Origin: an uncultured Eubacteriales bacterium
GTDB lineage: Bacteria > Bacillota > Clostridia > Christensenellales > Aristaeellaceae
Reading direction: 5' to 3'
Assembly (NCBI GenBank): GCA_902765395.1
Contig: CACWZP010000004.1
Coordinates: 1-64,000 of the forward strand
DNA length: 64,000 bases
Position 1 is the stretch's first letter. Every line of letters starts with the position of its first letter. Under the pieces are notes generated by a model. It did not search any database. It was not told where the DNA came from and worked only from the letters and a program-made list of their open reading frames with translations. This document shows, in pieces, positions 1-64,000 of this stretch. A program made the position numbers and the translations under genes.

Positions 1-2
1 GC

Positions 3-101
3 CTCCCCGTGGACGGCTCCTATACCGACGACGGCTCCAGCCTACGCCTCGACAACCGCCAGCAGAACATCGACGCCTTCCGCGCCTTCGTCTACGACTG
101 A
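3..101 (+). CDS. C-terminal fragment of an unknown protein
   Basis: An open frame enters from the left edge and ends at TGA 99-101, giving the last 32 residues of a protein that ends in FRAFVYD. The fragment is polar, rich in Asp, Ser and Arg, with no recognisable motif. It converges on the DUF308 gene, and the terminator hairpin at 123-167 separates them. Family and function cannot be assigned from this fragment. Confidence 0.6.
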   Translation, partial: LPVDGSYTDDGSSLRLDNRQQNIDAFRAFVYD

Positions 102-122
102 GTCTGCCCGCCCAAGCCTCCC

Positions 123-167
123 AAAAAACAAACCGCCCTTCGCACGGCATCCCGTCGCGCGAAGGGC
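123..167 (-). terminator. Rho-independent terminator of the DUF308 gene
   Basis: On the minus strand a stem with arms GCCCTTCGC and GCGAAGGGC (135-143 and 159-167) is followed by GGTTTGTTTTTT. It lies about 30 bases after the DUF308 stop codon. The symmetrical stem could also slow transcription arriving from the left-edge gene. Confidence 0.8.
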
Positions 168-198
168 GTCTCGTTTCCACCGACCACTATCCCAATCC

Positions 199-747
199 TT
201 ATCTCCCCATCTTTTTGAACCGGCTCTCGATCCAGATGTTCGACACGCCGTTGTAGATCAACACGCCGCCGATCACCATCACGACGGCGTCCACCACCGT
301 CGAGGCAAAGAACACCAGAAACGCGCCGGCGAGGATGGTCAGTATGGCCATCACCAGCGAGCCAGTCCAGCTGCTCAGGCCCACGTTCCTGAGCTCCAGC
401 GCCTGGGCAAGGTTGATCACGCCGTTCACCACGATAAACACGCCAACCAGCCTCGGCAGCAGCGCCACCACGCCCTTGGGCGCGATCAGCACGATCAGCC
501 CCACCACCAGGCACAGTATCCCGATGGCCAGCGTGGTATAGCTGGTGCCGGGCTTGTTCCGATCCTTGTACCATGTAAAGCCGGACACCGCCGCGCCGAC
601 CAGCAGCGCGATGCCCAGGATCCGTCCCGCCACCGCCAGGGTCTGCCCCGGCCAGATGAACAGCACCAGCCCCAGCACCGCCATCAGGATCGACAGCAGC
701 ACGTTGTTCTTGTTGAACCTCTCAAACCTGAACTTCAGCTTGTCCAT
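199..747 (-). CDS. DUF308 (HdeD-like) integral membrane protein
   Basis: The 182-residue product starts MDKLKFRFERF and then forms about six short hydrophobic helices (roughly residues 17-33, 40-58, 71-89, 94-112, 128-146 and 151-170), ending in a basic tail. This helix pattern with Gly-rich turns, such as LGLVLFIWPG and LVVGLIVLIAPKG, is typical of the DUF308/HdeD family of paired membrane repeats. E. coli HdeD is linked to acid resistance, but clostridial members have no established role. An AAAGGATG ribosome site precedes the ATG. The gene is monocistronic and ends at the terminator at 123-167. The family call is fairly firm; the function is unknown. Confidence 0.8.
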   Translation of the reverse strand: MDKLKFRFERFNKNNVLLSILMAVLGLVLFIWPGQTLAVAGRILGIALLVGAAVSGFTWYKDRNKPGTSYTTLAIGILCLVVGLIVLIAPKGVVALLPRLVGVFIVVNGVINLAQALELRNVGLSSWTGSLVMAILTILAGAFLVFFASTVVDAVVMVIGGVLIYNGVSNIWIESRFKKMGR

Positions 748-867
748 AAATCAACATCCTTTCCATTGTGCCTGCGGCGTTTCGACTGAAACCCCGCCCC
801 AACGCCTTTTCAGGCCCTCCCCTGCATCCCGCAAGGGGTGTTTCGCGCCTTCCAAATCCTCCGACAC

Positions 868-945
868 CCCGTAGGGGCGGCGTTGCGCCGCCACCCAGCC
901 TTCCCCTTTGGGGAAGGCGGCACGGCGAAGCCGTGACGGATGAGG
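868..945. repeat. Hairpin-chain intergenic repeat, copy 1
   Basis: Four consecutive short palindromes are read here: CCCCGTAGGGG, GGCGGCGTTGCGCCGCC, CCTTCCCCTTTGGGGAAGG and CACGGCGAAGCCGTG. A related chain occurs at 19130-19206, and fragments occur near 6670-6700 and at 11227-11361. No coding potential is apparent. The rest of the gap 748-976 shows nothing else. Confidence 0.7.
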
Positions 946-976
946 TCCCCTCTCCACTCACGCGGTGCCGGAGGGC

Positions 977-3187
977 TTAACCCTCCGCCTGCTTCCTGAA
1001 CCCCCACCACTTGCGGATCCGCTTGTGCAGCGTCTCCCGCGGCACGGCGGACTTCGCGAACTCGATCGGATGGCTCATGTACCACGCCTGCACGTCGATG
1101 GGCTCCGCCTCGCCGGGCGTCAGCCGGGTATACACCCCGTCGCTGTGCTGCCGCCAGGCCCGGGTATTGTCCGCCAGCAGCAGGTTCAGGTACTCCTCCA
1201 GGAACTGCTTGATCTCCGGCGACCGCACCGGGCCGCCCACCTCCACGCGCCTGTCCTGGTTGCGGGTCATGAAGTCCGCCGACGACAGGTACAGCTTCAT
1301 CTCCAATCCCTCGCCGAAGGCATAGATCCGGCTGTGCTCCAGGAACCTGCCCACCACCGAGGTCACGGTGATGTTCTCCGTCTTCCCCGGCACCCCGGGC
1401 ACGATGCAGCATATGCCGCGGATGATCAGATCGATGCGCACGCCCGCGCAGCTGGCCTCGCTCAGCTTGTCGATCAGCTGCCGGTCGGTCACGGAATTCG
1501 CCTTGATGCGAATCCGCCCGTCCGCGCCCCGGGCGATCTGCTCGTCGATCATCTCCATGATCCGGTTCTTCATGGAAAACGGCGCCACCAGCAGCTTGGC
1601 ATACTCCCCGGCGCTGTTGCCGATCAGCATGTTCTCGAAGAAGCTCACCGCGTCCCGGGTGATGTCCGGGTTGGCGGTCATCATGCAGAAGTCCGTGTAG
1701 AGGGTCGATGTCTTCTCGTTGTAATTGCCAGTGCCGATCTGGGCGATGTATCCCAGCCCGCCCCGCTCCCTGCGGGTGATCAGGCACAGCTTGGCGTGGC
1801 ACTTCAAATTCTCCGGCCCGTAGATGATCCGGCAGCCCGCCTCCTCCAGTTCCAGCGTCCAGTCGATGTTGTTCTGCTCGTCGAACCGGGCGCGCAGCTC
1901 CATCAGCACGGTGACCTCCTTGCCGTTCTCCGCCGCGGCGCACAGGGCCTTGGCGATGGCGGAGTTCCGCGCCAGCCGGTAGATCGTGATCTTGATCGAG
2001 AGCACATCCGGGTCCTTGGCGCTCTGCCTCAGCAAATCCAGGAACGGCTGCATGCTCTGGTAGGGATAGAACAGCAGCACGTCCCGCTGTGCCACCTGTT
2101 CCCAGATGGGCTTGTCCGGGATCAGGTAATCCGGGTAAACCGGCGTGTGCGGCGCGTTGAACAGCCCGCCCGGCGCCTTCTCGATCTGGTCGATGTAGTC
2201 CAGCTTCAACGGGCAGGCGCAGCTGTACACCCGCTCCGCGTCCAGCTTCAAAAACTCGCACAGCCGCTTGGTCAGCCGGGGCGCCTTGCCCTCCAGCTCC
2301 AGGCGCACCGGGGCCAGGCGGTCCCGCTTCTTCAAAAGCGTGCGCATGTAGTTCAGGAAGTCCGGGTTCTCCTCGTCGTAGTGCTCCTCGCTCAGGCTGA
2401 TGTCCGCGTTTCGGGTGATGGACACCACCGCCTGCTCGCCCACGTCGTAGATCTTGAATATCTTCTTCATGTGGGCGGCGATCACAGCCTCGGTGCGGAT
2501 GTACCGCGCCTCCCCGCCGGGCAGGTTGATGACCCTCGGCAGCGTGGTGGGCACGTCCACGATGCCCAGCATCGCGCTCTGCTTGCCCCCGGCGGCCTGC
2601 TTGCCACCCTCCTGCTTGCCGCCCTTGTCCTTGCCCTTCTCCTTGTCCTTGCCGCCCGCGGGCTTGCTGCTCAGCGTCAAAAGCGCCGCCGCGTACAGTG
2701 CCTTGTTCTTCAGGTGCGGGAAGGGATGGCTCCGGTCGATCACTTGGGGCGACAGCAGCGGACGGATGTTCTCCTTGTAATACTCCTGCACATAGGCCTT
2801 CTGGCTGCTGGTCAGCGCGTCGAAGGTCGCCTCCGACACCCCGGCGTTGTCCAGCGCTGCCGTCAATTCCCGATAGATGGCGTCCCGGCGCTCGATCAGC
2901 GGCCGCACCGCCGCGCAGATGGCGCTCACCTGCTCCTTGGGCGTCATGCCGCTCTTGTTGTCCTTCTCCTCCGGGGCCAGCATGTCCATGTCGATCAGGC
3001 TGCCCACGCGCACCATGAAGAACTCGTCCAGGTTGCTGGTGAATATCGACACGAACCGCAGCCGCTCCATCAGCGGCACGCTGGGGTCGACCGCCTGCGC
3101 CAGCACCCGCTCGTTGAACTTCAGCCAGCTCAGCTCCCGGTTCTGGGTATAGCTCATGTCTCGCTTCACAATGGGTGCGTTTTCCAC
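977..3187 (-). CDS. ppk1: Polyphosphate kinase 1
   Basis: PPK1 reversibly transfers the gamma-phosphate of ATP to inorganic polyphosphate. The N-terminal RELSWLKFNERVL signature opens the protein. The two conserved histidine regions appear as NLKCHAKLCLITR (around residue 465) and IGTGNYNEKTS, which matches the autophosphorylated-His segment of the phospholipase-D-like catalytic domains. I chose GTG 3187 because GGGAGG lies eight bases upstream and the promoter -10 box (3230-3235) falls inside the longer reading frame, so upstream ATGs would not be transcribed. The product is 736 residues, slightly longer than usual. Part of the excess is a Lys/Gly-rich stretch at about residues 174-203 (nt 2578-2668). 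The gene is divergent from the phosphofructokinase at 3415. Confidence 0.95.
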   Translation of the reverse strand: MENAPIVKRDMSYTQNRELSWLKFNERVLAQAVDPSVPLMERLRFVSIFTSNLDEFFMVRVGSLIDMDMLAPEEKDNKSGMTPKEQVSAICAAVRPLIERRDAIYRELTAALDNAGVSEATFDALTSSQKAYVQEYYKENIRPLLSPQVIDRSHPFPHLKNKALYAAALLTLSSKPAGGKDKEKGKDKGGKQEGGKQAAGGKQSAMLGIVDVPTTLPRVINLPGGEARYIRTEAVIAAHMKKIFKIYDVGEQAVVSITRNADISLSEEHYDEENPDFLNYMRTLLKKRDRLAPVRLELEGKAPRLTKRLCEFLKLDAERVYSCACPLKLDYIDQIEKAPGGLFNAPHTPVYPDYLIPDKPIWEQVAQRDVLLFYPYQSMQPFLDLLRQSAKDPDVLSIKITIYRLARNSAIAKALCAAAENGKEVTVLMELRARFDEQNNIDWTLELEEAGCRIIYGPENLKCHAKLCLITRRERGGLGYIAQIGTGNYNEKTSTLYTDFCMMTANPDITRDAVSFFENMLIGNSAGEYAKLLVAPFSMKNRIMEMIDEQIARGADGRIRIKANSVTDRQLIDKLSEASCAGVRIDLIIRGICCIVPGVPGKTENITVTSVVGRFLEHSRIYAFGEGLEMKLYLSSADFMTRNQDRRVEVGGPVRSPEIKQFLEEYLNLLLADNTRAWRQHSDGVYTRLTPGEAEPIDVQAWYMSHPIEFAKSAVPRETLHKRIRKWWGFRKQAEG

Positions 3188-3229
3188 TTCTGTGACCTCC
3201 CGAAGGGCATAATTATTCACGATATACTT

Positions 3230-3258
3230 ATTATACCATGCCTCCTCCCTTTTTCCAA
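3230..3258 (-). promoter_or_regulatory. Sigma-A-type promoter of ppk1
   Basis: On the minus strand TTGGAA (3253-3258) and TATAAT (3230-3235) are separated by exactly 17 bp. The predicted start of transcription lies about 35 bases before the chosen GTG. Confidence 0.8.
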
Positions 3259-3322
3259 CCTGCAATCCCCGAAAAAACATGGACACAATTGTGTGATATC
3301 GTCGATTTTCGCCTTTCAGGGC

Positions 3323-3351
3323 TTGCCATGCCGATAAAAATGCGCTATAAT
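3323..3351 (+). promoter_or_regulatory. Sigma-A-type promoter of the 3415 phosphofructokinase
   Basis: TTGCCA (3323-3328) and a perfect TATAAT (3346-3351) are spaced by 17 bp. It fires away from the ppk1 promoter. The 227-bp gap holds both promoters and the 5' leaders only. Confidence 0.8.
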
Positions 3352-3414
3352 ATGTTAAAGTAGTGTTTCCGTTTTAACGAGAGCATAAGAATTGACAGAA
3401 AGAGGTGTCTCCCC

Positions 3415-4488
3415 ATGATCCGCATCGGTATGTTGACCTCCGGCGGCGATTGCCAGGCCCTGAACGCGGCCATGCGCGGCGTCGCAAAGGCCCTGTTCAA
3501 CTCCAACGAAGAAGTGGAAATGTACGGCTTCCTGAACGGCTATCAGGGCCTGATCCATGGCCGCTTCCGCCTGCTCACCTATGACGACTTCTCCGGCATC
3601 CTCACCAAGGGCGGCACCTTCCTCGGCTCCAGCCGTACCCCCTTCAAGACGATCGAAGTCATCGAAGAGGACGGCATCGACAAGGTGGCCGCCATGAAGC
3701 AGACCTACTATAAACTCCAGCTGGACTGCCTGGTGATCCTCGGCGGCAACGGCACCCACAAGACGGCCAACCTGCTCAGCGAGCAGGGTCTGAACGTGGT
3801 CACCCTGCCCAAGACCATCGACAACGACCTCTGGGGCACCGACATGACCTTCGGCTTCCAGTCCGCCGTGGACATCGCCACCAACTGCATCGACATGATC
3901 CACACCACCGCCGCCTCCCACGGCCGCATCTTCATCGTGGAGATCATGGGCCACAAGGTGGGCTGGCTGCCGCTGAACGCCGGCATGGCGGGCGGCGCGG
4001 ACATCATCCTGATCCCCGAGATCCCCTACGACATCGACAAGATCGCCGAGAAGATCAAGGAACGCCACGACCGCGGCGCCTCCTTCACCATCCTGGCCGT
4101 GGCCGAAGGCGCCATCTCCAAGAAGGACGCCAAGCTGTCCAAGAAGGAATACGCCAAGAAGCTGGCCGAATCCCCCTATCCGTCCGTGTCCTACGAGATC
4201 GCCGCGAAGCTTACCAAGAAGACCGGCTACGACGTGCGCGTCACCGTCCCCGGCCACACCCAGCGCGGCGGCGCGCCCTGCCCCTATGACCGCGTGTTCG
4301 CGTCCCGCCTGGGCTCCGAGGCCGGCAAGCTGATCCTGAAGAAGGAGTACGGCTTCATGGTGGGCTACAAGAACCGCGAGATCGTCAAGGTCCCGCTGAA
4401 GGACGTGGCCGGCAAGCTGAAGATGGTCGACCCCGACGCCTCCATCATCAAGGAAGCCAAGATGCTCGGCATCAGCTTCGGCGACTGA
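3415..4488 (+). CDS. 6-phosphofructokinase with atypical donor-site residues
   Basis: The 357-residue protein belongs to the PfkA family, which phosphorylates fructose 6-phosphate in glycolysis using ATP or pyrophosphate. The donor-binding start LTSGGDCQALNAA and the substrate-site PKTIDNDLWGTD (residues 132 onward) are clear. Donor determinants are mixed. The loop usually GGDG (ATP) or GGDD (PPi) reads GGNGTH at residues 110-115. The later site has the Lys of PPi-type enzymes (PKTIDND) instead of the Gly of ATP-type enzymes (PGTIDND). The ATG is preceded by AGAGGTG. A canonical PfkA sits at 22375, so this is a second, non-redundant-looking paralogue. Identity as a phosphofructokinase is firm; the phosphoryl donor is uncertain. 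Confidence 0.9.
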   Translation: MIRIGMLTSGGDCQALNAAMRGVAKALFNSNEEVEMYGFLNGYQGLIHGRFRLLTYDDFSGILTKGGTFLGSSRTPFKTIEVIEEDGIDKVAAMKQTYYKLQLDCLVILGGNGTHKTANLLSEQGLNVVTLPKTIDNDLWGTDMTFGFQSAVDIATNCIDMIHTTAASHGRIFIVEIMGHKVGWLPLNAGMAGGADIILIPEIPYDIDKIAEKIKERHDRGASFTILAVAEGAISKKDAKLSKKEYAKKLAESPYPSVSYEIAAKLTKKTGYDVRVTVPGHTQRGGAPCPYDRVFASRLGSEAGKLILKKEYGFMVGYKNREIVKVPLKDVAGKLKMVDPDASIIKEAKMLGISFGD

Positions 4489-4495
4489 CGAAAAA

Positions 4496-4665
4496 TGAGA
4501 TATGGGGACGGTTCCTTATCTCACTTTTCCGAGGTGAGATAAGGAACACCTGTGGGAATAGGGGAATACTTCCTATTCCCATTCGTCTGCTTTGAGACGA
4601 GGGGACGGTTCCTTATCTCACTCTGCTTTCGTAGAAATATGATAAAGAACCGACCCCTCATGTCA
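4496..4665. repeat. RAYT-associated REP-like inverted repeats, upstream cluster
   Basis: Two forward copies of the core GGGGACGGTTCCTTATCTCA lie at 4496-4523 and 4593-4620. Each is bounded by TGAGA...TCTCA ends. Degraded inverted copies lie at 4535-4552 and about 4636-4662, so the cluster forms two head-to-head pairs. Matching copies follow the transposase gene at 5432-5505. This arrangement is typical of REP/BIME sequences that flank their RAYT. Confidence 0.9.
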
Positions 4666-4677
4666 GGAGGAATAATC

Positions 4678-5439
4678 ATGCCCAGGAGCGCGAGAAGACG
4701 CAGCACGACAGACATCTATCATGTGATGCTACGCGGCATCAACCGCCAGCAAATCTTTATGGACAGCGAAGATTACCGCCGCTTTATGCGCACCCTGGCC
4801 GATTGCAAGCAGGTCAGCGGATTTGATCTCTACGCCTGGTGCCTGATGCCCAACCACATCCATCTGCTGATCCATGTGCGGAACGAGCCACTGGAGAAGA
4901 TCGTCAAGCGCATCGGCAGCCGGTTTGTGTGGTGGTACAACATGAAATACGATCGAATCGGCCACCTGTTTCAGGATCGTTACAAGAGCGAGCCGGTCGA
5001 GGATGACACATACTTCCTCACAGTGCTGCGCTACATCCTGCAAAACCCTATGAAGGCAGGTCTGGAAGACGCACCCGGCAGTTGGCCCTGGAGCAGCTAT
5101 GCCCACTACTGCGGCAGCGAGGATTCCCTCACCGACACCGCCTTTGCCGACGGCTTCTTTTCAGACCGTGCGACGCTGCTCGACTACCTGCGCCAGCAGA
5201 ATTCCGACCGCGCCCTGGACGAACACCCCAGGCAGCCTCACGTCAGCGACGACAGAGCCGCCGCTATCGCCGCAGATCTTACCTGCTATAAGACCCCGGA
5301 GGCGTTCCTCCAGTTGGACAAGGCCACCCGACGCGATTATGTCGAAAAACTGCGCGAAGCCCACCTGACCATCGCCCAGATTGCCAACCTCACCGGAATC
5401 CCATCCGCTACTGTCGGAAGAATGGTTAAAATGAGATAA
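4678..5439 (+). CDS. REP-associated tyrosine transposase (RAYT, Y1_Tnp family)
   Basis: The 253-residue protein is a Y1 (HUH) single-strand transposase of the TnpA_REP type. The HUH metal site is visible as PNHIHLLIHV, and the family signatures IYHVMLRGINRQQIF, FQDRYKSEPVEDD and YILQNPMKAGL follow. A basic C-terminal helix-turn-helix-like tail (LTIAQIANLTGIPSATVGRM) could contact the repeat DNA. ATG 4678 is preferred because AGGAGG sits eight bases upstream; a longer frame would start inside the repeats. The last codons and the TAA stop (5437-5439) lie inside the downstream REP copy. Such proteins are thought to be domesticated and to disperse REPs; activity here is untested. Confidence 0.9.
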   Translation: MPRSARRRSTTDIYHVMLRGINRQQIFMDSEDYRRFMRTLADCKQVSGFDLYAWCLMPNHIHLLIHVRNEPLEKIVKRIGSRFVWWYNMKYDRIGHLFQDRYKSEPVEDDTYFLTVLRYILQNPMKAGLEDAPGSWPWSSYAHYCGSEDSLTDTAFADGFFSDRATLLDYLRQQNSDRALDEHPRQPHVSDDRAAAIAADLTCYKTPEAFLQLDKATRRDYVEKLREAHLTIAQIANLTGIPSATVGRMVKMR

Positions 5440-5505
5440 GGGGACGGTTCCCTATCTCATTCTTGACATCCGAATAATGAGATAAGGAACCGTCCCCTTA
5501 TCTCA
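5432..5505. repeat. RAYT-associated REP-like inverted pair, downstream
   Basis: One copy (5432-5459) reads TGAGATAAGGGGACGG then TTCCCTATCTCA. A second, inverted copy (5478-5505) reads TGAGATAAGGAACCG then TCCCCTTATCTCA. Together they form a head-to-head pair 18 bp apart. The first copy supplies the transposase stop codon. The next gene's GGAGG begins just after the second copy. Confidence 0.9.
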
Positions 5506-5521
5506 AACAGGAGGCACCTCT

Positions 5522-6646
5522 ATGCTCATCTCCAAAGCCGACGCCCTCGCCTGGTTCAACTTCTTCGCCGAGCTCCCCGACGACGAGCCCCTGCTCCCCC
5601 GACAGCAGGAGATCGCCCTGGCGACGCTGTCGCAGATCGAGCTGGCCGAGGAAGCGCGCATCGAAAAGCTGCGCTCTGAGATCCCCGGCCTCAAATCCCT
5701 GGATGCCCGCACCACCTACGTGGGTGACGACGCCCGCTTCCCCAGGGGCTGCAAAAGCTGCCTGCTGGGCACGGGCCTGAGCGCCGTGCGCAAGACCAAC
5801 CGCTGCAATCTCCAGTGCCGCTTCTGCTATGACTACGGCGAGATGGACCTCCAGCCCCCCGTCGGCGAGGGCTACTGGGAGATCGGCGGTTCCCGCTTCC
5901 GCGAGGACGACCTGCCGCTGCTGTTCTCCATGGGCAAAACCCCCACCGGCGTGGCCTATGTCTATCTGGAGCCCTTCATGGAGATCGAGAAGTACTATGG
6001 CATCATCCGCAAATTCCACGATGCCGGCGTCTACCAGCACATGTACACCAACGGCACCCTGGCCACCGAGGAAAACCTGCGCGCCCTGGGCGAGGCCGGC
6101 CTCAATGAGCTGCGCTTCAACCTGGGGGCCAGCGGCTGCGCCGACCGGGTGATCGAAGCCATCGCCACCGCGAAGAAGTACATCCCCATGGTGGGCATCG
6201 AGACCCCCATGACCCCCGAGCTCTACGAAGCCTTCCTCAAAAAGCAGTCCGCCATCCTCGCCACCGGTCTGGACTTCATGAACTGCGCGGAGCTGCACCT
6301 GAATCCCAACAACATCGAAAACTACTGGGGCGAAAATATGTACGTCTACCGCCAGGGCTACCTGTCCCCCACCTTCAGCCACGAGCTGACGCTGAAGCTC
6401 ATGCGCCGCGCCGCCGAAGAGCATTGGCCCATCGCCGTCCACGACTGCTGCAACCGCACCAAGTTCGCCCGGGACCTGAACCTGCGCGCCCACGAGGGCG
6501 GCTGGTTCGGCGCCAGTTCCTACGGCATGGAGTTCCCCGCCATCCCCTACGCGGCCTTCCTGCCCATCCTCTCCGATCCCGACTTCCCCTTCCTGCGGGA
6601 AGAACCCCTCCCCGAGGGCTACCGGCCGGACGACATCGTGCTGTAG
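5522..6646 (+). CDS. Radical SAM protein of unknown specificity
   Basis: The 374-residue protein carries the radical SAM cluster motif CNLQCRFC (Cys95, Cys99, Cys102), which binds the 4Fe-4S cluster that cleaves S-adenosylmethionine. A second pair, CKSC, lies just N-terminal of it, and HDCCNRTKF lies near the C terminus. These extra cysteines could hold an auxiliary cluster, but that is inference. The segments YLEPFMEI, MYTNGTLATEENL and LRFNLGAS resemble the strand order of a radical SAM barrel. The start follows AGGAGG with normal spacing. Flanking genes (transposase, esterase) give no pathway clue. Substrate unknown. Confidence 0.85.
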   Translation: MLISKADALAWFNFFAELPDDEPLLPRQQEIALATLSQIELAEEARIEKLRSEIPGLKSLDARTTYVGDDARFPRGCKSCLLGTGLSAVRKTNRCNLQCRFCYDYGEMDLQPPVGEGYWEIGGSRFREDDLPLLFSMGKTPTGVAYVYLEPFMEIEKYYGIIRKFHDAGVYQHMYTNGTLATEENLRALGEAGLNELRFNLGASGCADRVIEAIATAKKYIPMVGIETPMTPELYEAFLKKQSAILATGLDFMNCAELHLNPNNIENYWGENMYVYRQGYLSPTFSHELTLKLMRRAAEEHWPIAVHDCCNRTKFARDLNLRAHEGGWFGASSYGMEFPAIPYAAFLPILSDPDFPFLREEPLPEGYRPDDIVL

Positions 6647-6755
6647 CATCACCCACATAGTCCCCTGCCTTCCCCTTCAGGGAAAGTGCCCCGCAGCGCC
6701 GGAAGAGGTCGTCTCCCCCATCCTTTCCCCCAATCCACCCCACAAGGAGGTCCCC

Positions 6756-7541
6756 ATGGCCCATCTTCAAATCGAATTCTACTCCAACTGCCTCTGCCGC
6801 CGGGTCTCCTTCAAGATGATCCTGCCCAACGACTTCAACGACGCCTGGCAGCCCCCGCAAAAGCGGGCCGGCCTTCCCATGAAGGCCCTGTTCCTGCTCC
6901 ACGGCTACTCTGGCTCGGCCTACAACTGGGTGCCGGAGCACCTGGCCACCCTCTATAACTTCGCCATCATCATGCCCAGCGGTGAAAACGGCTTCTGGGT
7001 GGACGGCCTCTCCACCGGCCACCGCTACGGCACGTTCCTGGGCGAGGAGCTGCCCGCCTACATCGAAAAGACCTTCCGCCTCACCCTCTCCCGGGAGGAC
7101 ACCTGCATCATGGGCCTGTCCATGGGCGGCTTCGGCGCGCTGCACACCGCGCTGGCCTGGCCCGATCGCTTCGGCAAGGTGGCTGCGCTGTCCAGCGCCC
7201 TCATCATCCACGACAAGGCCCACATGAAGCCGGGCGACCCCGACACCCACGCCAACTACGAATACTACCGCGAATGCTTCGGTGACCTGGAGACCGCCCC
7301 GCAGCGCCGGGTCAACCCGGAGGTACTGGTGGACGAGCTGCTCGCCGCCCGCCGTCCCCTGCCCCAGATCTTCATGGCCTGCGGCACCGAGGACTTCCTT
7401 CTGGAGAACAACCGCCGGTTCCACCGCTTCCTCACGGATCGCGGCGTCGCGCACCAGTACTTTGAATCCCCCGGCAGCCACAACGACGAATTCTGGGACG
7501 AGTACGCCGTGAAGATGGTCCACCTGATGTTCGGCGAATGA
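6756..7541 (+). CDS. Alpha/beta-hydrolase esterase (EstA/tributyrin esterase type)
   Basis: The 261-residue cytoplasmic hydrolase shows the oxyanion region LLHGYSGSAYNW and the nucleophile elbow GLSMGGFGALH (Ser near residue 123). A C-terminal catalytic His is likely in ESPGSHNDEFW, and the acid is probably the Asp of CGTEDFLL. This pattern matches the esterase-D/tributyrin-esterase group, which cleaves short acyl or acetyl esters, for example on plant polysaccharide fragments. No signal peptide is seen. AAGGAGG precedes the ATG. Being near a GH3 glycosidase is compatible with carbohydrate use, but they are not one operon. Confidence 0.85.
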   Translation: MAHLQIEFYSNCLCRRVSFKMILPNDFNDAWQPPQKRAGLPMKALFLLHGYSGSAYNWVPEHLATLYNFAIIMPSGENGFWVDGLSTGHRYGTFLGEELPAYIEKTFRLTLSREDTCIMGLSMGGFGALHTALAWPDRFGKVAALSSALIIHDKAHMKPGDPDTHANYEYYRECFGDLETAPQRRVNPEVLVDELLAARRPLPQIFMACGTEDFLLENNRRFHRFLTDRGVAHQYFESPGSHNDEFWDEYAVKMVHLMFGE

Positions 7542-7558
7542 CGGCCGAACCCAAACCA

Positions 7559-7635
7559 AAAGATCCTTCGCTTCGCACAGCATGACACCCCTGCAAATGC
7601 AGTCTGTGTCATCCTGAGCGAAGCGAAGGATCTTT
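7559..7635. repeat. 77-bp MITE-like element with 30-bp inverted ends
   Basis: Arms at 7559-7588 and 7606-7635 match in 28 of 30 positions when one is reversed, for example AAAGATCCTTCGCTTCGC at the left arm. The loop is only 17 bases. It sits between two convergent genes (esterase and phosphodiesterase) and could act as a bidirectional terminator. A diverged relative occurs at 38086-38135. Confidence 0.85.
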
Positions 7636-7675
7636 CACTTTCCCTGAAACCCGTGCTCGCGAAGTCTCCCGGGCG

Positions 7676-8494
7676 TCACGCCTTCGGCCTTCCCGCTCCC
7701 TCGAATATGCTGATCTCCCGCCGCTTCTCGATCATCTCCGCCGTGCTGCCATCCTTCACGGTCCAGGCGGCCATGGGCGTGCGGAACAGGAAGCGCTGGA
7801 AGTGGGGCGAGAAGAACCGCGGCGCGTTCACGTTGTAGGCCACGAAGTTGGGCCGGGACAGGAAGTTGGCCAGCATCCCCGCCATGAAGAAGGCGGCCAC
7901 GCTGTTCACCTCCGGCCGGTACGAGGGCATGGCGTCCACCAGCTGTCCGCGCACCAGCTTCGGCGCGTGCACCCGGAACCAGAACACGATCAGCGGGTTG
8001 AAGGACTCCACGATGTACTCCCCCTCGTAGTCCTCCAGCATCTCCATCAGCGTCCGGCACAGCGGGCCGTTGTACGGGCCGTTCTTGATCTCGATCAGCA
8101 GCGGCACCTTCCCGTCGATGGCCTCAAGCACCTGATGGAAGGTGGGGATCCGCGCGTCCTCCACCCCGGCCAGGGGCAGGGCCTGCAGCTCCTTCAGCGG
8201 CACGTCCCACACCTTCCTGGCGTCGCCCGCCAGCCGAAGCAGGTCATCGTCGTGGAACACGATGATCTGCCTGTCCCTTGAGAACTGCACGTCCAGCTCC
8301 ATGCCAAAGCCCGCGTCCCGGGCGGCCTCGAAGGCGGCCATCGTGTTCTCCACGATGCCTTTCTCCAAATCGTGCAGCCCCCGATGGGCAAACCGCTCCC
8401 CCTGCCAGCGACGGCCCTTCACATAGTTCAGGCTGGGATGGGTCAGAAAGGCCAGCGCCGCCAGTGCGATGGCCAGCAGGATCCAGATGGACAT
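7676..8494 (-). CDS. Membrane-anchored glycerophosphodiester phosphodiesterase
   Basis: GDPD enzymes hydrolyse glycerophosphodiesters to glycerol 3-phosphate and an alcohol. After one N-terminal hydrophobic anchor (MSIWILLAIALAALAFL) the catalytic signatures appear in order: FAHRGLHD, ELDVQFSRD with FHDDDLLR, and LIEIKNG. The C terminus has AAWTVKDGSTAEMI. The ATG at 8494 is chosen over one a few codons upstream because GGAGGG lies six bases before it. The length (272 aa) fits the family. It is transcribed divergently from the GH3 gene through promoters that overlap at their -35 boxes. Confidence 0.9.
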   Translation of the reverse strand: MSIWILLAIALAALAFLTHPSLNYVKGRRWQGERFAHRGLHDLEKGIVENTMAAFEAARDAGFGMELDVQFSRDRQIIVFHDDDLLRLAGDARKVWDVPLKELQALPLAGVEDARIPTFHQVLEAIDGKVPLLIEIKNGPYNGPLCRTLMEMLEDYEGEYIVESFNPLIVFWFRVHAPKLVRGQLVDAMPSYRPEVNSVAAFFMAGMLANFLSRPNFVAYNVNAPRFFSPHFQRFLFRTPMAAWTVKDGSTAEMIEKRREISIFEGAGRPKA

Positions 8495-8529
8495 GGGCGT
8501 CCCTCCGCGCGTCATAATCTACCAATATC

Positions 8530-8558
8530 ATTATAAACCCCGCCCCGGTGATTGTAAA
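8530..8558 (-). promoter_or_regulatory. Promoter of the glycerophosphodiesterase gene
   Basis: On the minus strand TTTACA (8553-8558) and TATAAT (8530-8535) are separated by 17 bp. Its -35 occupies the same bases as the -35 of the divergent GH3 promoter. Confidence 0.85.
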
Positions 8559-8580
8559 GGGATGGGATTTTTGGTATGAT
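8552..8580 (+). promoter_or_regulatory. Promoter of the GH3 glycosidase gene
   Basis: TTGTAA (8552-8557) and TATGAT (8575-8580) are 17 bp apart. Because transcription would begin near 8587, the ATG at 8583 cannot be the start, supporting GTG 8613. Confidence 0.8.
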
Positions 8581-8612
8581 AGATGCAACGACACAGAATC
8601 GAGGTGAGCGCC

Positions 8613-11195
8613 GTGCCCGCGCTGATGCTGCCCATCATCCGAAGCTTCGACCCGGAGGCCGACGTGGCCCGGCTGTCGGTCTACACCAAGCTGCGCGGCT
8701 ACGTGGCCGTAGCGGCCCTCGCGCCGGTGAAGAGCGGCGTGGGCCGGGCCACGGTGGACGGCATCGAGCTCTCCCGCCGGGAGTGCGTGACGGTCAAGGG
8801 CGTGCGCCTGCTGCTCATCCCCGTGGGCGACGTAATCCAGGAACACGGGCGGCGCTGCCGCGTGGTGCTGGAGGGCTTCGTGACCCCCAGCGGCCGCCGC
8901 TTCCCCCGCTGCGCGTTCTGGGCCCATACCGAAAACCGTCGGCAGCCCGTCCCGGAGCACGCCCAGCGGGACGAGGCCGCGCTGAATGCCGCCCGGGAGG
9001 GCCTTGTGCTTTTGAAAAACGACAATGGCACGCTGCCGCTGAAATCCGATGCGACGCTGAACTGCCTGGGCCGGGGCCAGCACCGGTGGCGGCTGTCCAC
9101 CGCGGGCTCCGCCTCCGTGAACCCCCGCTGGCGCCCCGGCTTCCACCGGGCTGTGCTGGAGCACAGCGGCTTCACCGTGAACGCCGAGCTCTCCGACTTC
9201 TACCGCCAAAGCCACGCCGACATCCCGGAGGCCGCCGTCCTCGAACGCGCCCTGGAAATGTCCGGCACCGCGCTGGTGTTCATCGAGCGCGCCTCCGGCG
9301 AGATGATCGACAACCGCCCCGTCCCCGGGGAGTACTACCTCACCGACGGCGAACTGGCCATGCTCCGCGCCGCCCGGGCGCATTTCGACAGGCTCATCGT
9401 CATACTGAACACCGGCTATCCCATCGGCATGGCGTGGATGCAGGAAATCGCGCCGGATGCCGTCGTCTGGGCCGGCTTCGGCGGCATGCTGTCCGCCTGG
9501 GCGCTGGTGGAGCTGCTGGACGGCCGCCTGAACCCCTCCGGCCACCTGCCGGACACCTGGCCCTGGGATTTCACGGACAATCCGGTCAGCCGCAACTATC
9601 CCACCCTCGCCCCGAGCGACGGCTACTTCCACGAGGATTCCATCGGCGTGCGGGTTTTCTACGAGGAGGACATCTACCTGGGCTATCGCTTCTTCGACAC
9701 CTTCCGTGCCCCCGTGGCCTTCCCCTTCGGCCACGGATTGAGCTACACCCGGTTTGAGCTCACCCCCATCGGCCTTAAGAAGGCCGCCGGCGGCGTTTCC
9801 CTCAGGCTGCGGGTAAAAAACTCGGGCAGGGTCGCCGGCAAGTGCGTCGCCCAGTTCTACGTGGATCTCCCCGAAGGCAGGCTGGAAAAGCCCGTCCGCA
9901 TGCTGGCGGACTTCGCCAAGACGGCCCTGCTGGCCCCCGGGGAAGCCCAGGAGCTCGCCCTGCTGGCCCGTTTTGAGGATATCGCCAGCTTCGACGAAGC
10001 CCAGAGCGCCTGGATCATCGAGCCGGGAACCTACGGCTTCAGCGCGGGCGAGAGCCTCGCCTGTCGCATCCCCTGCGGCAGCCTGCGCCTGGACGGGCAA
10101 ACCCTGCGCGAAGTGAAGAGTGTCTGCGCGCCCATGGAGGATTTCAAGCGCCTCACCCGCGCCGAACCCACGGTGGACGGCTCGAAGTCAAAGGTGGTGC
10201 CGCTGGGCCAGCAGATCGCCGTGCCCGCGCCGCGCCTCTACCCGGACGCCCCCATCCACGCCCGCCCCAGTCGCCGCGTCCTCTGGCCCCAGGTGGTCCA
10301 GGACCCCGCGCTGCTGCCGGACTTCGCGTCCCAGCTGTCCCTGTGGGCGCTGTGCCGGCTCACCGTCTGCGCCGGGATGCGCCTTTTGCCCTGGCAGGAC
10401 GGCGCAGCGGGCTATACGCCGCGCATGCGCCGCTACGGCCTCCCCTCCTTCGCGGTCTCCGACGCCGGCGCGGGACTGAACCTGCGCCGGCCCGCCACCG
10501 GCTTCCCCTCCAGCAGCGTCATTGCCGCCAGCTTCAACCGGGAAATTGCCCGAAGCGTCGGCCGCGTCATCGCCGAGGAATGCCAGGAGCAGGGCATCCA
10601 GATGCTGCTGGGGCCGGGCATGAACCTGCACCGCAGCCCCCTCTGCGGCCGCCACCCGGAGTACTTCTCCGAGGACCCGCTGCTGGCGGGCACGCTGGCG
10701 GGCTGGCAGGCCAGGGGCCTGCACGAGGGCGGTGCGCTGTGCTGCTACAAGCACCTGTTCTGCAACAATGCGGAGCTGGGCCGCCTGGGCAGTCACAGCG
10801 TCGCCTCCCGCCAGGCGCTGCGGGAGCTATACTTCCGCGTGTTTGAGATCGCGTTCCGGACGGAGCAGCCCGACGGCGTGATGACCTCCTACAATGCCTT
10901 AAACGGCCTCTACCCCGCGGAAAACGGCGCGCTCATCCACGGCCTGGTCCGCGGCGAGTGGGGCTTCAAGGGCGTGGTGATGTCCGACTGGGGCAGCTAT
11001 CGCACCGTCAGCGCCACCGAGATGGCCAAGGCCGGCAACGACTGGCTCACCCCCGGCGGCCCCCTCTGGGCCCTCCGCCTGTGGCGGGCCGTCCGACGGG
11101 ACGAGATCTCCCGCGCCGAGCTGGAGCGCAACGCCCGCGAACTCCTCCGCGGCCTGGGCGGCCTGAAGGACGACGATAGCGCCGCTTCAAGGTGA
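8613..11195 (+). CDS. Glycoside hydrolase family 3 with permuted domain order
   Basis: The 860-residue protein has GH3 domains in reversed order. The usual C-terminal half comes first: GLVLLKNDNGTLPL near residue 131, then FPFGHGLSYTRFEL near 371, then a fibronectin-III-like region. The usual N-terminal TIM-barrel follows from about residue 550, with the substrate segment YKHLFCNN and the nucleophile motif VMSDWGS (Asp near residue 792). Reversed GH3s are known from rumen Clostridia such as Butyrivibrio, typically beta-glucosidases. The first ~120 residues match nothing I recognise. There is no signal peptide, so action on imported oligosaccharides is likely. GTG 8613 has GAGGTGAG upstream. 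Substrate not assignable. Confidence 0.9.
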   Translation: MPALMLPIIRSFDPEADVARLSVYTKLRGYVAVAALAPVKSGVGRATVDGIELSRRECVTVKGVRLLLIPVGDVIQEHGRRCRVVLEGFVTPSGRRFPRCAFWAHTENRRQPVPEHAQRDEAALNAAREGLVLLKNDNGTLPLKSDATLNCLGRGQHRWRLSTAGSASVNPRWRPGFHRAVLEHSGFTVNAELSDFYRQSHADIPEAAVLERALEMSGTALVFIERASGEMIDNRPVPGEYYLTDGELAMLRAARAHFDRLIVILNTGYPIGMAWMQEIAPDAVVWAGFGGMLSAWALVELLDGRLNPSGHLPDTWPWDFTDNPVSRNYPTLAPSDGYFHEDSIGVRVFYEEDIYLGYRFFDTFRAPVAFPFGHGLSYTRFELTPIGLKKAAGGVSLRLRVKNSGRVAGKCVAQFYVDLPEGRLEKPVRMLADFAKTALLAPGEAQELALLARFEDIASFDEAQSAWIIEPGTYGFSAGESLACRIPCGSLRLDGQTLREVKSVCAPMEDFKRLTRAEPTVDGSKSKVVPLGQQIAVPAPRLYPDAPIHARPSRRVLWPQVVQDPALLPDFASQLSLWALCRLTVCAGMRLLPWQDGAAGYTPRMRRYGLPSFAVSDAGAGLNLRRPATGFPSSSVIAASFNREIARSVGRVIAEECQEQGIQMLLGPGMNLHRSPLCGRHPEYFSEDPLLAGTLAGWQARGLHEGGALCCYKHLFCNNAELGRLGSHSVASRQALRELYFRVFEIAFRTEQPDGVMTSYNALNGLYPAENGALIHGLVRGEWGFKGVVMSDWGSYRTVSATEMAKAGNDWLTPGGPLWALRLWRAVRRDEISRAELERNARELLRGLGGLKDDDSAASR

Positions 11196-11226
11196 TCGCC
11201 GCATCCACCCGCCCTGCGCCATCCCG

Positions 11227-11361
11227 CCGCCCGTCCCAAAGGCCTCCCCATCGCAATGGGGAGGTGCCCCCGCAGGGGGCGGTGGGGCTCCCTTTCCCCT
11301 GCCTTCCTGTCCCCTTTCCCGCATTTCGCCACCCCGCCCGTCCCAAAGGCCCCCATCGCAA
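11227..11361. repeat. Direct repeat with GC hairpins after the GH3 gene
   Basis: Two copies of a ~29-bp sequence starting CCGCCCGTCCCAAAGGCC lie at 11227-11256 and 11334-11361 with one indel. Each ends in a CCCCATCGCAA half-palindrome. Between them are small hairpins such as GCCCCCGCAGGGGGC. These lie in the 325-base non-coding gap 11196-11520, which otherwise holds only the terminator at 11473-11506. Confidence 0.7.
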
Positions 11362-11472
11362 CGGGACGGAAGAGGTCTCCCATCAGGCGGCTTCTCCACC
11401 GCTTCGGGGTCGAAAGAACCCCTCGTTCACGCATCATCACAGCGGGATGCATAGAAATCAACCTGCATAAAT

Positions 11473-11506
11473 ATACGGAGGCACCCTCGCGGTGCCCCCG
11501 TATTTT
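11473..11506. terminator. Bidirectional terminator between GH3 and tldE genes
   Basis: A stem ATACGGAGGCACC / GGTGCCCCCGTAT with a five-base loop is followed by TTTTC on the plus strand and preceded by a short A-tract. It lies between convergent genes and can serve both. Confidence 0.75.
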
Positions 11507-11520
11507 CATTGGCCGCCTCT

Positions 11521-12897
11521 CTACTTCCCCGCCACGCTCAGCTGTTTCACCAGCAGGCACGGGCTTCCGAAGCAGCTGGCCCCGGGCGAACGGAACTCCA
11601 GGTCGCCGCCCACGGCCTCCACGCTCTTCAGCAGCTCATAGAAATTCCCGGCGATGGTGATCTGCGCCACCGCCTCGCCCAGCTTCCCGCCGCGCACCAT
11701 GAAGCCCTTTGCCGCCAGCGAAAAGTCGCCGGTGATGGGATTGGCACCGGCGTGCATGCCCTGCAGGTCGGTGACCAGCAGGCCGTCGCCCAGCTTTTCA
11801 AGCATCTCTTCAAACCCCGCGTCCGTGGGCTTGAAGTAGAAGTTGGTGGGCGCCACGCCCACGGACGCCGCGTATCCCGGCCGGGAGGCGTTCGCCGTGG
11901 TCTTTACGCCCTGCTTCCTGGCGGTCTTCAGGTTGTGCAGCAGCGTGTTCAGCCTGCCGCCCTCGATCACCGCCTTGGGCTGCGTCGCCACGCCCTCGCC
12001 GTCAAACGGCGTGGACGCTGCGCTGGTCTCGAGGTGCGGGTTGTCCATCAGGGTCACGCACTCCGCCGCGATCATCTCGCCCTCCCGGCCCTTCAGCCGG
12101 GAAAGCCCCTTCTGTGCGCTGTCGGCGGAGAACACGCCGGAGAACGTGGCCAGCAGCGTCGCCGCCACGTCGTTCCTCAGCAGCACCCGGTACGCTCCGG
12201 AATCCGCCTGCACGGCGTCCAGCCCGTCCAGGGCCTCCTTCGCGGCGCGGCGCGCCACCTTTTCAAGGTCGATCTCCTCCGGCTTCATCGTGAAGAACAC
12301 CTCAAACCCGGTGTTCACCTTCTCGCCGTCCCGGGCCACGGCGGCCACGTAGCCGCCCAGCAGGTTCACCCGGTTTGACACGTCCAGCCCGCTGCCGTTG
12401 TGGATGGCGCGGAAGTCGCTGGACGAGAAGATCGCGCAGTCCTCCACCTGGGCGATGCGCGGATCCTGTTCAAGGGTCAGCTTCTCCAGCTTCCGGGCCA
12501 TCTCGATCTTCTGCGCGGCGGTGATCTCCTCCAGCGCGGGGTTGTACAGCTTCAGCTCCGGGTACTTGTCGTCCCCGGCGTAGATGAACTGCTCGTCCTT
12601 GCTCTCCACCAGCGCGGCGTTCTCCAGCGCCCCGTCCAGCAGCTGGTCCACGGCGGCCTCGTCCAGGATCTGCGTGGAGGCATAGCCCACCCGGCCGCTG
12701 CCGGTGAGCATCCGAAAGCCCATGCCGGTGCCGTCGGACACGTTGTAGCCGATGATCTCCCCGTCCTTCACCTGCACCTCGAAGCTGCTGCCTTCCTCGT
12801 AGCACACCTCGCTGCCCGCGTAGCGCACCTGGCCGTCCGTCTTTTCCCGTTCGGATATGCGGTCAAACAGCCGCTTCACAAACTCATTCCTGTCCAT
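11521..12897 (-). CDS. pmbA: TldE/PmbA-family metalloprotease partner
   Basis: The 458-residue protein belongs to the TldD/PmbA family, without the HExxxH metal site, so it is the non-catalytic TldE-type partner of the heterodimer. TldD/TldE degrade unfolded peptides and in some bacteria mature ribosomally made peptides such as microcin B17. Visible family features include EVQVKDGEIIGYNVSDG in the N-terminal half, and the C-terminal NASRPGYAASVGVAPTNFY and GANPITGDFSLAAKGF. It starts three bases after the tldD stop, so the two are clearly one operon. No precursor peptide gene was recognised next to it. Confidence 0.9.
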   Translation of the reverse strand: MDRNEFVKRLFDRISEREKTDGQVRYAGSEVCYEEGSSFEVQVKDGEIIGYNVSDGTGMGFRMLTGSGRVGYASTQILDEAAVDQLLDGALENAALVESKDEQFIYAGDDKYPELKLYNPALEEITAAQKIEMARKLEKLTLEQDPRIAQVEDCAIFSSSDFRAIHNGSGLDVSNRVNLLGGYVAAVARDGEKVNTGFEVFFTMKPEEIDLEKVARRAAKEALDGLDAVQADSGAYRVLLRNDVAATLLATFSGVFSADSAQKGLSRLKGREGEMIAAECVTLMDNPHLETSAASTPFDGEGVATQPKAVIEGGRLNTLLHNLKTARKQGVKTTANASRPGYAASVGVAPTNFYFKPTDAGFEEMLEKLGDGLLVTDLQGMHAGANPITGDFSLAAKGFMVRGGKLGEAVAQITIAGNFYELLKSVEAVGGDLEFRSPGASCFGSPCLLVKQLSVAGK

Positions 12898-12900
12898 GCT

Positions 12901-14283
12901 TCATCGGCCTCCCACCGTCATATCGGTCACGCGAATCATCGGCTGGCCCACGTTGGTGGGAATCGAGCCGCTGGACGCCCCGCACATGCCCTGGGCCATC
13001 CACATATTGCCGCCCACGCGGTCGATCTTCTTCAGCACCTCGGAGCCCCGCCCGATCAGCGTCGCGCCGCGCACGGGCCTGTCGATCCTGCCGTCCTTGA
13101 TCAGGTAGCCCTCTGCCACGGCGAAGTTGAACTCGCCGGTCACCGGGTTCACGCTGCCGCCGCCCATGGACTTGGCGTACAGCCCGTCGCCGCAGGTGGC
13201 GATGATCTCCGCCTCGTCGTCGCTGCCGGGGGCGATGAATGTGTTGCGCATCCGGCTGGTGGGGGCAAAGGTGTAATCCTGCCTGCGGCTGGAGCCGGTC
13301 ATGGGCATATTCATGCGCCGCCCGTTCAGCCGGTCCACCATGTAGTTCACCAGCACGCCGTCCTTGATCAGCGTCAGCCGCGTGGTGGGCGTGCCCTCGT
13401 CGTCGATGTTCAGGCTGCCCCACTCGCCAGGCATGGTGCCGTCGTCGATGGCGGTCACGATGGGCGAGGCGATCCGCTGGCCCAGCTTCCCGGCGAACTC
13501 GGAATTGCCGAACGCCACGGCCTGGGCCTCCAGGGAGTGCCCGCAGGCCTCGTGGAAGATCACGCCGCCGAAGCCGCCGTCGATCACCACGGGCATCACG
13601 CCCGCGGGGCAGGGCTCGGCGTGCAGCATGGTCACGGCCCGATTGGCCGCGATCCGCGCCTGCTCGGCCACGTCCACCCGGCCCTCGAACAGCTCAAAGC
13701 CCATCATCGCGCCGGGAGACGCGCTGCCGGACTGGCTCTCGCCGCTCCCCTCGGCCACCGCCGAGCAGGCCATGCGGGTGTACACGCGCCGATCCCCGGT
13801 GAACAGCCCCTCGCTGTTGGCGATCAGCACGTCGCTGTCCCAGTAGATCAGGTTCGCCCGCACCTGCCGGATCTCCGGCGACACCGCCCGGGCCGCCAGA
13901 TCCATGTCCTTCAGCAGCTTCGCCTTGCGGCTTCCCGCCACGTCCATGGGCATGACGCGGATGGGGTGCATATTGGCGGCGATGGCCTCGGTCAGGCGGA
14001 TGTCCCCCACGCCAGCCGCGCCGTCCACGGCGTCCGCGGCCTTGCGCGCCGCGGCGACCAGCCCGTTCAGGCTGGTGTCGTTCGTGTGCACGTATACGCT
14101 GCTCAGGCCGTTGTACACGCGGATGCCCGCGCCGTGGCTGCGCATGGTGGTGGCGGTCTCCACATGGCCGTCCACCAGCCCCACGCCGCCGCCCCTGCGG
14201 TCCTCGCAGTACAGCTCCGCGAAGTCCCCGCCGGTCCTGAGCGCCTCGTGCAATGTCTGTTCGGCAACAGATTTGAGAATCAT
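12901..14283 (-). CDS. tldD: TldD zinc metalloprotease
   Basis: The 460-residue catalytic subunit of the TldD/TldE complex shows the HExxxH zinc motif as HEACGHSLEAQ near residue 242. N-terminal family features include RRGGGVGLVDGHVE and SHGAGIRVY; C-terminal ones include YTFAPTSRMRNTFI and NPVTGEFNFAVAEGY. An AAGGAGT ribosome site precedes the ATG. It is the first gene of the tldD-tldE pair. The role in this organism (general peptide turnover or processing of a specific peptide) is not shown by the context. Confidence 0.93.
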   Translation of the reverse strand: MILKSVAEQTLHEALRTGGDFAELYCEDRRGGGVGLVDGHVETATTMRSHGAGIRVYNGLSSVYVHTNDTSLNGLVAAARKAADAVDGAAGVGDIRLTEAIAANMHPIRVMPMDVAGSRKAKLLKDMDLAARAVSPEIRQVRANLIYWDSDVLIANSEGLFTGDRRVYTRMACSAVAEGSGESQSGSASPGAMMGFELFEGRVDVAEQARIAANRAVTMLHAEPCPAGVMPVVIDGGFGGVIFHEACGHSLEAQAVAFGNSEFAGKLGQRIASPIVTAIDDGTMPGEWGSLNIDDEGTPTTRLTLIKDGVLVNYMVDRLNGRRMNMPMTGSSRRQDYTFAPTSRMRNTFIAPGSDDEAEIIATCGDGLYAKSMGGGSVNPVTGEFNFAVAEGYLIKDGRIDRPVRGATLIGRGSEVLKKIDRVGGNMWMAQGMCGASSGSIPTNVGQPMIRVTDMTVGGR

Positions 14284-14379
14284 GCTCTATACTCCTTCGA
14301 TGTTTGATGGGCTTTACGCGCGGCTTCCCCGATGATTGAAGCAGCGCAAAGATGAGGCTGGAAGGATCCCCGCCCGCGT

Positions 14380-15552
14380 TCACTTCCTTGTGAAAACCAG
14401 TGAAATGCCATTGCCGATCGTCAGGATCAGCTCGTCGCCGGAGCGCTCCAGGCGGCTGTCCTCCTGGTCGGTGTTCGGGCCGCGCCACCGGATCATCAGC
14501 AGCTCCGGCGCGTCGCCACGATCCCGCCAGGCCATGCCCACCAGCATCCGCGGTTCCTCCTTTTCATGGATCAGCTCCGCGCCCAGGCGCACATCCAACA
14601 GCGCGCCAAGGCGCATGAGCTTCAATTCTGCCCACGCGCTGCGCCCGTCGTCCTGCGCCGCTTCTTCGGCGTCGGACACAACCGTCACGTCGGCGCCGTC
14701 CACCCGCGCCAGCTGCCAGCGCGTGCCCGCCAGGTCGCTGGCGGCGTTGGCGTCCAAAAGCGCGCTGCCCTCCGTCTGCATAAATGAGAGCAGCGGGTTG
14801 TACAGCGCGGAAAGGTCGACGTAGTCGTCCATGACGCCCTCGATCACCATGCCCGCGCTGGTGACAGGCAGGTTCATCATCATTCCCGGCATGCCGCTCA
14901 ATTCGCCGTTGTACCAGCGATCCCCGTACTTGGCGCACTGCATGAACAGTATGGCCGGCGCGCCGCCAAGGGTGAGATGGGCGATCTTCCAGTCGATGTC
15001 GTCCGCGCCGTAATGCGCCGTCTGCATCGCGGCGTTTACCAGGTTCATCGGGTGCGCAAGCTTTTCATCCACCAGCGCGGGGTTGATCCACCTGACGAAT
15101 TGCGCGGTGCCTTCCCACGCGTTCGCCGGGGAATCCGCGAAGCGCTGTTCCATCTCCGCGCGGGCCGCGCTGTCCTCCAGCGGGTGCACCGTGTTCTCCA
15201 GCGCCGCGCTGATCCCCATGTACTGCTGCATCAGTATATTGTTGATCTGGGCGCGGCGGGCATTGATCAACAGGCTCCGCGAATAAGCGCCGCTCACAGG
15301 TACGCCGTAGATCGCCATCGGATTGATCGACTGCATGCGCAGCAGGTAAGCGTCGGCGTCGCAGTTGTCCACGAAGGTCTCCAGCGCGAACGTCGAGAGC
15401 ATGTCGTCCACGTCGCCGCGGTTCAGCGCCTCGACGTAGGCCAGCACGGCCTCCTCCGGCGTGTCATAGCCCGGCCCCTCGTGCCGAATCTCCGCCAGCG
15501 CGCCGGGAATCAACAGCGCAAAGGCCAATATCAACGCCAACAGTTTTCTCAT
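14380..15552 (-). CDS. Secreted protein of unknown function
   Basis: The 390-residue product begins MRKLLALILAFALLIPGALA, a textbook signal peptide with an Ala-x-Ala-type cleavage site and no lipobox cysteine, so it is probably exported. The mature N terminus (TPEEAVLAYVEALNRGDVD) resembles the opening helix of NTF2-like secreted domains, in which a small globular fold follows; this is only a hint. The rest is acidic and shows no known motif. ATG 15552 is chosen because GGGAGG lies seven bases upstream and the promoter at 15581-15609 excludes the longer frame. Its own promoter makes it separable from tldD. Confidence 0.8.
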   Translation of the reverse strand: MRKLLALILAFALLIPGALAEIRHEGPGYDTPEEAVLAYVEALNRGDVDDMLSTFALETFVDNCDADAYLLRMQSINPMAIYGVPVSGAYSRSLLINARRAQINNILMQQYMGISAALENTVHPLEDSAARAEMEQRFADSPANAWEGTAQFVRWINPALVDEKLAHPMNLVNAAMQTAHYGADDIDWKIAHLTLGGAPAILFMQCAKYGDRWYNGELSGMPGMMMNLPVTSAGMVIEGVMDDYVDLSALYNPLLSFMQTEGSALLDANAASDLAGTRWQLARVDGADVTVVSDAEEAAQDDGRSAWAELKLMRLGALLDVRLGAELIHEKEEPRMLVGMAWRDRGDAPELLMIRWRGPNTDQEDSRLERSGDELILTIGNGISLVFTRK

Positions 15553-15580
15553 GGCTTGTCCCTCCCATGCCGTTTTCAGT

Positions 15581-15609
15581 AGTATATCACAGCCGACTGC
15601 TTCCCGCAA
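15581..15609 (-). promoter_or_regulatory. Promoter of the secreted-protein gene
   Basis: On the minus strand TTGCGG (15604-15609) and TATACT (15581-15586) are spaced by 17 bp. The -35 box and most of the spacer lie inside the hairpin described at 15590-15618. Confidence 0.75.
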
Positions 15610-15618
15610 TCGGCTGTA
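15590..15618 (-). terminator. 12-bp stem-loop after the LytTR gene
   Basis: Read on the minus strand, ACAGCCGATTGC and GCAGTCGGCTGT pair over 12 positions (one G-U) around a GGGAA loop, starting about 13 bases after the response-regulator stop. There is no T-run, so efficiency as a terminator is doubtful. The hairpin overlaps the next promoter. Confidence 0.5.
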
Positions 15619-15630
15619 ATCCAGGCATCC

Positions 15631-16392
15631 CTACATAAAGCGCTTCTGCAGCTCCTCGAACCGCTCGTGGGTGATCAGCGCGTCCTCCTTCAGCCCCTTC
15701 AGCTTCACCACATAGGTCCACCTGCCGTAAGGCGCGATGGAATCGATCAGGTTCAAATTCACGATATAGCTCTTGTGGGTGCGGAAGAAGATCTCGTCCG
15801 GCAGCCGCTCGTCCAGCTCGGCCATGCCGTCCCCCACCACGTACCGCGCGCCGTCCTGCATCAGCAGGATCGTGGCCCGGTTTTCCCGCATCACCATGGC
15901 GATTTGAGGGATGTCGATGAAGCTGATGCCGTCCCGGTGCTTCAGCATCATCCGGTCGGACACCATCTCCGGCGCGCCCTTGCGCTCCGCCACGGGCACC
16001 TCCACCGGCTCGCTGGCCCCGCCCCGCAGCCGATCGCGGATGCGCTCCAGGGTCTGCATGGCCCGCTCCACCTTAAAGGGTTTCACCAGATAGTCGAAGG
16101 CATACACCTCGAACGCGCTGGCCATGTATTCCTCGTGGGCAGTGGCGAACACGATCACCGTGCGCGGGTCCCTGTCCTGGATGGCGCGGGCGCAGTCGAT
16201 CCCCGTCATGCCGGGCATCTCCACGTCCATCAGCACCACCTCGGGCTTCAGCGCGTCATACAGCTCGATCAGCTGCTCGCCGTCCCCGGCCTCGCCCACC
16301 AGCTCGTAGCCCTCGGCCTTCTCGGCCAGCTTCTTCATCACCAGCCGCATGCCCGCGTCGTCGTCGGCGATCAGTATGCGAATCGGATCCAT
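15631..16392 (-). CDS. LytTR-family response regulator
   Basis: The 253-residue protein has an N-terminal receiver domain (RILIADDDAGM; phospho-acceptor Asp in VVLMDVEMPGMTG; switch Lys in FDYLVKPFK). A C-terminal LytTR DNA-binding domain follows (ISFIDIPQIAMVMRENR, FFRTHKSYIVNL, ALITHERFEEL). LytTR regulators usually bind paired direct repeats and control envelope or secreted functions. The ATG has GGAGGG five bases upstream. No histidine kinase is adjacent, so its partner is elsewhere. It follows the floA group on the same strand after a GC hairpin (16417-16443). Confidence 0.92.
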   Translation of the reverse strand: MDPIRILIADDDAGMRLVMKKLAEKAEGYELVGEAGDGEQLIELYDALKPEVVLMDVEMPGMTGIDCARAIQDRDPRTVIVFATAHEEYMASAFEVYAFDYLVKPFKVERAMQTLERIRDRLRGGASEPVEVPVAERKGAPEMVSDRMMLKHRDGISFIDIPQIAMVMRENRATILLMQDGARYVVGDGMAELDERLPDEIFFRTHKSYIVNLNLIDSIAPYGRWTYVVKLKGLKEDALITHERFEELQKRFM

Positions 16393-16416
16393 TCCATTCC
16401 CTCCAAACACAGCTTC

Positions 16417-16443
16417 GGGCAGCGCCGCATGCGCGGCGCTGCC
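16417..16443. repeat. Perfect GC palindrome before the LytTR gene
   Basis: GGCAGCGCCGC and its complement flank a four-base centre. It lies between the small DUF2007-like gene and the response regulator. No T-run follows on either strand, so it is a weak terminator candidate or an RNA-stability hairpin. Confidence 0.5.
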
Positions 16444-16465
16444 TGTCAAATCGAATCCCCCGGCG

Positions 16466-16744
16466 CTACAGCCCGCACAGCTCCCGGGCCCTCGCCTCGT
16501 CCTTCCGCCTGACGCGGATCTCATACACATAGCCGGTCCCTTCCGAATAGGACGAGGCGGACATGCCGCCCCCGTATGCCCGCATCCCTGCTCTGGCATC
16601 CAGGGCCCTGCCGATCGCGGCGCGGCTCTGTCGGGTCCTGACGCTGAAGGGGATCCCACCCGCCTTCAGCGCGCCGCGAACGTTCGCCACGGCCTCGGCG
16701 GAAGAATCCTGGATCAGCCTGACGCTGTTGAACGGCGTGATCAC
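16466..16744 (-). CDS. Small DUF2007-like protein
   Basis: The 92-residue protein begins MITPFNSVRLIQDSSAEA and has the alternating pattern seen in DUF2007 'putative signal-transducing' proteins: a short strand, a helix containing RGALKAGGIPFSVR, and a C-terminal strand-helix with YEIRVRRKDEARARELCGL. That pattern suggests a small ferredoxin-like fold. It sits 12 bases after the upstream gene and is probably cotranscribed with it. The family call is tentative and the function is unknown. Confidence 0.65.
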   Translation of the reverse strand: MITPFNSVRLIQDSSAEAVANVRGALKAGGIPFSVRTRQSRAAIGRALDARAGMRAYGGGMSASSYSEGTGYVYEIRVRRKDEARARELCGL

Positions 16745-16756
16745 GGCCTTCGCCTC

Positions 16757-17392
16757 CTATCGCCTGCCCTGCATCGCCTTCGGCTTTCCCAGCACCTCGG
16801 CCATCACCACGGCCCTTCGCATGGCCGCGGCGTCGATGGCGGTGGGCACCAGCCTGCCAGCCTCCTCCGCCTCCCGGCGATTGTCCAGCTCGCTCAAACG
16901 GCGATTCTGCGCCGCGCGGCTGACGCCCTGGGTGTGGTGGTGCGCCATGCTGCCGCCCGCGCACTCCTCGTCCTCAAGGGCGCTGCCGCCCTCGGCGTGG
17001 TCGTGGGGCATGGAGCCTCCGGCGCAGTCCGCGTCGGCCATCATGCTCTCGCCCTCAGTGGGCGCGGGCTGGAGGGCCACCTCCAAAAGATCCTTCAACT
17101 CGTTCAGCGAGGACTCAAAACTCGCCCTGGCATTGCCGGGCCTCACAGGCTCCGCTCCAGCGGCCTTCTGCGCCGCGCGCTCGGCCTGCTTCTGCTTCAG
17201 TTCGGCCATCCGCGCCTGGCGCTCGGCCATGCCCATCTGGCTCACGGGCCTCTGCTGGCTTGCGGTATTCACGCGCGCCGCCGTGCCGGGGGTCACGCTC
17301 TGCTGTCCGGCCCTTTTGGCTGCCTTCTTTTTGCGGTCGCCTGCGCTCACCAGTGCAAATATAACCACCAGGATCACCGCAATGATCTCCAC
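16757..17392 (-). CDS. Membrane-anchored protein with paired His-rich CAGGSM motifs
   Basis: Start GTG 17392 has GGGAGG six bases upstream and gives 211 residues. Residues 2-16 form one membrane anchor (EIIAVILVVIFALVS), followed by a highly basic and helical segment (about 52-80). Two near-identical motifs, CAGGSMPHDH (123-132) and CAGGSMAHHH (144-153), lie 21 residues apart. Each combines Cys and His, so metal binding is plausible but unproven. The gene lies directly downstream of floA, in the position of B. subtilis yqfB, though I see no proof of homology. Function unknown. Confidence 0.75.
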   Translation of the reverse strand: MEIIAVILVVIFALVSAGDRKKKAAKRAGQQSVTPGTAARVNTASQQRPVSQMGMAERQARMAELKQKQAERAAQKAAGAEPVRPGNARASFESSLNELKDLLEVALQPAPTEGESMMADADCAGGSMPHDHAEGGSALEDEECAGGSMAHHHTQGVSRAAQNRRLSELDNRREAEEAGRLVPTAIDAAAMRRAVVMAEVLGKPKAMQGRR

Positions 17393-17453
17393 AGGCACGC
17401 CTCCCTTCCACTCCCTCCGGGCGCTGAACGCGCCCGGAGGCATGGGTCAAACC

Positions 17454-18452
17454 TTACTTCTTCGCCTTCTCCTCCGTGGCGGGCGCGTTGCCGTCGCCGG
17501 CAATCGCCTCGCGCATCCGGGTGTCAGACTGCACATTCTGCATGTTGTAGTAATCCATCACGCCCAGCTTGCCTTCCCGCAGCGCGGCGGCCATCGCCTT
17601 CGGCACCTCGGCCTCGGCCTCGACCACCTTCGCGCGCATCTCCTGCACGCTGGCCTTCATCTCCTGCTCGTGGGCCACGGCCATCGCGCGGCGCTCCTCG
17701 GCCTTGGCCTGGGCGATGCGACGGTCGGCTTCCGCCTGGTCCATCTGCAGCTGCGCGCCCACGTTGCGGCCCACGTCCACGTCCGCGATGTCGATGGACA
17801 GGATCTCAAACGCGGTGCCGGCGTCCAGGCCCTTGTTCAGCACGGTGCGGCTGATCAGGTCGGGGTTCTCCAGCACGTCCTTGTGGCTCTCGGAGGAGCC
17901 GACGGTGGTGACGATGCCCTCGCCGACGCGGGCGATGATGGTCTCCTCGCCGGCGCCGCCGACCAGGCGGTCGATGTTGGCGCGCACGGTCACGCGGGCC
18001 TTGGCGCGCAGCTCGATGCCGTTCTTGGCGATGGCGGCGATGACGGGCGTCTCGATCACCTTCGGGTTGACGGACATCTTCACGGCCTCCAGCACGTTGC
18101 GGCCGGCCAGGTCGATGGCCTTGGACTGCTCAAAGGTCAGCTGGATCTGGGCGCTCTGGGCCGCGATCAGCGCGTCCACCACCCGGTCCACGTTGCCGCC
18201 GGCCAGGTACAGCGTCTCCAGCTCGTTCATGTTCACGTTGATGCCGGCCTTGCGGGCCTTGATCATCGGGGGCACGATGCGCCGGGGGTTCACGCGGCGG
18301 AACTTCATGCCCACCAGGTTGAAGATGCTCACGTGCACGCCGCTCATCAGCGCCGAGAACCACAGGCCCAGCGGGAACAGCGAGAACAGCGCGATTACCA
18401 GGAATACGATGATCACCGCGATCACAAGAGAAAGCACATTGCTCGGAATCAT
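17454..18452 (-). CDS. floA: Flotillin-like protein FloA
   Basis: FloA organises functional membrane microdomains in Gram-positive bacteria. The 332-residue length matches B. subtilis FloA (331). Order of features: an N-terminal hydrophobic hairpin ([19 protein letters not shown]), the PHB/SPFH region ([42 protein letters not shown]), and an Ala/Glu-rich coiled coil ([21 protein letters not shown]). ATG 18452 is preferred over the one two codons earlier because AAGGAGG then has normal spacing. NfeD lies just upstream, the usual partner order. Confidence 0.96.
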
Positions 18453-18484
18453 AACCATTTCCTCCTTCTATGACAGTTGATTGC

Positions 18485-18985
18485 TCAACCGATCTCACAC
18501 ACCACGATCCGGTTGCCCTCCACGCTCAACACGCGGATGGGCTTGTCCTTGCCGATGAATTCGCCGTCGGAAACCACGTTCAGCTTCACGCCGTCAAACT
18601 CCCCGATCCCCGCCGGCCGCAGGGCCGTGTGGGTCACGCCCTCCTTGCCGATGAAGTAGTTCAGGTCATTGTTCTCCGCGGTGTCCGCGGGCACCGCCAC
18701 GTCGTTCAGCACCAGCTTCGACTTGCTCAACCGCCCCTTCGACGCCGAGTACAGGCAGATCGAAAGCGCCACGCACAGGATCGCCGCCAGTATCGCGAAC
18801 AGCACCAGTCCCTGCGCCAGCGTCGGCTGCAGCAGCACGAAGCCCAGCACCAGCAGCGCGATGCCGGAGATCCCCGGCACGCCGAATCCCGGAACGTACA
18901 TCTCAAACACCAGCAGGCCCACGCCCACCAGCAGCATGACCATCACCGGGATGTTGTTAAGCAACAGGCTGCCCAAACCATCCAT
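18485..18985 (-). CDS. NfeD-like membrane protein
   Basis: The 166-residue protein has three membrane helices (about residues 11-30, 37-54 and 60-80), with the signature VFEMYVPGFGVPGISGI between the first two. A C-terminal small beta-barrel (OB-fold-like) follows, containing GKEGVTHTALRPAGIGEFDGVK. This is the short NfeD architecture that accompanies flotillins. ATG 18985 is chosen because a strong AAAGGAGGTG site lies at the right distance, and an earlier GTG overlaps that site. It heads the nfeD-floA operon, with 32 bases to floA. Confidence 0.92.
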   Translation of the reverse strand: MDGLGSLLLNNIPVMVMLLVGVGLLVFEMYVPGFGVPGISGIALLVLGFVLLQPTLAQGLVLFAILAAILCVALSICLYSASKGRLSKSKLVLNDVAVPADTAENNDLNYFIGKEGVTHTALRPAGIGEFDGVKLNVVSDGEFIGKDKPIRVLSVEGNRIVVCEIG

Positions 18986-19034
18986 GGGCTGCACCTCCTT
19001 TGTCCGGGGGTCCTCCCCCGTTCATCACGCCATC

Positions 19035-19063
19035 AGTATAACAGAGTGCCGCGCCTCTGAAAA
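19035..19063 (-). promoter_or_regulatory. Promoter of the nfeD-floA operon
   Basis: On the minus strand TATACT (19035-19040) follows TTTTCA (19058-19063) after 17 bp. The -35 is weak. The short leader contains a CGGGGGAGGACCCCCG hairpin just before the ribosome site. Confidence 0.6.
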
Positions 19064-19129
19064 GGCCAAACCTACGAAACATACGTTTTCGCGAACGAAA
19101 TGTCAAAATACGCGCCTGACGAACGCCGC

Positions 19130-19206
19130 GCCCCTGTAGGGGCGGCGTTGCGCCGTCCGCCTCGCCTCCCCTTCAAAGGGAAGGTGGCGCGCAGCGCCGG
19201 TGGGGT
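19130..19206. repeat. Hairpin-chain intergenic repeat, copy 2
   Basis: Successive palindromes CCCCTGTAGGGG, GGCGGCGTTGCGCCGTC, CCCCTTCAAAGGG and GGCGCGCAGCGCC repeat the design of the copy at 868-945, with the same first two units. The element lies just past the 3' end of the Nudix gene. Confidence 0.7.
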
Positions 19207-19210
19207 TCCC

Positions 19211-19597
19211 TTATGTATTCCTCTTCACAAATACCTCGTCCGCCCCGGCGAAGTCATACCCCTTCAAGTCCTCAAACGTCACCCATTCGATGGCGTTGCA
19301 GTCCACCGTCCTGGGCTCGCCGGCCGCGATTTCACACATATAGAACAGCACCAGCACGTCCCGGTCCGCGTACCGATAATACACGGCGTCCGCCACGCGG
19401 CCCACCCGGGCCTCGATGGCCAGCTCCTCCCGAAGCTCCCGCGCCAGCGCCGCCTCCGGGCTCTCGCCGTCCTCCAGCTTCCCGCCCGGGAACTCCCACT
19501 TCAACGCGTTGTGCACCCCAGGCCGCCGCTGGCAAATCATCACCCGGCCGTCCCGCAGCGTCACCGCCGCTACAACGATCAACGGCTGGCCGCTCAC
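19211..19597 (-). CDS. MutT/Nudix nucleotide pyrophosphohydrolase
   Basis: The 128-residue protein resembles MutT/8-oxo-dGTP diphosphatase enzymes that sanitise the nucleotide pool. The Nudix box reads GGKLEDGESPEAALARELRE followed by ELAIEA; the catalytic Glu residues are present while the final Gly of the consensus is Ala. The substrate-side segments MICQRRPGVHNALKWEFPGG and ADRDVLVLFYMCEI fit the family. Translation starts at GTG 19597, which overlaps the upstream stop as GTGA, so translation is probably coupled. Substrate preference is inferred from the family. Confidence 0.9.
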   Translation of the reverse strand: MSGQPLIVVAAVTLRDGRVMICQRRPGVHNALKWEFPGGKLEDGESPEAALARELREELAIEARVGRVADAVYYRYADRDVLVLFYMCEIAAGEPRTVDCNAIEWVTFEDLKGYDFAGADEVFVKRNT

Positions 19598-20109
19598 AGC
19601 GCTTCCACCGCCTTGATGTGCCTGCCGAAGCAGTGCAGCACCACGTCGCTCCCCACGCCCGGGAAGAGCGCGCGCTTGGTGGCGTTCAGGTACACGATGC
19701 GCTCGTCGCGGTTGCCCTCTGCGCCCTCCGCCTCCAGCCGCTCGGCCAGGGACGAGGTGTGCGTCTCCTCGGGCGCATCCAGCTTCACGCGCACCGGCAG
19801 CACCATCGCCCCGTCCTGCAGCTCCGCAGCCTCGCTGATGGAGAGGATCGTGCCCTTCACGTCCCGGCTCAGGCCCATTTCCATGTCCCGCAGGAAGCCG
19901 CGATAGCGCATATTCGGCCACAGGTAGGCCAGGAAGCCGAAGCACGCCGCCACGAACAGCAGCGGCCCCGCCACCATGGAGACCCACTTCACCCGCGCCG
20001 CCAGGCCGTACACATACGCCGCCAGCAGCGCCGCCAGCACCGGCGTCAGGACCAGCCAGTTCTTCCTGATCTTGCCGTTGATCTCACTCAAATCCTTTTC
20101 AGAATACAT
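19594..20109 (-). CDS. Two-helix membrane protein, function unknown
   Basis: The 171-residue product has a basic N terminus, then two adjacent membrane helices (residues about 18-38 and 41-65), then a soluble domain of about 100 residues. That domain contains GTILSISEAAELQDGAMVLPVRVKL and ends ...GSDVVLHCFGRHIKAVEAL, which suggests a small beta-rich domain. GGAGG precedes the ATG. Its stop overlaps the Nudix start by four bases. It follows parB after 63 bases and is probably in the same transcript. I do not recognise a family. Confidence 0.7.
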   Translation of the reverse strand: MYSEKDLSEINGKIRKNWLVLTPVLAALLAAYVYGLAARVKWVSMVAGPLLFVAACFGFLAYLWPNMRYRGFLRDMEMGLSRDVKGTILSISEAAELQDGAMVLPVRVKLDAPEETHTSSLAERLEAEGAEGNRDERIVYLNATKRALFPGVGSDVVLHCFGRHIKAVEAL

Positions 20110-20172
20110 ATTTCCTCCATAATACCGACTTGGCGGGGTGGCAGCGGAGGGGGACGGAGTCCCCCTTTGCCC

Positions 20173-21102
20173 TTATTTTTCCCTCGCCATCTCGATCACG
20201 TCCCAGATCCTCTGCAGATCGTCCGCGTTGTAGTAAAACAGCGTGATCCGCCCGCTGTCGGTGGTACCGTCCAGGCGCACCCGGGTGCCGAACAGCTCCC
20301 GGGCCATGCTCTCCAGCTCGCCGATCTGGGCGTCCTTGGGCACGCGAGGCTTCTTGACCTCCTCCTTCACCGGCTGGGCGCAAATGCGCTCCAGCTGGCG
20401 CACGGACCAGCCCTGCTGCACGGTCAGGTTGGCCAGCTGCACCTGCCGCCTCGGCTCCACCGTCACCAGCGCCCGGGCGTGCCCGGCGGAGAGCTTGCCC
20501 TCCACCAGCATCTGCTTCACGCTGTCCGGCAGGTTCAAGAGCCGCAGCAGGTTCGCCACCGCCGGGCGGCTCTTGCCCAGGCGCTCGGCCACCTTCTCCT
20601 GGGTCAGCCCAGCCTCGTCCATGAGCCTTCGCACGCCCATGGCCTCCTCCACCGGGTTCAGGTCGTCGCGCTGAAGGTTCTCGATCAGCGCGGCCTCCAG
20701 CCGCTTCTGGCTGTCCCAGTCCCGCACGATGGCCGGGATCTCGTTCAGCTCCGCCAGCCGCGACGCCCGATAGCGCCGCTCGCCCGCGATGATGGTGTAC
20801 CGCTCGCCATTCTGCGACACGATGATCGGCTGCAGCACGCCCACCGCCCGGATGGACGCCGCCAGGTCGTTCAGCGCCGCCTCGTCAAAGCGCCGCCGGG
20901 GCTGCTCCAGGTTCGGGTCGATCAGCCCGATGGGCAGCATCCGCACCGCGTCCACGGGCTCGGCGGCCTTCGCCGCCTCCTCCGCCTTCGCCTGCTGGGC
21001 CTGCCTGGCCTGCTCGGCCTCCTGGGCGGCCTCCGCCACCACGTCCTCGCCCAGCAGGGCCCCCAGTCCCCTGCCCAGTCCGCGCTGTAACTTCTTTGCC
21101 AT
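20173..21102 (-). CDS. parB: Chromosome-partitioning protein ParB (Spo0J)
   Basis: ParB binds parS, spreads as a CTP-dependent clamp and loads SMC. The 309-residue protein begins MAKKLQRGLGRGLGALLG, the classic basic N terminus that stimulates ParA. It continues with the CTP-binding boxes (QPIIVSQNGERYTIIAGERR), a helix-turn-helix (LTQEKVAERLGKSRPAVANLLRLL shown only as LTQEKVAERLGKSRP) and a C-terminal dimerisation domain. GGAGG precedes the ATG. It is downstream of parA on the same strand, but 293 bases of repeat DNA intervene. Confidence 0.96.
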   Translation of the reverse strand: MAKKLQRGLGRGLGALLGEDVVAEAAQEAEQARQAQQAKAEEAAKAAEPVDAVRMLPIGLIDPNLEQPRRRFDEAALNDLAASIRAVGVLQPIIVSQNGERYTIIAGERRYRASRLAELNEIPAIVRDWDSQKRLEAALIENLQRDDLNPVEEAMGVRRLMDEAGLTQEKVAERLGKSRPAVANLLRLLNLPDSVKQMLVEGKLSAGHARALVTVEPRRQVQLANLTVQQGWSVRQLERICAQPVKEEVKKPRVPKDAQIGELESMARELFGTRVRLDGTTDSGRITLFYYNADDLQRIWDVIEMAREK

Positions 21103-21150
21103 ATAATAACCTCCAAGGTTTTGTGGAAATTATGATTTATCGGGAAGAAT

Positions 21151-21390
21151 GATTTGGCGCTTCGCGTCATGAAATGACAGCTTCGCTGTCGTGATTTGCG
21201 CCGACAGTTTCGCCCTACAGGCGAAACCGTCAACCCCGTTGGGTTTGCCGCCTTGCGCATGAATCGAATTGCGCATTTCTATGCGCCGCAGCGCAATTCA
21301 CGTCTGCAGGGCAATTCATGGCCGCCAGGCCATTTCACGCGCCGAGGGCGCAATTCATTTTCTGACTTGCCGAGCCAGGCTCGGCAAGTC
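21151..21390. repeat. Array of short hairpins between parA and parB
   Basis: At least seven palindromes follow one another: GACAGCTTCGCTGTC (21176-21190), TTTCGCCCTACAGGCGAAA (21208-21226), AACCCCGTTGGGTT, GCGCCGCAGCGC, TGGCCGCCAGGCCA, GCGCCGAGGGCGC, and a large one with arms GACTTGCCGAGCC / GGCTCGGCAAGTC (21364-21390). In the right half, units are separated by AATTCA or ATTTCA. I see no parS-like GTTTCAC site and no gene here. Confidence 0.8.
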
Positions 21391-21395
21391 AGAAC

Positions 21396-22157
21396 TCACC
21401 CGTTCCTCTCCAACAGCTCCCTCGCCAGCTCCTGATACGCCTTCGCGCCGGTGCTGCGGGCGTCGTACAGGTGGATGGGCAGGCCGTAGCTTGGTGCCTC
21501 GCTCAGGCGCACGTTCCGCGGGATCATGGTCTCAAAGGCCTCGTCCCGGAAGTGATTGCGCACCTCCTGCACCACCTGGGCGCACAGGTTCGTCCGCCCG
21601 TCGAACATGGTCAGCAGGATGCCCTCCACGGCCAGATCCGGGTTCAGCTTCCTGCGCATCAGCTTCACCGTGTTCACCAGCTGGCCCACGCCCTCCAGCG
21701 CGTAATACTCGCACTGGATCGGGATCAGCACGCTGTCGGCCGCCGTCAGCGCGTTCAGCGTAAGAAGGCTCAGCGACGGCGGGCAGTCGATGAAGATGTA
21801 ATCGTAATCCGCCCGCAGGGGCTCCAGCGCCGTCTTCAAAAGCCGCTCCCGGTCCTCCACGGCCACCAGCTCGATCTCCGCGCCCGCCAGCTCGATGGCG
21901 GTGGGGATCAGATCCAGCGCGCCGAAGCCGGTCTGGACCACCGCGTCCTTCGCCGTTGCCTCTCCGATCAACACGTCGTAGATCGTCGCGCCTTCTTCCC
22001 CGGCCTTTCCGAGCCCGCTGGTGGCGTTGCCCTGGGGGTCGATGTCCACCAGCAGCACTTTTTTGTCCAGCGCCGCCACGCAGGCGCTCAAATTCACGGC
22101 GGTGGTGGTCTTGCCCACGCCGCCCTTCTGGTTCGTCACTGCAATGATCTTGCCCAA
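21396..22157 (-). CDS. parA: Chromosome-partitioning ATPase ParA (Soj)
   Basis: ParA/Soj is the Walker-type ATPase of chromosome segregation and, in Bacilli, a regulator of DnaA. The deviant Walker A motif reads NQKGGVGKTTTAVNL; Walker A' and B follow as VLLVDIDPQGNATSGLG and YIFIDCPPSLSLLTLNAL. TTG 22157 gives the typical opening MGKIIAVTNQKGG, has GGAAGG six bases upstream, and yields 253 residues, the same as B. subtilis Soj. An ATG 15 bases earlier is the alternative but has a poorer ribosome site. Confidence 0.95.
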   Translation of the reverse strand: MGKIIAVTNQKGGVGKTTTAVNLSACVAALDKKVLLVDIDPQGNATSGLGKAGEEGATIYDVLIGEATAKDAVVQTGFGALDLIPTAIELAGAEIELVAVEDRERLLKTALEPLRADYDYIFIDCPPSLSLLTLNALTAADSVLIPIQCEYYALEGVGQLVNTVKLMRRKLNPDLAVEGILLTMFDGRTNLCAQVVQEVRNHFRDEAFETMIPRNVRLSEAPSYGLPIHLYDARSTGAKAYQELARELLERNG

Positions 22158-22216
22158 TGTAAACCTTCCCATCCGCAAACCGCCCTTCGGCGGCATACAC
22201 ACATTTTTTCTATTAT

Positions 22217-22245
22217 ATTATACGGCATTTTATACCCGGTGGCAA
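22217..22245 (-). promoter_or_regulatory. Promoter of parA
   Basis: On the minus strand TTGCCA (22240-22245) and TATAAT (22217-22222) have a 17-bp spacer. It is divergent from the pfkA promoter. Confidence 0.85.
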
Positions 22246-22308
22246 GGGAAAATTGGAAATTGAACGACAGGGGCGGCACATTCCAACCGTCTCCCCCGCA
22301 AAATCCAG

Positions 22309-22338
22309 TAGACATCCCGCCCCGTTTTGCGGTATAAT
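22309..22338 (+). promoter_or_regulatory. Promoter of pfkA
   Basis: TAGACA (22309-22314) and TATAAT (22333-22338) are 18 bp apart. Transcription would begin around 22345, 30 bases before the ATG. Confidence 0.7.
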
Positions 22339-22374
22339 GGAATTAATCCAATACACACAAAGGAGTGCGTCACC

Positions 22375-23376
22375 ATGGATAACAAGATCAAGCGCATCGG
22401 CGTGCTGACCAGCGGCGGGGATTCCCCGGGCATGAACGCGGCGGTTCGCGCCGTCGTCCGCACGGCCATCGCCAGCGGCGTGCAGTGCGTCGGCATCCGC
22501 CGGGGCTGGCAGGGCCTCATCAACAGCGACTTCGTCCAGCTGGACGCCGCCAGCGTGGGCCACATCATCTCCCGCGGCGGCACCATGCTCTACACCGCCC
22601 GCAGCAAGGAATTCATGACCGAAGAGGGCCGCCAGAGGGCGGTCTCCACCTGCAAGATGCTGGGCCTGGACGGCATCGTGGCCATCGGCGGCGACGGCAC
22701 CTTCCGCGGCGCGCTGCAGCTGTCCCGTCTGGGCGTGCCGGTGGTGGGCATCCCGGCCACCATCGACAACGACATCGGCTGCACCAACTACACCATCGGC
22801 TTTGACACCGCCTGCAACACCGCCATCGATTGCATCGACAAGCTGCGCGACACCATGCAGAGCCACGAGCGCTGTTCGGTGGTGGAGGTCATGGGCCGCA
22901 ACGCCGGCTTCCTGGCGCTGTACGTGGGCATCGCCGTGGGCGCCACCGCCGTGCTGGTCCCCGAGCGCGAGCTGGACTTCCAGAGGGACGTGGTGGAGCG
23001 CATCCGCAGCGCCCGCCTGGCCGGCAGCACCCACTTCATGATCGTGGTGGCCGAAGGCGCGGGCAGCGCCGTGGACATCGGCAAGAAGATCCACGAAGCC
23101 ATCGGCATCGAGCCCCGGGTCACCGTGCTGGGCCACATCCAGCGCGGCGGCACCCCCAACGCCCGCGACCGCGAGACCGCCACCCGCATGGGCTATTTCG
23201 CCGTCAAGGCGCTGGTGAACGGCCGCGGCAACTGCATCATCGGCACCCATGAGGGCGAGATGGTGGAGATCCCCATCGAGGATGCCCTGGAGATGAAGCG
23301 CCACCTGCAAATGGACCGCTACGAGGTGCTGGAGACCGTCTCCATCACCGCTCCGCGCGCACTCAACGACGACTGA
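22375..23376 (+). CDS. pfkA: ATP-dependent 6-phosphofructokinase PfkA
   Basis: The 333-residue protein is a canonical bacterial PfkA, committing fructose 6-phosphate to glycolysis. Visible sites are LTSGGDSPGMNAAVRAVVR at the ATP start, the ATP-type GGDGTFRGA loop, the catalytic ATIDNDIGCTNYT, VEVMGRNAGF, and the C-terminal GHIQRGGTPNARDR. Unlike the paralogue at 3415, its donor loop is the GGDG type and there is no Lys in the ATIDND segment. AAAGGAGTG precedes the ATG. It is monocistronic or leads into the SNF2 gene 92 bases on. Confidence 0.95.
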   Translation: MDNKIKRIGVLTSGGDSPGMNAAVRAVVRTAIASGVQCVGIRRGWQGLINSDFVQLDAASVGHIISRGGTMLYTARSKEFMTEEGRQRAVSTCKMLGLDGIVAIGGDGTFRGALQLSRLGVPVVGIPATIDNDIGCTNYTIGFDTACNTAIDCIDKLRDTMQSHERCSVVEVMGRNAGFLALYVGIAVGATAVLVPERELDFQRDVVERIRSARLAGSTHFMIVVAEGAGSAVDIGKKIHEAIGIEPRVTVLGHIQRGGTPNARDRETATRMGYFAVKALVNGRGNCIIGTHEGEMVEIPIEDALEMKRHLQMDRYEVLETVSITAPRALNDD

Positions 23377-23468
23377 TCCCGCAAGCATCACCGGCACACA
23401 CTCAACTGCATGGGCGGCCATTGGCCGCCCTGCCTCTTCCACGCCGCCCTTTTCCAATCGGAGGTACC

Positions 23469-25262
23469 ATGGACTACTACGACGACTACACCGGCAGCGG
23501 CGCCATCACCATGGACGACTTCGGCGACTATGCCGACGCCGCGCCGCAGGTGCCCGCCTACCTGCGGGACGTGCCCGCCGGAAGCCGCACCTACGGCACG
23601 CTGTCCTACAACCGCCGCTCGAAGTGCTGGACCATCAAGGGCGAGCCCTGCGTGACGGAGCTGGCCAAGCGGCTGTTCCCCGGCTGCGACGGCCGGGGCC
23701 GGGGCGTGGCCCGGTTCACCGCCCACCGGCGCATCATCGGCGAGCTGAACTGGCTGATGATCCGCTATCCGCTGGAGATCAAGGAGAGCGACCGCAGCCG
23801 CTGGGAGAGCGCCCTGGAGGAGGCCCGGGAGTATGCCGTGCGCCGGGAGCAGGCCCTTTCCATGCCGGAGACGGCCACGCCCCCCGCCGAGAGCTTCTCC
23901 GGCGAGCTGCTGCCCTTCCAGAAGCAGGGGCTGGGCTTCATGCTGTCCACCCGCCGCTGCCTGCTGGCGGATGAGATGGGCCTGGGCAAGACGGTGCAGG
24001 CGCTGGCGTTCCTGGCCACCACCGCGGCCTACCCGGCGATCCTCGTCGTGCCGCCCCACCTGATCCGCAACTGGCAGCGGGAGGTGGAGCGCTTCCTGTC
24101 GCCGGACGGGCGGCTCCGCGTCCACGTCATCAAGGGCCTGACCCCGTATGCCCTGCCGGAGGCTGACATCTACATCATCCACTACCTGCTGCTGCGGGGC
24201 TGGAAGGACGTGCTGCCGGAGCAGGGCTTCAGGACCGTGATCTTCGACGAGATGCAGGAATTGCGCCGCAACGGCACCGGCAAGTACTCGGCCGCGTCCC
24301 TGCTGTCCGAGGCCTGCGAAAACTGCATCGGCCTGTCCGGCACGCCCATCTACAACCAGGGCGGCGAGATCTGGAACGTGGTGAACATCATCGACTTCCA
24401 CTTCCTGGGCGACTGGGAGAGCTTCTCCCGGGAGTGGTGCTACGGCTACAACACCGCCGTCGTGGCCAAGCCTGAGCTGCTGGGCGAGCACCTGCGCAGC
24501 GAGGGATTGATGCTGCGCAGGCTCAAGAGCGACGTGCTCACCGAGCTGGCCCCCAAGCGGCGGCTGGTGCAGGAGATCGACTGGGACGACGCGGTCTACC
24601 GGGAGCTGATGGCCCCCGTCGCCCGGCAACTGCAGTTGCTGCGCGCCACGGACGATCCCTCCCGCCGCGCCATCATCGAGGACGCCATCTCCCAGACCCA
24701 GCGCCAGGCCACCGGCATCGCCAAGGCCCCCTTCGTGTGCGCCTTCGTGCGGGCGCTGGTGGAGGCGGGCGAAAAGGTGCTGCTGATGGCCCACCACCAC
24801 GCCGTGATGGACATCTACAAGAAGGACCTCAAGTCCTGCCGGCCCATGTTCATCACCGGCCGGGAGACGGACCGCCAGAAGGACGAAGCCGCCTCGGCGT
24901 TCATGGAGGGCAGGACGGATCTGCTGTGCATCTCGCTGCGCTCGGCCAGCGGGCTGAACCTGCAGCGGGCCACCTGCGTGGTGTTCGGCGAGCTGGACTG
25001 GTCGCCCGCCGTGCACAGCCAGGCTGAGGACCGCGCCCACCGCATCGGCCAGGCCGACAGCCTGCTGTGCTACTACCTGGTCTCCCCCAAGGGCAGCGAC
25101 CGGGACATGCAGGACGCGCTGGGGCTGAAGGTCAGTCAGTTCGTGGCCATCATGGGCGACGCCGCGCCCACCCGGGAGGACCAGTTCATCCAGCAGTCCG
25201 AGGCCCGGGAGCGCATCCGCCAGCTGGTGCGGCGGCTGGAGACCGAGGAAGAGGCGCAGTAA
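23469..25262 (+). CDS. SNF2-family DEAD-like helicase
   Basis: The 597-residue protein has a SNF2 ATPase core: Walker A ADEMGLGKTVQALAF (from about residue 167), motif Ia VVPPHLIRNWQREV, motif II FDEMQELRR in place of the common DEAH, motif III GLSGTPIYN, and motif VI AEDRAHRIGQADSLLCYYL. The first ~150 residues look like a SMARCAL1/HARP-type accessory region (YGTLSYNRRSKCWTI, CVTELAKRLFPG). Bacterial relatives are often annotated as helicase SNF2 and may act in DNA remodelling or defence. No methylase or nuclease partner is adjacent. CGGAGG precedes ATG 23469. A strong terminator follows. Confidence 0.9.
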   Translation: MDYYDDYTGSGAITMDDFGDYADAAPQVPAYLRDVPAGSRTYGTLSYNRRSKCWTIKGEPCVTELAKRLFPGCDGRGRGVARFTAHRRIIGELNWLMIRYPLEIKESDRSRWESALEEAREYAVRREQALSMPETATPPAESFSGELLPFQKQGLGFMLSTRRCLLADEMGLGKTVQALAFLATTAAYPAILVVPPHLIRNWQREVERFLSPDGRLRVHVIKGLTPYALPEADIYIIHYLLLRGWKDVLPEQGFRTVIFDEMQELRRNGTGKYSAASLLSEACENCIGLSGTPIYNQGGEIWNVVNIIDFHFLGDWESFSREWCYGYNTAVVAKPELLGEHLRSEGLMLRRLKSDVLTELAPKRRLVQEIDWDDAVYRELMAPVARQLQLLRATDDPSRRAIIEDAISQTQRQATGIAKAPFVCAFVRALVEAGEKVLLMAHHHAVMDIYKKDLKSCRPMFITGRETDRQKDEAASAFMEGRTDLLCISLRSASGLNLQRATCVVFGELDWSPAVHSQAEDRAHRIGQADSLLCYYLVSPKGSDRDMQDALGLKVSQFVAIMGDAAPTREDQFIQQSEARERIRQLVRRLETEEEAQ

Positions 25263-25282
25263 GGCGCCAACGCTCCAAAGGG

Positions 25283-25328
25283 GCGCTTTGCATGGAGGCG
25301 GAGGCATGCCCAAGCGCCGCCTTTTTTC
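25283..25328 (+). terminator. Rho-independent terminator after the SNF2 gene
   Basis: GGCGCTT (25283-25289) pairs with AAGCGCC (25313-25319), extended by TGCATG / CATGC, and TTTTTT follows at 25323-25328. Confidence 0.85.
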
Positions 25329-25356
25329 ACTTTTTAATAATTCTTTTCCAAAGGGG

Positions 25357-25385
25357 TTGAAATCCAGCGCAAAATCAGGCATAAT
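25357..25385 (+). promoter_or_regulatory. Promoter of the membrane diguanylate cyclase gene
   Basis: TTGAAA (25357-25362) and CATAAT (25380-25385) have a 17-bp spacer, directly after the SNF2 terminator. Confidence 0.75.
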
Positions 25386-25435
25386 AGACGCGTATACGTT
25401 TCACAGGCCCCGACATCGGGAGGCATAGGCACACG

Positions 25436-26512
25436 ATGGGTTTTCTTCTGGATTTCCTGCGCCAGAAGGCGCCGAAATCGGGCAAGGACATGCCCGCATA
25501 CTACAGAAAAGCACTGACCGCTACGGCAGTGCTGTTGATCGTGTACTTTGTGGCCAGCTTTATGCTGTTCGGCCTGGCCGGCGGCTGGTGGGAATGGGAG
25601 CCGCTGGGGGCGGCGGCGGTCATGACGTTGGTTCTGTGGGGCATCAAGCGCATGGGGCCGCGCCTGGCCGGGCTGATCGAGAGCTTCGTCATCGAAGCCT
25701 GGTGCGTCTGGTGCGTACACAGCTTCGGCTGGAGCTCCAGCGTCCAACAGTTCCTGATCGCGCCGCTGCTGCTGTCGTTTTTCAACGTCTCCGAGAAGCC
25801 GCCGCTGAAGCTGTGGTTCTGGTCAAGCCTGGTGGTGCTGCGGCTGGTGCTGTACGCCTATTCCACCCACCATGCGGAGGCGCACATGCTCGGCGAGCAG
25901 GCCCAGCTGCTCTTCCAGGTTTTCAACACAGCTTTCCTGTTCATGGTTATGGGATGCCTGTGCGTGCTGTTCAGCACCTCCATGCAGGACACCGAGCGCC
26001 AGCTGCGCATCGACAACCAGGAGCTGCATAAGGAGGCCGGCACCGACCCCCTCACCCAGCTGCCCAACCGCCGCGCCATGACCAATGCCATCAACAGCCA
26101 CCTGTCCCGCCACTCGGGCGAGCCCTTCAGCGTGGCTATCGCCGACATCGACTTCTTCAAGAGCGTGAACGACACCTACGGCCACAACTGCGGCGATTAC
26201 ACCCTGCGCACCCTGTCAGCCAAGTTCCGCGAGATGGCCGAGGACCGCTACCGGGTGTGCCGCTGGGGCGGCGAGGAGTTCTGCTTCTTCATGCCCGGCC
26301 TGAACCTGGACGAGGCCGGCGCGCTGATGCACGACGTGTGCACCGCGGTGAAGATGATGCCCCTGTCCTTCGAGGGCGCCGAATTCTCCATCACCATCAC
26401 CATCGGCGTGGCCGAGAACGACTTCCGCTCCTCCCTCCAGGCCATCCTGGCGGAGGCCGACCGCAAGCTCTACATGGGCAAGAACAGCGGAAGGGACCAA
26501 GTGGTACTCTGA
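25436..26512 (+). CDS. Membrane diguanylate cyclase (GGDEF domain)
   Basis: The 358-residue protein has about six membrane helices in its first 185 residues and a C-terminal GGDEF domain. That domain starts at TDPLTQLPNRRAM, has the substrate and metal Asp in IADIDFFKSVNDTYGHNCGD, and carries the active-site signature WGGEEF (around residue 279). It should synthesise c-di-GMP from two GTP. The sensory half is not one I can name. A GGGAGG lies about 12 bases from the ATG, slightly long. Promoter and terminator on both sides make it a single-gene unit. Confidence 0.92.
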   Translation: MGFLLDFLRQKAPKSGKDMPAYYRKALTATAVLLIVYFVASFMLFGLAGGWWEWEPLGAAAVMTLVLWGIKRMGPRLAGLIESFVIEAWCVWCVHSFGWSSSVQQFLIAPLLLSFFNVSEKPPLKLWFWSSLVVLRLVLYAYSTHHAEAHMLGEQAQLLFQVFNTAFLFMVMGCLCVLFSTSMQDTERQLRIDNQELHKEAGTDPLTQLPNRRAMTNAINSHLSRHSGEPFSVAIADIDFFKSVNDTYGHNCGDYTLRTLSAKFREMAEDRYRVCRWGGEEFCFFMPGLNLDEAGALMHDVCTAVKMMPLSFEGAEFSITITIGVAENDFRSSLQAILAEADRKLYMGKNSGRDQVVL

Positions 26513-26525
26513 CATTTCCCGTGCG

Positions 26526-26554
26526 AAGCGCTTCCGCCGCGGAAGCGCTTTTTT
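26526..26554 (+). terminator. Rho-independent terminator after the GGDEF gene
   Basis: A perfect 10-bp stem AAGCGCTTCC / GGAAGCGCTT with a five-base loop is followed by a T-run that ends at 26554. Confidence 0.9.
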
Positions 26555-26690
26555 GCGCCCATTTCTCCCCCGGAGTCAGGAATTTCTGCCATTCATGCCA
26601 AAAAACCAGCCGTTCATCAACATTTCTTGCGCTGAACAGCTCCATATGATACCCTGTGGTCAGTGAATAACACCACGGAGGTCGCAGATC

Positions 26691-28205
26691 ATGAATACAC
26701 GAAGCACATACAAGCCAATCATCGCCATCGCGCTGGTGGTGCTGGTGATGCTGGCGCTGCTGACGTTATTCCTTGACTGCTTCAGCCTGTCGTCGGGCAT
26801 ACGCCAACAGATCTCAGCAGGCCTCGACGGCTACGGTGGTCAGGACTTACTCCAGTATGCGTTCGGAAGCGGAAGCGGCGTCGACGGCAGCCTGCTCAAC
26901 ATGGCCGAAAGCGACGGCCTTTCGCTGATAGGGGTTCTCCGCCTGCTCATCACCGCCAGCAATTCCATGTGGGCGTCCGAGCTCACCTTTTCGCTCATCG
27001 CGATGTGGAGCCTGATTATTGGGACGCTCCTGTCCGCGGGCTTCGCCGTGTACGGCTTCTTCTGCAACAAAAAGGGCTTCAGCTTCTGGTTTGCCGCCAT
27101 GATCGGGCTTTTGCTCATCGCGGACATCATCACCGTCATAGAAGCCAACGCCAGAATCGGCTTCGGCGCGGTCTCGCTGACCGCCTGGCCGTTCATCGCC
27201 CTCCTGTCCGCCGCCGGCGTCGTCTGGCTGTCCGTCTCCGGCCGCAACGCGCTCTCGGCCATCAAGCCCGGAGCCTTCCCGGCGTTGGCGGGCAGGTTCA
27301 GCAGCGCGATCAACGGCGGCCGAAGGCTCGGCAGGGAGGAAATCCACAGCTCCGACAATATCGCGGCCTTCAATGCGGCAGATGCGGGAACCCCCAGGGG
27401 CAGCGCCGACGGCTGGGTGTGTCCCAACTGCGGCAGGGCGCTGGACAGCGAAGCCTTCTTCTGCAGCGGCTGCGGCACCAAGCGGCCCGATAAGCCCCGC
27501 TGCTCCCAATGCGGCGCGGCGGCCAAGCCGGGCGACGCCTTCTGCGTCAAGTGCGGCGCCCGGCTCCTGAACCCGATCCCCGGCATCCAGGGCGCCCAGA
27601 ACCCTCCGCCCGCCCAGCCGCAGCCCGTCCAGCCGCAGCCCGTCCAGCCGCAGCCCGTCCAGCCGCAGCCCGCCCAGCCGCAGCCCGTCCAGCCGCAGCC
27701 CGCCCAGCCGCAGCCCGTCCAGCCGCAGCCCGCCCAGGGCTTCCCGGCCAGGGCGGATCGACAGTCCTTCCAGTCCTTCCTGCCCAGGTCTGAACAGCCA
27801 TCCTTCCAGCCCGTCGCAGCCGGCGGCATCGGCGGCATGGGGTCCCTGTCTCAGGCCGGGGAGTACCGTGGCATGGCGCAAATTCCCGTGCAGTCGACCC
27901 AGGCGCCCATCGCGCTGACCATCGACGTGTTCCATGTCAGCAACGGCTTCATTCAAACCAGCCAGCTCACCCTGAAAAACAGTCTCGTGATCGGCCGAAA
28001 TCTCAACTGCAACCTGCGGATCGACGACAGGACCGTCTCCGGCACCCATCTGCGCATCGAACGCGAAGGCAGCGACGTGTATGTCACCGACCTGAACTCC
28101 ACCAACGGCACCCACCTCAACGGCATGCCGCTGATGACGCGCACGCAGCTCCACCCGGAGGACAAGCTGAACATCGGCCTGACCATGCTGAACGTTCACT
28201 GGTAA
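26691..28205 (+). CDS. Membrane protein with zinc ribbons and an FHA domain
   Basis: The 504-residue protein has four membrane helices (about 8-28, 98-122, 130-152 and 160-183). Two double-zinc-ribbon modules follow (CPNCG...CSGCG at 244-262; CSQCG...CVKCG at 271-288), then a Pro/Gln linker made of eight QPQP[V/A] units (about 309-348). The C-terminal FHA domain (about 405-500) has the expected GRNLNCNLRIDD, VSGTHLRIE and LNSTNGTHLNG. FHA domains bind phosphothreonine, so a Ser/Thr kinase partner elsewhere is expected. TM plus zinc-ribbon plus FHA chains are common among clostridial envelope-linked signalling proteins. Specific role unknown. Confidence 0.85.
   Translation: MNTRSTYKPIIAIALVVLVMLALLTLFLDCFSLSSGIRQQISAGLDGYGGQDLLQYAFGSGSGVDGSLLNMAESDGLSLIGVLRLLITASNSMWASELTFSLIAMWSLIIGTLLSAGFAVYGFFCNKKGFSFWFAAMIGLLLIADIITVIEANARIGFGAVSLTAWPFIALLSAAGVVWLSVSGRNALSAIKPGAFPALAGRFSSAINGGRRLGREEIHSSDNIAAFNAADAGTPRGSADGWVCPNCGRALDSEAFFCSGCGTKRPDKPRCSQCGAAAKPGDAFCVKCGARLLNPIPGIQGAQNPPPAQPQPVQPQPVQPQPVQPQPAQPQPVQPQPAQPQPVQPQPAQGFPARADRQSFQSFLPRSEQPSFQPVAAGGIGGMGSLSQAGEYRGMAQIPVQSTQAPIALTIDVFHVSNGFIQTSQLTLKNSLVIGRNLNCNLRIDDRTVSGTHLRIEREGSDVYVTDLNSTNGTHLNGMPLMTRTQLHPEDKLNIGLTMLNVHW
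27615..27734 (+). repeat. Eight 15-bp tandem repeats encoding a QPQP linker
   Basis: The unit CAGCCGCAGCCCGTC, or the same ending GCC, is repeated eight times without interruption inside the FHA protein gene. The repeat unit number could vary by slippage, which would change linker length by five residues per unit and keep the frame. Confidence 0.95.
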
Positions 28206-28240
28206 TCGGCCCGCCTTCCAAGGGCGACGGGCAAAAAGAT

Positions 28241-28264
28241 GCGGCTCCGCACATGCGGAGCCGC
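28241..28264 (+). terminator. Hairpin after the FHA gene
   Basis: GCGGCTCCGC and GCGGAGCCGC enclose a four-base loop; the sequence TGTCGTTTT follows. The weak T-run makes it a moderate terminator candidate. Confidence 0.65.
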
Positions 28265-28325
28265 TGTCGTTTTCCGGGCTGGAATCAATGGCCCGGGAAT
28301 CGCGTTTTGTTTCTGCCTCGCCCCA

Positions 28326-28500
28326 TCGCCGCCGGGAGGCCGTTTTATGGCCGACCCGGCGGGATAGAAAGCGCGGCAGCAATTGGGGTCCGGGGCAATC
28401 CAGGCAGCCCTGTCAGCTTCGCTCCCTCGCCGCCGGGAGGCCGTTTTATGGCCGACCCGGCGGGATAGAAAGCGCAGCAGCAATTGGGGTCCGGGGCAAT
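28326..28500. repeat. Two 74-bp direct repeats downstream of rpoC
   Basis: Copies at 28326-28399 and 28427-28500 are identical except for one G/A difference. Each contains a stem CCGCCGGG / CCCGGCGG whose loop includes GGCCGTTTTATGGCC. They fill most of the non-coding gap 28206-28519 between the convergent FHA and rpoC genes; no gene is seen there. Confidence 0.9.
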
Positions 28501-28519
28501 GCCCCGGCGGCCCGGCCTA

Positions 28520-32086
<3,567 letters not shown>

Positions 32087-32170
32087 GGAGCTCTCTCCTT
32101 TCTATCAATCAGCAAGGGAACAGGAAACAGGGAACGGGGAACAGGAATGGCTCGGAGATCTCGACACTTT

Positions 32171-32204
32171 CAATTCCTCATTCCGCATTTCTAATTCCTC
32201 ATTC
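32171..32204. repeat. ATTCCTCATT-type repeat between rpoB and rpoC
   Basis: The 119-bp rpoB-rpoC spacer contains AATTCCTCATTCCGCATTTC followed by TAATTCCTCATTCAT. Near-identical strings recur at 50055-50079, 50166-50191 and about 59401-59650. The rest of the spacer, with GGAACAGG repeats, shows nothing else. Confidence 0.7.
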
Positions 32205-32205
32205 A

Positions 32206-35958
<3,753 letters not shown>

Positions 35959-36146
35959 TCCCTAAATCACCCCTATCTTCGTTCTCGTGCGCAGCACTTT
36001 TCCCGCCAAAGCCGATTGCTAATTTTGGGTTAAATCTCAATTTGAATGTGAATTTTCAGTGTACATTCGGATTTCGATTTTCCCGAAAACGCCCTCGTAT
36101 TCGGCGTTTTGGCTGCGGAAGTGGCTTTTCGTCCATACTAACGCAA
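35959..36146 (-). other. Untranslated rpoB leader with a hairpin
   Basis: The leader holds an AAAACGCC / GGGCGTTTT stem-loop (about 36084-36108) about 130 bases before the rpoB start. It could be an RNA-stability or attenuation element; no known riboswitch pattern is visible. Nothing else is seen between here and the promoter. Confidence 0.4.
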
Positions 36147-36152
36147 TATAAG

Positions 36153-36181
36153 ACTATATCATAATCATTTTTGTTTGTCAA
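36153..36181 (-). promoter_or_regulatory. Near-consensus promoter of rpoBC
   Basis: On the minus strand a perfect TTGACA (36176-36181) and TATAGT (36153-36158) have a 17-bp spacer. The predicted transcript start is near 36146, leaving a leader of about 190 bases before rpoB. Confidence 0.9.
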
Positions 36182-36258
36182 GCGCCGAACGCCCCCGTTT
36201 CCGGCCGGAAACCCCGGTTTTTCTCCGTTTGCCTGAAAATTTAACAGGATTTCGGGAC

Positions 36259-36284
36259 AAAAACGCCTCCCGCTTATGGGAGGC
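36259..36284 (-). terminator. Rho-independent terminator of the cbi operon
   Basis: On the minus strand GCCTCCC and GGGAGGC (36265-36284) pair around a six-base loop and are followed by GTTTTTG. It lies between the cbiO stop and the rpoB promoter and isolates rpoB from the transporter genes. Confidence 0.85.
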
Positions 36285-36372
36285 AAAGGTTTGGTGATGT
36301 GATTTTTTACTTGCACTCATTCTTCGATATTGCAGGGATAATTGCATTTTTGACACAGTGATACGGCCATTC

Positions 36373-37125
36373 CTACTCCCGGCCATTCCTGCTCCCTACT
36401 CCCTGCTCCCTGCTCCCCAAGCTCAACGGCAGCTCCAGTCGGTTCGCCTCCAGCAGCGCCCGATCCCGCAGGATCTCCCCCGCAGGCCCGTCGGCCACAA
36501 GCCTGCCGCCGGACAGCAGCAGCACCCGATCGCAGGTGTCCAGGATCATGTCCAGGTCGTGGGAGGCGATCAGCCGGGTCTGGTCCATCCCCCGGATGAT
36601 GTCGATCACCCGCCGCCGGTTGCAGGGGTCCAGCGCGGAGGTGGGTTCGTCCATCAGCACGGCGGCGGGCTCCATGGCCAGGATCGTGGCGATGGCGGCC
36701 ATGCGCTTCTCCCCGCCGGACAGCCGGTGGTTGTGCCGGTGCTTCAGCTCCGCGATGCCCAGCTGCTCCAGCGCCGCGTCGGCCTTCGCCTCGGCATCCG
36801 CACGGGTCAGGCCGTAGTTCATCGGCCCGAACAGCATGTCCTCGTACACCGTGGGCATGAACATCTGATTGTCGGAGTTTTGCAGCACATAGCCCAGCTT
36901 CCGCCGCACCTCGGCCAGCGTCCGCTTTTGGACGCCCACGCCGTCCACGGCGATCTCCCCCTCGGGGAAAACCAGCCCCAGCAACGCCTTCATCAGCGTG
37001 GATTTGCCCGCGCCGTTGGCCCCGATCAGCCCCACGGCCTCGCCCGGGGCGATGCGGAACGACACGTCCCGCAGCGCATACCGTCCTTCCTCATAGGCGT
37101 AGGACACGCCCCTGCACTCGATCAT
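36373..37125 (-). CDS. cbiO: Energy-coupling ABC ATPase (CbiO type)
   Basis: The 250-residue ATPase powers the Co/Ni energy-coupling factor transporter. Walker A is GANGAGKSTLMKALLG, the signature motif is RLSGGEKRMAAIA, Walker B is AAVLMDEPTSALDP, and the switch His lies in LIASHDLDMILDTC; the Q-loop is LQNSDNQMF. ATG 37125 overlaps the cbiQ stop as ATGA, so the two are translationally coupled. The C-terminal residues run into low-complexity sequence (SLGSREQGVGSRNGRE) encoded by short repeats, a probable extension of the original end. Confidence 0.93.
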   Translation of the reverse strand: MIECRGVSYAYEEGRYALRDVSFRIAPGEAVGLIGANGAGKSTLMKALLGLVFPEGEIAVDGVGVQKRTLAEVRRKLGYVLQNSDNQMFMPTVYEDMLFGPMNYGLTRADAEAKADAALEQLGIAELKHRHNHRLSGGEKRMAAIATILAMEPAAVLMDEPTSALDPCNRRRVIDIIRGMDQTRLIASHDLDMILDTCDRVLLLSGGRLVADGPAGEILRDRALLEANRLELPLSLGSREQGVGSRNGRE

Positions 37126-37934
37126 ATCGCCAGCCCTCCCAGCAGCGCGGCCACGTTCACCAGTCGGCACACCGCGAACGCCCCGCAGCACAAAAGCACA
37201 TACAGCCCGTCCGCCCAGGTGAACGGCCCCGTCTCCGCGTAGTAAAACTCCCCGTGAAAGCCACGCAGCCGCATCCCGGCGTACAGCTCCTCGGCCCGGT
37301 CCATGCTCCGCAGCAGCAGCTGGCCCAGGAACGAACCCCAGGCGGAGACATGGACCCCCCTCTGCCCCGGCGCGCGCAGGTGATAGGCGTCGGTCATGGC
37401 CGCCAGCTCCCCGGTCAGCACGCCCACGTAGCGGTAGGTCAGCAGCAGCAGCGTCACCAGCGTCCCCGGCACGCGAACCCTCCGCAGCGCGCAGCAGAGC
37501 CGGTCGATGCCGGTGGTGGCCATCAGCAGAAACGACGCCGACAGGCACAGCACGCCCTTCACCATCAGCGCCAGCATGGAGATCACCCCGCCGGACACGG
37601 CAATGCCCCCGACCATCAGCCGGGGGTCACGATCAAATATCGGGTTGAACAGCCCCACCGCCAGCACCAGCGGCAGCACGAAGCGCAGCTTGCGGAAGCA
37701 CACCGACACCGGCACGTCCGAAAGCTGGAACAGCAGCGCCGGGAACAGCGCCAGCACCGTCACGCCGCTCAGGTCGTATTTCCCGAAGGACACCACGCAG
37801 GCGATGTATGCGATTGTCACCAGCAGCTTCGCCAGCGGGCTTCGGCAGTGGATGGGCGAATCGCCGGAGGCCAGGTCGTCCATCTCCGCCAGCTCCCGGA
37901 GGGCCGCGTCCATCTTGCTCATATTGTTACCCAT
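37122..37934 (-). CDS. cbiQ: Energy-coupling transmembrane protein (CbiQ type)
   Basis: The 270-residue protein has about five membrane helices and the CbiQ/EcfT features: HCRSPLAKLLVTIAYI near the start, and cytoplasmic coupling segments that include LRAPGQRGVHVSAWGSFLGQ and EELYAGMRLRGFHGE (the AMxxRG-type motif). It transmits ATPase motion to CbiM. The ribosome site is weak; the true start may be the second Met (MSKMDAAL). A 291-bp gap with a repeat separates it from cbiM. Confidence 0.9.
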   Translation of the reverse strand: MGNNMSKMDAALRELAEMDDLASGDSPIHCRSPLAKLLVTIAYIACVVSFGKYDLSGVTVLALFPALLFQLSDVPVSVCFRKLRFVLPLVLAVGLFNPIFDRDPRLMVGGIAVSGGVISMLALMVKGVLCLSASFLLMATTGIDRLCCALRRVRVPGTLVTLLLLTYRYVGVLTGELAAMTDAYHLRAPGQRGVHVSAWGSFLGQLLLRSMDRAEELYAGMRLRGFHGEFYYAETGPFTWADGLYVLLCCGAFAVCRLVNVAALLGGLAI

Positions 37935-38225
37935 GTGTTCGGATTGTTGGATGATGAGCGACCAGAGGCCGTCAGGAGTACACAGCAGCGGTCATGCGCC
38001 GCGCACGAGAGTATCCCGTGCTTCATGTACTGATCTTTCGACTGTGCTATCGCTCCATTCAGGAGGACAAGCGGCCCAATGCGCTGTCATTCTGAGCGGA
38101 GTGCAGCCGAAGGCGAAACGAAGTCGAAGAATCTGTGCGTCTCGCAAGGAAAGCACATTTCGCTCAACGTACTGTTTCATTGGCATGAAGCAGCTGTCCC
38201 CGTTTATTCCCCTTTTCCCGCGCCA
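37935..38225. other. Spacer inside the cbi locus containing a repeat
   Basis: The 291-base gap between cbiM and cbiQ contains the 38086-38135 repeat, which resembles the 77-bp element at 7559-7635 (GTCATTCTGAGCG ... GAAGAATCT). I see no promoter of good quality for cbiQ and no gene. Confidence 0.5.
38086..38135. repeat. Diverged relative of the 77-bp MITE-like element
   Basis: GTCATTCTGAGCGG, an irregular middle and GAAGTCGAAGAATCT match one arm type of the 7559-7635 element and the common GTCATTCTGAGCGAAGCGAAG repeat form. The inverted ends are less complete. Confidence 0.55.
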
Positions 38226-39275
38226 TCACTTCGCCCCGGCCTTCCTCTTCCGGAAGAACCCGCCCACCAGGCAGATCAGCACGGCCACGCCCGCCACCAT
38301 GGCGGAACCCACCAGGCCGGACACCGTGGTGCCCGCGGCGCTGTCGCTGCCCGCGAAGGAATAGTCCGGCAGGAAGCTCGTGGCCTCCTGCACGCTGCCG
38401 GCAGCGTCGGCCAGGGCGCTCTTGACGCCGAAGTCCTCCTCGTCCAGGCCCATGTTCTCGCTGTAGCCCGCGTCCTTGTTGCCGAACAGCGCCCACTCCA
38501 GGCCGTCGGGATTGGAACTGGCCAGCAGCGAAAGCCCACCGCCCACCAGCGCCGCCACCACGGCCAGCACGATCACCACCGACTTCAGCGACCGCTTCGA
38601 GCCGCCCACGGCGTTCGCGTCCACCTCCCGCAGCAGCTCCGGCCGGGATTCGTACACGAACACCAGCACCGCCGCCGTCACCAGGCCCTCGACCAGGCCG
38701 ATGGCCAGGTGGATGGGCTGCATCAGCGCCACGAACGCGCCAAAGGGCAGCTCGGTGATGCCGGACAGGCTGGTCTCCAGCACCACGGAAAACGCGCCCA
38801 GCTGCAGCGTCACCACGCAGCCGACGACGCTGGCGATGATGATGCGCAGGCGCTGGGCGGCCCTGTCGCCGTTGGCGGATGATACGATGGGCCTCCAGAT
38901 CAGGTAATAGCCCACGAAGCAGCCGTAGAACGCCATGTTCCATATGTTCGCGCCCAGGGCCATCAATCCCCCGTCGGCGAAGAACAGGCACTGGATCGCC
39001 AGGATCACGATCATGGACAAAAAGCCCGCCTGGGGGCCCAGCAGCGCCGACAGCAGCATGCCGCCGCACATGTGGCCGGAGGAGCCGGTGCCGGGGATGG
39101 TGTAGTTGATCATCTGGCCCGCGAACACCAGTGCCGCCGTCACCGCCATGGTGGGCAGCTTCTGGGGCTCGTCGTCCTTCCGGAGCTTGTGGATGGAATA
39201 GCCAGCAACCGCGCCGGAGGCGACAACCATCGTCGCCGCCACCGCCGGAGAGAGCAGCGCGTCCGCCATATGCAT
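38226..39275 (-). CDS. cbiM: Co/Ni substrate-binding component, CbiM fused to a PDGLE (CbiN-like) domain
   Basis: The 349-residue protein begins MHMADALLSPAV; the N-terminal Met-His-Met is the family's metal-site signature. The CbiM core has about seven helices with TGSSGHMCGGMLLSALLGP. After residue ~250 a PDGLE segment (SNPDGLEWALFG) and a final membrane helix add a CbiN/NikN-like domain, so cbiN is not separate. GAGGGGG precedes the ATG. Nickel and cobalt cannot be distinguished by sequence alone. No cobalamin riboswitch is visible upstream. Confidence 0.92.
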   Translation of the reverse strand: MHMADALLSPAVAATMVVASGAVAGYSIHKLRKDDEPQKLPTMAVTAALVFAGQMINYTIPGTGSSGHMCGGMLLSALLGPQAGFLSMIVILAIQCLFFADGGLMALGANIWNMAFYGCFVGYYLIWRPIVSSANGDRAAQRLRIIIASVVGCVVTLQLGAFSVVLETSLSGITELPFGAFVALMQPIHLAIGLVEGLVTAAVLVFVYESRPELLREVDANAVGGSKRSLKSVVIVLAVVAALVGGGLSLLASSNPDGLEWALFGNKDAGYSENMGLDEEDFGVKSALADAAGSVQEATSFLPDYSFAGSDSAAGTTVSGLVGSAMVAGVAVLICLVGGFFRKRKAGAK

Positions 39276-39311
39276 GACAAAGTCCCCCTCTTGTGGTAGT
39301 CTGATACCATG

Positions 39312-39340
39312 ATTATAGGGAACACAAAAAAACCCCGCAA
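39312..39340 (-). promoter_or_regulatory. Promoter of the cbi genes
   Basis: TTGCGG (39335-39340) and TATAAT (39312-39317) on the minus strand have a 17-bp spacer. The -35 lies inside the 3' stem of the preceding terminator. Confidence 0.75.
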
Positions 39341-39364
39341 GCCCCCCGGGGGGTTGTTGCGGAG
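39326..39364 (-). terminator. Rho-independent terminator after trmL
   Basis: On the minus strand CTCCGCAA ... TTGCGGGG flanks an inner CCCCCCGGGGGG palindrome and is followed by seven T residues. It ends the five-gene housekeeping operon. Its distal arm doubles as the cbi promoter -35. Confidence 0.9.
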
Positions 39365-39390
39365 ATTTTTGTGAAATGTGCACAAGCGCG

Positions 39391-39909
39391 TCAGACGTAG
39401 TCCTTCCACTCGCCGCCCGGCAGCGCCGTGTGGTGCAAATGCCCCTCGCCGGACAGACCAGGAAAGCCCTGCTGGCGCAGGGCCTCGTACAGCAATATCG
39501 CCACGGAGTTGGACAGGTTCAGCGACCGGGCGTCCTCGCGCATGGGGATGCGCACGCAGCTCTCGTAGTTCGCGGCCAGCAGTTCCTCGTCCAGGCCCTT
39601 GGTCTCCCGGCCGAACACCAGGAAGTCGTCCGGGCCGTAGCAGGCGGCGCAGTAGTCCCGGGGCGCCTTGGTGGTGGCGTAGTGCAGCACGGCGTCCGGG
39701 TAGGCCGTCCGAAAGGCCTCCCAGTCGGGATGCACCTCGTAGGTCATCATGTGCCAGTAGTCCAGCCCGGCGCGCTTCAGGTACTTGTCGCTCAGCTCGA
39801 AGCCCAGCGGCTCAATCAGGTGCAGCTTCGCGCCCGTGGCCGCGCAGGTGCGGGCGATGTTGCCGGTGTTCTGGGGGATCTCCGGGTTGACCAGCACGAT
39901 GTGCATCAT
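39391..39909 (-). CDS. trmL: tRNA (cytidine/uridine-34 2'-O)-methyltransferase
   Basis: The 172-residue SPOUT enzyme modifies the wobble base of certain leucine tRNAs. Family signatures are HIVLVNPEIPQNTGNIARTC, LIEPLGFELSDKYLKRAGLDYW, DFLVFGRETKGLDEELL and the knot segment IPMREDARSLNLSNSVAILLYEAL shown here only as ARSLNLSNSVAI. The start ATGATG overlaps the HAD stop by four bases. It is the last gene of the operon and is followed by a strong terminator. Confidence 0.94.
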   Translation of the reverse strand: MMHIVLVNPEIPQNTGNIARTCAATGAKLHLIEPLGFELSDKYLKRAGLDYWHMMTYEVHPDWEAFRTAYPDAVLHYATTKAPRDYCAACYGPDDFLVFGRETKGLDEELLAANYESCVRIPMREDARSLNLSNSVAILLYEALRQQGFPGLSGEGHLHHTALPGGEWKDYV

Positions 39910-40727
39910 GGGATTTCTTCCTCCAATACGCTCTCAAGGATCACCTTCGCCACGCCGTCGTTCACGTCCGCATCGGCGACGATCCGCGCGGCGCGCTTCA
40001 CCTCTTCCGCGGCGTTGCCCACCGCCACCGGCCAGCCCACGCACTCCAGCATGTCCAGGTCGTTGGCGTTGTCTCCGAAGGCCATGCAGTCGGCCATGTC
40101 CACGCCCAGCCGCGCCGCCAGCCAGCGCAGCGCCGCGGCCTTGCCCATGCCGGGGGACATCAGCTCCACATTGCGAGGGGAGGAATGGGTCACCAGCGCG
40201 CCGGTTTCGGCCAGGGCGGCGCGCAGCCTCGCCATCGTGGCGGCGTCCTCGGTCAGGCCCTCCAGCTTGTAGACCCGCTTCAGACCCTCGCGCTCAAAGG
40301 CCGCGGGGTCGTCCAACACCATCCTGCCCTCGCCCGTGTAGGCCGTCAGCAGCGTCGAGGGACGCTTCAGCACCCCGGTATTCAGGCAGAACAGGCCGTT
40401 GGGCACATAGCTGTTGATCTGCACGTCGAAGCGGCGCAGGGTATCGTAGACCCTGGCCACGTGCTCCGGCTCCATGAAGCGCTCGTAGAGCACCTCGCCG
40501 CCGGGGCCCAGCACGGCGCTGCCGTTGACGATGATGATGGGCATGTCCGCCGTGCCCGCCTGGGCGATCACGTTCCCCAGCGCGCCGATCCATCGGCCGC
40601 TGACGATCACGAAGGGGATGTTCCTGGCCCGGCAGCGCTCCACCGCGCGGCGCGTCGCCGCCGAGATAGTGCCGCCCCGGGGCAGGATCGTGCCGTCCAC
40701 GTCGGTGGCGATGAGGCGAATGTTCAT
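39906..40727 (-). CDS. Cof-type HAD-superfamily phosphatase
   Basis: The 273-residue hydrolase has HAD motif I (IATDVDGTILP), motif II (FVIVSGRW), a Cof-type C2 cap, the conserved Lys/GMGKAAALRWLA region, and motif IV (CMAFGDNANDLDMLECVG). Relatives dephosphorylate sugar phosphates, FMN or PLP; the substrate here is unknown. The ATG overlaps the stop of the pseudouridine synthase gene (ATGA), and its stop overlaps trmL, so translation is probably coupled on both sides. Confidence 0.92.
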   Translation of the reverse strand: MNIRLIATDVDGTILPRGGTISAATRRAVERCRARNIPFVIVSGRWIGALGNVIAQAGTADMPIIIVNGSAVLGPGGEVLYERFMEPEHVARVYDTLRRFDVQINSYVPNGLFCLNTGVLKRPSTLLTAYTGEGRMVLDDPAAFEREGLKRVYKLEGLTEDAATMARLRAALAETGALVTHSSPRNVELMSPGMGKAAALRWLAARLGVDMADCMAFGDNANDLDMLECVGWPVAVGNAAEEVKRAARIVADADVNDGVAKVILESVLEEEIP

Positions 40728-41611
40728 GAGCGTTCCCTGTCCCTCTTCTCTTGAATCCATTCCGGCGCGGGCGCCTCGAAGGTCATGCCGCGATAGTCGA
40801 TCAGCGGGCTGTCTTCCAGAATGGTCAACCTTTCGTGCCACAGGCACAGCTTTGCCGCGCCAAGGCGGCGGTTGGCGTCGCGGTCACCGTAGCGGTCGTC
40901 GCCCAACAGCGGGTGGCCAAAGTCGGCCATGTGGGCGCGCAGCTGGTGGGTGCGCCCGGTGACGGGCTCCAGCCGCACATGGTACAGCCCCGGCGCGGCC
41001 GCCTCCCCCGCCCTGTAGACGGTGGTGATGGGCCTGGCCCCGGGGGCGTCCCGGTGAATCACGCGCACCTCGGCGCGGCGGGCGTCCTTCACAAGATAGG
41101 CCTTCAGCGTGCCCTCGCCCCGGTCAAACCTGTTCAGCGCAAGCGCATGATACTGCTTCTTCACGCCGTGCTCCCGGAAGGCGTCGAAGGCCTGCCGCCA
41201 CACGGTTTCGTCCGCCGCGGCCAGCACGATGCCCCCCGTCTGCGCGTCCAGCCGGTGGCACAGCCGCACCCCGGGATACTGTCGCTCAAGCCGGGTCAGC
41301 AGCGTGTCCGCGCCCACGCCGTCCTGGTCCACGTCCACGGGCAGGCCCTGGGGTTTCACGCAGGCAATCAGCCTGCCGTCCGTCCACAGCACCTCCGGCA
41401 GCGGCTCCAGCCACTTGGCGTCGATGTACAGCGTCAGCTCGTCCCCGCCGCGCACGGCGGCGCCATCACCGCACTTCACGCCGTTGATTCGCACGTCCCG
41501 CTTTTTCAGCGCCTCGCGCCACACCCGCCCGGGCACCAGCGGCCACGCCCGGCGCAGGTACTTCTCCAGCGGCGTTTCCCGCAGGCCCTCCGGCACGCGA
41601 TGGGCGGTCAC
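40724..41611 (-). CDS. RluA-family pseudouridine synthase
   Basis: The 295-residue enzyme has an N-terminal S4-like RNA-binding region (LKKRDVRINGVKCGDGAAVRG) and a RluA catalytic domain. The catalytic Asp motif reads CHRLDAQTGGIVL, then the KKQYHALAL and RTHQLRAHMADFGHPLLGD segments follow. It isomerises uridine in rRNA or tRNA; which site cannot be told. The start is GTG, overlapping the previous stop as GTGA with GGAGG upstream. Confidence 0.92.
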   Translation of the reverse strand: MTAHRVPEGLRETPLEKYLRRAWPLVPGRVWREALKKRDVRINGVKCGDGAAVRGGDELTLYIDAKWLEPLPEVLWTDGRLIACVKPQGLPVDVDQDGVGADTLLTRLERQYPGVRLCHRLDAQTGGIVLAAADETVWRQAFDAFREHGVKKQYHALALNRFDRGEGTLKAYLVKDARRAEVRVIHRDAPGARPITTVYRAGEAAAPGLYHVRLEPVTGRTHQLRAHMADFGHPLLGDDRYGDRDANRRLGAAKLCLWHERLTILEDSPLIDYRGMTFEAPAPEWIQEKRDRERS

Positions 41612-42255
41612 GGGGCGCCCTCCTCCGGCCAGGCCAGGTAGATCTCCTCATAGCGCAGGGGTGAAACCGTCCCCTCTGACATATTCGTCAGCCGGGCGAT
41701 AAACGCCGCCTCGTCCGCGCAGCGCACGCACAGCGTGTAGGTGATTACGTCGGTGAACGTCTTGTCCTCCACCAGCACCGGCTCGTCCTTCAGGAAGAAG
41801 TCCATGCGGTTGAGCAGCGGATAGCCGATCTCCATCAGATACCTGGCCGTGGGATGCATCACGCCCACGCCGCTGGCGTTCAGCGCGCAAACGGCCCCCT
41901 GGGTGTAGGCGCGCACCAGCCCGCCCGCGCCCAGCAGGATGCCGCCGAAGTAGCGCGTGACCACCACGGCGCAGTTGGTGACGCCCCGGGCCTTCATCAC
42001 CTCGATGATGGGCATGCCCGCGGTGCCCCCCGGCTCGCCGTCGTCGCTGTAGCGCATCACGCCCATGTTGGGGCCGATGATGTAGGCGTAGCAGTTGTGG
42101 GTGGCGTCCTTGTATTTCGCGCGCATCTGCGCCAAAAAGGCCAGGGCCGCCTCCTCCGTCTCGCAGGGGCAGCCGTGGCCGATGAAGCGGGACTTGTTCA
42201 CGATGAACTCGTCGCTCGCCGCCTTCAGCAGCGTCTTGTAGGGTTTCAGCGCCAT
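41608..42255 (-). CDS. yigZ: YigZ/IMPACT-family protein
   Basis: The 215-residue protein has the UPF0029 N-terminal domain: SRFIGHGCPCETEEAALAFL, HNCYAYIIG, YSDDGEPGGTAGMPIIE and VVVTRYFGGILLGAGGLVRAY. A short C-terminal DUF1949-like domain follows. IMPACT relatives modulate translation stress signalling in eukaryotes; the bacterial role is not established. GGAGG precedes the ATG and 12 bases separate it from the phosphoesterase gene. Confidence 0.92.
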   Translation of the reverse strand: MALKPYKTLLKAASDEFIVNKSRFIGHGCPCETEEAALAFLAQMRAKYKDATHNCYAYIIGPNMGVMRYSDDGEPGGTAGMPIIEVMKARGVTNCAVVVTRYFGGILLGAGGLVRAYTQGAVCALNASGVGVMHPTARYLMEIGYPLLNRMDFFLKDEPVLVEDKTFTDVITYTLCVRCADEAAFIARLTNMSEGTVSPLRYEEIYLAWPEEGAP

Positions 42256-42267
42256 GCTTCGCCTCCG

Positions 42268-42864
42268 TCAGATCTCGATCACATACCGCTTGTAGGCGTT
42301 CACCAGCGTGGTGTCGCCGTACTGGCGCTCGCGGACGAACTTCATCGCGCCGTACTCCTGATGCACGTGGCCGTAGACCAGGTACTTCGGGTGCCAGCGG
42401 TCCATCAGCGTCAGGAACGTCTCAAAACCCTGGTGGGGGATGTCCTCCATGTCGCCCTGGCCCCGGGCGGGGGCATGGGTCAGCAGGATGTCAAAGCCCT
42501 TGTACTTGCGCAGCTTCCGCCACAGCTTCCGCACGCGGCGGGCCATCTCCTTCTCGGTGAACATATAGGGCTCGCCCGGGCGATAGCGCATGCTGCCGCC
42601 CAGGCCCAGCACCCGCACGCCGTCCACCTCGAAGATGTCGTCGTCCACGCAGATGCAGCCCTCCGGGGGCTTCTTGTTGTAGGCCTTGTCGTGGTTGCCG
42701 TGGACATAGAGGATCGGCGCGTGGGTAAAGCAGGTCAGAAAGGACAGGTACTCCGCGGGCAGGTCGCCGCTGGAGAGGATCAGGTCGATGCCCTCCAGCA
42801 GCCGCCGGTCCAGGTAGTCCCAAAGCGCCTTGTCCGCCACGTCGGCAAGCACCATGATTTTCAT
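42268..42864 (-). CDS. Calcineurin-like metallophosphoesterase
   Basis: The 198-residue protein begins MKIMVLADVADKALWDYLD and has the metal-site blocks LSSGDLP, VHGNHDKAY, LTHAPARG and YGHVHQEYG, in the order expected of binuclear metallophosphoesterases. The first block lacks the usual DxH (it reads ADVAD), which may weaken one metal ligand. Substrate unknown. It is the first gene of the five-gene operon; AAGGGGC lies eight bases before the ATG. Confidence 0.88.
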   Translation of the reverse strand: MKIMVLADVADKALWDYLDRRLLEGIDLILSSGDLPAEYLSFLTCFTHAPILYVHGNHDKAYNKKPPEGCICVDDDIFEVDGVRVLGLGGSMRYRPGEPYMFTEKEMARRVRKLWRKLRKYKGFDILLTHAPARGQGDMEDIPHQGFETFLTLMDRWHPKYLVYGHVHQEYGAMKFVRERQYGDTTLVNAYKRYVIEI

Positions 42865-43022
42865 GACCAACGCCCCTTTTGTACGCAGATGAAACACACT
42901 TTTGCCGGGGATCAGGGGCGGCAGCGCCCTGATCTTCAATCGTGCCCGGCGACATGCGCGGCGGGCACGGGGGAATTTTCACGCAGGGGACACAGCCCCC
43001 GAAGTGACAAATTCCTTCCTTG

Positions 43023-43103
43023 CGGATTTGCCGACCGGAGTTTTTTGACTGTTTATTCTTCATATCCAATCATGAAACAGACTAAAAACTCAAGGCAAAT
43101 CCG
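43023..43103. repeat. 81-bp imperfect hairpin element
   Basis: Arms CGGATTTGCC (43023-43032) and GGCAAATCCG (43094-43103) are followed inward by GAGTTTTTTGACTGTTT and its near-complement. The whole forms a ~30-bp imperfect stem around about 19 bases. It lies between the phosphoesterase gene and the BMP-domain gene, and other GC hairpins surround it. No gene is seen in 42865-43146. Confidence 0.75.
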
Positions 43104-43146
43104 TCAAAGGGGTGGTCGTGGCGGGGGAAGCAGGTCCCCCGCCACA

Positions 43147-45108
43147 TCAAGCTTCCTCCGCCTTCCAGCTGAACGTGGACGGCGCGGGCAGGTCGATCTG
43201 CTTGATGCCCTGCAGCTCCACCAGCGCGCGGGTATACTCCCGCAGGTCGTCGATGGCCGGGAAGCCGCCCACCACGTTGTCCACCAGCCAGTCCATGGCG
43301 ATGACGTCCGCATAGGTCAGCCGCCCGTCCACGGGGCAGCGGATGTCTCCCGCCTGGTCGCGGATGATGCTCTCAAAGGGCCAGAACACGCCCTCGCGAA
43401 TGTGCTCCTTCACCAGCTCCACCAGCCGCTTGAGGCCGATGTCCATGCGCTGGCTCACCACCAAATCCACCGCGCCGGAGGACAGGCCCCACCAGTAGTT
43501 CACGGCCTTGGCGGGACTGGTGCCCGTGTCCTTCCAGCTGCCGCTGAGCACGCTCCTGGCCAGGCTCTCATAGATGCGGCTCCAGTCCAGCACGGGGATG
43601 GCGATGGACTGCTTCACGCCCTCGCGCTGGGAATACAGGCCGTACTCCACGGCGTGGTGGCTGGGCGCGCCCACGTCCCGGCTGGAGATGATCTGCACCG
43701 AGGGGTCGCCAAAGGGGTCGTCAGGGTTGAAGTCCTTGCGAGAGGACCATTCCAATATCACCTTGGCCCGGGGGTTCACCATGCGCGCGCCCAGGGCGAA
43801 GGCGTTGATGTTGGCCGCCGCGCCCACGATGGGATAGTCGCCGATGTAGCCGATCTTGTCGTTTTCCGTCAGCGCGCCGGCGATCATGCCGATCAGGAAC
43901 TTCACCTCGTACAGCCGCACGTAGTAGCTGCGCACCCGCTGCCAGCTGGCCAGCAGCGAACAGTTCAGCAGCTTCGCCTCCGGGTGCTTGACGGACGCCT
44001 TCATCGACGCCGACAGCATCAGCGGCGAGGTGGTGAAGATCAGGTTGTTGCCCGCCTCGATCAGCCGCTCGATCTCCGCCTCGTAGTTGGCCGGATCCTC
44101 GCAGACGCACACCGAGGTCTTCACCCGGTCGCCCATGTTGTTCTCCAGGTTCACGCGGCCCAGATCGTGCCAATAGGTCCAGCCGTTCTGCACCGGCTCC
44201 CTGGAATAGAGGAAGGCCACCTTCACGCTGGAGGGGCCGAACAGCGTGTTCAGCAGGCTTCCGCCCTGCTTCACCTCGTCCGGCTTCGTGATCAGCGCGA
44301 CGTTCTCCGGCTCCTTCTCCTTCTCGAACTCGCCCCACAGGGCCTTGACCTCGCCCTTCATCTCCCCGCCGAACTTGCGGGGCGCGTCGGCGTAGCCGCA
44401 GGCGTCCAGGTAGATCAGGAAGGCGTCGCCGGTGGTGGCGGGCAGCTTTTTGGCGTCGCTCACGGCCTCCCGGGCCTTGTACTCCCCCCGGAAGCGCATG
44501 TAGGCGGCGCTGAAGTCGCTGCACTCCTCGCTGGTCCACTTCTCGCCGAGGGCCTTGCCCGTCAGCTCGCACAGCCTTGCCACGCTGCCGGGCTTGGAGA
44601 ACCACAGGTAGTTGATCTTCGTGTCGTTGTAGAAGGGCAGGTACTCATAATAGAGCACGTTCTCCAGGTCTTCGCTGCGGGGCGGCTGGATGCGGGTCAC
44701 CTCCGCCTCGATGAACAGCGAGTCCAGGTATTTCATCACGCTGACCCGCTTGTTGCCCTCCACCAGGTAGTACAGGCCCAGGTACTCGAACACCTTCACC
44801 GGCTGGTTCAGCCCCTGCTCCACGATACCCTCGTACAGCACGCTCCACTTGGTGGAGAACTCGCTGCCCGGGTCCAGTATGGGCATGAAATTGGCGGCAA
44901 AGGCGTTGGTGCGGCCCCTGGACGCGGTGCCCACCACCTTTTTCAGCGGGATCTGCTCCAGGCCCAAGGGCACGTGGCTCAGGGCGTTCATCCGCTCCTC
45001 GATCTCCTCCAGCACCGGAAGGAAGGGGTTCCCCTGGCGCTGCATGCGCCCGTGATATTCTTTCAAGCCTATCTTGCGCGCCCGCGCATAGGCCTCTTCA
45101 CCCATCAT
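43147..45108 (-). CDS. ParB-like/BMP (PnrA) domain fusion protein, unknown function
   Basis: The 653-residue protein lacks a signal peptide or lipobox. Residues about 50-135 resemble a ParB/sulfiredoxin-like fold with YYLVEGNKRVSVMKYL, the block that in ParB-like proteins binds a nucleotide. From about residue 290 a BMP/PnrA nucleoside-binding domain follows, containing VKVAFLYSREPVQNGWTYWHDLGR (given only as a segment), NLIFTTSPLMLSASMK, IGYIGDYPIVGAAANINAFALG and RDVGAPSHHAVEYGLYS. Such domains normally bind purine nucleosides outside the cell. Here it should be cytoplasmic. It has its own promoter and hairpin leader. Family combination is inferred by eye. Confidence 0.75.
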   Translation of the reverse strand: MMGEEAYARARKIGLKEYHGRMQRQGNPFLPVLEEIEERMNALSHVPLGLEQIPLKKVVGTASRGRTNAFAANFMPILDPGSEFSTKWSVLYEGIVEQGLNQPVKVFEYLGLYYLVEGNKRVSVMKYLDSLFIEAEVTRIQPPRSEDLENVLYYEYLPFYNDTKINYLWFSKPGSVARLCELTGKALGEKWTSEECSDFSAAYMRFRGEYKAREAVSDAKKLPATTGDAFLIYLDACGYADAPRKFGGEMKGEVKALWGEFEKEKEPENVALITKPDEVKQGGSLLNTLFGPSSVKVAFLYSREPVQNGWTYWHDLGRVNLENNMGDRVKTSVCVCEDPANYEAEIERLIEAGNNLIFTTSPLMLSASMKASVKHPEAKLLNCSLLASWQRVRSYYVRLYEVKFLIGMIAGALTENDKIGYIGDYPIVGAAANINAFALGARMVNPRAKVILEWSSRKDFNPDDPFGDPSVQIISSRDVGAPSHHAVEYGLYSQREGVKQSIAIPVLDWSRIYESLARSVLSGSWKDTGTSPAKAVNYWWGLSSGAVDLVVSQRMDIGLKRLVELVKEHIREGVFWPFESIIRDQAGDIRCPVDGRLTYADVIAMDWLVDNVVGGFPAIDDLREYTRALVELQGIKQIDLPAPSTFSWKAEEA

Positions 45109-45169
45109 AGTCTCACGCTCCTGTCTTCAGGAATTGTCCGCGCCGCGGCTTTCCGCGGCGCTTCGCAAG

Positions 45170-45198
45170 AGTATAGTGCCGCAAGGTAAAGAAAACAA
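45170..45198 (-). promoter_or_regulatory. Promoter of the ParB-like/BMP gene
   Basis: TTGTTT (45193-45198) and TATACT (45170-45175) on the minus strand are 17 bp apart. The leader begins with a GCGCCGCGG / CCGCGGCGC hairpin (45140-45161). Confidence 0.7.
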
Positions 45199-45280
45199 GC
45201 CGCTTTCTGTTGCGGAAGGGGGGAGTTTTCAAGGCGACTGTTTTAAAGGGTTTCCCGCGATAAAGCCGCCGGAGCCACGC

Positions 45281-45790
45281 TCATGTCTCAAGAAAATCGT
45301 GGATCTCCACGTCCACCGGCGCCACGTCCACCGCCGGCAGGAACCTTTCAAAGAAGTCCTTCCCCGCCATGGCCAGGGTCCGGGTGTTGTCGCAGGGATG
45401 GAAGGCCATCGCCGCTTCATTGCGCAGCGCCGCATCCACGATCAGGCCCACGCCCTGCGCCTCCGGGAAGATGAGGCCCATGGGGCTGGCGGAGCCGCCG
45501 TGGCAGCGCAGCCTTTCAAACAGCATCTCCTCCGGCGCGAAGCTGAGCCGGCTGGAGCCGATCTGCTTCGATATGTCCGCGGTGTGGAACCGGGCGTCCG
45601 GCCGGGTGATGCACAGGAAGCATTTCTTTTTGTTCTTCGTGGTCAGGAAGATGTTCTTCACCGTCAGCGCGCCCAGCGTCCGGTCCACCTCGGCGCAGTC
45701 CGCCATGGTATATGCCGGGGCGTGCTCCGCGGTCTGACAGGCTATGCCCAGCCCGTCCAGGAAGGCGAATACCTCGTCCGCAACGCTCAC
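45281..45790 (-). CDS. YbaK/ProX-type aminoacyl-tRNA deacylase
   Basis: The 169-residue protein matches the prolyl-tRNA-synthetase-associated (YbaK/ProXp) editing domain that removes wrongly attached amino acids from tRNA. Segments ACQTAEHAPAYTMADCAEVD, LTVKNIFLTTKNKKKCFLC, SSRLSFAPEEMLFERLRC and GSASPMGLIF are typical. The start overlaps the DnaI-like stop by four bases, so it is in that operon. The exact mischarged substrate is unknown. Confidence 0.88.
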   Translation of the reverse strand: MSVADEVFAFLDGLGIACQTAEHAPAYTMADCAEVDRTLGALTVKNIFLTTKNKKKCFLCITRPDARFHTADISKQIGSSRLSFAPEEMLFERLRCHGGSASPMGLIFPEAQGVGLIVDAALRNEAAMAFHPCDNTRTLAMAGKDFFERFLPAVDVAPVDVEIHDFLET

Positions 45791-46761
45791 AGGCTCCTCA
45801 GATCCTTTCCGGTGAACGAAATTTTCCCGCAGGCTGACCGGTCCAGCAGCCGCGATGCCACCCGCTCGCCGTAGCGCTCCTTCAGCTCCACCGGCGTCAG
45901 GTTCGTGGCAATCACAGTGTGCCGCCGGGCCGCGCCGCGCTCGTTCAGCAGCGTAAACAGGTATTCCACGGTGATGTTGCGCATCATGGGCTCGGTGCCC
46001 AGGTCGTCGATCAGCAAAAGCGGCGCCTCGATCAGCGACGAAAAGCCCGCGAAGTCCCCGTCGTTGCCCACGTGCTGCTGGCGCATGGCCTCGAACATGC
46101 GGAAGGCGGTGATGCGCACGGCGGAGCCGCCCCGCTCGGTCACCCGCTCGAAGATGCAGTTCAGAAGGAACGTCTTGCCCAGGCCGCCCGGGCCGGTGAG
46201 CAACAGATTGCGGTACTTGGTGTTGGGAAAGGCGTTTGCATAGTCCTCACAGACTTGTCGGGCCTTAAGCGTTCGTGCTCTCTGACCATCATCCTCAGGG
46301 ATGCGATTTTCATCAAAGGCGTCGAAGTTCTGCTCCTTCACGCCGGCCATGCTGCCGTCCTCGTGCAGGCGCAGCCGCAGCCTCGCCTCGAAGCAGTCGC
46401 AGAAGCGGGACGGCGCGTCGCCCACATAGCCGGTGTCCCGGCACTTATCGCAGCGGTACCTGGGCTCCAGCTGGTCCACCGGGAAGCCGTTTAACGCCAA
46501 CAGCTCGCGGATCCGGGCGTTGTTGGCCTGGCCGCGCCGCTTCATCTCCGCCGCCAGCGCGGCGCGCTGCTCGGCCCCCTGCTGGGTGAGTATGCTGCGC
46601 ATGGCATCCAGTGCCAGGCCGGCGTTGTCCGCGCGCAGGCGGGCGATCTCCGGGGCCTTCCCGAAGGCCGCGTCGGTGCGCCGGCGCAGGTCGGCCTCGT
46701 TCTCGGCGCGCCGCTGGGCGTATTCCTCCAGCAGGGCGCGGATGTGTTCGGAACGGGTCAT
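45787..46761 (-). CDS. DnaI/DnaC-like helicase loader ATPase
   Basis: The 324-residue AAA+ protein has an N-terminal coiled segment, a four-Cys-like site (CDKCRDTGYVG, then CDCFEAR) and an ATPase core: Walker A LTGPGGLGKTFLLNCI, Walker B APLLLIDDLGTEP, sensor HTVIATNLTP, and an arginine finger region ERVASRLLDRSACG. This matches the DnaI/DnaC family that loads the replicative helicase. It overlaps the DnaD-domain gene by four bases, the usual partner in Clostridia. Confidence 0.92.
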   Translation of the reverse strand: MTRSEHIRALLEEYAQRRAENEADLRRRTDAAFGKAPEIARLRADNAGLALDAMRSILTQQGAEQRAALAAEMKRRGQANNARIRELLALNGFPVDQLEPRYRCDKCRDTGYVGDAPSRFCDCFEARLRLRLHEDGSMAGVKEQNFDAFDENRIPEDDGQRARTLKARQVCEDYANAFPNTKYRNLLLTGPGGLGKTFLLNCIFERVTERGGSAVRITAFRMFEAMRQQHVGNDGDFAGFSSLIEAPLLLIDDLGTEPMMRNITVEYLFTLLNERGAARRHTVIATNLTPVELKERYGERVASRLLDRSACGKISFTGKDLRSL

Positions 46762-48233
46762 TCCTCTTCGCCTCCCTCGCCATATTTATCCAAATCAATA
46801 TAGAAGTCGTCGCCAAAGTCCTCTTCCTTGTACTCCCGCTGGCTGTACTCCAGCGCGGGATTGGCGGGCGGCGTCCCGCCCTGGCCGGAGGACTTGCGGT
46901 CGGACTTGTGGGCCTTCCGCCATCTCTCGGCCTCTTCCACGGTCTTCACACCCGCGGCCTCCCACTCGCCAAGCAGCGCGTCCATCTTCTCCAGGGGCGG
47001 GAACTGCCCCTTCACGCAGGCTGCCGCGAAGGCGATCAGCGCCGCATCGTGCTTCGCCCGCCAGCCGTCGTAGAGGGCCAGGTCGCCCATGTTGGGGCGC
47101 TTCTCAGAGCCGGCGGCCTCCAGCAGCGCGGCGACGGCCTCGGCCTTCCTGCGCATATCGTCCACATAGGCCCGGGCCGCTTCGCCGGTGTAGACGCCCG
47201 CCTCCGCCCAGCGGGACAGCAGCTTCTCCACGTCCTCGAACCGGGTCTTCTTCCGCTCGTGGCAGCGCGCCGCCGCCAGCTGGATGGCCTCCCTGTCAAA
47301 GCCGCCCCGGCGCAGCGCCGCATAGCGCTTCAACACCTCCGGCGTGGGCTTGGCCTGGGGGGAATCCAGCTCCTTCAATGCCTCGGACAAATCGTCCCAG
47401 AAGGCCTGGTCGTCGTCCAGCCTGTTCTTCAGGATGGAGTCCAGGTAGCCGAAGGAGGGCGTGCGGGCCTTGGTGGTCTCGCCGCAGGCCTCCAGAATCT
47501 GCTCTTCGGTGTAGTTCCACTCCCCCGTCCAGCGCTTCACGCAGGCCAGCTCGTCCAGCGTGGGCTTGCGGCGCAGGGAAAAGCGCTTCAGCACCGCCTG
47601 GGCCACGGCGTTGACCCCCTCCTGCTCGGCGATGGCCCGCTCCACGTCCTCCAGCGTCCGGCAGCCCTCGTCGGCCCATTTCGCCGCCAGTTTGTCCATC
47701 CGCTTGAATACGCTTTCGGGGCTTGGCACGCTATCCCTGCTGCGGGAGGTGGCGATGCCGTATTCCACCAGCCTCACCACCGCGGCCTCGTCCAGCCCCA
47801 GCACGTTCAGCCAGTCGTTGGCGGTGCGGTACTCGTGGCTCTCGATCACCTTCTCGCCGAACAGCGACTGCAGCGAGGCGTTGAAGTCCCGGTAGCGATA
47901 GTAATCCCGCTCCATGGGGTTGAGGGCCGCCGGGCTGTCCGCCCGCAGGGGCAGCAGCTCATAGGTGGGCGGCCGGTCGGTGAGCCGGCGCACCAGGCCC
48001 CGCTGCTCCCAGTAGGCGAAGGCCTGGAACACCGTGTCCTCCTCCATGCGCAGGGTGAGGGCGATCTGCTGCAGGCTGTCGCCCAGCTCCGGGTGCAGCG
48101 CCAGCACCCGGGTATACAGGTACACGCGCAAAAACGCCTCCGGCGCCGTGGGCAGGTATTCCAGCAGGAACAGGTTCTCGATGGGCGTGGAATCGAACAT
48201 CGCCGCGCCCTCGGCAAAGCTGAATGTGGACAT
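46758..48233 (-). CDS. DnaD/DnaB-domain replication protein
   Basis: The 491-residue protein contains an N-terminal winged-helix region (LRMEEDTVFQAFAYWEQRGL) and C-terminal DnaD-type helical domains with the YxxxIL-like signature (LDELACVKRWTGEWNYTEEQ; TKARTPSFGYLDSIL). An acidic tail follows. DnaD proteins remodel DNA at origin and restart sites and recruit the helicase loader, which fits the overlap with the dnaI-like gene. ATG 48233 has AGAGGT six bases upstream; an upstream GTG/ATG frame is less likely. The promoter is at 48288-48316. Confidence 0.9.
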   Translation of the reverse strand: MSTFSFAEGAAMFDSTPIENLFLLEYLPTAPEAFLRVYLYTRVLALHPELGDSLQQIALTLRMEEDTVFQAFAYWEQRGLVRRLTDRPPTYELLPLRADSPAALNPMERDYYRYRDFNASLQSLFGEKVIESHEYRTANDWLNVLGLDEAAVVRLVEYGIATSRSRDSVPSPESVFKRMDKLAAKWADEGCRTLEDVERAIAEQEGVNAVAQAVLKRFSLRRKPTLDELACVKRWTGEWNYTEEQILEACGETTKARTPSFGYLDSILKNRLDDDQAFWDDLSEALKELDSPQAKPTPEVLKRYAALRRGGFDREAIQLAAARCHERKKTRFEDVEKLLSRWAEAGVYTGEAARAYVDDMRRKAEAVAALLEAAGSEKRPNMGDLALYDGWRAKHDAALIAFAAACVKGQFPPLEKMDALLGEWEAAGVKTVEEAERWRKAHKSDRKSSGQGGTPPANPALEYSQREYKEEDFGDDFYIDLDKYGEGGEEE

Positions 48234-48287
48234 GGACGTACCTCTTGGGGACAGGCCCCCGCAGTTGTGCATAAATTTCTATATTAT

Positions 48288-48316
48288 ATGATAGCATAGT
48301 TTGCGCGAAAATACAA
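48288..48316 (-). promoter_or_regulatory. Promoter of the dnaD-dnaI operon
   Basis: TTGTAT (48311-48316) and TATCAT (48288-48293) on the minus strand are 17 bp apart; a TATAAT lies five bases further on and may contribute. Confidence 0.6.
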
Positions 48317-48422
48317 ACACATTTCGAGTGCAGAGACAATGACGCGGCCACCGCCTTCATCCGAGCTCAGTATTCTTAACTCTCAACTCTAAACTCTTGT
48401 ATTTGTTTTTACCCCCTCACAC

Positions 48423-48451
48423 TTGACAATCGCCCGAACCCATGCTATCAT
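48423..48451 (+). promoter_or_regulatory. Promoter of the tyrosine T-box operon
   Basis: A perfect TTGACA (48423-48428) and TATCAT (48446-48451) have a 17-bp spacer; the transcript should begin near 48458, just ahead of the T-box leader. Confidence 0.85.
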
Positions 48452-48474
48452 CAACCTACAGCAAAACACACGCG

Positions 48475-48855
48475 ATGATGGGAACAAGTAGGCCGCGCAA
48501 GTCCGGATCAAGAGAGCCCCCGGTGGGTGCAAGGGAGCGAAGGCGCGCGGGCGAATACATCCCGGAGCAGGCGGTTGAAGCGAATACCAATTTCAATCCA
48601 TAGGTTTGCAGAGCATGTAAGCGCATTTTTCGTCATAGCAAGGCGAAGGCTCGCTGGCGGCAAGTCAAGAGACTTCAACGCAGATATGGCGGAAAAGGCG
48701 CCACAGGATCGCAAACATCATGGGTTGAAATCGGTATCAAGTAGGCCGTCCGGGCGCGCCCGTAACAGCGCACGCGAGGCCGCGATGTTCATCGCGGCGA
48801 ACGGAAGTGGTACCGCGATACGCATCGCCTTCCCCTGTGGGAAGGCGCATTTTTT
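48475..48855 (+). promoter_or_regulatory. T-box leader with UAC (Tyr) specifier
   Basis: T-box leaders sense uncharged tRNA and control the downstream terminator. Stem I begins with the AGUA S-turn motif before GGCCGCGC, pairs with GCGCGGGC, and has the distal AGAGAG bulge and GGGTGCAAGG loop. The 3' side reads GAA-UAC-A, so the specifier triplet is UAC (48556-48558), a tyrosine codon. The T-box GGAAGTGGTACCGCG (48803-48817) has UGGU, which suits tRNA-Tyr's A discriminator. A terminator stem GCCTTCCC / GGGAAGGC with TTTTTT ends the leader (48827-48855). A 154-bp element interrupts the linker between stem I and stem II. Confidence 0.92.
48584..48737. mobile_element. MITE-like hairpin inserted in the T-box leader
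   Basis: The ends ATACCAATTTCAATCCATA and the complement of ...ATGGGTTGAAATCGGTAT pair over about 27 bp with few mismatches. The internal sequence contains GAAGGCTCGCTGGCGG and other small stems and has no open frame. It sits exactly between T-box stem I and the second AAGTAGG motif. Typical T-box linkers are much shorter, so I read it as an insertion. No clear target duplication is visible. Confidence 0.75.
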
Positions 48856-48876
48856 ATCTGTCAGGGGGAATCCATC

Positions 48877-50067
48877 ATGCAATTCACCGAGGAGAAGTTC
48901 GCCAGGCACATGCGGCCCATCAACGGCAGCGCCATCCGCGAAATCTTCAAGCTGCTGGCCCGGCCGGGGATGATCTCCTTCGCCGGCGGCAATCCCAGCA
49001 ACACCGCGCTGGAGCCGGAGGTGATCTCCGAGCTGTCGGGCAAGGTGCTTTCGCAGTACGGCACCACGCTCCTGCAGTACGGCGCCACGGACGGCTTCGG
49101 CCCGTTCCGCGAGAGCGCGGCGGCGTTTCTGAACACCGAGGGCGTGAAGTGCGACGCCAGCCAGGTGCTGCCCGTTCAGGGCGGGAGCCAGGCCTTTGAC
49201 CTGCTTTTGAAGGCGCTGGTCGACCCCGGCGACGTGGTGCTTTGCGAGAGCCCCACGTTCCTGGGCGCCATCCAGGCCATGCGGGAGTACAACGCCAGGC
49301 TCGTCGCCATGCCCACGGACGAAAACGGCGTGATCGTCGAGGCGGCGGAGGCGCTGATCAAAGAGCACCATCCGAAGCTGATGTACGTGATCCCCACCTT
49401 CCAGAACCCCACCGGCATCACCCTGTCGCTGGAGCGCAGGAAGGCGCTGGCGGCGCTGGCCAGCCAGTACGGCGTGGTGATCGCCGAGGACGACCCCTAC
49501 CGCGACTTGCGCTATTCCGGCGAGCCCCTGCCGCCGATCCAGTCCTTCGACGAGGAGGGCTGGGTGGTGTACATGTCGTCCTTCTCCAAATACATCGCCC
49601 CGGGCATGCGCCTGGGCGCGGCGGCGGTCACCAACCCGCCGCTGCTGCGCAAGATGGTCATCGGCAAGCAGTCGGCCGACGTGCACTCGCCGCTGCTCAA
49701 CCAAGCCATCGTGGATGCCTACCTGCGGGCGGGCCTGATGCCGGCGCACCTCGCGCGCATCTGCGGCGACTATAAGAAGCAGCTGGACGCCATGCTGGAC
49801 GGCTTCAAGTGTTTCCCCGCCGGCACGAAGCACACCCTGCCCCAGGGCGGCCTGTTCGTCTGGTCGGAGCTCCCCGAGGGCGTGGACGGCCTGAAGGCCT
49901 TCGAGGCCGCGGTGGAGGCCGGCGTGGCCTTCGTCCCCGGCACCCACTTCTATCCCGACGGCGGCCACCTGAACACCCTGCGCCTGAACTTCTCCATGTG
50001 CGACATCCCCACCATCGAGGAGGGCATGAGGCGACTGGGGAAAGTCATCTCTGAAATGAGGAGTTAG
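48877..50067 (+). CDS. PLP-dependent aminotransferase (fold type I), probably aromatic
   Basis: The 396-residue enzyme belongs to the LysN/aromatic aminotransferase group. Landmarks are ISFAGGNPSNTALEPEV, the Asn-Pro-Thr-Gly motif in VIPTFQNPTGITLS, EDDPYRDLRY, the PLP-binding Lys in SSFSKYIAPGMRLG, and the C-terminal Arg in LRLNFS. The gene is directly after a tyrosine T-box and ahead of tyrS, so a role in tyrosine (aromatic) biosynthesis is the best inference; 2-aminoadipate or broad specificity cannot be excluded. AGGGGGA precedes the ATG. Confidence 0.88.
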   Translation: MQFTEEKFARHMRPINGSAIREIFKLLARPGMISFAGGNPSNTALEPEVISELSGKVLSQYGTTLLQYGATDGFGPFRESAAAFLNTEGVKCDASQVLPVQGGSQAFDLLLKALVDPGDVVLCESPTFLGAIQAMREYNARLVAMPTDENGVIVEAAEALIKEHHPKLMYVIPTFQNPTGITLSLERRKALAALASQYGVVIAEDDPYRDLRYSGEPLPPIQSFDEEGWVVYMSSFSKYIAPGMRLGAAAVTNPPLLRKMVIGKQSADVHSPLLNQAIVDAYLRAGLMPAHLARICGDYKKQLDAMLDGFKCFPAGTKHTLPQGGLFVWSELPEGVDGLKAFEAAVEAGVAFVPGTHFYPDGGHLNTLRLNFSMCDIPTIEEGMRRLGKVISEMRS

Positions 50068-50191
50068 GAATGAGGAATTCTATCTGGCCGGCTGGCACTG
50101 GATTGAAAAGCTGCCCGACGCGCAGATCATACTTGAATAGATGAAATCCGAAGGATTTCCTCCACGATTCCCCATTCTTCATCCCTCATTC
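50055..50191. repeat. ATTCCTCATT-type inverted repeats between aminotransferase and tyrS
   Basis: GAGGAGTTAGGAATGAGG overlaps the end of the aminotransferase gene at 50055-50079. A complementary string ATTCTTCATCCCTCATTC lies at 50166-50191. They face each other across an 85-bp stretch without a gene. Confidence 0.65.
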
Positions 50192-50234
50192 AAAAGCAAG
50201 AACCATTGACAGGAAAAGAAAGGATGCAATAGAT

Positions 50235-51470
50235 ATGAACGCACTGGATCTTTTGAAAGAGCGCGGCTTTGTGAAGCAGATCACCTTCGAAGACGAGCTG
50301 TACAAGGCCTTTGACGAAGGCATGGTCAGCTTCTACGTGGGCTTCGACCCCACGGCGGACAGCCTGCACATCGGCCACTACATCCCGATCATGGCCATGG
50401 CGCACCTGCAAAAGGCGGGCCACAAGCCCTTCGCGCTGATGGGCGGCGGCACCGGCATGATCGGCGACCCCTCCGGCAAGAGCGACCTGCGCAAGGTGCT
50501 CACCGTGGAGGACATCGACAACAACGTGGCCCACATCAAATCCCAGATGGAGAACTTCCTGGACTTCGACCCGTCCAAGCCCAACTGCGCCCAGATCGTG
50601 AACAACGCCGACTGGCTGCGCGATCTGAACTACATCAGCTTCCTGCGCGACGTGGGCGCGCTGTTCAGCGTGAACCGCATGCTCACCGCCGAGTGCTACA
50701 AGCAGCGCCTGGAGCGGGGCCTCACCTTCCTGGAGTTCAACTACATGCTGATGCAGAGCTATGACTTCCTGGAGCTGAACCACCGCCACAACGTCACGCT
50801 GCAGTGCGGCGGCGACGACCAGTGGAGCAACATGCTCTCCGGCGCGGACCTGATCCGCCGCAAGGACGGCAAGCCCGCCTTCGCGCTGACCTTCCAGCTG
50901 CTGCTGACCCACGACGGCCGCAAGATGGGCAAGACTGAAAAAGGCGCGCTGTGGCTCGACCCCAACAAGTGCAGCCCCTACGACTTCTACCAGTACTGGC
51001 GCAACGTGGACGACCAGGACGTGGAAAAGTGCCTGGGCCTGCTCACTTTCCTGCCCATGGACGAGGTGCGCCGCCTGGGCGCGCTGAAGGACAGCGCCAT
51101 CAACGAGGCCAAGCGCGTGCTGGCCTACGAGGTCACCAAGAACGTGCACGGCGAGGAGGAGGCCCGCAAGGCCCAGCAGGCCGCGGAATCCCTGTTCGGC
51201 GGCAAGGGCGCGGCCGGCTCCGCCCCCACCACCGAGATCGACCCCGCTGAGCTCGATGAGGAGAGCCGCCTGCTGGCCTGGGTCGCCAGGGTCGGCCTGT
51301 GCAAGAGCAACAAGGAGGCCCGCCAGACCATCACCGCCGGCGGCCTGTCCGTGAACGACGAGAAGGTCACCGACGTGGACTTCCGCATCACCCCCGAAAT
51401 GCTGGAGGGCGACGGCCTGCTCATCAGGAAGGGCAAGAAGAGCTATCACCGGCTGGTGAAGAAGGGGTAA
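50235..51470 (+). CDS. tyrS: Tyrosyl-tRNA synthetase
   Basis: The 411-residue class I synthetase charges tRNA-Tyr. It shows [17 protein letters not shown] (HIGH motif), the tyrosine pocket [31 protein letters not shown], the KMSKS-like KMGKTEKGA, and a C-terminal S4-type RNA-binding domain ([20 protein letters not shown]). It follows the Tyr T-box and aminotransferase on the same strand, so it is probably induced by uncharged tRNA-Tyr. AAAGGATG lies before the ATG. Confidence 0.97.
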
Positions 51471-51485
51471 GGAACGCACAATACC

Positions 51486-51516
51486 GCGGGGACGCCAGAG
51501 CGTCCCCGCATTATTT
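51486..51516. terminator. Terminator between tyrS and the XRE gene
   Basis: GCGGGGACG and CGTCCCCGC pair with a short loop, followed by ATTATTTATT on the plus strand. The minus-strand gene ends within this region, so it may serve both directions. Confidence 0.75.
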
Positions 51517-51805
51517 ATTCATATGCCTCGATCAGTTTCTTCAAATCCTCGAACAAAGCACAGTTTATCCCGTCGCATTTATTCTTCCTTCCGGCAATAA
51601 TGTAATCCAGGCTCACATCGAGAGCCTTTCCTATTTGGGAAATGGTCTCCAGCGAGGCCTTTTTTTCTCCTCGTTCAATATGCCCAACGAAGGAATTTGA
51701 GATACCGACGCGCTCAGCCAGTTTTTCCTGGGTCAGCTTTAATTCGCGTCTGCACGCGCGAATCCGTGCACCCATAGCTCCATAATCAAACGCATCCTCT
51801 TGCAT
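51515..51805 (-). CDS. XRE-family transcription regulator A
   Basis: The 96-residue protein has a helix-turn-helix domain (LTQEKLAERVGISNSFVGHIERGEK) and a short C-terminal extension ending FEDLKKLIEAYE. AAGGAGG precedes the ATG. It is divergent from regulator B at 51915, and three copies of a TTGACCA-type repeat lie between them. Target genes are not shown. Confidence 0.9.
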   Translation of the reverse strand: MQEDAFDYGAMGARIRACRRELKLTQEKLAERVGISNSFVGHIERGEKKASLETISQIGKALDVSLDYIIAGRKNKCDGINCALFEDLKKLIEAYE

Positions 51806-51826
51806 ACGCGCCTCCTTATGTAGCTT

Positions 51827-51900
51827 TTGACCATTATAGCGGTCACTTTTTATTGCCAGTATAGCATAAAATGATCTCGATTGCAACCGATACTGGTCAA
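51827..51900. promoter_or_regulatory. Three operator-like TTGACCA repeats
   Basis: TTGACCATTATAGC (51827-51840), TTGCCAGTATAGC (51853-51865) and, on the opposite strand, TTGACCAGTATCGG (51887-51900) share a common core. They lie between the two divergent XRE genes and surround the promoter of regulator A, so one of these regulators may bind them. This is inference. Confidence 0.6.
51858..51886 (-). promoter_or_regulatory. Promoter of XRE regulator A
   Basis: TTGCAA (51881-51886) and TATACT (51858-51863) on the minus strand are 17 bp apart. The -10 overlaps operator-like repeat 2. Confidence 0.75.
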
Positions 51901-51914
51901 TAGCGGAGGTTTCC

Positions 51915-52172
51915 ATGGAGCAGAAGCTGCGTCGGGATCGACACATGGGCGCAAACCTGCGGTCGCTGCGTAAAGCCGCGAAGCTGTCGCAGGAGAAGCT
52001 CTGTGCCGAATTGCAGCGGCGCGGCTGCGACATCGGCAGAACCACCTATGAAAAGTATGAAACCGGCGAGTTGAACATACGGATCAGCGTGTTGATCGAA
52101 TTGAAAAAGATTTACGATTGTTCCTACGATCGCTTCTTCGAAGGTCTGGACAGCAGCGAAGCGGAACAATGA
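51915..52172 (+). CDS. XRE-family transcription regulator B
   Basis: The 85-residue protein carries a helix-turn-helix (RSLRKAAKLSQEKLCAELQ, then GRTTYEKYETGELNIRI) and little else. GCGGAGG precedes the ATG. It is divergent from regulator A and lies 143 bases before the LacI-sensor/GGDEF gene, possibly controlling it. Function not established. Confidence 0.88.
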   Translation: MEQKLRRDRHMGANLRSLRKAAKLSQEKLCAELQRRGCDIGRTTYEKYETGELNIRISVLIELKKIYDCSYDRFFEGLDSSEAEQ

Positions 52173-52315
52173 AGCGAAACCGTGGCACTTCCCGGTTTCG
52201 TCTCTTTTTTCTCATTTTTTTCTCCTCTCCTATTGAATTTTTCTCCGCGCAGGTCTATTATATAGATGGTATATTGGGTTATTATGTAATCATCACATAT
52301 AGATATGGAGCGAAT

Positions 52316-54196
52316 ATGCGAAACTACAGAATCGCCTATTTCACCGCGGACTGGAACTACGAGCTGGTGGAAGCCACGCTGCACGGCCTGCGAAAGTTCG
52401 TGGAGGACCACGAGAACGTGCAGCTGTGCGTGTTCGACTGCTTCGGCAAGGACACCGAGAGCCCCCGGGACCACAGCGAATACGCCATATTCAACCTGCC
52501 GGACCTGAATCAGTTCGACGGCGTGCTGATCCAGGGCAACCAGATCGTGCTGGGCTCCGCCCGGGATGCGCTGGTGCGCCGGGTAATGGAGGCGGGCATC
52601 CCCGCGGTCACCGTGGACTGCCCGGTGGAGGGCTTCACGCTGGTAGCCGTGGACAACCGCAGGGCCCAGCGCGACCTGGCCGACCACGTGATCCGCCACC
52701 ACGGCGCGCGGCGGCTGGCCTACCTCACCGGCATACTGGAGAACGGCAGCCTGGAGGCCGAACAGCGCCTGCAGGGCTTCGAAGACGCCTGCCGGGAAAA
52801 TGGCATCCCGGACGCGGACATCGAGATCATCCCGGGCACCTGGCGCACCGAGGACGGCGTGCACGCGGTGAACCAGTGGCTGCGCAAGGACCGCCCCCTG
52901 CCGGACGCCTTCGTATGTGCCAACGACGACATGGCCATCGGCGTGCTGCGCGCCTTGAAGGCCCGCGGCTACCGGGTGCCCCAGGACGTGATCGTCACCG
53001 GGTTTGACAACCTCAGCAGCGCGGAGATGTCCAGCCCCCGGCTGTCCACCGTCCACCGCGACTATCACCAGATGGATTACCGGGCCATGGAGGTGCTGCT
53101 GGACAAGATCGACGGCACGGAGCGCCGGGATTACATCCCCTTCGACTACAGCGTCATCTGCTCCGAATCCTGCGGCTGCGCGGAGCACGACCAGCCCATC
53201 TACATCCGCAACAAGTACTTCGACCAGGTCCGCTTCCTGAAGGACTTCTACAGCCTGCAGGACCAGATGGCCGAGGAGCTGTTCGAGGCCTCGACCCTGC
53301 AGGAGCTGATGGCCATCGTGGAGAAGCACTACCGCATCTTCGGCTGCGACAACGTGTATCTGTGCGTCAACAGCTTCTATTACGACAACTACGACAAGAA
53401 CCAGTGGGGACAGGATTCCGAGGGTTTCGACGACGAGATGGTGCTGGCGGGCTGCGCCGGCATCGAGGTGAACCCCTATACCGCCGCCCGCCGCGTCCGC
53501 TTCCCCACCAGCGCGCTGCTGCCCGAGGCCGTGATGCGCCGGGAGCGCTTCCTGATGTTCTATCCTCTGCACTACAACACCTATTCCATCGGCTACGTGG
53601 CCCTGGACAGCATCAGCGAGATCGCCAAGCTGAACCTGCACATGAGCATCTTCAGCTTCCTGGAGATTGCCATTGAAAACGTGCGCAAGAAGTGCCTGCT
53701 GCGCCAGCTGAACGAGACCCTGGACGGCCTGTACGTCCACGACGCCCTCACCGGCTTCTACAACCGCTTCGGCTACGAGCGCTACGGCCAGCAAATCTTC
53801 GACGGCTTCCTCACCCGCGAGGGCGGCGCCCGGGTGCTGTTCGTGGACATGGACGACCTGAAGGTCATCAACGACAAGTACGGCCACGAGATCGGCGACG
53901 AGGCCATCCGCGGCGCGGCCCAGGTGCTGCGCCAGGCCTGCCGGGATGGCGACTTCCTGATGCGCTACGGCGGCGACGAGTTCCTCATCATCGCCTCCCC
54001 CGCCGAGGCCGACCTGGAAGAGGCCATCCCCCGCGCCGCCGACGCCGCCTGCCATCCGGACGGCCTCTACCGGCTGGCCATGAGCGTGGGCGTAGTGGAC
54101 GTCGCTCCCGGCGACGGCCGCACCCTGGAGGACTGCGTCCAGGCCGCCGACGCCCTGATGTACGAAAACAAGAAGCGTCGGAAGGGCCTGAAATAG
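52316..54196 (+). CDS. LacI-type sensor domain fused to GGDEF
   Basis: The 626-residue protein lacks a LacI DNA-binding domain and a signal peptide. The first ~290 residues are a periplasmic-binding/LacI-type domain (IPAVTVDCPVEGFTLVAVDN, FVCANDDMAIGVLRALKARG, VIVTGFDNLSSAEMSSPRL). A middle region of about 180 residues may be a GAF-like sensor. The last ~150 residues are a GGDEF domain with NRFGYERYGQQIF and the active site RYGGDEFLII. It could link an intracellular ligand to c-di-GMP synthesis. TGGAGCG is the likely ribosome site. The longer frame upstream has no good start. Confidence 0.9.
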   Translation: MRNYRIAYFTADWNYELVEATLHGLRKFVEDHENVQLCVFDCFGKDTESPRDHSEYAIFNLPDLNQFDGVLIQGNQIVLGSARDALVRRVMEAGIPAVTVDCPVEGFTLVAVDNRRAQRDLADHVIRHHGARRLAYLTGILENGSLEAEQRLQGFEDACRENGIPDADIEIIPGTWRTEDGVHAVNQWLRKDRPLPDAFVCANDDMAIGVLRALKARGYRVPQDVIVTGFDNLSSAEMSSPRLSTVHRDYHQMDYRAMEVLLDKIDGTERRDYIPFDYSVICSESCGCAEHDQPIYIRNKYFDQVRFLKDFYSLQDQMAEELFEASTLQELMAIVEKHYRIFGCDNVYLCVNSFYYDNYDKNQWGQDSEGFDDEMVLAGCAGIEVNPYTAARRVRFPTSALLPEAVMRRERFLMFYPLHYNTYSIGYVALDSISEIAKLNLHMSIFSFLEIAIENVRKKCLLRQLNETLDGLYVHDALTGFYNRFGYERYGQQIFDGFLTREGGARVLFVDMDDLKVINDKYGHEIGDEAIRGAAQVLRQACRDGDFLMRYGGDEFLIIASPAEADLEEAIPRAADAACHPDGLYRLAMSVGVVDVAPGDGRTLEDCVQAADALMYENKKRRKGLK

Positions 54197-54207
54197 CGGG
54201 CAAAAGC

Positions 54208-54276
54208 AAAATGAGCCGCGGGATTATCCCCGCGGCCCATTTTATCGGCGAAAGTGTGTCAATGTGCCTGTCCCCC
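54208..54276. repeat. Terminator-plus-REP module, copy 1
   Basis: GCCGCGGG ... CCCGCGGC (54215-54236) with CATTTTAT forms a terminator for the GGDEF gene. The sequence then continues TTTATCGGCGAAAG and GTCAATGTGCCTGTCCCC. The same module, diverged, follows the XRE gene at 55885-55957. Confidence 0.75.
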
Positions 54277-54285
54277 GTGACTTTA

Positions 54286-54314
54286 TGTGTCAAGAGAACC
54301 GTCTCCGTGACACA
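54286..54314. repeat. REP-like palindrome related to the RAYT repeats
   Basis: TGTGTCAAGAGAACCGTC then TCCGTGACACA is an imperfect palindrome whose GAACCGTC(T/C)CC core matches the RAYT repeat at 4.5-5.5 kb and the copy at 63879-63911. Confidence 0.7.
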
Positions 54315-54322
54315 GAAGCGGT

Positions 54323-55540
54323 CTACCTCTTATCCGCAATGAGGTGGTAAACCTTCGACTCAGAATCGAGCTCTTCGGGAGATACTTCCAAGACGATACC
54401 ATTCCGCGTAAATCTCCAGTCGCCCTCGTACGTCCAGCCGCTGCTTTTGAGGAGGGTCTGGGCGTCGCTCCACTTCATGCCGATCGTCACGCCCGCTATG
54501 CAATACTTGCTGTCGGAATTTTCGATTTCAACTTCATCGATCAGCGCGGTATCCGCCTTCTTGCCGCTCGCCCACAAACTCGCAGGGCCGCTGCCCGCTA
54601 TAAAGAAGGGCTTGGGATCAGTGGAAAAATCGGCAATCTTGAAATTCAGCTGCTTCGCCGCCTTGGCGATCGGCATGCCGATGTAGGTGAGCAGATCCTT
54701 GCTGGGCGCGGCCTTCATGACGGTGATAGTAATGGTGGCCTTGGCCTTCTTATTGTTCTTGGCGGTCACGGTGATCTTCGCCGTGCCCTTCTTCTTCGCG
54801 GTGACGACGCCGGTCTTCGGGTCTACCGAAGCCACGCTCTTCTTGCTGCTCTTGAACGTCAGGTCGGCCTTCGCCGTGGAGGGAGACAGGGTGGTGGTCA
54901 ATTGCAGGGTGTCGCCCACGGTCAGGGTCTGCTTCTTGCCCTGGTTGATGGTCACCTTCGTGGGCTTGTAGGGATCCTTCACCGTGACGGTGATGGTCGC
55001 CTTCGCCTTCTTGTTCTTCGCGGAGGTGACGGTGATCTTCGTCTTGCCCTCCTTCTTGGGCGTGACGACGCCGTTCGCGTCCACCGTGGCGACCTTCTTG
55101 TTGCTGTTCCTGAACTTCAACGCACTCTCGGCGCCTGCGGGCTGGAGGGTGATCCCCAGCGTCAGCGTCTTGTCGATGTCCAGCGTCGCCTTTTTGCCCT
55201 GCGTGATGGTCAGGCCGGTGGGCTTCTTCGGGTCGACCACCTTCACGGTGACCTTCGCGCTCTTGCCGCCGGCCTTGGCGGTGATGGTGGCCTTGCCCTC
55301 CTTGCGGGGCGTCACCAGGCCGTTTTCAACGGTGGCCACGCTCTTCTTGCTGCTGCTCCACTTCACAGCCGCCTCCGGCGTCACGGTGGCGGTGAGTTTG
55401 AGCGTCTCGCCCAGGTTCATGGTGACGGTGCCCTTCTTGTCCAGGGCGATCTTGGTCTTGGTCTTGCCCGCGGCCATGCCCGGCACGGCGACGGACAGCG
55501 CCAGCATCAGCACGAGCAGCAGTGAGAACACCTTCTTCAT
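54323..55540 (-). CDS. Secreted protein with bacterial Ig-like (BIG2) domains
   Basis: The 405-residue protein begins MKKVFSLLLVLMLALSVAVPG, a signal peptide. About three BIG2-type repeats follow, each with a NxxVATVDxxGxVTxKKxGxAxIT pattern: KKSVATVENGLVTPRKEG, KKVATVDANGVVTPKKEG, KKSVASVDPKTGVVTAKKKG. The C-terminal ~110 residues form a separate, non-repetitive domain I do not recognise. Such proteins are usually surface or matrix proteins. The promoter carries XRE-type operators, see 55568-55637. Confidence 0.88.
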   Translation of the reverse strand: MKKVFSLLLVLMLALSVAVPGMAAGKTKTKIALDKKGTVTMNLGETLKLTATVTPEAAVKWSSSKKSVATVENGLVTPRKEGKATITAKAGGKSAKVTVKVVDPKKPTGLTITQGKKATLDIDKTLTLGITLQPAGAESALKFRNSNKKVATVDANGVVTPKKEGKTKITVTSAKNKKAKATITVTVKDPYKPTKVTINQGKKQTLTVGDTLQLTTTLSPSTAKADLTFKSSKKSVASVDPKTGVVTAKKKGTAKITVTAKNNKKAKATITITVMKAAPSKDLLTYIGMPIAKAAKQLNFKIADFSTDPKPFFIAGSGPASLWASGKKADTALIDEVEIENSDSKYCIAGVTIGMKWSDAQTLLKSSGWTYEGDWRFTRNGIVLEVSPEELDSESKVYHLIADKR

Positions 55541-55567
55541 AGTGTACCTCCAATATTCTTCAATAAT

Positions 55568-55637
55568 ATAACCATATGGTTATTCATTGCCATTTTAGCG
55601 CATAATTCATGTATTGTCAATATATCCTTTTGGTTAT
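55568..55637. promoter_or_regulatory. Two palindromic XRE-operator candidates
   Basis: ATAACCATATGGTTAT (55568-55583) is a perfect 16-bp palindrome near the predicted transcription start of the Ig-like gene. ATATCCTTTTGGTTAT (55622-55637) is a diverged copy just upstream of the -35 box and just before the XRE gene. This placement suits repression by the adjacent XRE protein. Confidence 0.7.
55592..55620 (-). promoter_or_regulatory. Promoter of the Ig-like protein gene
   Basis: A perfect TTGACA (55615-55620) and TAAAAT (55592-55597) on the minus strand have a 17-bp spacer. Confidence 0.85.
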
Positions 55638-55653
55638 TATGAAAGGGTAATTG

Positions 55654-55878
55654 ATGATGGCATATTATCGAAGAATTCGTGAAATGCGGGAAGACCACGA
55701 CTTGACGCAAAAAAACCTTGCCGAAAAACTGGGCATGAAACAGCCTCAGTATTACAGATATGAGCAGGGGTTTCGGGACATCCCTACAGATATTCTGATC
55801 CAATTGGCCGATTTGTATGAAACCACTACTGACTATCTGTTAGGCAGAACCGACAATCCCAAACCTATCGAACAATAG
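55654..55878 (+). CDS. XRE-family transcription regulator C
   Basis: The 74-residue protein is a single helix-turn-helix domain (REMREDHDLTQKNLAEKLGM and KQPQYYRYEQGFRDI) of the phage-repressor type, with a C-terminal tail. GAAAGGG lies six bases before this ATG; the next in-frame ATG three bases on is possible. It is divergent from the Ig-like gene and separated by two operator candidates, suggesting autoregulation and control of that gene. Confidence 0.85.
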   Translation: MMAYYRRIREMREDHDLTQKNLAEKLGMKQPQYYRYEQGFRDIPTDILIQLADLYETTTDYLLGRTDNPKPIEQ

Positions 55879-55884
55879 CGCTAT

Positions 55885-56026
55885 AAATTGAGCTGTGGGA
55901 ACATTTTCCCGCGGCTCGCTTTATCGGCAAAGGCAAGTCAATGTACCTGTCCCCACGTCTCATTTCAAATCCGTACATACGCCGACCCCCTGTGCTTGAA
56001 TCAGTGGCACAGGGGGTCGGGTTTTT
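55885..56026 (+). terminator. Terminator region with repeat module, copy 2
   Basis: Copy 2 of the 54208-54276 module spans 55885-55957 (GAGCTGTGGGA ... TTCCCGCGGCTC and TTTATCGGCAAAGG, then GTCAATGTACCTGTCCCC). A strong terminator follows at 55982-56026, with stem CCGACCCCCTGTGC / GCACAGGGGGTCGG and GTTTTT. Minus-strand RNase Y ends just beyond at GGCGGGC / GCCCGCC. Confidence 0.8.
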
Positions 56027-56061
56027 CGTCGCGGCAGCGATTGCCGGCGGGCGCTGCCCGC

Positions 56062-57606
56062 CTACTTGGCGAATTCCACCGCGCGGGTCTCGCGGATGAC
56101 GTTCACCTTGATCTGTCCGGGGTACTCCATCTCCTTCTCGATCCGCTTGACGATCTCGCGGGCGAGGATCAGGGTGCCGGCGTCGTTCACATCCTCGGGC
56201 TTGACAATAATGCGAATCTCGCGGCCGGACTGGATGGCGTAACAGGTCTCCACGCCGTCGAAGGAGTAGGCGATGCTCTCCAGCTTCTCCAGGCGCTTGA
56301 TGTAGTTCTCCAGGCTCTCGCGGCGCGCGCCGGGGCGTGCGGCGGAGATGGCGTCGGCGGCCTGCACCAGCACGGCTTCGACGCTCTTGGCTTCCACGTC
56401 GCCGTGATGGGCGGCGATGGCGTTGACCACCAGGTCGTTCTCGCGGAACTTCTTGGCCAGGTCCGCGCCGATGGTAACGTGGGTGCCCTCCACCTCGTGG
56501 TCAATGGCCTTGCCGATATCATGCAGCAGGCCGGCCCGCTTGGCCAGGGTCACGTCGGCGCCCAGTTCGGCGGCCATGACGCCCGCCAGGTGGCTGACCT
56601 CGATGGAGTGGCGCAGCACGTTCTGGCCGTAGGAGGTGCGATAGCGCATGCGGCCCAGCAGCTTCACCAGCTCCGGATGGATGCCGTGCAGGTTGGTCTC
56701 GAAGATGGCCTGCTCGCCGGCCTCGCGGATCTGGTTGTCCACCTCGCGCTTGGCCTTTTCCACCATTTCCTCGATGCGGGCGGGGTGGATGCGGCCGTCC
56801 ATGATCAGCTTCTCCAGGGCGATGCGGGCCACCTCGCGGCGCACCGGATCGAAGGCGGAGATGATCACGGCCTCCGGCGTGTCGTCGATGATCAGGTCGA
56901 CGCCGGTGGCGGTTTCGAGGGTGCGGATGTTGCGGCCCTCGCGGCCGATGATGCGGCCCTTCATGTCGTCGTTGGGCAGCGCCACCACGGACACCGTGGT
57001 CTCGGCCACGTGGTCGGCGGCGCACTTCTGGATGGCGAGGGACACGATGTCGCGGGCGCGCTTGTCCGCCTCCTCCTTCGCCTTGGCCTCCACCTCGCGC
57101 ACCATCACGGCGGCGTCGTGGTAGGCGTCCTTCTGGATGCGGTCGATCAGGATCTCCTTGGCCTCGTCGGCGGTCATGCCGGCGACGCGCTCCAGCTCCT
57201 GCTTCTGTCGGTCGTGCATTTCGTTGGCTTCCGCTTCCAGGCGCTCGGCTTCGCGATACTTATCGTTCAGCGCCTCCTCGCGGGCCTCAAGGTTATCGAG
57301 CTTCTTATCAAATGCTTCCTCGCGCTGGTTGACCCTGCGCTCAAGCCGCGAAACTTCGCTGCGGCGGTCACGAACTTCTTTATCAAGCTCCGACTTCAAG
57401 CGGATGATCTCTTCCTTGGCCTCCAGGACGGCTTCCTTCTTCTTCTCCTCAGCCTTGTGGGTGGCGTCCTCCAGCATATTGGCGACGAATTCTTCCGTCT
57501 GTCCGATCTTCTTTTCCATGCCGTTCTTGCGGTAGAAATAACCGGCAACCAGGCCAATGGCCAACGCAATCAGCGCAATCAATGCGACGATTGGCCAGTT
57601 CAGCAA
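56062..57606 (-). CDS. rny: Ribonuclease Y
   Basis: RNase Y is the membrane-bound endoribonuclease that starts mRNA decay in many Gram-positives. The 514-residue protein has one N-terminal membrane helix ([20 protein letters not shown]), a long coiled coil to about residue 190, a KH domain ([28 protein letters not shown] given as segments) and an HD domain with [17 protein letters not shown]. The start is TTG with GAGGAGA upstream. A promoter lies at 57702-57730. Confidence 0.96.
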
Positions 57607-57701
57607 AACAGTCTCCTCTCCTTTCCATACGCGTTCTCAGATTCAAATTCCACTATTCGCATGCACACATACCTTGCGCAGTTTACATGACTAACGTAAG
57701 T

Positions 57702-57730
57702 ATTTTAAACCCGCCGTTTGGTCATGTCAA
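57702..57730 (-). promoter_or_regulatory. Promoter of rny
   Basis: A perfect TTGACA (57725-57730) and TAAAAT (57702-57707) on the minus strand are 17 bp apart. The leader is about 90 bases. Confidence 0.85.
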
Positions 57731-57753
57731 GAAAAGAAATCATTACCGGCATT

Positions 57754-58347
57754 TTATGATTTGTTTCCATTCCCAATGCCCCTGGGCCTGTCGGCGTACC
57801 GGCTGTCCCGTTTTTCGGCCTCGAACACGAAATAGCCGTCCACCTCATGCACCCGCACGCCGCCGAATATGGCGATCAGCCTGTTGCGATACCATTCGCG
57901 CCGCTTGGTCACCATCAGCATCGTGCCGCCGATCTTCAGCCGGTTGAAGCCCTTTTCGATAAAGCACTTCGCCACCGAAAAATCGGACTGATAGGGCGGG
58001 TTGGACAGGATCAGGTCAAAACCCGTCGCGTCCACCCCGTTCAAACCGTCGGAAACGACCACCTGAACCCCACCCACGCCGTTTGCCGCCGCATTCTTCG
58101 CGGCGATTTCCACGGCCAGCGGGTCGATGTCGGACATGATCACGTTTTCTTCCCCGCACATCCGGGCCGCCAGGATGCCCACCAGGCCGCAGCCGCAGCC
58201 CAGGTCCAGCACCTTCATGCCCGGGGAAAAGTGCGCCACGGACAGCATGGCCAGGGTGCCGCGATCGGCGTGCCCCGGGGAGAACAGCTTCGGATGCGTC
58301 TCGAGCGCCAGCCGGTGTCCCATGAGCTCCGCCACGATCACCGCCAA
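57754..58347 (-). CDS. RsmC-like small-subunit rRNA or tRNA methyltransferase
   Basis: The ~197-residue protein has a SAM-dependent methyltransferase fold: VLDLGCGCGLVGILAARM (SAM loop), SDIDPLAVEIAAKNAAANG, and the catalytic NPPY motif in LILSNPPYQSD. It resembles the MTS/RsmC group that methylates guanine N2 in 16S rRNA, or the related TrmA-type small methylases. The start is uncertain; a TTG eight bases after GGGGGAGG is used here, while an ATG at 58323 is the alternative. Target unknown. Confidence 0.82.
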   Translation of the reverse strand: MAVIVAELMGHRLALETHPKLFSPGHADRGTLAMLSVAHFSPGMKVLDLGCGCGLVGILAARMCGEENVIMSDIDPLAVEIAAKNAAANGVGGVQVVVSDGLNGVDATGFDLILSNPPYQSDFSVAKCFIEKGFNRLKIGGTMLMVTKRREWYRNRLIAIFGGVRVHEVDGYFVFEAEKRDSRYADRPRGIGNGNKS

Positions 58348-58538
58348 GGCCAACGCCTCCCCCGCTTTGTCCCTACCATACTATACCACATTTATTATAG
58401 CACATTTTCCCACAGCGAATAAAGAATAATTATGGACATTATAGGAAAGACTGTTGAAACAAGGGAACAGAGACAGGGAATCCAGGAGCGCGGCAGTCGC
58501 TTTTTCCGGTCCCTGTCCCCCACTCCCCAGGAGGCCCC

Positions 58539-59045
58539 ATGCTGATCTATCTCGTCGCCCTGGCGCAATCGCTCGTCTACCTCGCCGCCGTCCCGGTGTG
58601 CGGGGCGTTCTGCGTGTCCAGCCGGGACGGGCTGCGCTCGGGCTCCGGCGCGGCCGTCTTTCGCGCGCGGGGCGCCCTCCGGCGGGCGCGGCGAGACATG
58701 GCGCGAAGGGCAAAAAAGCGCAAGTCCCCTGCGCCGGATCTGAAGCGGGTGTTCAGGCTCGTCATGCGGCTGAAGCTGGCGAAGCTCACCCTGCGGGGCA
58801 CGCTGGCCCTCGGTGACGCCGCCGCCACGGCGCTGGCCTGCGGGGCGCTCACGTCGCTGGCGTCGTCGCTGCGGGGAAAGGCGGAGGCGCTGGAGATCCG
58901 CGTCACGCCGGACTTCTCCGGGGATGCGCGGCTGGAGCTGCAGGGTATGATCCGCGCCCGGGCCGGGCAGATTATGCTTGCGGCCGCCAGGAGCGGCATC
59001 GACGAAATTCGCGGGAGGATTGCCCATGGAAAAGCATCCCATTGA
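58539..59045 (+). CDS. DUF2953 (YtfI-like) protein
   Basis: The 168-residue protein has an N-terminal hydrophobic segment, a very basic middle (ARRAKKRKSPAP) and a C-terminal helical region with GDAAATALACGALTSLASSL, a pattern typical of the DUF2953 family. It overlaps the next gene (YtfJ/GerW-like) by 20 bases, the same pair found in B. subtilis (ytfI-ytfJ) and linked to spore formation. AGGAGG precedes the ATG. The family call rests on pattern and context. Confidence 0.8.
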   Translation: MLIYLVALAQSLVYLAAVPVCGAFCVSSRDGLRSGSGAAVFRARGALRRARRDMARRAKKRKSPAPDLKRVFRLVMRLKLAKLTLRGTLALGDAAATALACGALTSLASSLRGKAEALEIRVTPDFSGDARLELQGMIRARAGQIMLAAARSGIDEIRGRIAHGKASH

Positions 59046-59400
59046 AAACATCATGTCCACCACGCTGGAGAACATCCGGGACATGATCGACGTGAACACC
59101 GTGGTGGGCGAGCCCATCGCCGCCGGCGATGGCGAGACCATCATCCCCATCTCCCGGGTCAGCTTCGGCTTCGTGGCCGGAGGCGGCGAGTACGGCCCCG
59201 CGTCCAGGGCCGAGGGCGGCGCGGAGCATCCCTTCGCCGGGGGCACCGGTGCGGGCGTGACCGTGCAGCCGCTGGGCTTCCTGGTCACCGGGCCGGAACA
59301 GACCCGCATGCTGCCCGCCCAGTGCTTCCAGCCCCTCGATCGCGCGCTGGAGCTGATCCCCCAGGTGGTGGCGGACGTGCGGAAGGCGATGAATAAATGA
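59026..59400 (+). CDS. ytfJ: Spore protein YtfJ/GerW family
   Basis: The 124-residue protein matches the YtfJ/GerW family: EKHPIENIMSTTLENIRDMI, VNTVVGEPI, IIPISRVSFGFVAGGGEYG and a Gly-rich GGAEHPFAGGTGAGVTVQPLGFLV given as pieces. B. subtilis GerW is needed for germination in response to nutrient. GGGAGG precedes ATG 59026, and the coding region overlaps ytfI. Its presence suggests this lineage sporulates or did so recently. Confidence 0.93.
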   Translation: MEKHPIENIMSTTLENIRDMIDVNTVVGEPIAAGDGETIIPISRVSFGFVAGGGEYGPASRAEGGAEHPFAGGTGAGVTVQPLGFLVTGPEQTRMLPAQCFQPLDRALELIPQVVADVRKAMNK

Positions 59401-59650
59401 GAAATGAGGAATTAGGAATTGTTGAGGAAATCCTGGCGGATTTCATGGATTCAATAATACCAGATTGCCACGTCGGCTCATTGCATGGGCCTCCTCGCAA
59501 TGACGTGACACGGCATGATTTCGCCCTGCGTCATTGCGAGGCCGAAGGCCGCGGCAATCCGGGTCTCCAATCGGTCAGGCAAATCCCGCGGGGATTTGCA
59601 CCGCAATTCCTCATTCCTCATTCCCCTTTCCTAATTCCCCATTCCTAACT
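59401..59650. repeat. Nested palindromic repeats after ytfJ
   Basis: An outer pair, GAAATGAGGAATTAGG and CAATTCCTCATTCCTCATT, encloses an inner palindrome pair that has GATTGCC, CCTCGCAATGACG (59463-59504), then CGTCATTGCGAGG and CGGCAATCC (59529-59560). Small hairpins GAAATCC...GGATTTC and AAATCCC...GGGATTT lie between. These fill the 291-base non-coding gap before 59692; no gene is seen. Confidence 0.8.
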
Positions 59651-59691
59651 CCCCCTTCCCCCGCATACCCTGTCCGGGAGGGGGGATTTTG

Positions 59692-60660
59692 ATGCAACCG
59701 ACCCTGATCTGCACATCTCGGGTGCCGGGGATGATCTACATAAACGGGCGGTTCGCCGGGGAAGCGTCCGAGGCGCGGCCTCTGATGGCGCCGGTGTCGC
59801 CTGGCGGAGCGGTCTATCTGGAATACCGCCCGCTGTCCGGCCCGGGGCGGGCGCTGGCCCGGAAAATCGTGCTTTCCGGCGGCGCGCCGCTGGCGGACAG
59901 CCTATCAAACGCCGGCGGCCTGAGCTGCGTGGTCTGGCCGGGCGGGGCGATCGAGGCGGAATTTTCGCCCGCGCAGGTCTCGACGGAGCCGGTGCTCGTC
60001 GACGGCCTTCCCGGAACCCTTCGCCGGGGCGAGGACACGGCGCTCCTGCTGAACGGCCTGGCGATCCCCGTGCCGGAGGGCGCGCTGCCACCGCGTCTGG
60101 TTCGCCAAGGCGGCAAGGCGCTGCTGCTGGGCGAAACCGCGGGCAGCGGGCAGTACCTGGCGGCGCTCTCGCCGGACCTGTCCTCCCTGCTGGGCACGCT
60201 CTTTGCCCAGGCCATCGAACCGGCGGACGGGCTGATCCATGCCGTGATCGACCTGGGCGACACCGTGGGCCACGGGCGGCTGGAGCAGTGGCTCGTGGAG
60301 GCGGACGGCCTGCGCCGGGTGTCGTCGGAGAGCGTCTGGGCCCATGGCTCGCCCCGCTGGCCGGACACCGCCGAGGGCGCGATGGTCGCCGCCGTGGAGG
60401 CCGCGCTGGCAGGCCTTCCCGGGGAGTGCGCGGGCTACCTGTCCCCCGCGCTGGCGGCGGATGGGCCGCTTGCCGACGTGGCCGAGGTGTGCGATCTGTG
60501 CGTTCCGATGAAGTACAGCCTGCCGGACGCCCGGCCCTGCGTGGGGCTGCTCCGGGCTGTAAACGCCCGCTTGGCCACGGTCCGCCCCCTGTACTACCGC
60601 GCCGAACCGGTGTCCGGGCCCCAGGGTCCCTGGCAGATCGACGCGCTGTCACTGGAATAA
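59692..60660 (+). CDS. Protein of unknown function
   Basis: The 322-residue protein has no signal peptide, membrane helix or motif that I recognise. Its N-terminal half is beta-rich (GMIYINGRFAGEASEA, VYLEYRPLSG) and the C-terminal half is helix-rich (AEGAMVAAVEAALAGLPGE). GGGAGGGGGG lies before ATG 59692. It is close to the next secreted protein but separated from it by a promoter, so a separate unit is likely. Confidence 0.65.
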   Translation: MQPTLICTSRVPGMIYINGRFAGEASEARPLMAPVSPGGAVYLEYRPLSGPGRALARKIVLSGGAPLADSLSNAGGLSCVVWPGGAIEAEFSPAQVSTEPVLVDGLPGTLRRGEDTALLLNGLAIPVPEGALPPRLVRQGGKALLLGETAGSGQYLAALSPDLSSLLGTLFAQAIEPADGLIHAVIDLGDTVGHGRLEQWLVEADGLRRVSSESVWAHGSPRWPDTAEGAMVAAVEAALAGLPGECAGYLSPALAADGPLADVAEVCDLCVPMKYSLPDARPCVGLLRAVNARLATVRPLYYRAEPVSGPQGPWQIDALSLE

Positions 60661-60708
60661 CGTAAACATTCTGTTAAATTGAATCAAAACCAGTCAAAAC
60701 CGTCAAAT

Positions 60709-60752
60709 GTGTGCAGGCTGCACACCTTTTGGCGGTTTGTTTTTGCTATAAT
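60709..60752 (+). promoter_or_regulatory. Palindrome and -10 element ahead of the secreted protein gene
   Basis: GTGTGCAGGCTGCACAC (60709-60725) is a perfect palindrome and TATAAT is at 60747-60752. No good -35 is present at the usual distance. The palindrome sits about 30 bases upstream of the -10, so an activator or repressor site is possible; it could also be a weak terminator for the preceding gene. Confidence 0.55.
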
Positions 60753-60907
60753 GGCTTCGGTTAATTTTGTTAATAACATTGTTCATTTCCGTTATGCAGC
60801 CGAGCCGTCATCCGCCGCAAGTGCCGCAGCGGGATCGACGCAAAACGGGAACCGGCCCCCTACCCCATTTGGGGCGAACGAAAGCGACGACCAAAGGAGG
60901 TTATTCC

Positions 60908-63169
60908 ATGAAAAAATGGCTTGCGATCTCTATTGCCCTTATCCTGCTGCTTGGCGCCATGCCCGGCCTGGGCGAAGCGGGCGCGGGTATCCCCGATGAA
61001 CTGGTGGGTCAGTGGAAGGGCCAGGGTGCGCCGACGTACGGCGGCATATCCACCATCGACCTCACCGTCACCGTGAACGCCGACGGCACCGGCACCGGCG
61101 AATACACCTGCTATGAGGGAAGCTTTAATGCGGACTATCCCTTTTCGATCTCATACGACAACAGCTCGTTTTCCGTGGATACTCCAACAAATGCCACCAT
61201 CGCCAGCTGCGAGGGCACCTGGACGCTGGCGGACGGCGAACTGAAGCTGGATATCGCCGTCGCCTATGCATCAGGCGTGAGCTATTACTATACCGCCTAC
61301 TGCAAGAAGGTCGATGCGGCCCAGGACGACGCTGCCAAAGCCTATGCCCTGGCCGAGCCGGGCGAGCCCGTGCGCCTCGGCGACCTGGCCCTCGAGCCGC
61401 AGCTGTTCACCGACGCCTATGAGAGCTGGGATTTGCTGGCCGCCAGCACCAGCGATCCCTTCCCGGCCCATGGCGAGGTGTACCTGGTGCGCTTCGCCGT
61501 CGCGGAAGGCGGCGAGGCCCTGACCCCGGAGCAGATCGAAGAGGAGATCGCACCCGCGATGAGCCTTTATTCCGAATCCGAGGGCAGTGCCAGCCGCATC
61601 TTCCAGGTGGTGACGCCCGACGACCAGGCGACGAAGGTATTCGACATCCTGTTCTACTGCGAAAACTTCTATACCCTTGAGGACCTGGACCTGCTGTGCG
61701 ACGGCGTGCTCTATCCGCTGAGCGACCTGCCCGGGGATGACGAGCCGCTGCCCGTTCCTCCGGTCTCTGCGGAGGACGTCGAGCGGCTGAACGCGCTGCA
61801 CCAGAAGGCCCGAACCAACACCGCCGACGACATCGGGGAAGCGCGGTGCGCGGGCAACGTAGTCGTCGCCGTTTACAATTCCAAGGAGGATGAGACGCCG
61901 GACGTGCTCACCGCGACCTCCGACCATTACCGCTACAGCGGCTTTCCGATGGAATACCGGGCCGACTCCCTCGAAACCGCCGATTGGGCTGCGATCATCT
62001 ACCCGACCTACAAGAACGTGGGCATGTACAGCCTGGGCGGCGCGGCGAACCGCACCACCACCTGGCTTAGCCTGATCGACCTGGCCACCGAGCGGCAGTA
62101 CGACCTGAAGGTGGCGATAAACGAGCCGCCCCAGACGCTCTTCAACAACAACGGGACGGGCGCGAGCGGCGCGTATGAGCCGGAGAAGGCCGTGGAGAAG
62201 CTAGCGGAGCTGATCGGAGGCGAGCAGGGAGGCACGACGGAGCCCGAAACGGAGCCCGCCGGTGAACCTGAGCCCGAAGACGGCGACGTGCCCGCTTCCG
62301 AAGTGACGACGGAGGCCGTGCTCACCGCGCTGAATGACGACACCTACCGCGCCACCTACGACGCGCTGCTATCCGGCGAGGTGATCCAAAAGGGCAGCAA
62401 GGGCGACACCGCGAAGGGCGTGCAGCAGACGCTGGTGGCCCTGGGCCAGGACATCGCCGTGGACGGCAACGTCGGCCCCAAGACCATCGCCGCGCTGAAC
62501 GCCGTGCAGGCGGCCTTCGGGCTGGAGCAGACCGAAACGCTGGACGCCGAAGGCTATGCCGCGCTGCTGCCCCGGCTGCTGATCGCCGCCGACCCGGACG
62601 CCGCCGACGCGCTGCTGATGGGCAGCATGGACGCCGCAGAGTACGACTACCTGCGCGCCTGCGCGCTGGTGGCCCAGGGGAAATACGCCTCGGCCAAGGC
62701 CCTGTTTGAGGAGAGCGGCTGGGGCGACTGGGCGGCGCGCGCCGAGGCCTGCGTCCAGCCCTGGCCGAAGACCGGCGTTCTGTACAAGAACCCCGAGGTC
62801 AAGGGCAGCAGCGCCGAGCTGGCCGTGCAGTTCAACACCGAGGCGGACACCGCCATGCTGGTGAAGGTCTACACCGAAGGCGGCGTGCTGGCCCGCACGA
62901 TGTTCATCGGCGGCACCGGCAAGGCCACCTGCTCCCTGCCCGCGGGCACCTACGTCATCAAGGATGGCGTCGGCAAGAACTGGTACGGCGAGGAGGAGGC
63001 CTTCGGCGAGCGGCCCGAGGGCCAGTATGAGATCATGACCTTCGAGGGCGGCTCGCAGGAGGTTGAGCTCAAGAAGAACTACCGCTCTACCATCACCGTG
63101 AACGTGCAGGAGGACAACCCCGCCGCCGAGGGCGTGGGCTCCGACTGGGAGAGCTGGAGCGACTTCTGA
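60908..63169 (+). CDS. Secreted protein with peptidoglycan-binding-like domain
   Basis: The 753-residue protein begins MKKWLAISIALILLLGAMPG, a signal peptide without lipobox. The middle is acidic and unassigned. Around residues 495-545 there is a PG_binding_1-type segment: GEVIQKGSKGDTAKGVQQTL and DGNVGPKTIAALNAVQ. The C-terminal part is beta-rich and ends acidic (EGVGSDWESWSDF). It probably attaches to the cell wall. AAAGGAGG precedes the ATG. Enzymatic function is not evident. Confidence 0.8.
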   Translation: MKKWLAISIALILLLGAMPGLGEAGAGIPDELVGQWKGQGAPTYGGISTIDLTVTVNADGTGTGEYTCYEGSFNADYPFSISYDNSSFSVDTPTNATIASCEGTWTLADGELKLDIAVAYASGVSYYYTAYCKKVDAAQDDAAKAYALAEPGEPVRLGDLALEPQLFTDAYESWDLLAASTSDPFPAHGEVYLVRFAVAEGGEALTPEQIEEEIAPAMSLYSESEGSASRIFQVVTPDDQATKVFDILFYCENFYTLEDLDLLCDGVLYPLSDLPGDDEPLPVPPVSAEDVERLNALHQKARTNTADDIGEARCAGNVVVAVYNSKEDETPDVLTATSDHYRYSGFPMEYRADSLETADWAAIIYPTYKNVGMYSLGGAANRTTTWLSLIDLATERQYDLKVAINEPPQTLFNNNGTGASGAYEPEKAVEKLAELIGGEQGGTTEPETEPAGEPEPEDGDVPASEVTTEAVLTALNDDTYRATYDALLSGEVIQKGSKGDTAKGVQQTLVALGQDIAVDGNVGPKTIAALNAVQAAFGLEQTETLDAEGYAALLPRLLIAADPDAADALLMGSMDAAEYDYLRACALVAQGKYASAKALFEESGWGDWAARAEACVQPWPKTGVLYKNPEVKGSSAELAVQFNTEADTAMLVKVYTEGGVLARTMFIGGTGKATCSLPAGTYVIKDGVGKNWYGEEEAFGERPEGQYEIMTFEGGSQEVELKKNYRSTITVNVQEDNPAAEGVGSDWESWSDF

Positions 63170-63256
63170 TCGGCCCGGCAATAGAACGTTAACGGCCTGT
63201 GCGGATACGAGCCCAAGCAAACGGATAGCTTTAACATATTTTGAGGAGGGAATCCC

Positions 63257-63856
63257 ATGGCTCATTACGAGTATACCAAGACCTTCAGCTTTTACGCGAC
63301 GGCGGAGGTGCCCTATCGCTACACCTGCGGCAAGTGCGGCAGGGAGGTGACCGGCAGGGCTGAGCTGGCAGGAAAGGACGAGGCGAAAGTGTCCTCCCGC
63401 CATGCGGACAAACTCGCCATCAGCGACCAGTCCCGCGAGCAACACCAGGCGGAAGCGGTATTCCGGTTGCGCGGCGAGGTGCTGTACAACCAGCAGGCGG
63501 TGAAGAAGGGCAATTTCGCCATGCTGGACAAGTACAAGAAGTGTCCCCACTGCGGCGCGGAGCAGAGGTGGGGCTATCGCAAGAGCAGCGCCGCGGCCTT
63601 CATCCTGCTGGCCATCGGCGCGGCGGCGCTGGCCGTGCTGTGCGCCGTGGTCTACGTCCGCCAGGTGCGCGGCGGTAATTCGGATTTCACGTTCCTGGGC
63701 TGCGCCCTCTTCCTGCTGTTCTTCGGCGCGATGTTCATCGTGCGGGCCGCCTGGGATGTCAAGGGTCTGAAGGCCGCCCGCGGGCAGTCCGAACAGAAGC
63801 CCGAGGTGTTTTTCGACCAAATGACCAGCCCCTGGCTCGACAGATTGAAGGATTGA
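63257..63856 (+). CDS. Membrane protein with zinc-ribbon-like cysteines
   Basis: The 199-residue protein has CGKCGREVTG near residue 24 and CPHCGAEQRW near residue 96, which could together form a zinc site, followed by two membrane helices (about 112-134 and 143-164) and a short basic tail. GAGGAGG lies before the ATG. I do not recognise a family; it may be related to other zinc-ribbon membrane proteins such as the one at 26691. Confidence 0.7.
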   Translation: MAHYEYTKTFSFYATAEVPYRYTCGKCGREVTGRAELAGKDEAKVSSRHADKLAISDQSREQHQAEAVFRLRGEVLYNQQAVKKGNFAMLDKYKKCPHCGAEQRWGYRKSSAAAFILLAIGAAALAVLCAVVYVRQVRGGNSDFTFLGCALFLLFFGAMFIVRAAWDVKGLKAARGQSEQKPEVFFDQMTSPWLDRLKD

Positions 63857-63878
63857 CGCAGGAGCGGCAGGGACAGGC

Positions 63879-63911
63879 TGTGTGCCATGGGGACGGTTCT
63901 CTTGACACACA
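63879..63911. repeat. REP-like repeat copy near the right edge
   Basis: TGTGTGCCATGGGGACGG then TTCTCTTGACACACA has the RAYT-type core GGGGACGGTTC and the TTGACACA end seen, inverted, at 54286-54314. It stands between two secreted or membrane protein genes. Confidence 0.75.
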
Positions 63912-63958
63912 TGAATCGCACTTCGAACGACTGAACGACATGATGAGGAGGAATATCA

Positions 63959-64000
63959 ATGCGTACCATCATCTCATTTGCTCTTGTACTTGCCATGCTT
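63959..64000 (+). CDS. N-terminal fragment of a secreted protein
   Basis: GAGGAGG is followed by ATG and a reading frame MRTIISFALVLAML that continues past the right edge. The hydrophobic start suggests a signal peptide. Nothing more can be said from the 14 visible residues. Confidence 0.6.
   Translation, partial: MRTIISFALVLAML

Follow-up and report, generated by a model that had tools for sequence, protein, structure and literature searches.

A MITE-like hairpin element inserted in Stem II of a predicted tyrosine T-box leader

The window analyzed here, a 64,000-nt stretch of DNA from a rumen bacterium, contains an operon in which a gene encoding a PLP-dependent aminotransferase is followed by tyrS, encoding tyrosyl-tRNA synthetase, and is preceded by a long leader (Table 1). 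The aminotransferase is of the MocR/PdxR catalytic type; its best NCBIfam match is to a PdxR-type model with a score of 231 bits, below that model's cut-off of 320. A gene encoding a DnaD-domain protein (TIGR01446) lies divergent from this operon, at 46758–48272 on the minus strand. The initial annotation of the leader had described a tyrosine T-box beginning at position 48475, with a Stem I, a UAC specifier, a bulge that fits tRNA-Tyr, and a terminator. A cmscan search of positions 48380–48900 bears this description out, as the Rfam T-box model RF00230 matches with 74.3 bits (E 2.6e-16) over all 219 of its positions (1–219), leaves 157 nt in the Stem II loop unmodelled, and places the 5′ end a few bases earlier than annotated, at 48466. 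Stem I includes both the specifier and an AGAGA T-loop, the two downstream genes match the specifier UAC, and, at the sequence level, an antiterminator with a UGGN bulge overlaps an intrinsic terminator. We take the discriminator base of tRNA-Tyr to be A, so that the bulge UGGU would pair with the ACCA end of tRNA-Tyr. The promoter-like and terminator-like sites are pattern matches, of which 0.4–0.5 each are expected by chance.

Table 1. Features of the leader and of the genes that follow it (positions in the window)
Feature	Position	Strand	Basis and details
Promoter-like site TTGACA-17-TATCAT	48423–48451	+	Consensus scan (pattern match only)
T-box leader including the insert	48466–48835	+	cmscan, RF00230
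Stem I	48472–48568	+	Rfam alignment; T-loop AGAGA at 48511–48515; motif names as in passages of PMC7583486
Specifier UAC (Tyr)	48556–48558	+	Sequence and Rfam alignment
Stem II, 5′ strand	48571–48583	+	Includes S-turn GAA at 48577–48579 and the left flank of the insert
MITE-like inserted element, 154 nt	48584–48737	+	Family model R1, fold, and absence from 23 of 25 orthologous leaders
Stem II, 3′ strand	48738–48749	+	Includes S-turn AGUA at 48740–48743
Stem IIA-type hairpin CGGGCG/CGCCCG	48751–48762	+	Rfam alignment; name by analogy with passages of PMC7583486
Stem III hairpin	48779–48798	+	Sequence and Rfam alignment
Antiterminator	48804–48832	+	Rfam alignment; T-box bulge UGGU at 48808–48811
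Terminator-like hairpin followed by a T run	48826–48847	+	Pattern match; overlaps the antiterminator
PLP-dependent aminotransferase, 396 aa	48877–50067	+	ORF; first gene past the leader
tyrS, tyrosyl-tRNA synthetase, 411 aa	50235–51470	+	TIGR00234, 415 bits (cut-off 113.8)

The score of the leader does not reach the curated Rfam cut-off of 93 bits, and a default scan of the window therefore returns no T-box entry. This gathering score is a detection threshold rather than a biological feature. Among the 23 orthologous leaders of the genus that lack the insert described below, 11 score above the cut-off (the highest being G027 with 114.4, G009 with 112.8, G023 with 109.7, and G010 and G001 with 100.2 bits each) and 12 score below it (the lowest being G007 with 67.1 bits); a score under the cut-off is thus usual for the tyrosine leader in this genus.

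The insert is exactly 154 bp long and occupies the apical loop of Stem II. The initial annotation had recognized a 154-bp inverted-repeat insertion between Stem I and the second AAGTAGG motif; its length and its inverted-repeat character hold, and its placement is right in broad terms but is given more exactly as the interior of Stem II, where it separates the two halves of the S-turn. Both halves, GAA and AGUA, are retained around the insert. In structures of other T-boxes, the S-turn braces the codon–anticodon duplex, according to passages of a T-box review (PMC7583486). The stretch 48580–48740 folds into one hairpin of −65 kcal/mol, compared with a mean of −37.2 kcal/mol for shuffled sequences (z −8.0), and none of 200 shuffles is as stable. 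The ends of the insert pair almost perfectly (ATACCaATTTCAA..CCAT with ATGGGTTGAAATCgGTAT). The mobile unit is probably TAC..GTA at 48585–48736, flanked by GAA (48582–48584) and TCA (48737–48739), which together form a degenerate TNA duplication. A premature terminator within the element was also considered and rejected, as a terminator scan of 48360–48900 yields the T-box terminator only. The insert is thus a single long predicted hairpin in the apical loop of Stem II, and the leader keeps the sequence motifs of Stem I, the S-turn, and Stem III as well as those of the antiterminator and terminator.

Orthologous leaders were located by searching for the aminotransferase in 28 genomes of the genus, 25 of which have a match with at least 80% identity (one over 307 of 396 residues). 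The distance from the end of Stem I to the AGUAGG motif, measured by pattern in 24 leaders and by eye in the 25th (G003, L140; 16 nt), shows that the Stem II loop stretch is 16–29 nt long in 23 of the 25 leaders, compared with 171 nt in the window genome (G000) and 179 nt in its closest sister, G026, whose aminotransferase is 98% identical to that of the window; a long linker native to these leaders was rejected on these grounds. Among the 25, the insert is common to these two genomes only, and the nearest leaders that lack it belong to relatives with at most 92% aminotransferase identity. The two inserts differ in length by 8 nt in the apical part of the element, and, because these bases are present in most of the other copies in the alignment, an 8-nt deletion in the window copy is probable. 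We rejected an assembly artefact as the source of the insert given its presence in a second genome (G026; L025 and L054) with this difference in length. By parsimony, the insertion would date to an ancestor shared by the window genome and G026. The initial annotation had staked its insertion reading on short linkers in relatives and on recurrence of the inverted ends elsewhere in the genome. The first expectation is borne out by these leaders and the second by the dispersed copies described next, and the insertion reading is supported on both counts.

DNA searches detect the element at seven places in its own genome, including the window copy, and in 24 of the 28 genomes of the genus. A covariance model trained on 28 copies has matches in 27 of the 28 genomes, with at least 891 matches in total when the best 105 candidates per genome are scored; 24 of these are in the own genome, where they mark at least nine separate places, and 27 are in G026. 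The model, termed R1, scores the insert at 123.7 bits (E 4.6e-25), a copy that belongs to its training set. Because the model also matches the reverse strand of one and the same copy (in 22 fetched stretches, 34 matches correspond to 23 places and 11 are reverse-strand repeats), the match numbers exceed the number of copies by perhaps a third, and the 891 matches may represent about 600 copies. In a sample of the bacterial family, searched with stricter filters and with the own genus included, 63 of 150 genomes and 30 of 50 genera have a match, some of them with other ends. The element has no Rfam match at the gathering score in the 64,000-nt window.

The dispersed copies are mostly 158–162 nt long, compared with 154 nt in the T-box, and have paired ends (TACTAATCTCAATCTAAA in the window type) and, in most of the copies scored, a TNA duplication. 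We extracted both ends from 43 copies, anchored on ATAC and GTAT, and retained 39 after removing two with misplaced right ends, one double count, and one near-duplicate in the sister genome; the 39 include both T-box copies, which represent one insertion. A full TNA target duplication is present in 27 of the 39. The two bases immediately outside the anchors are identical in 30 of 39 copies, where 11.5 are expected from composition, and the left T and right A are present in 34 and 37 of 39, respectively. The flanks of the T-box copy, GAA and TCA, are degenerate relative to the TNA of the family. Copies with the same ends occur at unrelated genomic sites whose flanks, as read, give no sign of derivation from T-boxes. 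In three loci (L002, L004, and L094) copies lie, as judged by eye, directly after a terminator-like hairpin and T run, as a TNA target would allow. A window-type copy in opposite orientation (G002:C58:2691–2850, within L135, G002:C58:2203–3100) lies directly 3′ of the terminator of another T-box leader.

In a partial sample, none of ten element sites in G000 has flanks that align to any of 12 element sites sampled in G026. At the locus in G026 corresponding to the G000:C1:102154 copy, the body of the element is absent and about 9–11 nt of one end remain. This locus was considered as a pre-insertion site and rejected, as the leftover end looks like loss by deletion. Copies of the element other than that in the T-box thus seem to turn over. 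The same hairpin core also occurs, as judged by eye, with other ends: TAGAGTGTGTTTCTAAA with an apparent TA duplication (L184, ~1500–1663; L193, ~392–555) and TTAAGGCAACACCGCACAAA (L192, ~1498–1660). One locus (L247, from G144:C76) contains at 393–568 a TAGAGTG-type element inside a window-type terminal repeat (ATACT/AATCTCAATCTAAA), and an ORF at 1025–2290, 457 bp downstream of the window-type end, encodes an ISL3-type transposase (PF01610, 5.2e-39). It is possible that this arrangement represents an autonomous relative of the window element; however, ISL3 elements have target duplications longer than TNA and the transposase is accordingly a lead only, and a search of 6 kb for a second window-type end near it, allowing three mismatches, found none. 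Taken together, the short length, terminal inverted repeats, target duplication, and many dispersed copies suggest that the insert is a small non-autonomous MITE-like mobile element of about 160 bp with TNA as its target.

The secondary structure of the element extends over its full length. RNAalifold predicts 56 pairs from 28 copies, of which 33 have changed on both sides yet are kept, and none of 500 shuffles reaches any of five measures of covariation; 95.8% of the cells are paired, compared with 38.5–48.3% after sliding by one to three columns. These controls are generous, as the structure and its test share one alignment of related copies. G-U cells number 192 and A-C cells 22; outside five pairs with a G-U majority, the corresponding numbers are 74 and 21. 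In all 35 copies examined, several of them close relatives, the strand transcribed in the T-box is the better-folding one, by a mean of 23 kcal/mol over its complement, which suggests that the structure is relevant in single-stranded form, either as RNA or as single-stranded DNA. Relative to the family majority, the window copy has six pairs changed on both sides that still pair, four that are broken, and five lost to deletion, and none of the broken pairs falls within columns 1–17 of the closing helix. Among the 28 aligned copies, only the two from T-box leaders carry a double change of U-A to C-G at columns 5/160.

Other T-box leaders of the genus also carry extra sequence. Among 408 RF00230 matches in the 28 genomes, 13 span at least 290 nt, including both tyrosine leaders (genes of the long leaders were named by visual inspection of the beginning of the following ORF). 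The element of the window is found in one leader type only among the 408 matches, the tyrosine leader of both sisters. The pheS leaders of G000 and G026 contain a different palindromic repeat in Stem III, with 136 nt of the Stem III loop left unmodelled in G026; this repeat has 43 matches in the window genome, on both strands, and the leader copy lies at 1685–1803 of L015 (G000:C18). A repeat of the same type is found in the Stem II loop, the position of the window element, in the asparagine-synthase leaders of G015 (L126) and G009 (L124), the latter being a weak match of 27 bits in which the repeat was placed by motif; the G015 leader has a further hairpin array in its terminator region. The window itself contains a copy of this pheS-type repeat at 7559–7636, with 74% identity to the G015 copy. 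A set of three small hairpins lies between Stem IIA and the antiterminator in the asparagine-synthase leaders of G000, G003, and G018 and is absent from the sister G026; this insert is about 85 nt long in G000:C35 (L022, 1698–1782), and in a BLAST search against the fetched loci its only full-length homologue was that in the same T-box of G003. In G001, Stem III of the metS leader contains 103 unmodelled nt, part of which is a repeat also present in L055 (97.9% identity over 47 nt), and the alaS leaders of G003 and G013 and one leader in G024 are long without an identified repeat. All identified dispersed repeats in T-box leaders are in the Stem II or Stem III region, a pattern that is biased given that leaders hit in Stem I or the antiterminator may escape recognition as T-boxes.

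The initial annotation had supposed that the hairpin of the insert keeps the flanking stems in place. We constrained the leader to its 43 standard Rfam pairs and used ViennaRNA to calculate the energy needed to form them with different inserts. The cost is 22.1 kcal/mol with the element, 23.4 with the flanks joined (which is not the true ancestral site), 22.4 with the reverse complement, and 22.3 ± 1.1 with 34 other copies of the family, one of which is the T-box copy of the sister. With 110 dinucleotide shuffles it rises to 27.7 ± 2.5 (minimum 23.4), and none of the shuffles is as low as the natural insert. The mean pair probability of Stem II is 0.39 with the element, 0.09 with joined flanks, 0.23 with the reverse complement, 0.37 with the family copies, and 0.001 with the shuffles. 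In this model, Stem II is unharmed, and may be helped, by a self-folding insert, and a non-palindromic insert of equal composition would harm it. The native pairs of Stem I have a mean probability of 0.04–0.08 with all variants of the insert, and of about 0.07 both with the natural insert and without it, and those of the 3′ stems 0.002 with or without it and 0.02 with shuffles; as the calculation leaves out the tRNA and non-standard pairs, these values are low irrespective of the insert, and the test speaks for Stem II only. The calculation thus supports the supposition about the flanking stems for Stem II alone.

Based on these observations, we consider it very probable that a tyrosine-specific terminating T-box took, in Stem II, an insertion of a MITE-like element with TNA as its target, which would leave the tRNA-binding surfaces free and read-through in place. 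In the transcript, the element would lengthen Stem II into a protruding hairpin away from the surfaces that contact tRNA, and uncharged tRNA-Tyr would still promote read-through into the aminotransferase and tyrS genes. The insertion could have been kept because it folds on itself, and the apical loops of Stem II and Stem III may be places that tolerate such inserts.

Comparison of the two sisters is consistent with this interpretation and also bears on a second one, in which the element, once landed, became a selected part of the switch by, for example, nucleating Stem II or delaying the antiterminator after Stem I. The T-box core differs at 1 of 118 and 3 of 98 positions (4/216) and the element at 0 of 154, with one 8-nt gap; in the aminotransferase gene, 47 of 1188 positions and 24 of 211 fourfold sites are substituted, and in the pheS-leader repeat 6 of 119. 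The spacer upstream of the leader (18/98, with 92 gap columns) is too badly aligned to use. The divergence of the element is lower than that of the fourfold sites (Fisher p 1.3e-6) and of the pheS-leader repeat (p 0.006), as expected if it had been recruited; the gain in the pair probability of Stem II over joined flanks and the U-A to C-G double change, kept in the two T-box copies alone, point in the same direction. However, the element is not significantly more conserved than the surrounding T-box (p 0.14), and its low divergence may be a local property, as aligned T-box leaders of the two sisters range from 92.4% to 100% identity and two others are 100% identical. In addition, the window copy lacks 8 nt present in that of the sister, and the comparison rests on one genome pair. 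The divergence between the sisters is in keeping with a working leader and compatible with selection on the insert, though no proof of it; we regard recruitment of the element as possible but doubtful.

That the insertion broke the T-box, which is now decaying, is improbable. The insert is large, the score is below the Rfam cut-off, and the whole leader has a minimum-energy fold other than that of a T-box; however, Stem I is missing from the unconstrained fold even when the insert is removed, scores under the cut-off are shared by many orthologues that lack the insert, all core motifs are retained, and the core has far fewer substitutions (4/216) than the neighbouring fourfold sites (24/211). 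Least probable is that the long hairpin is an old native extension of the T-box, as five insert-free relatives with modestly longer loops of 26–29 nt (G010, G015, G020, G024, and G022) and the unexplained insertions noted in every T-box domain in passages of a review (PMC7583486) might suggest, since the hairpin is absent from 23 of 25 orthologues and members of its sequence family, with identical ends, are scattered over unrelated sites.

Returning to the favoured reading of an inserted T-box that would still function, the leader resembles RF00230 T-boxes in its Stem I, specifier, Stem II S-turn, Stem III, antiterminator with UGGN bulge, terminator, and position upstream of aminotransferase and tyrS genes, and differs from them in that a dispersed mobile hairpin fills the apical loop of Stem II. 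The nearest precedent that we found in the open-access literature comes from pneumococci, where a BOX element separates the two T-boxes of the trp operon leader; its authors think that this element folds independently and leaves regulation intact (PMC3049150). Both cases involve a mobile palindromic repeat in a T-box leader; in contrast to the BOX element, the insert here lies within a structural stem of a single T-box. Potential T-box motifs in BOX elements are mentioned in passages of a MITE review (PMC10969869). Beyond the BOX case, our search of the open-access literature, with subscription journals mostly outside its scope, recognized no mobile element inside a T-box stem. According to passages of the T-box review, every T-box domain has insertions whose structure and function are unknown, and Stem II is very diverse; the extra sequence in Stem II and Stem III reported here is similar to such lineage-specific insertions; unlike those, for which these passages name no origin, its source is a dispersed repeat (PMC7583486).

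The element itself is similar to bacterial MITEs, as described in passages of the MITE review, in being short, with inverted ends, a target duplication, many copies, and a stable hairpin when transcribed (PMC10969869). Set against this description are its covariation over the full length, the better folding of one strand in 35 of 35 copies, and the existence of related cores with different terminal repeats. A broader reading, which we put forward as speculation and consider somewhat less likely than the recruitment discussed above, is that of a mobile structured-RNA family in which one covarying core of ~160 nt, with one better-folding strand, moves under different terminal repeats (ATACTAATCTCA.. 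with TNA, TAGAGTGTGTTT.. with apparent TA, and TTAAGGCAACACCGC..) and repeatedly arms regulatory RNAs of its hosts, having been recruited in the tyrosine T-box as a stabilising extension of Stem II.

We conclude that the system is best described as an ordinary T-box with a mobile hairpin grafted onto Stem II, and that the family of elements, with one core and different ends, may be the more novel part. The tyrosine leader provides a riboswitch appendage for which the donor family is identified, the insertion is placed on a tree against 23 insert-free orthologues, and parallel cases exist in the same genus. Apical loops may accept self-folding mobile hairpins because the core is left undisturbed. 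The case suggests a source of some of the puzzling extra pieces in T-boxes, and the origin of riboswitch appendages thereby becomes testable.
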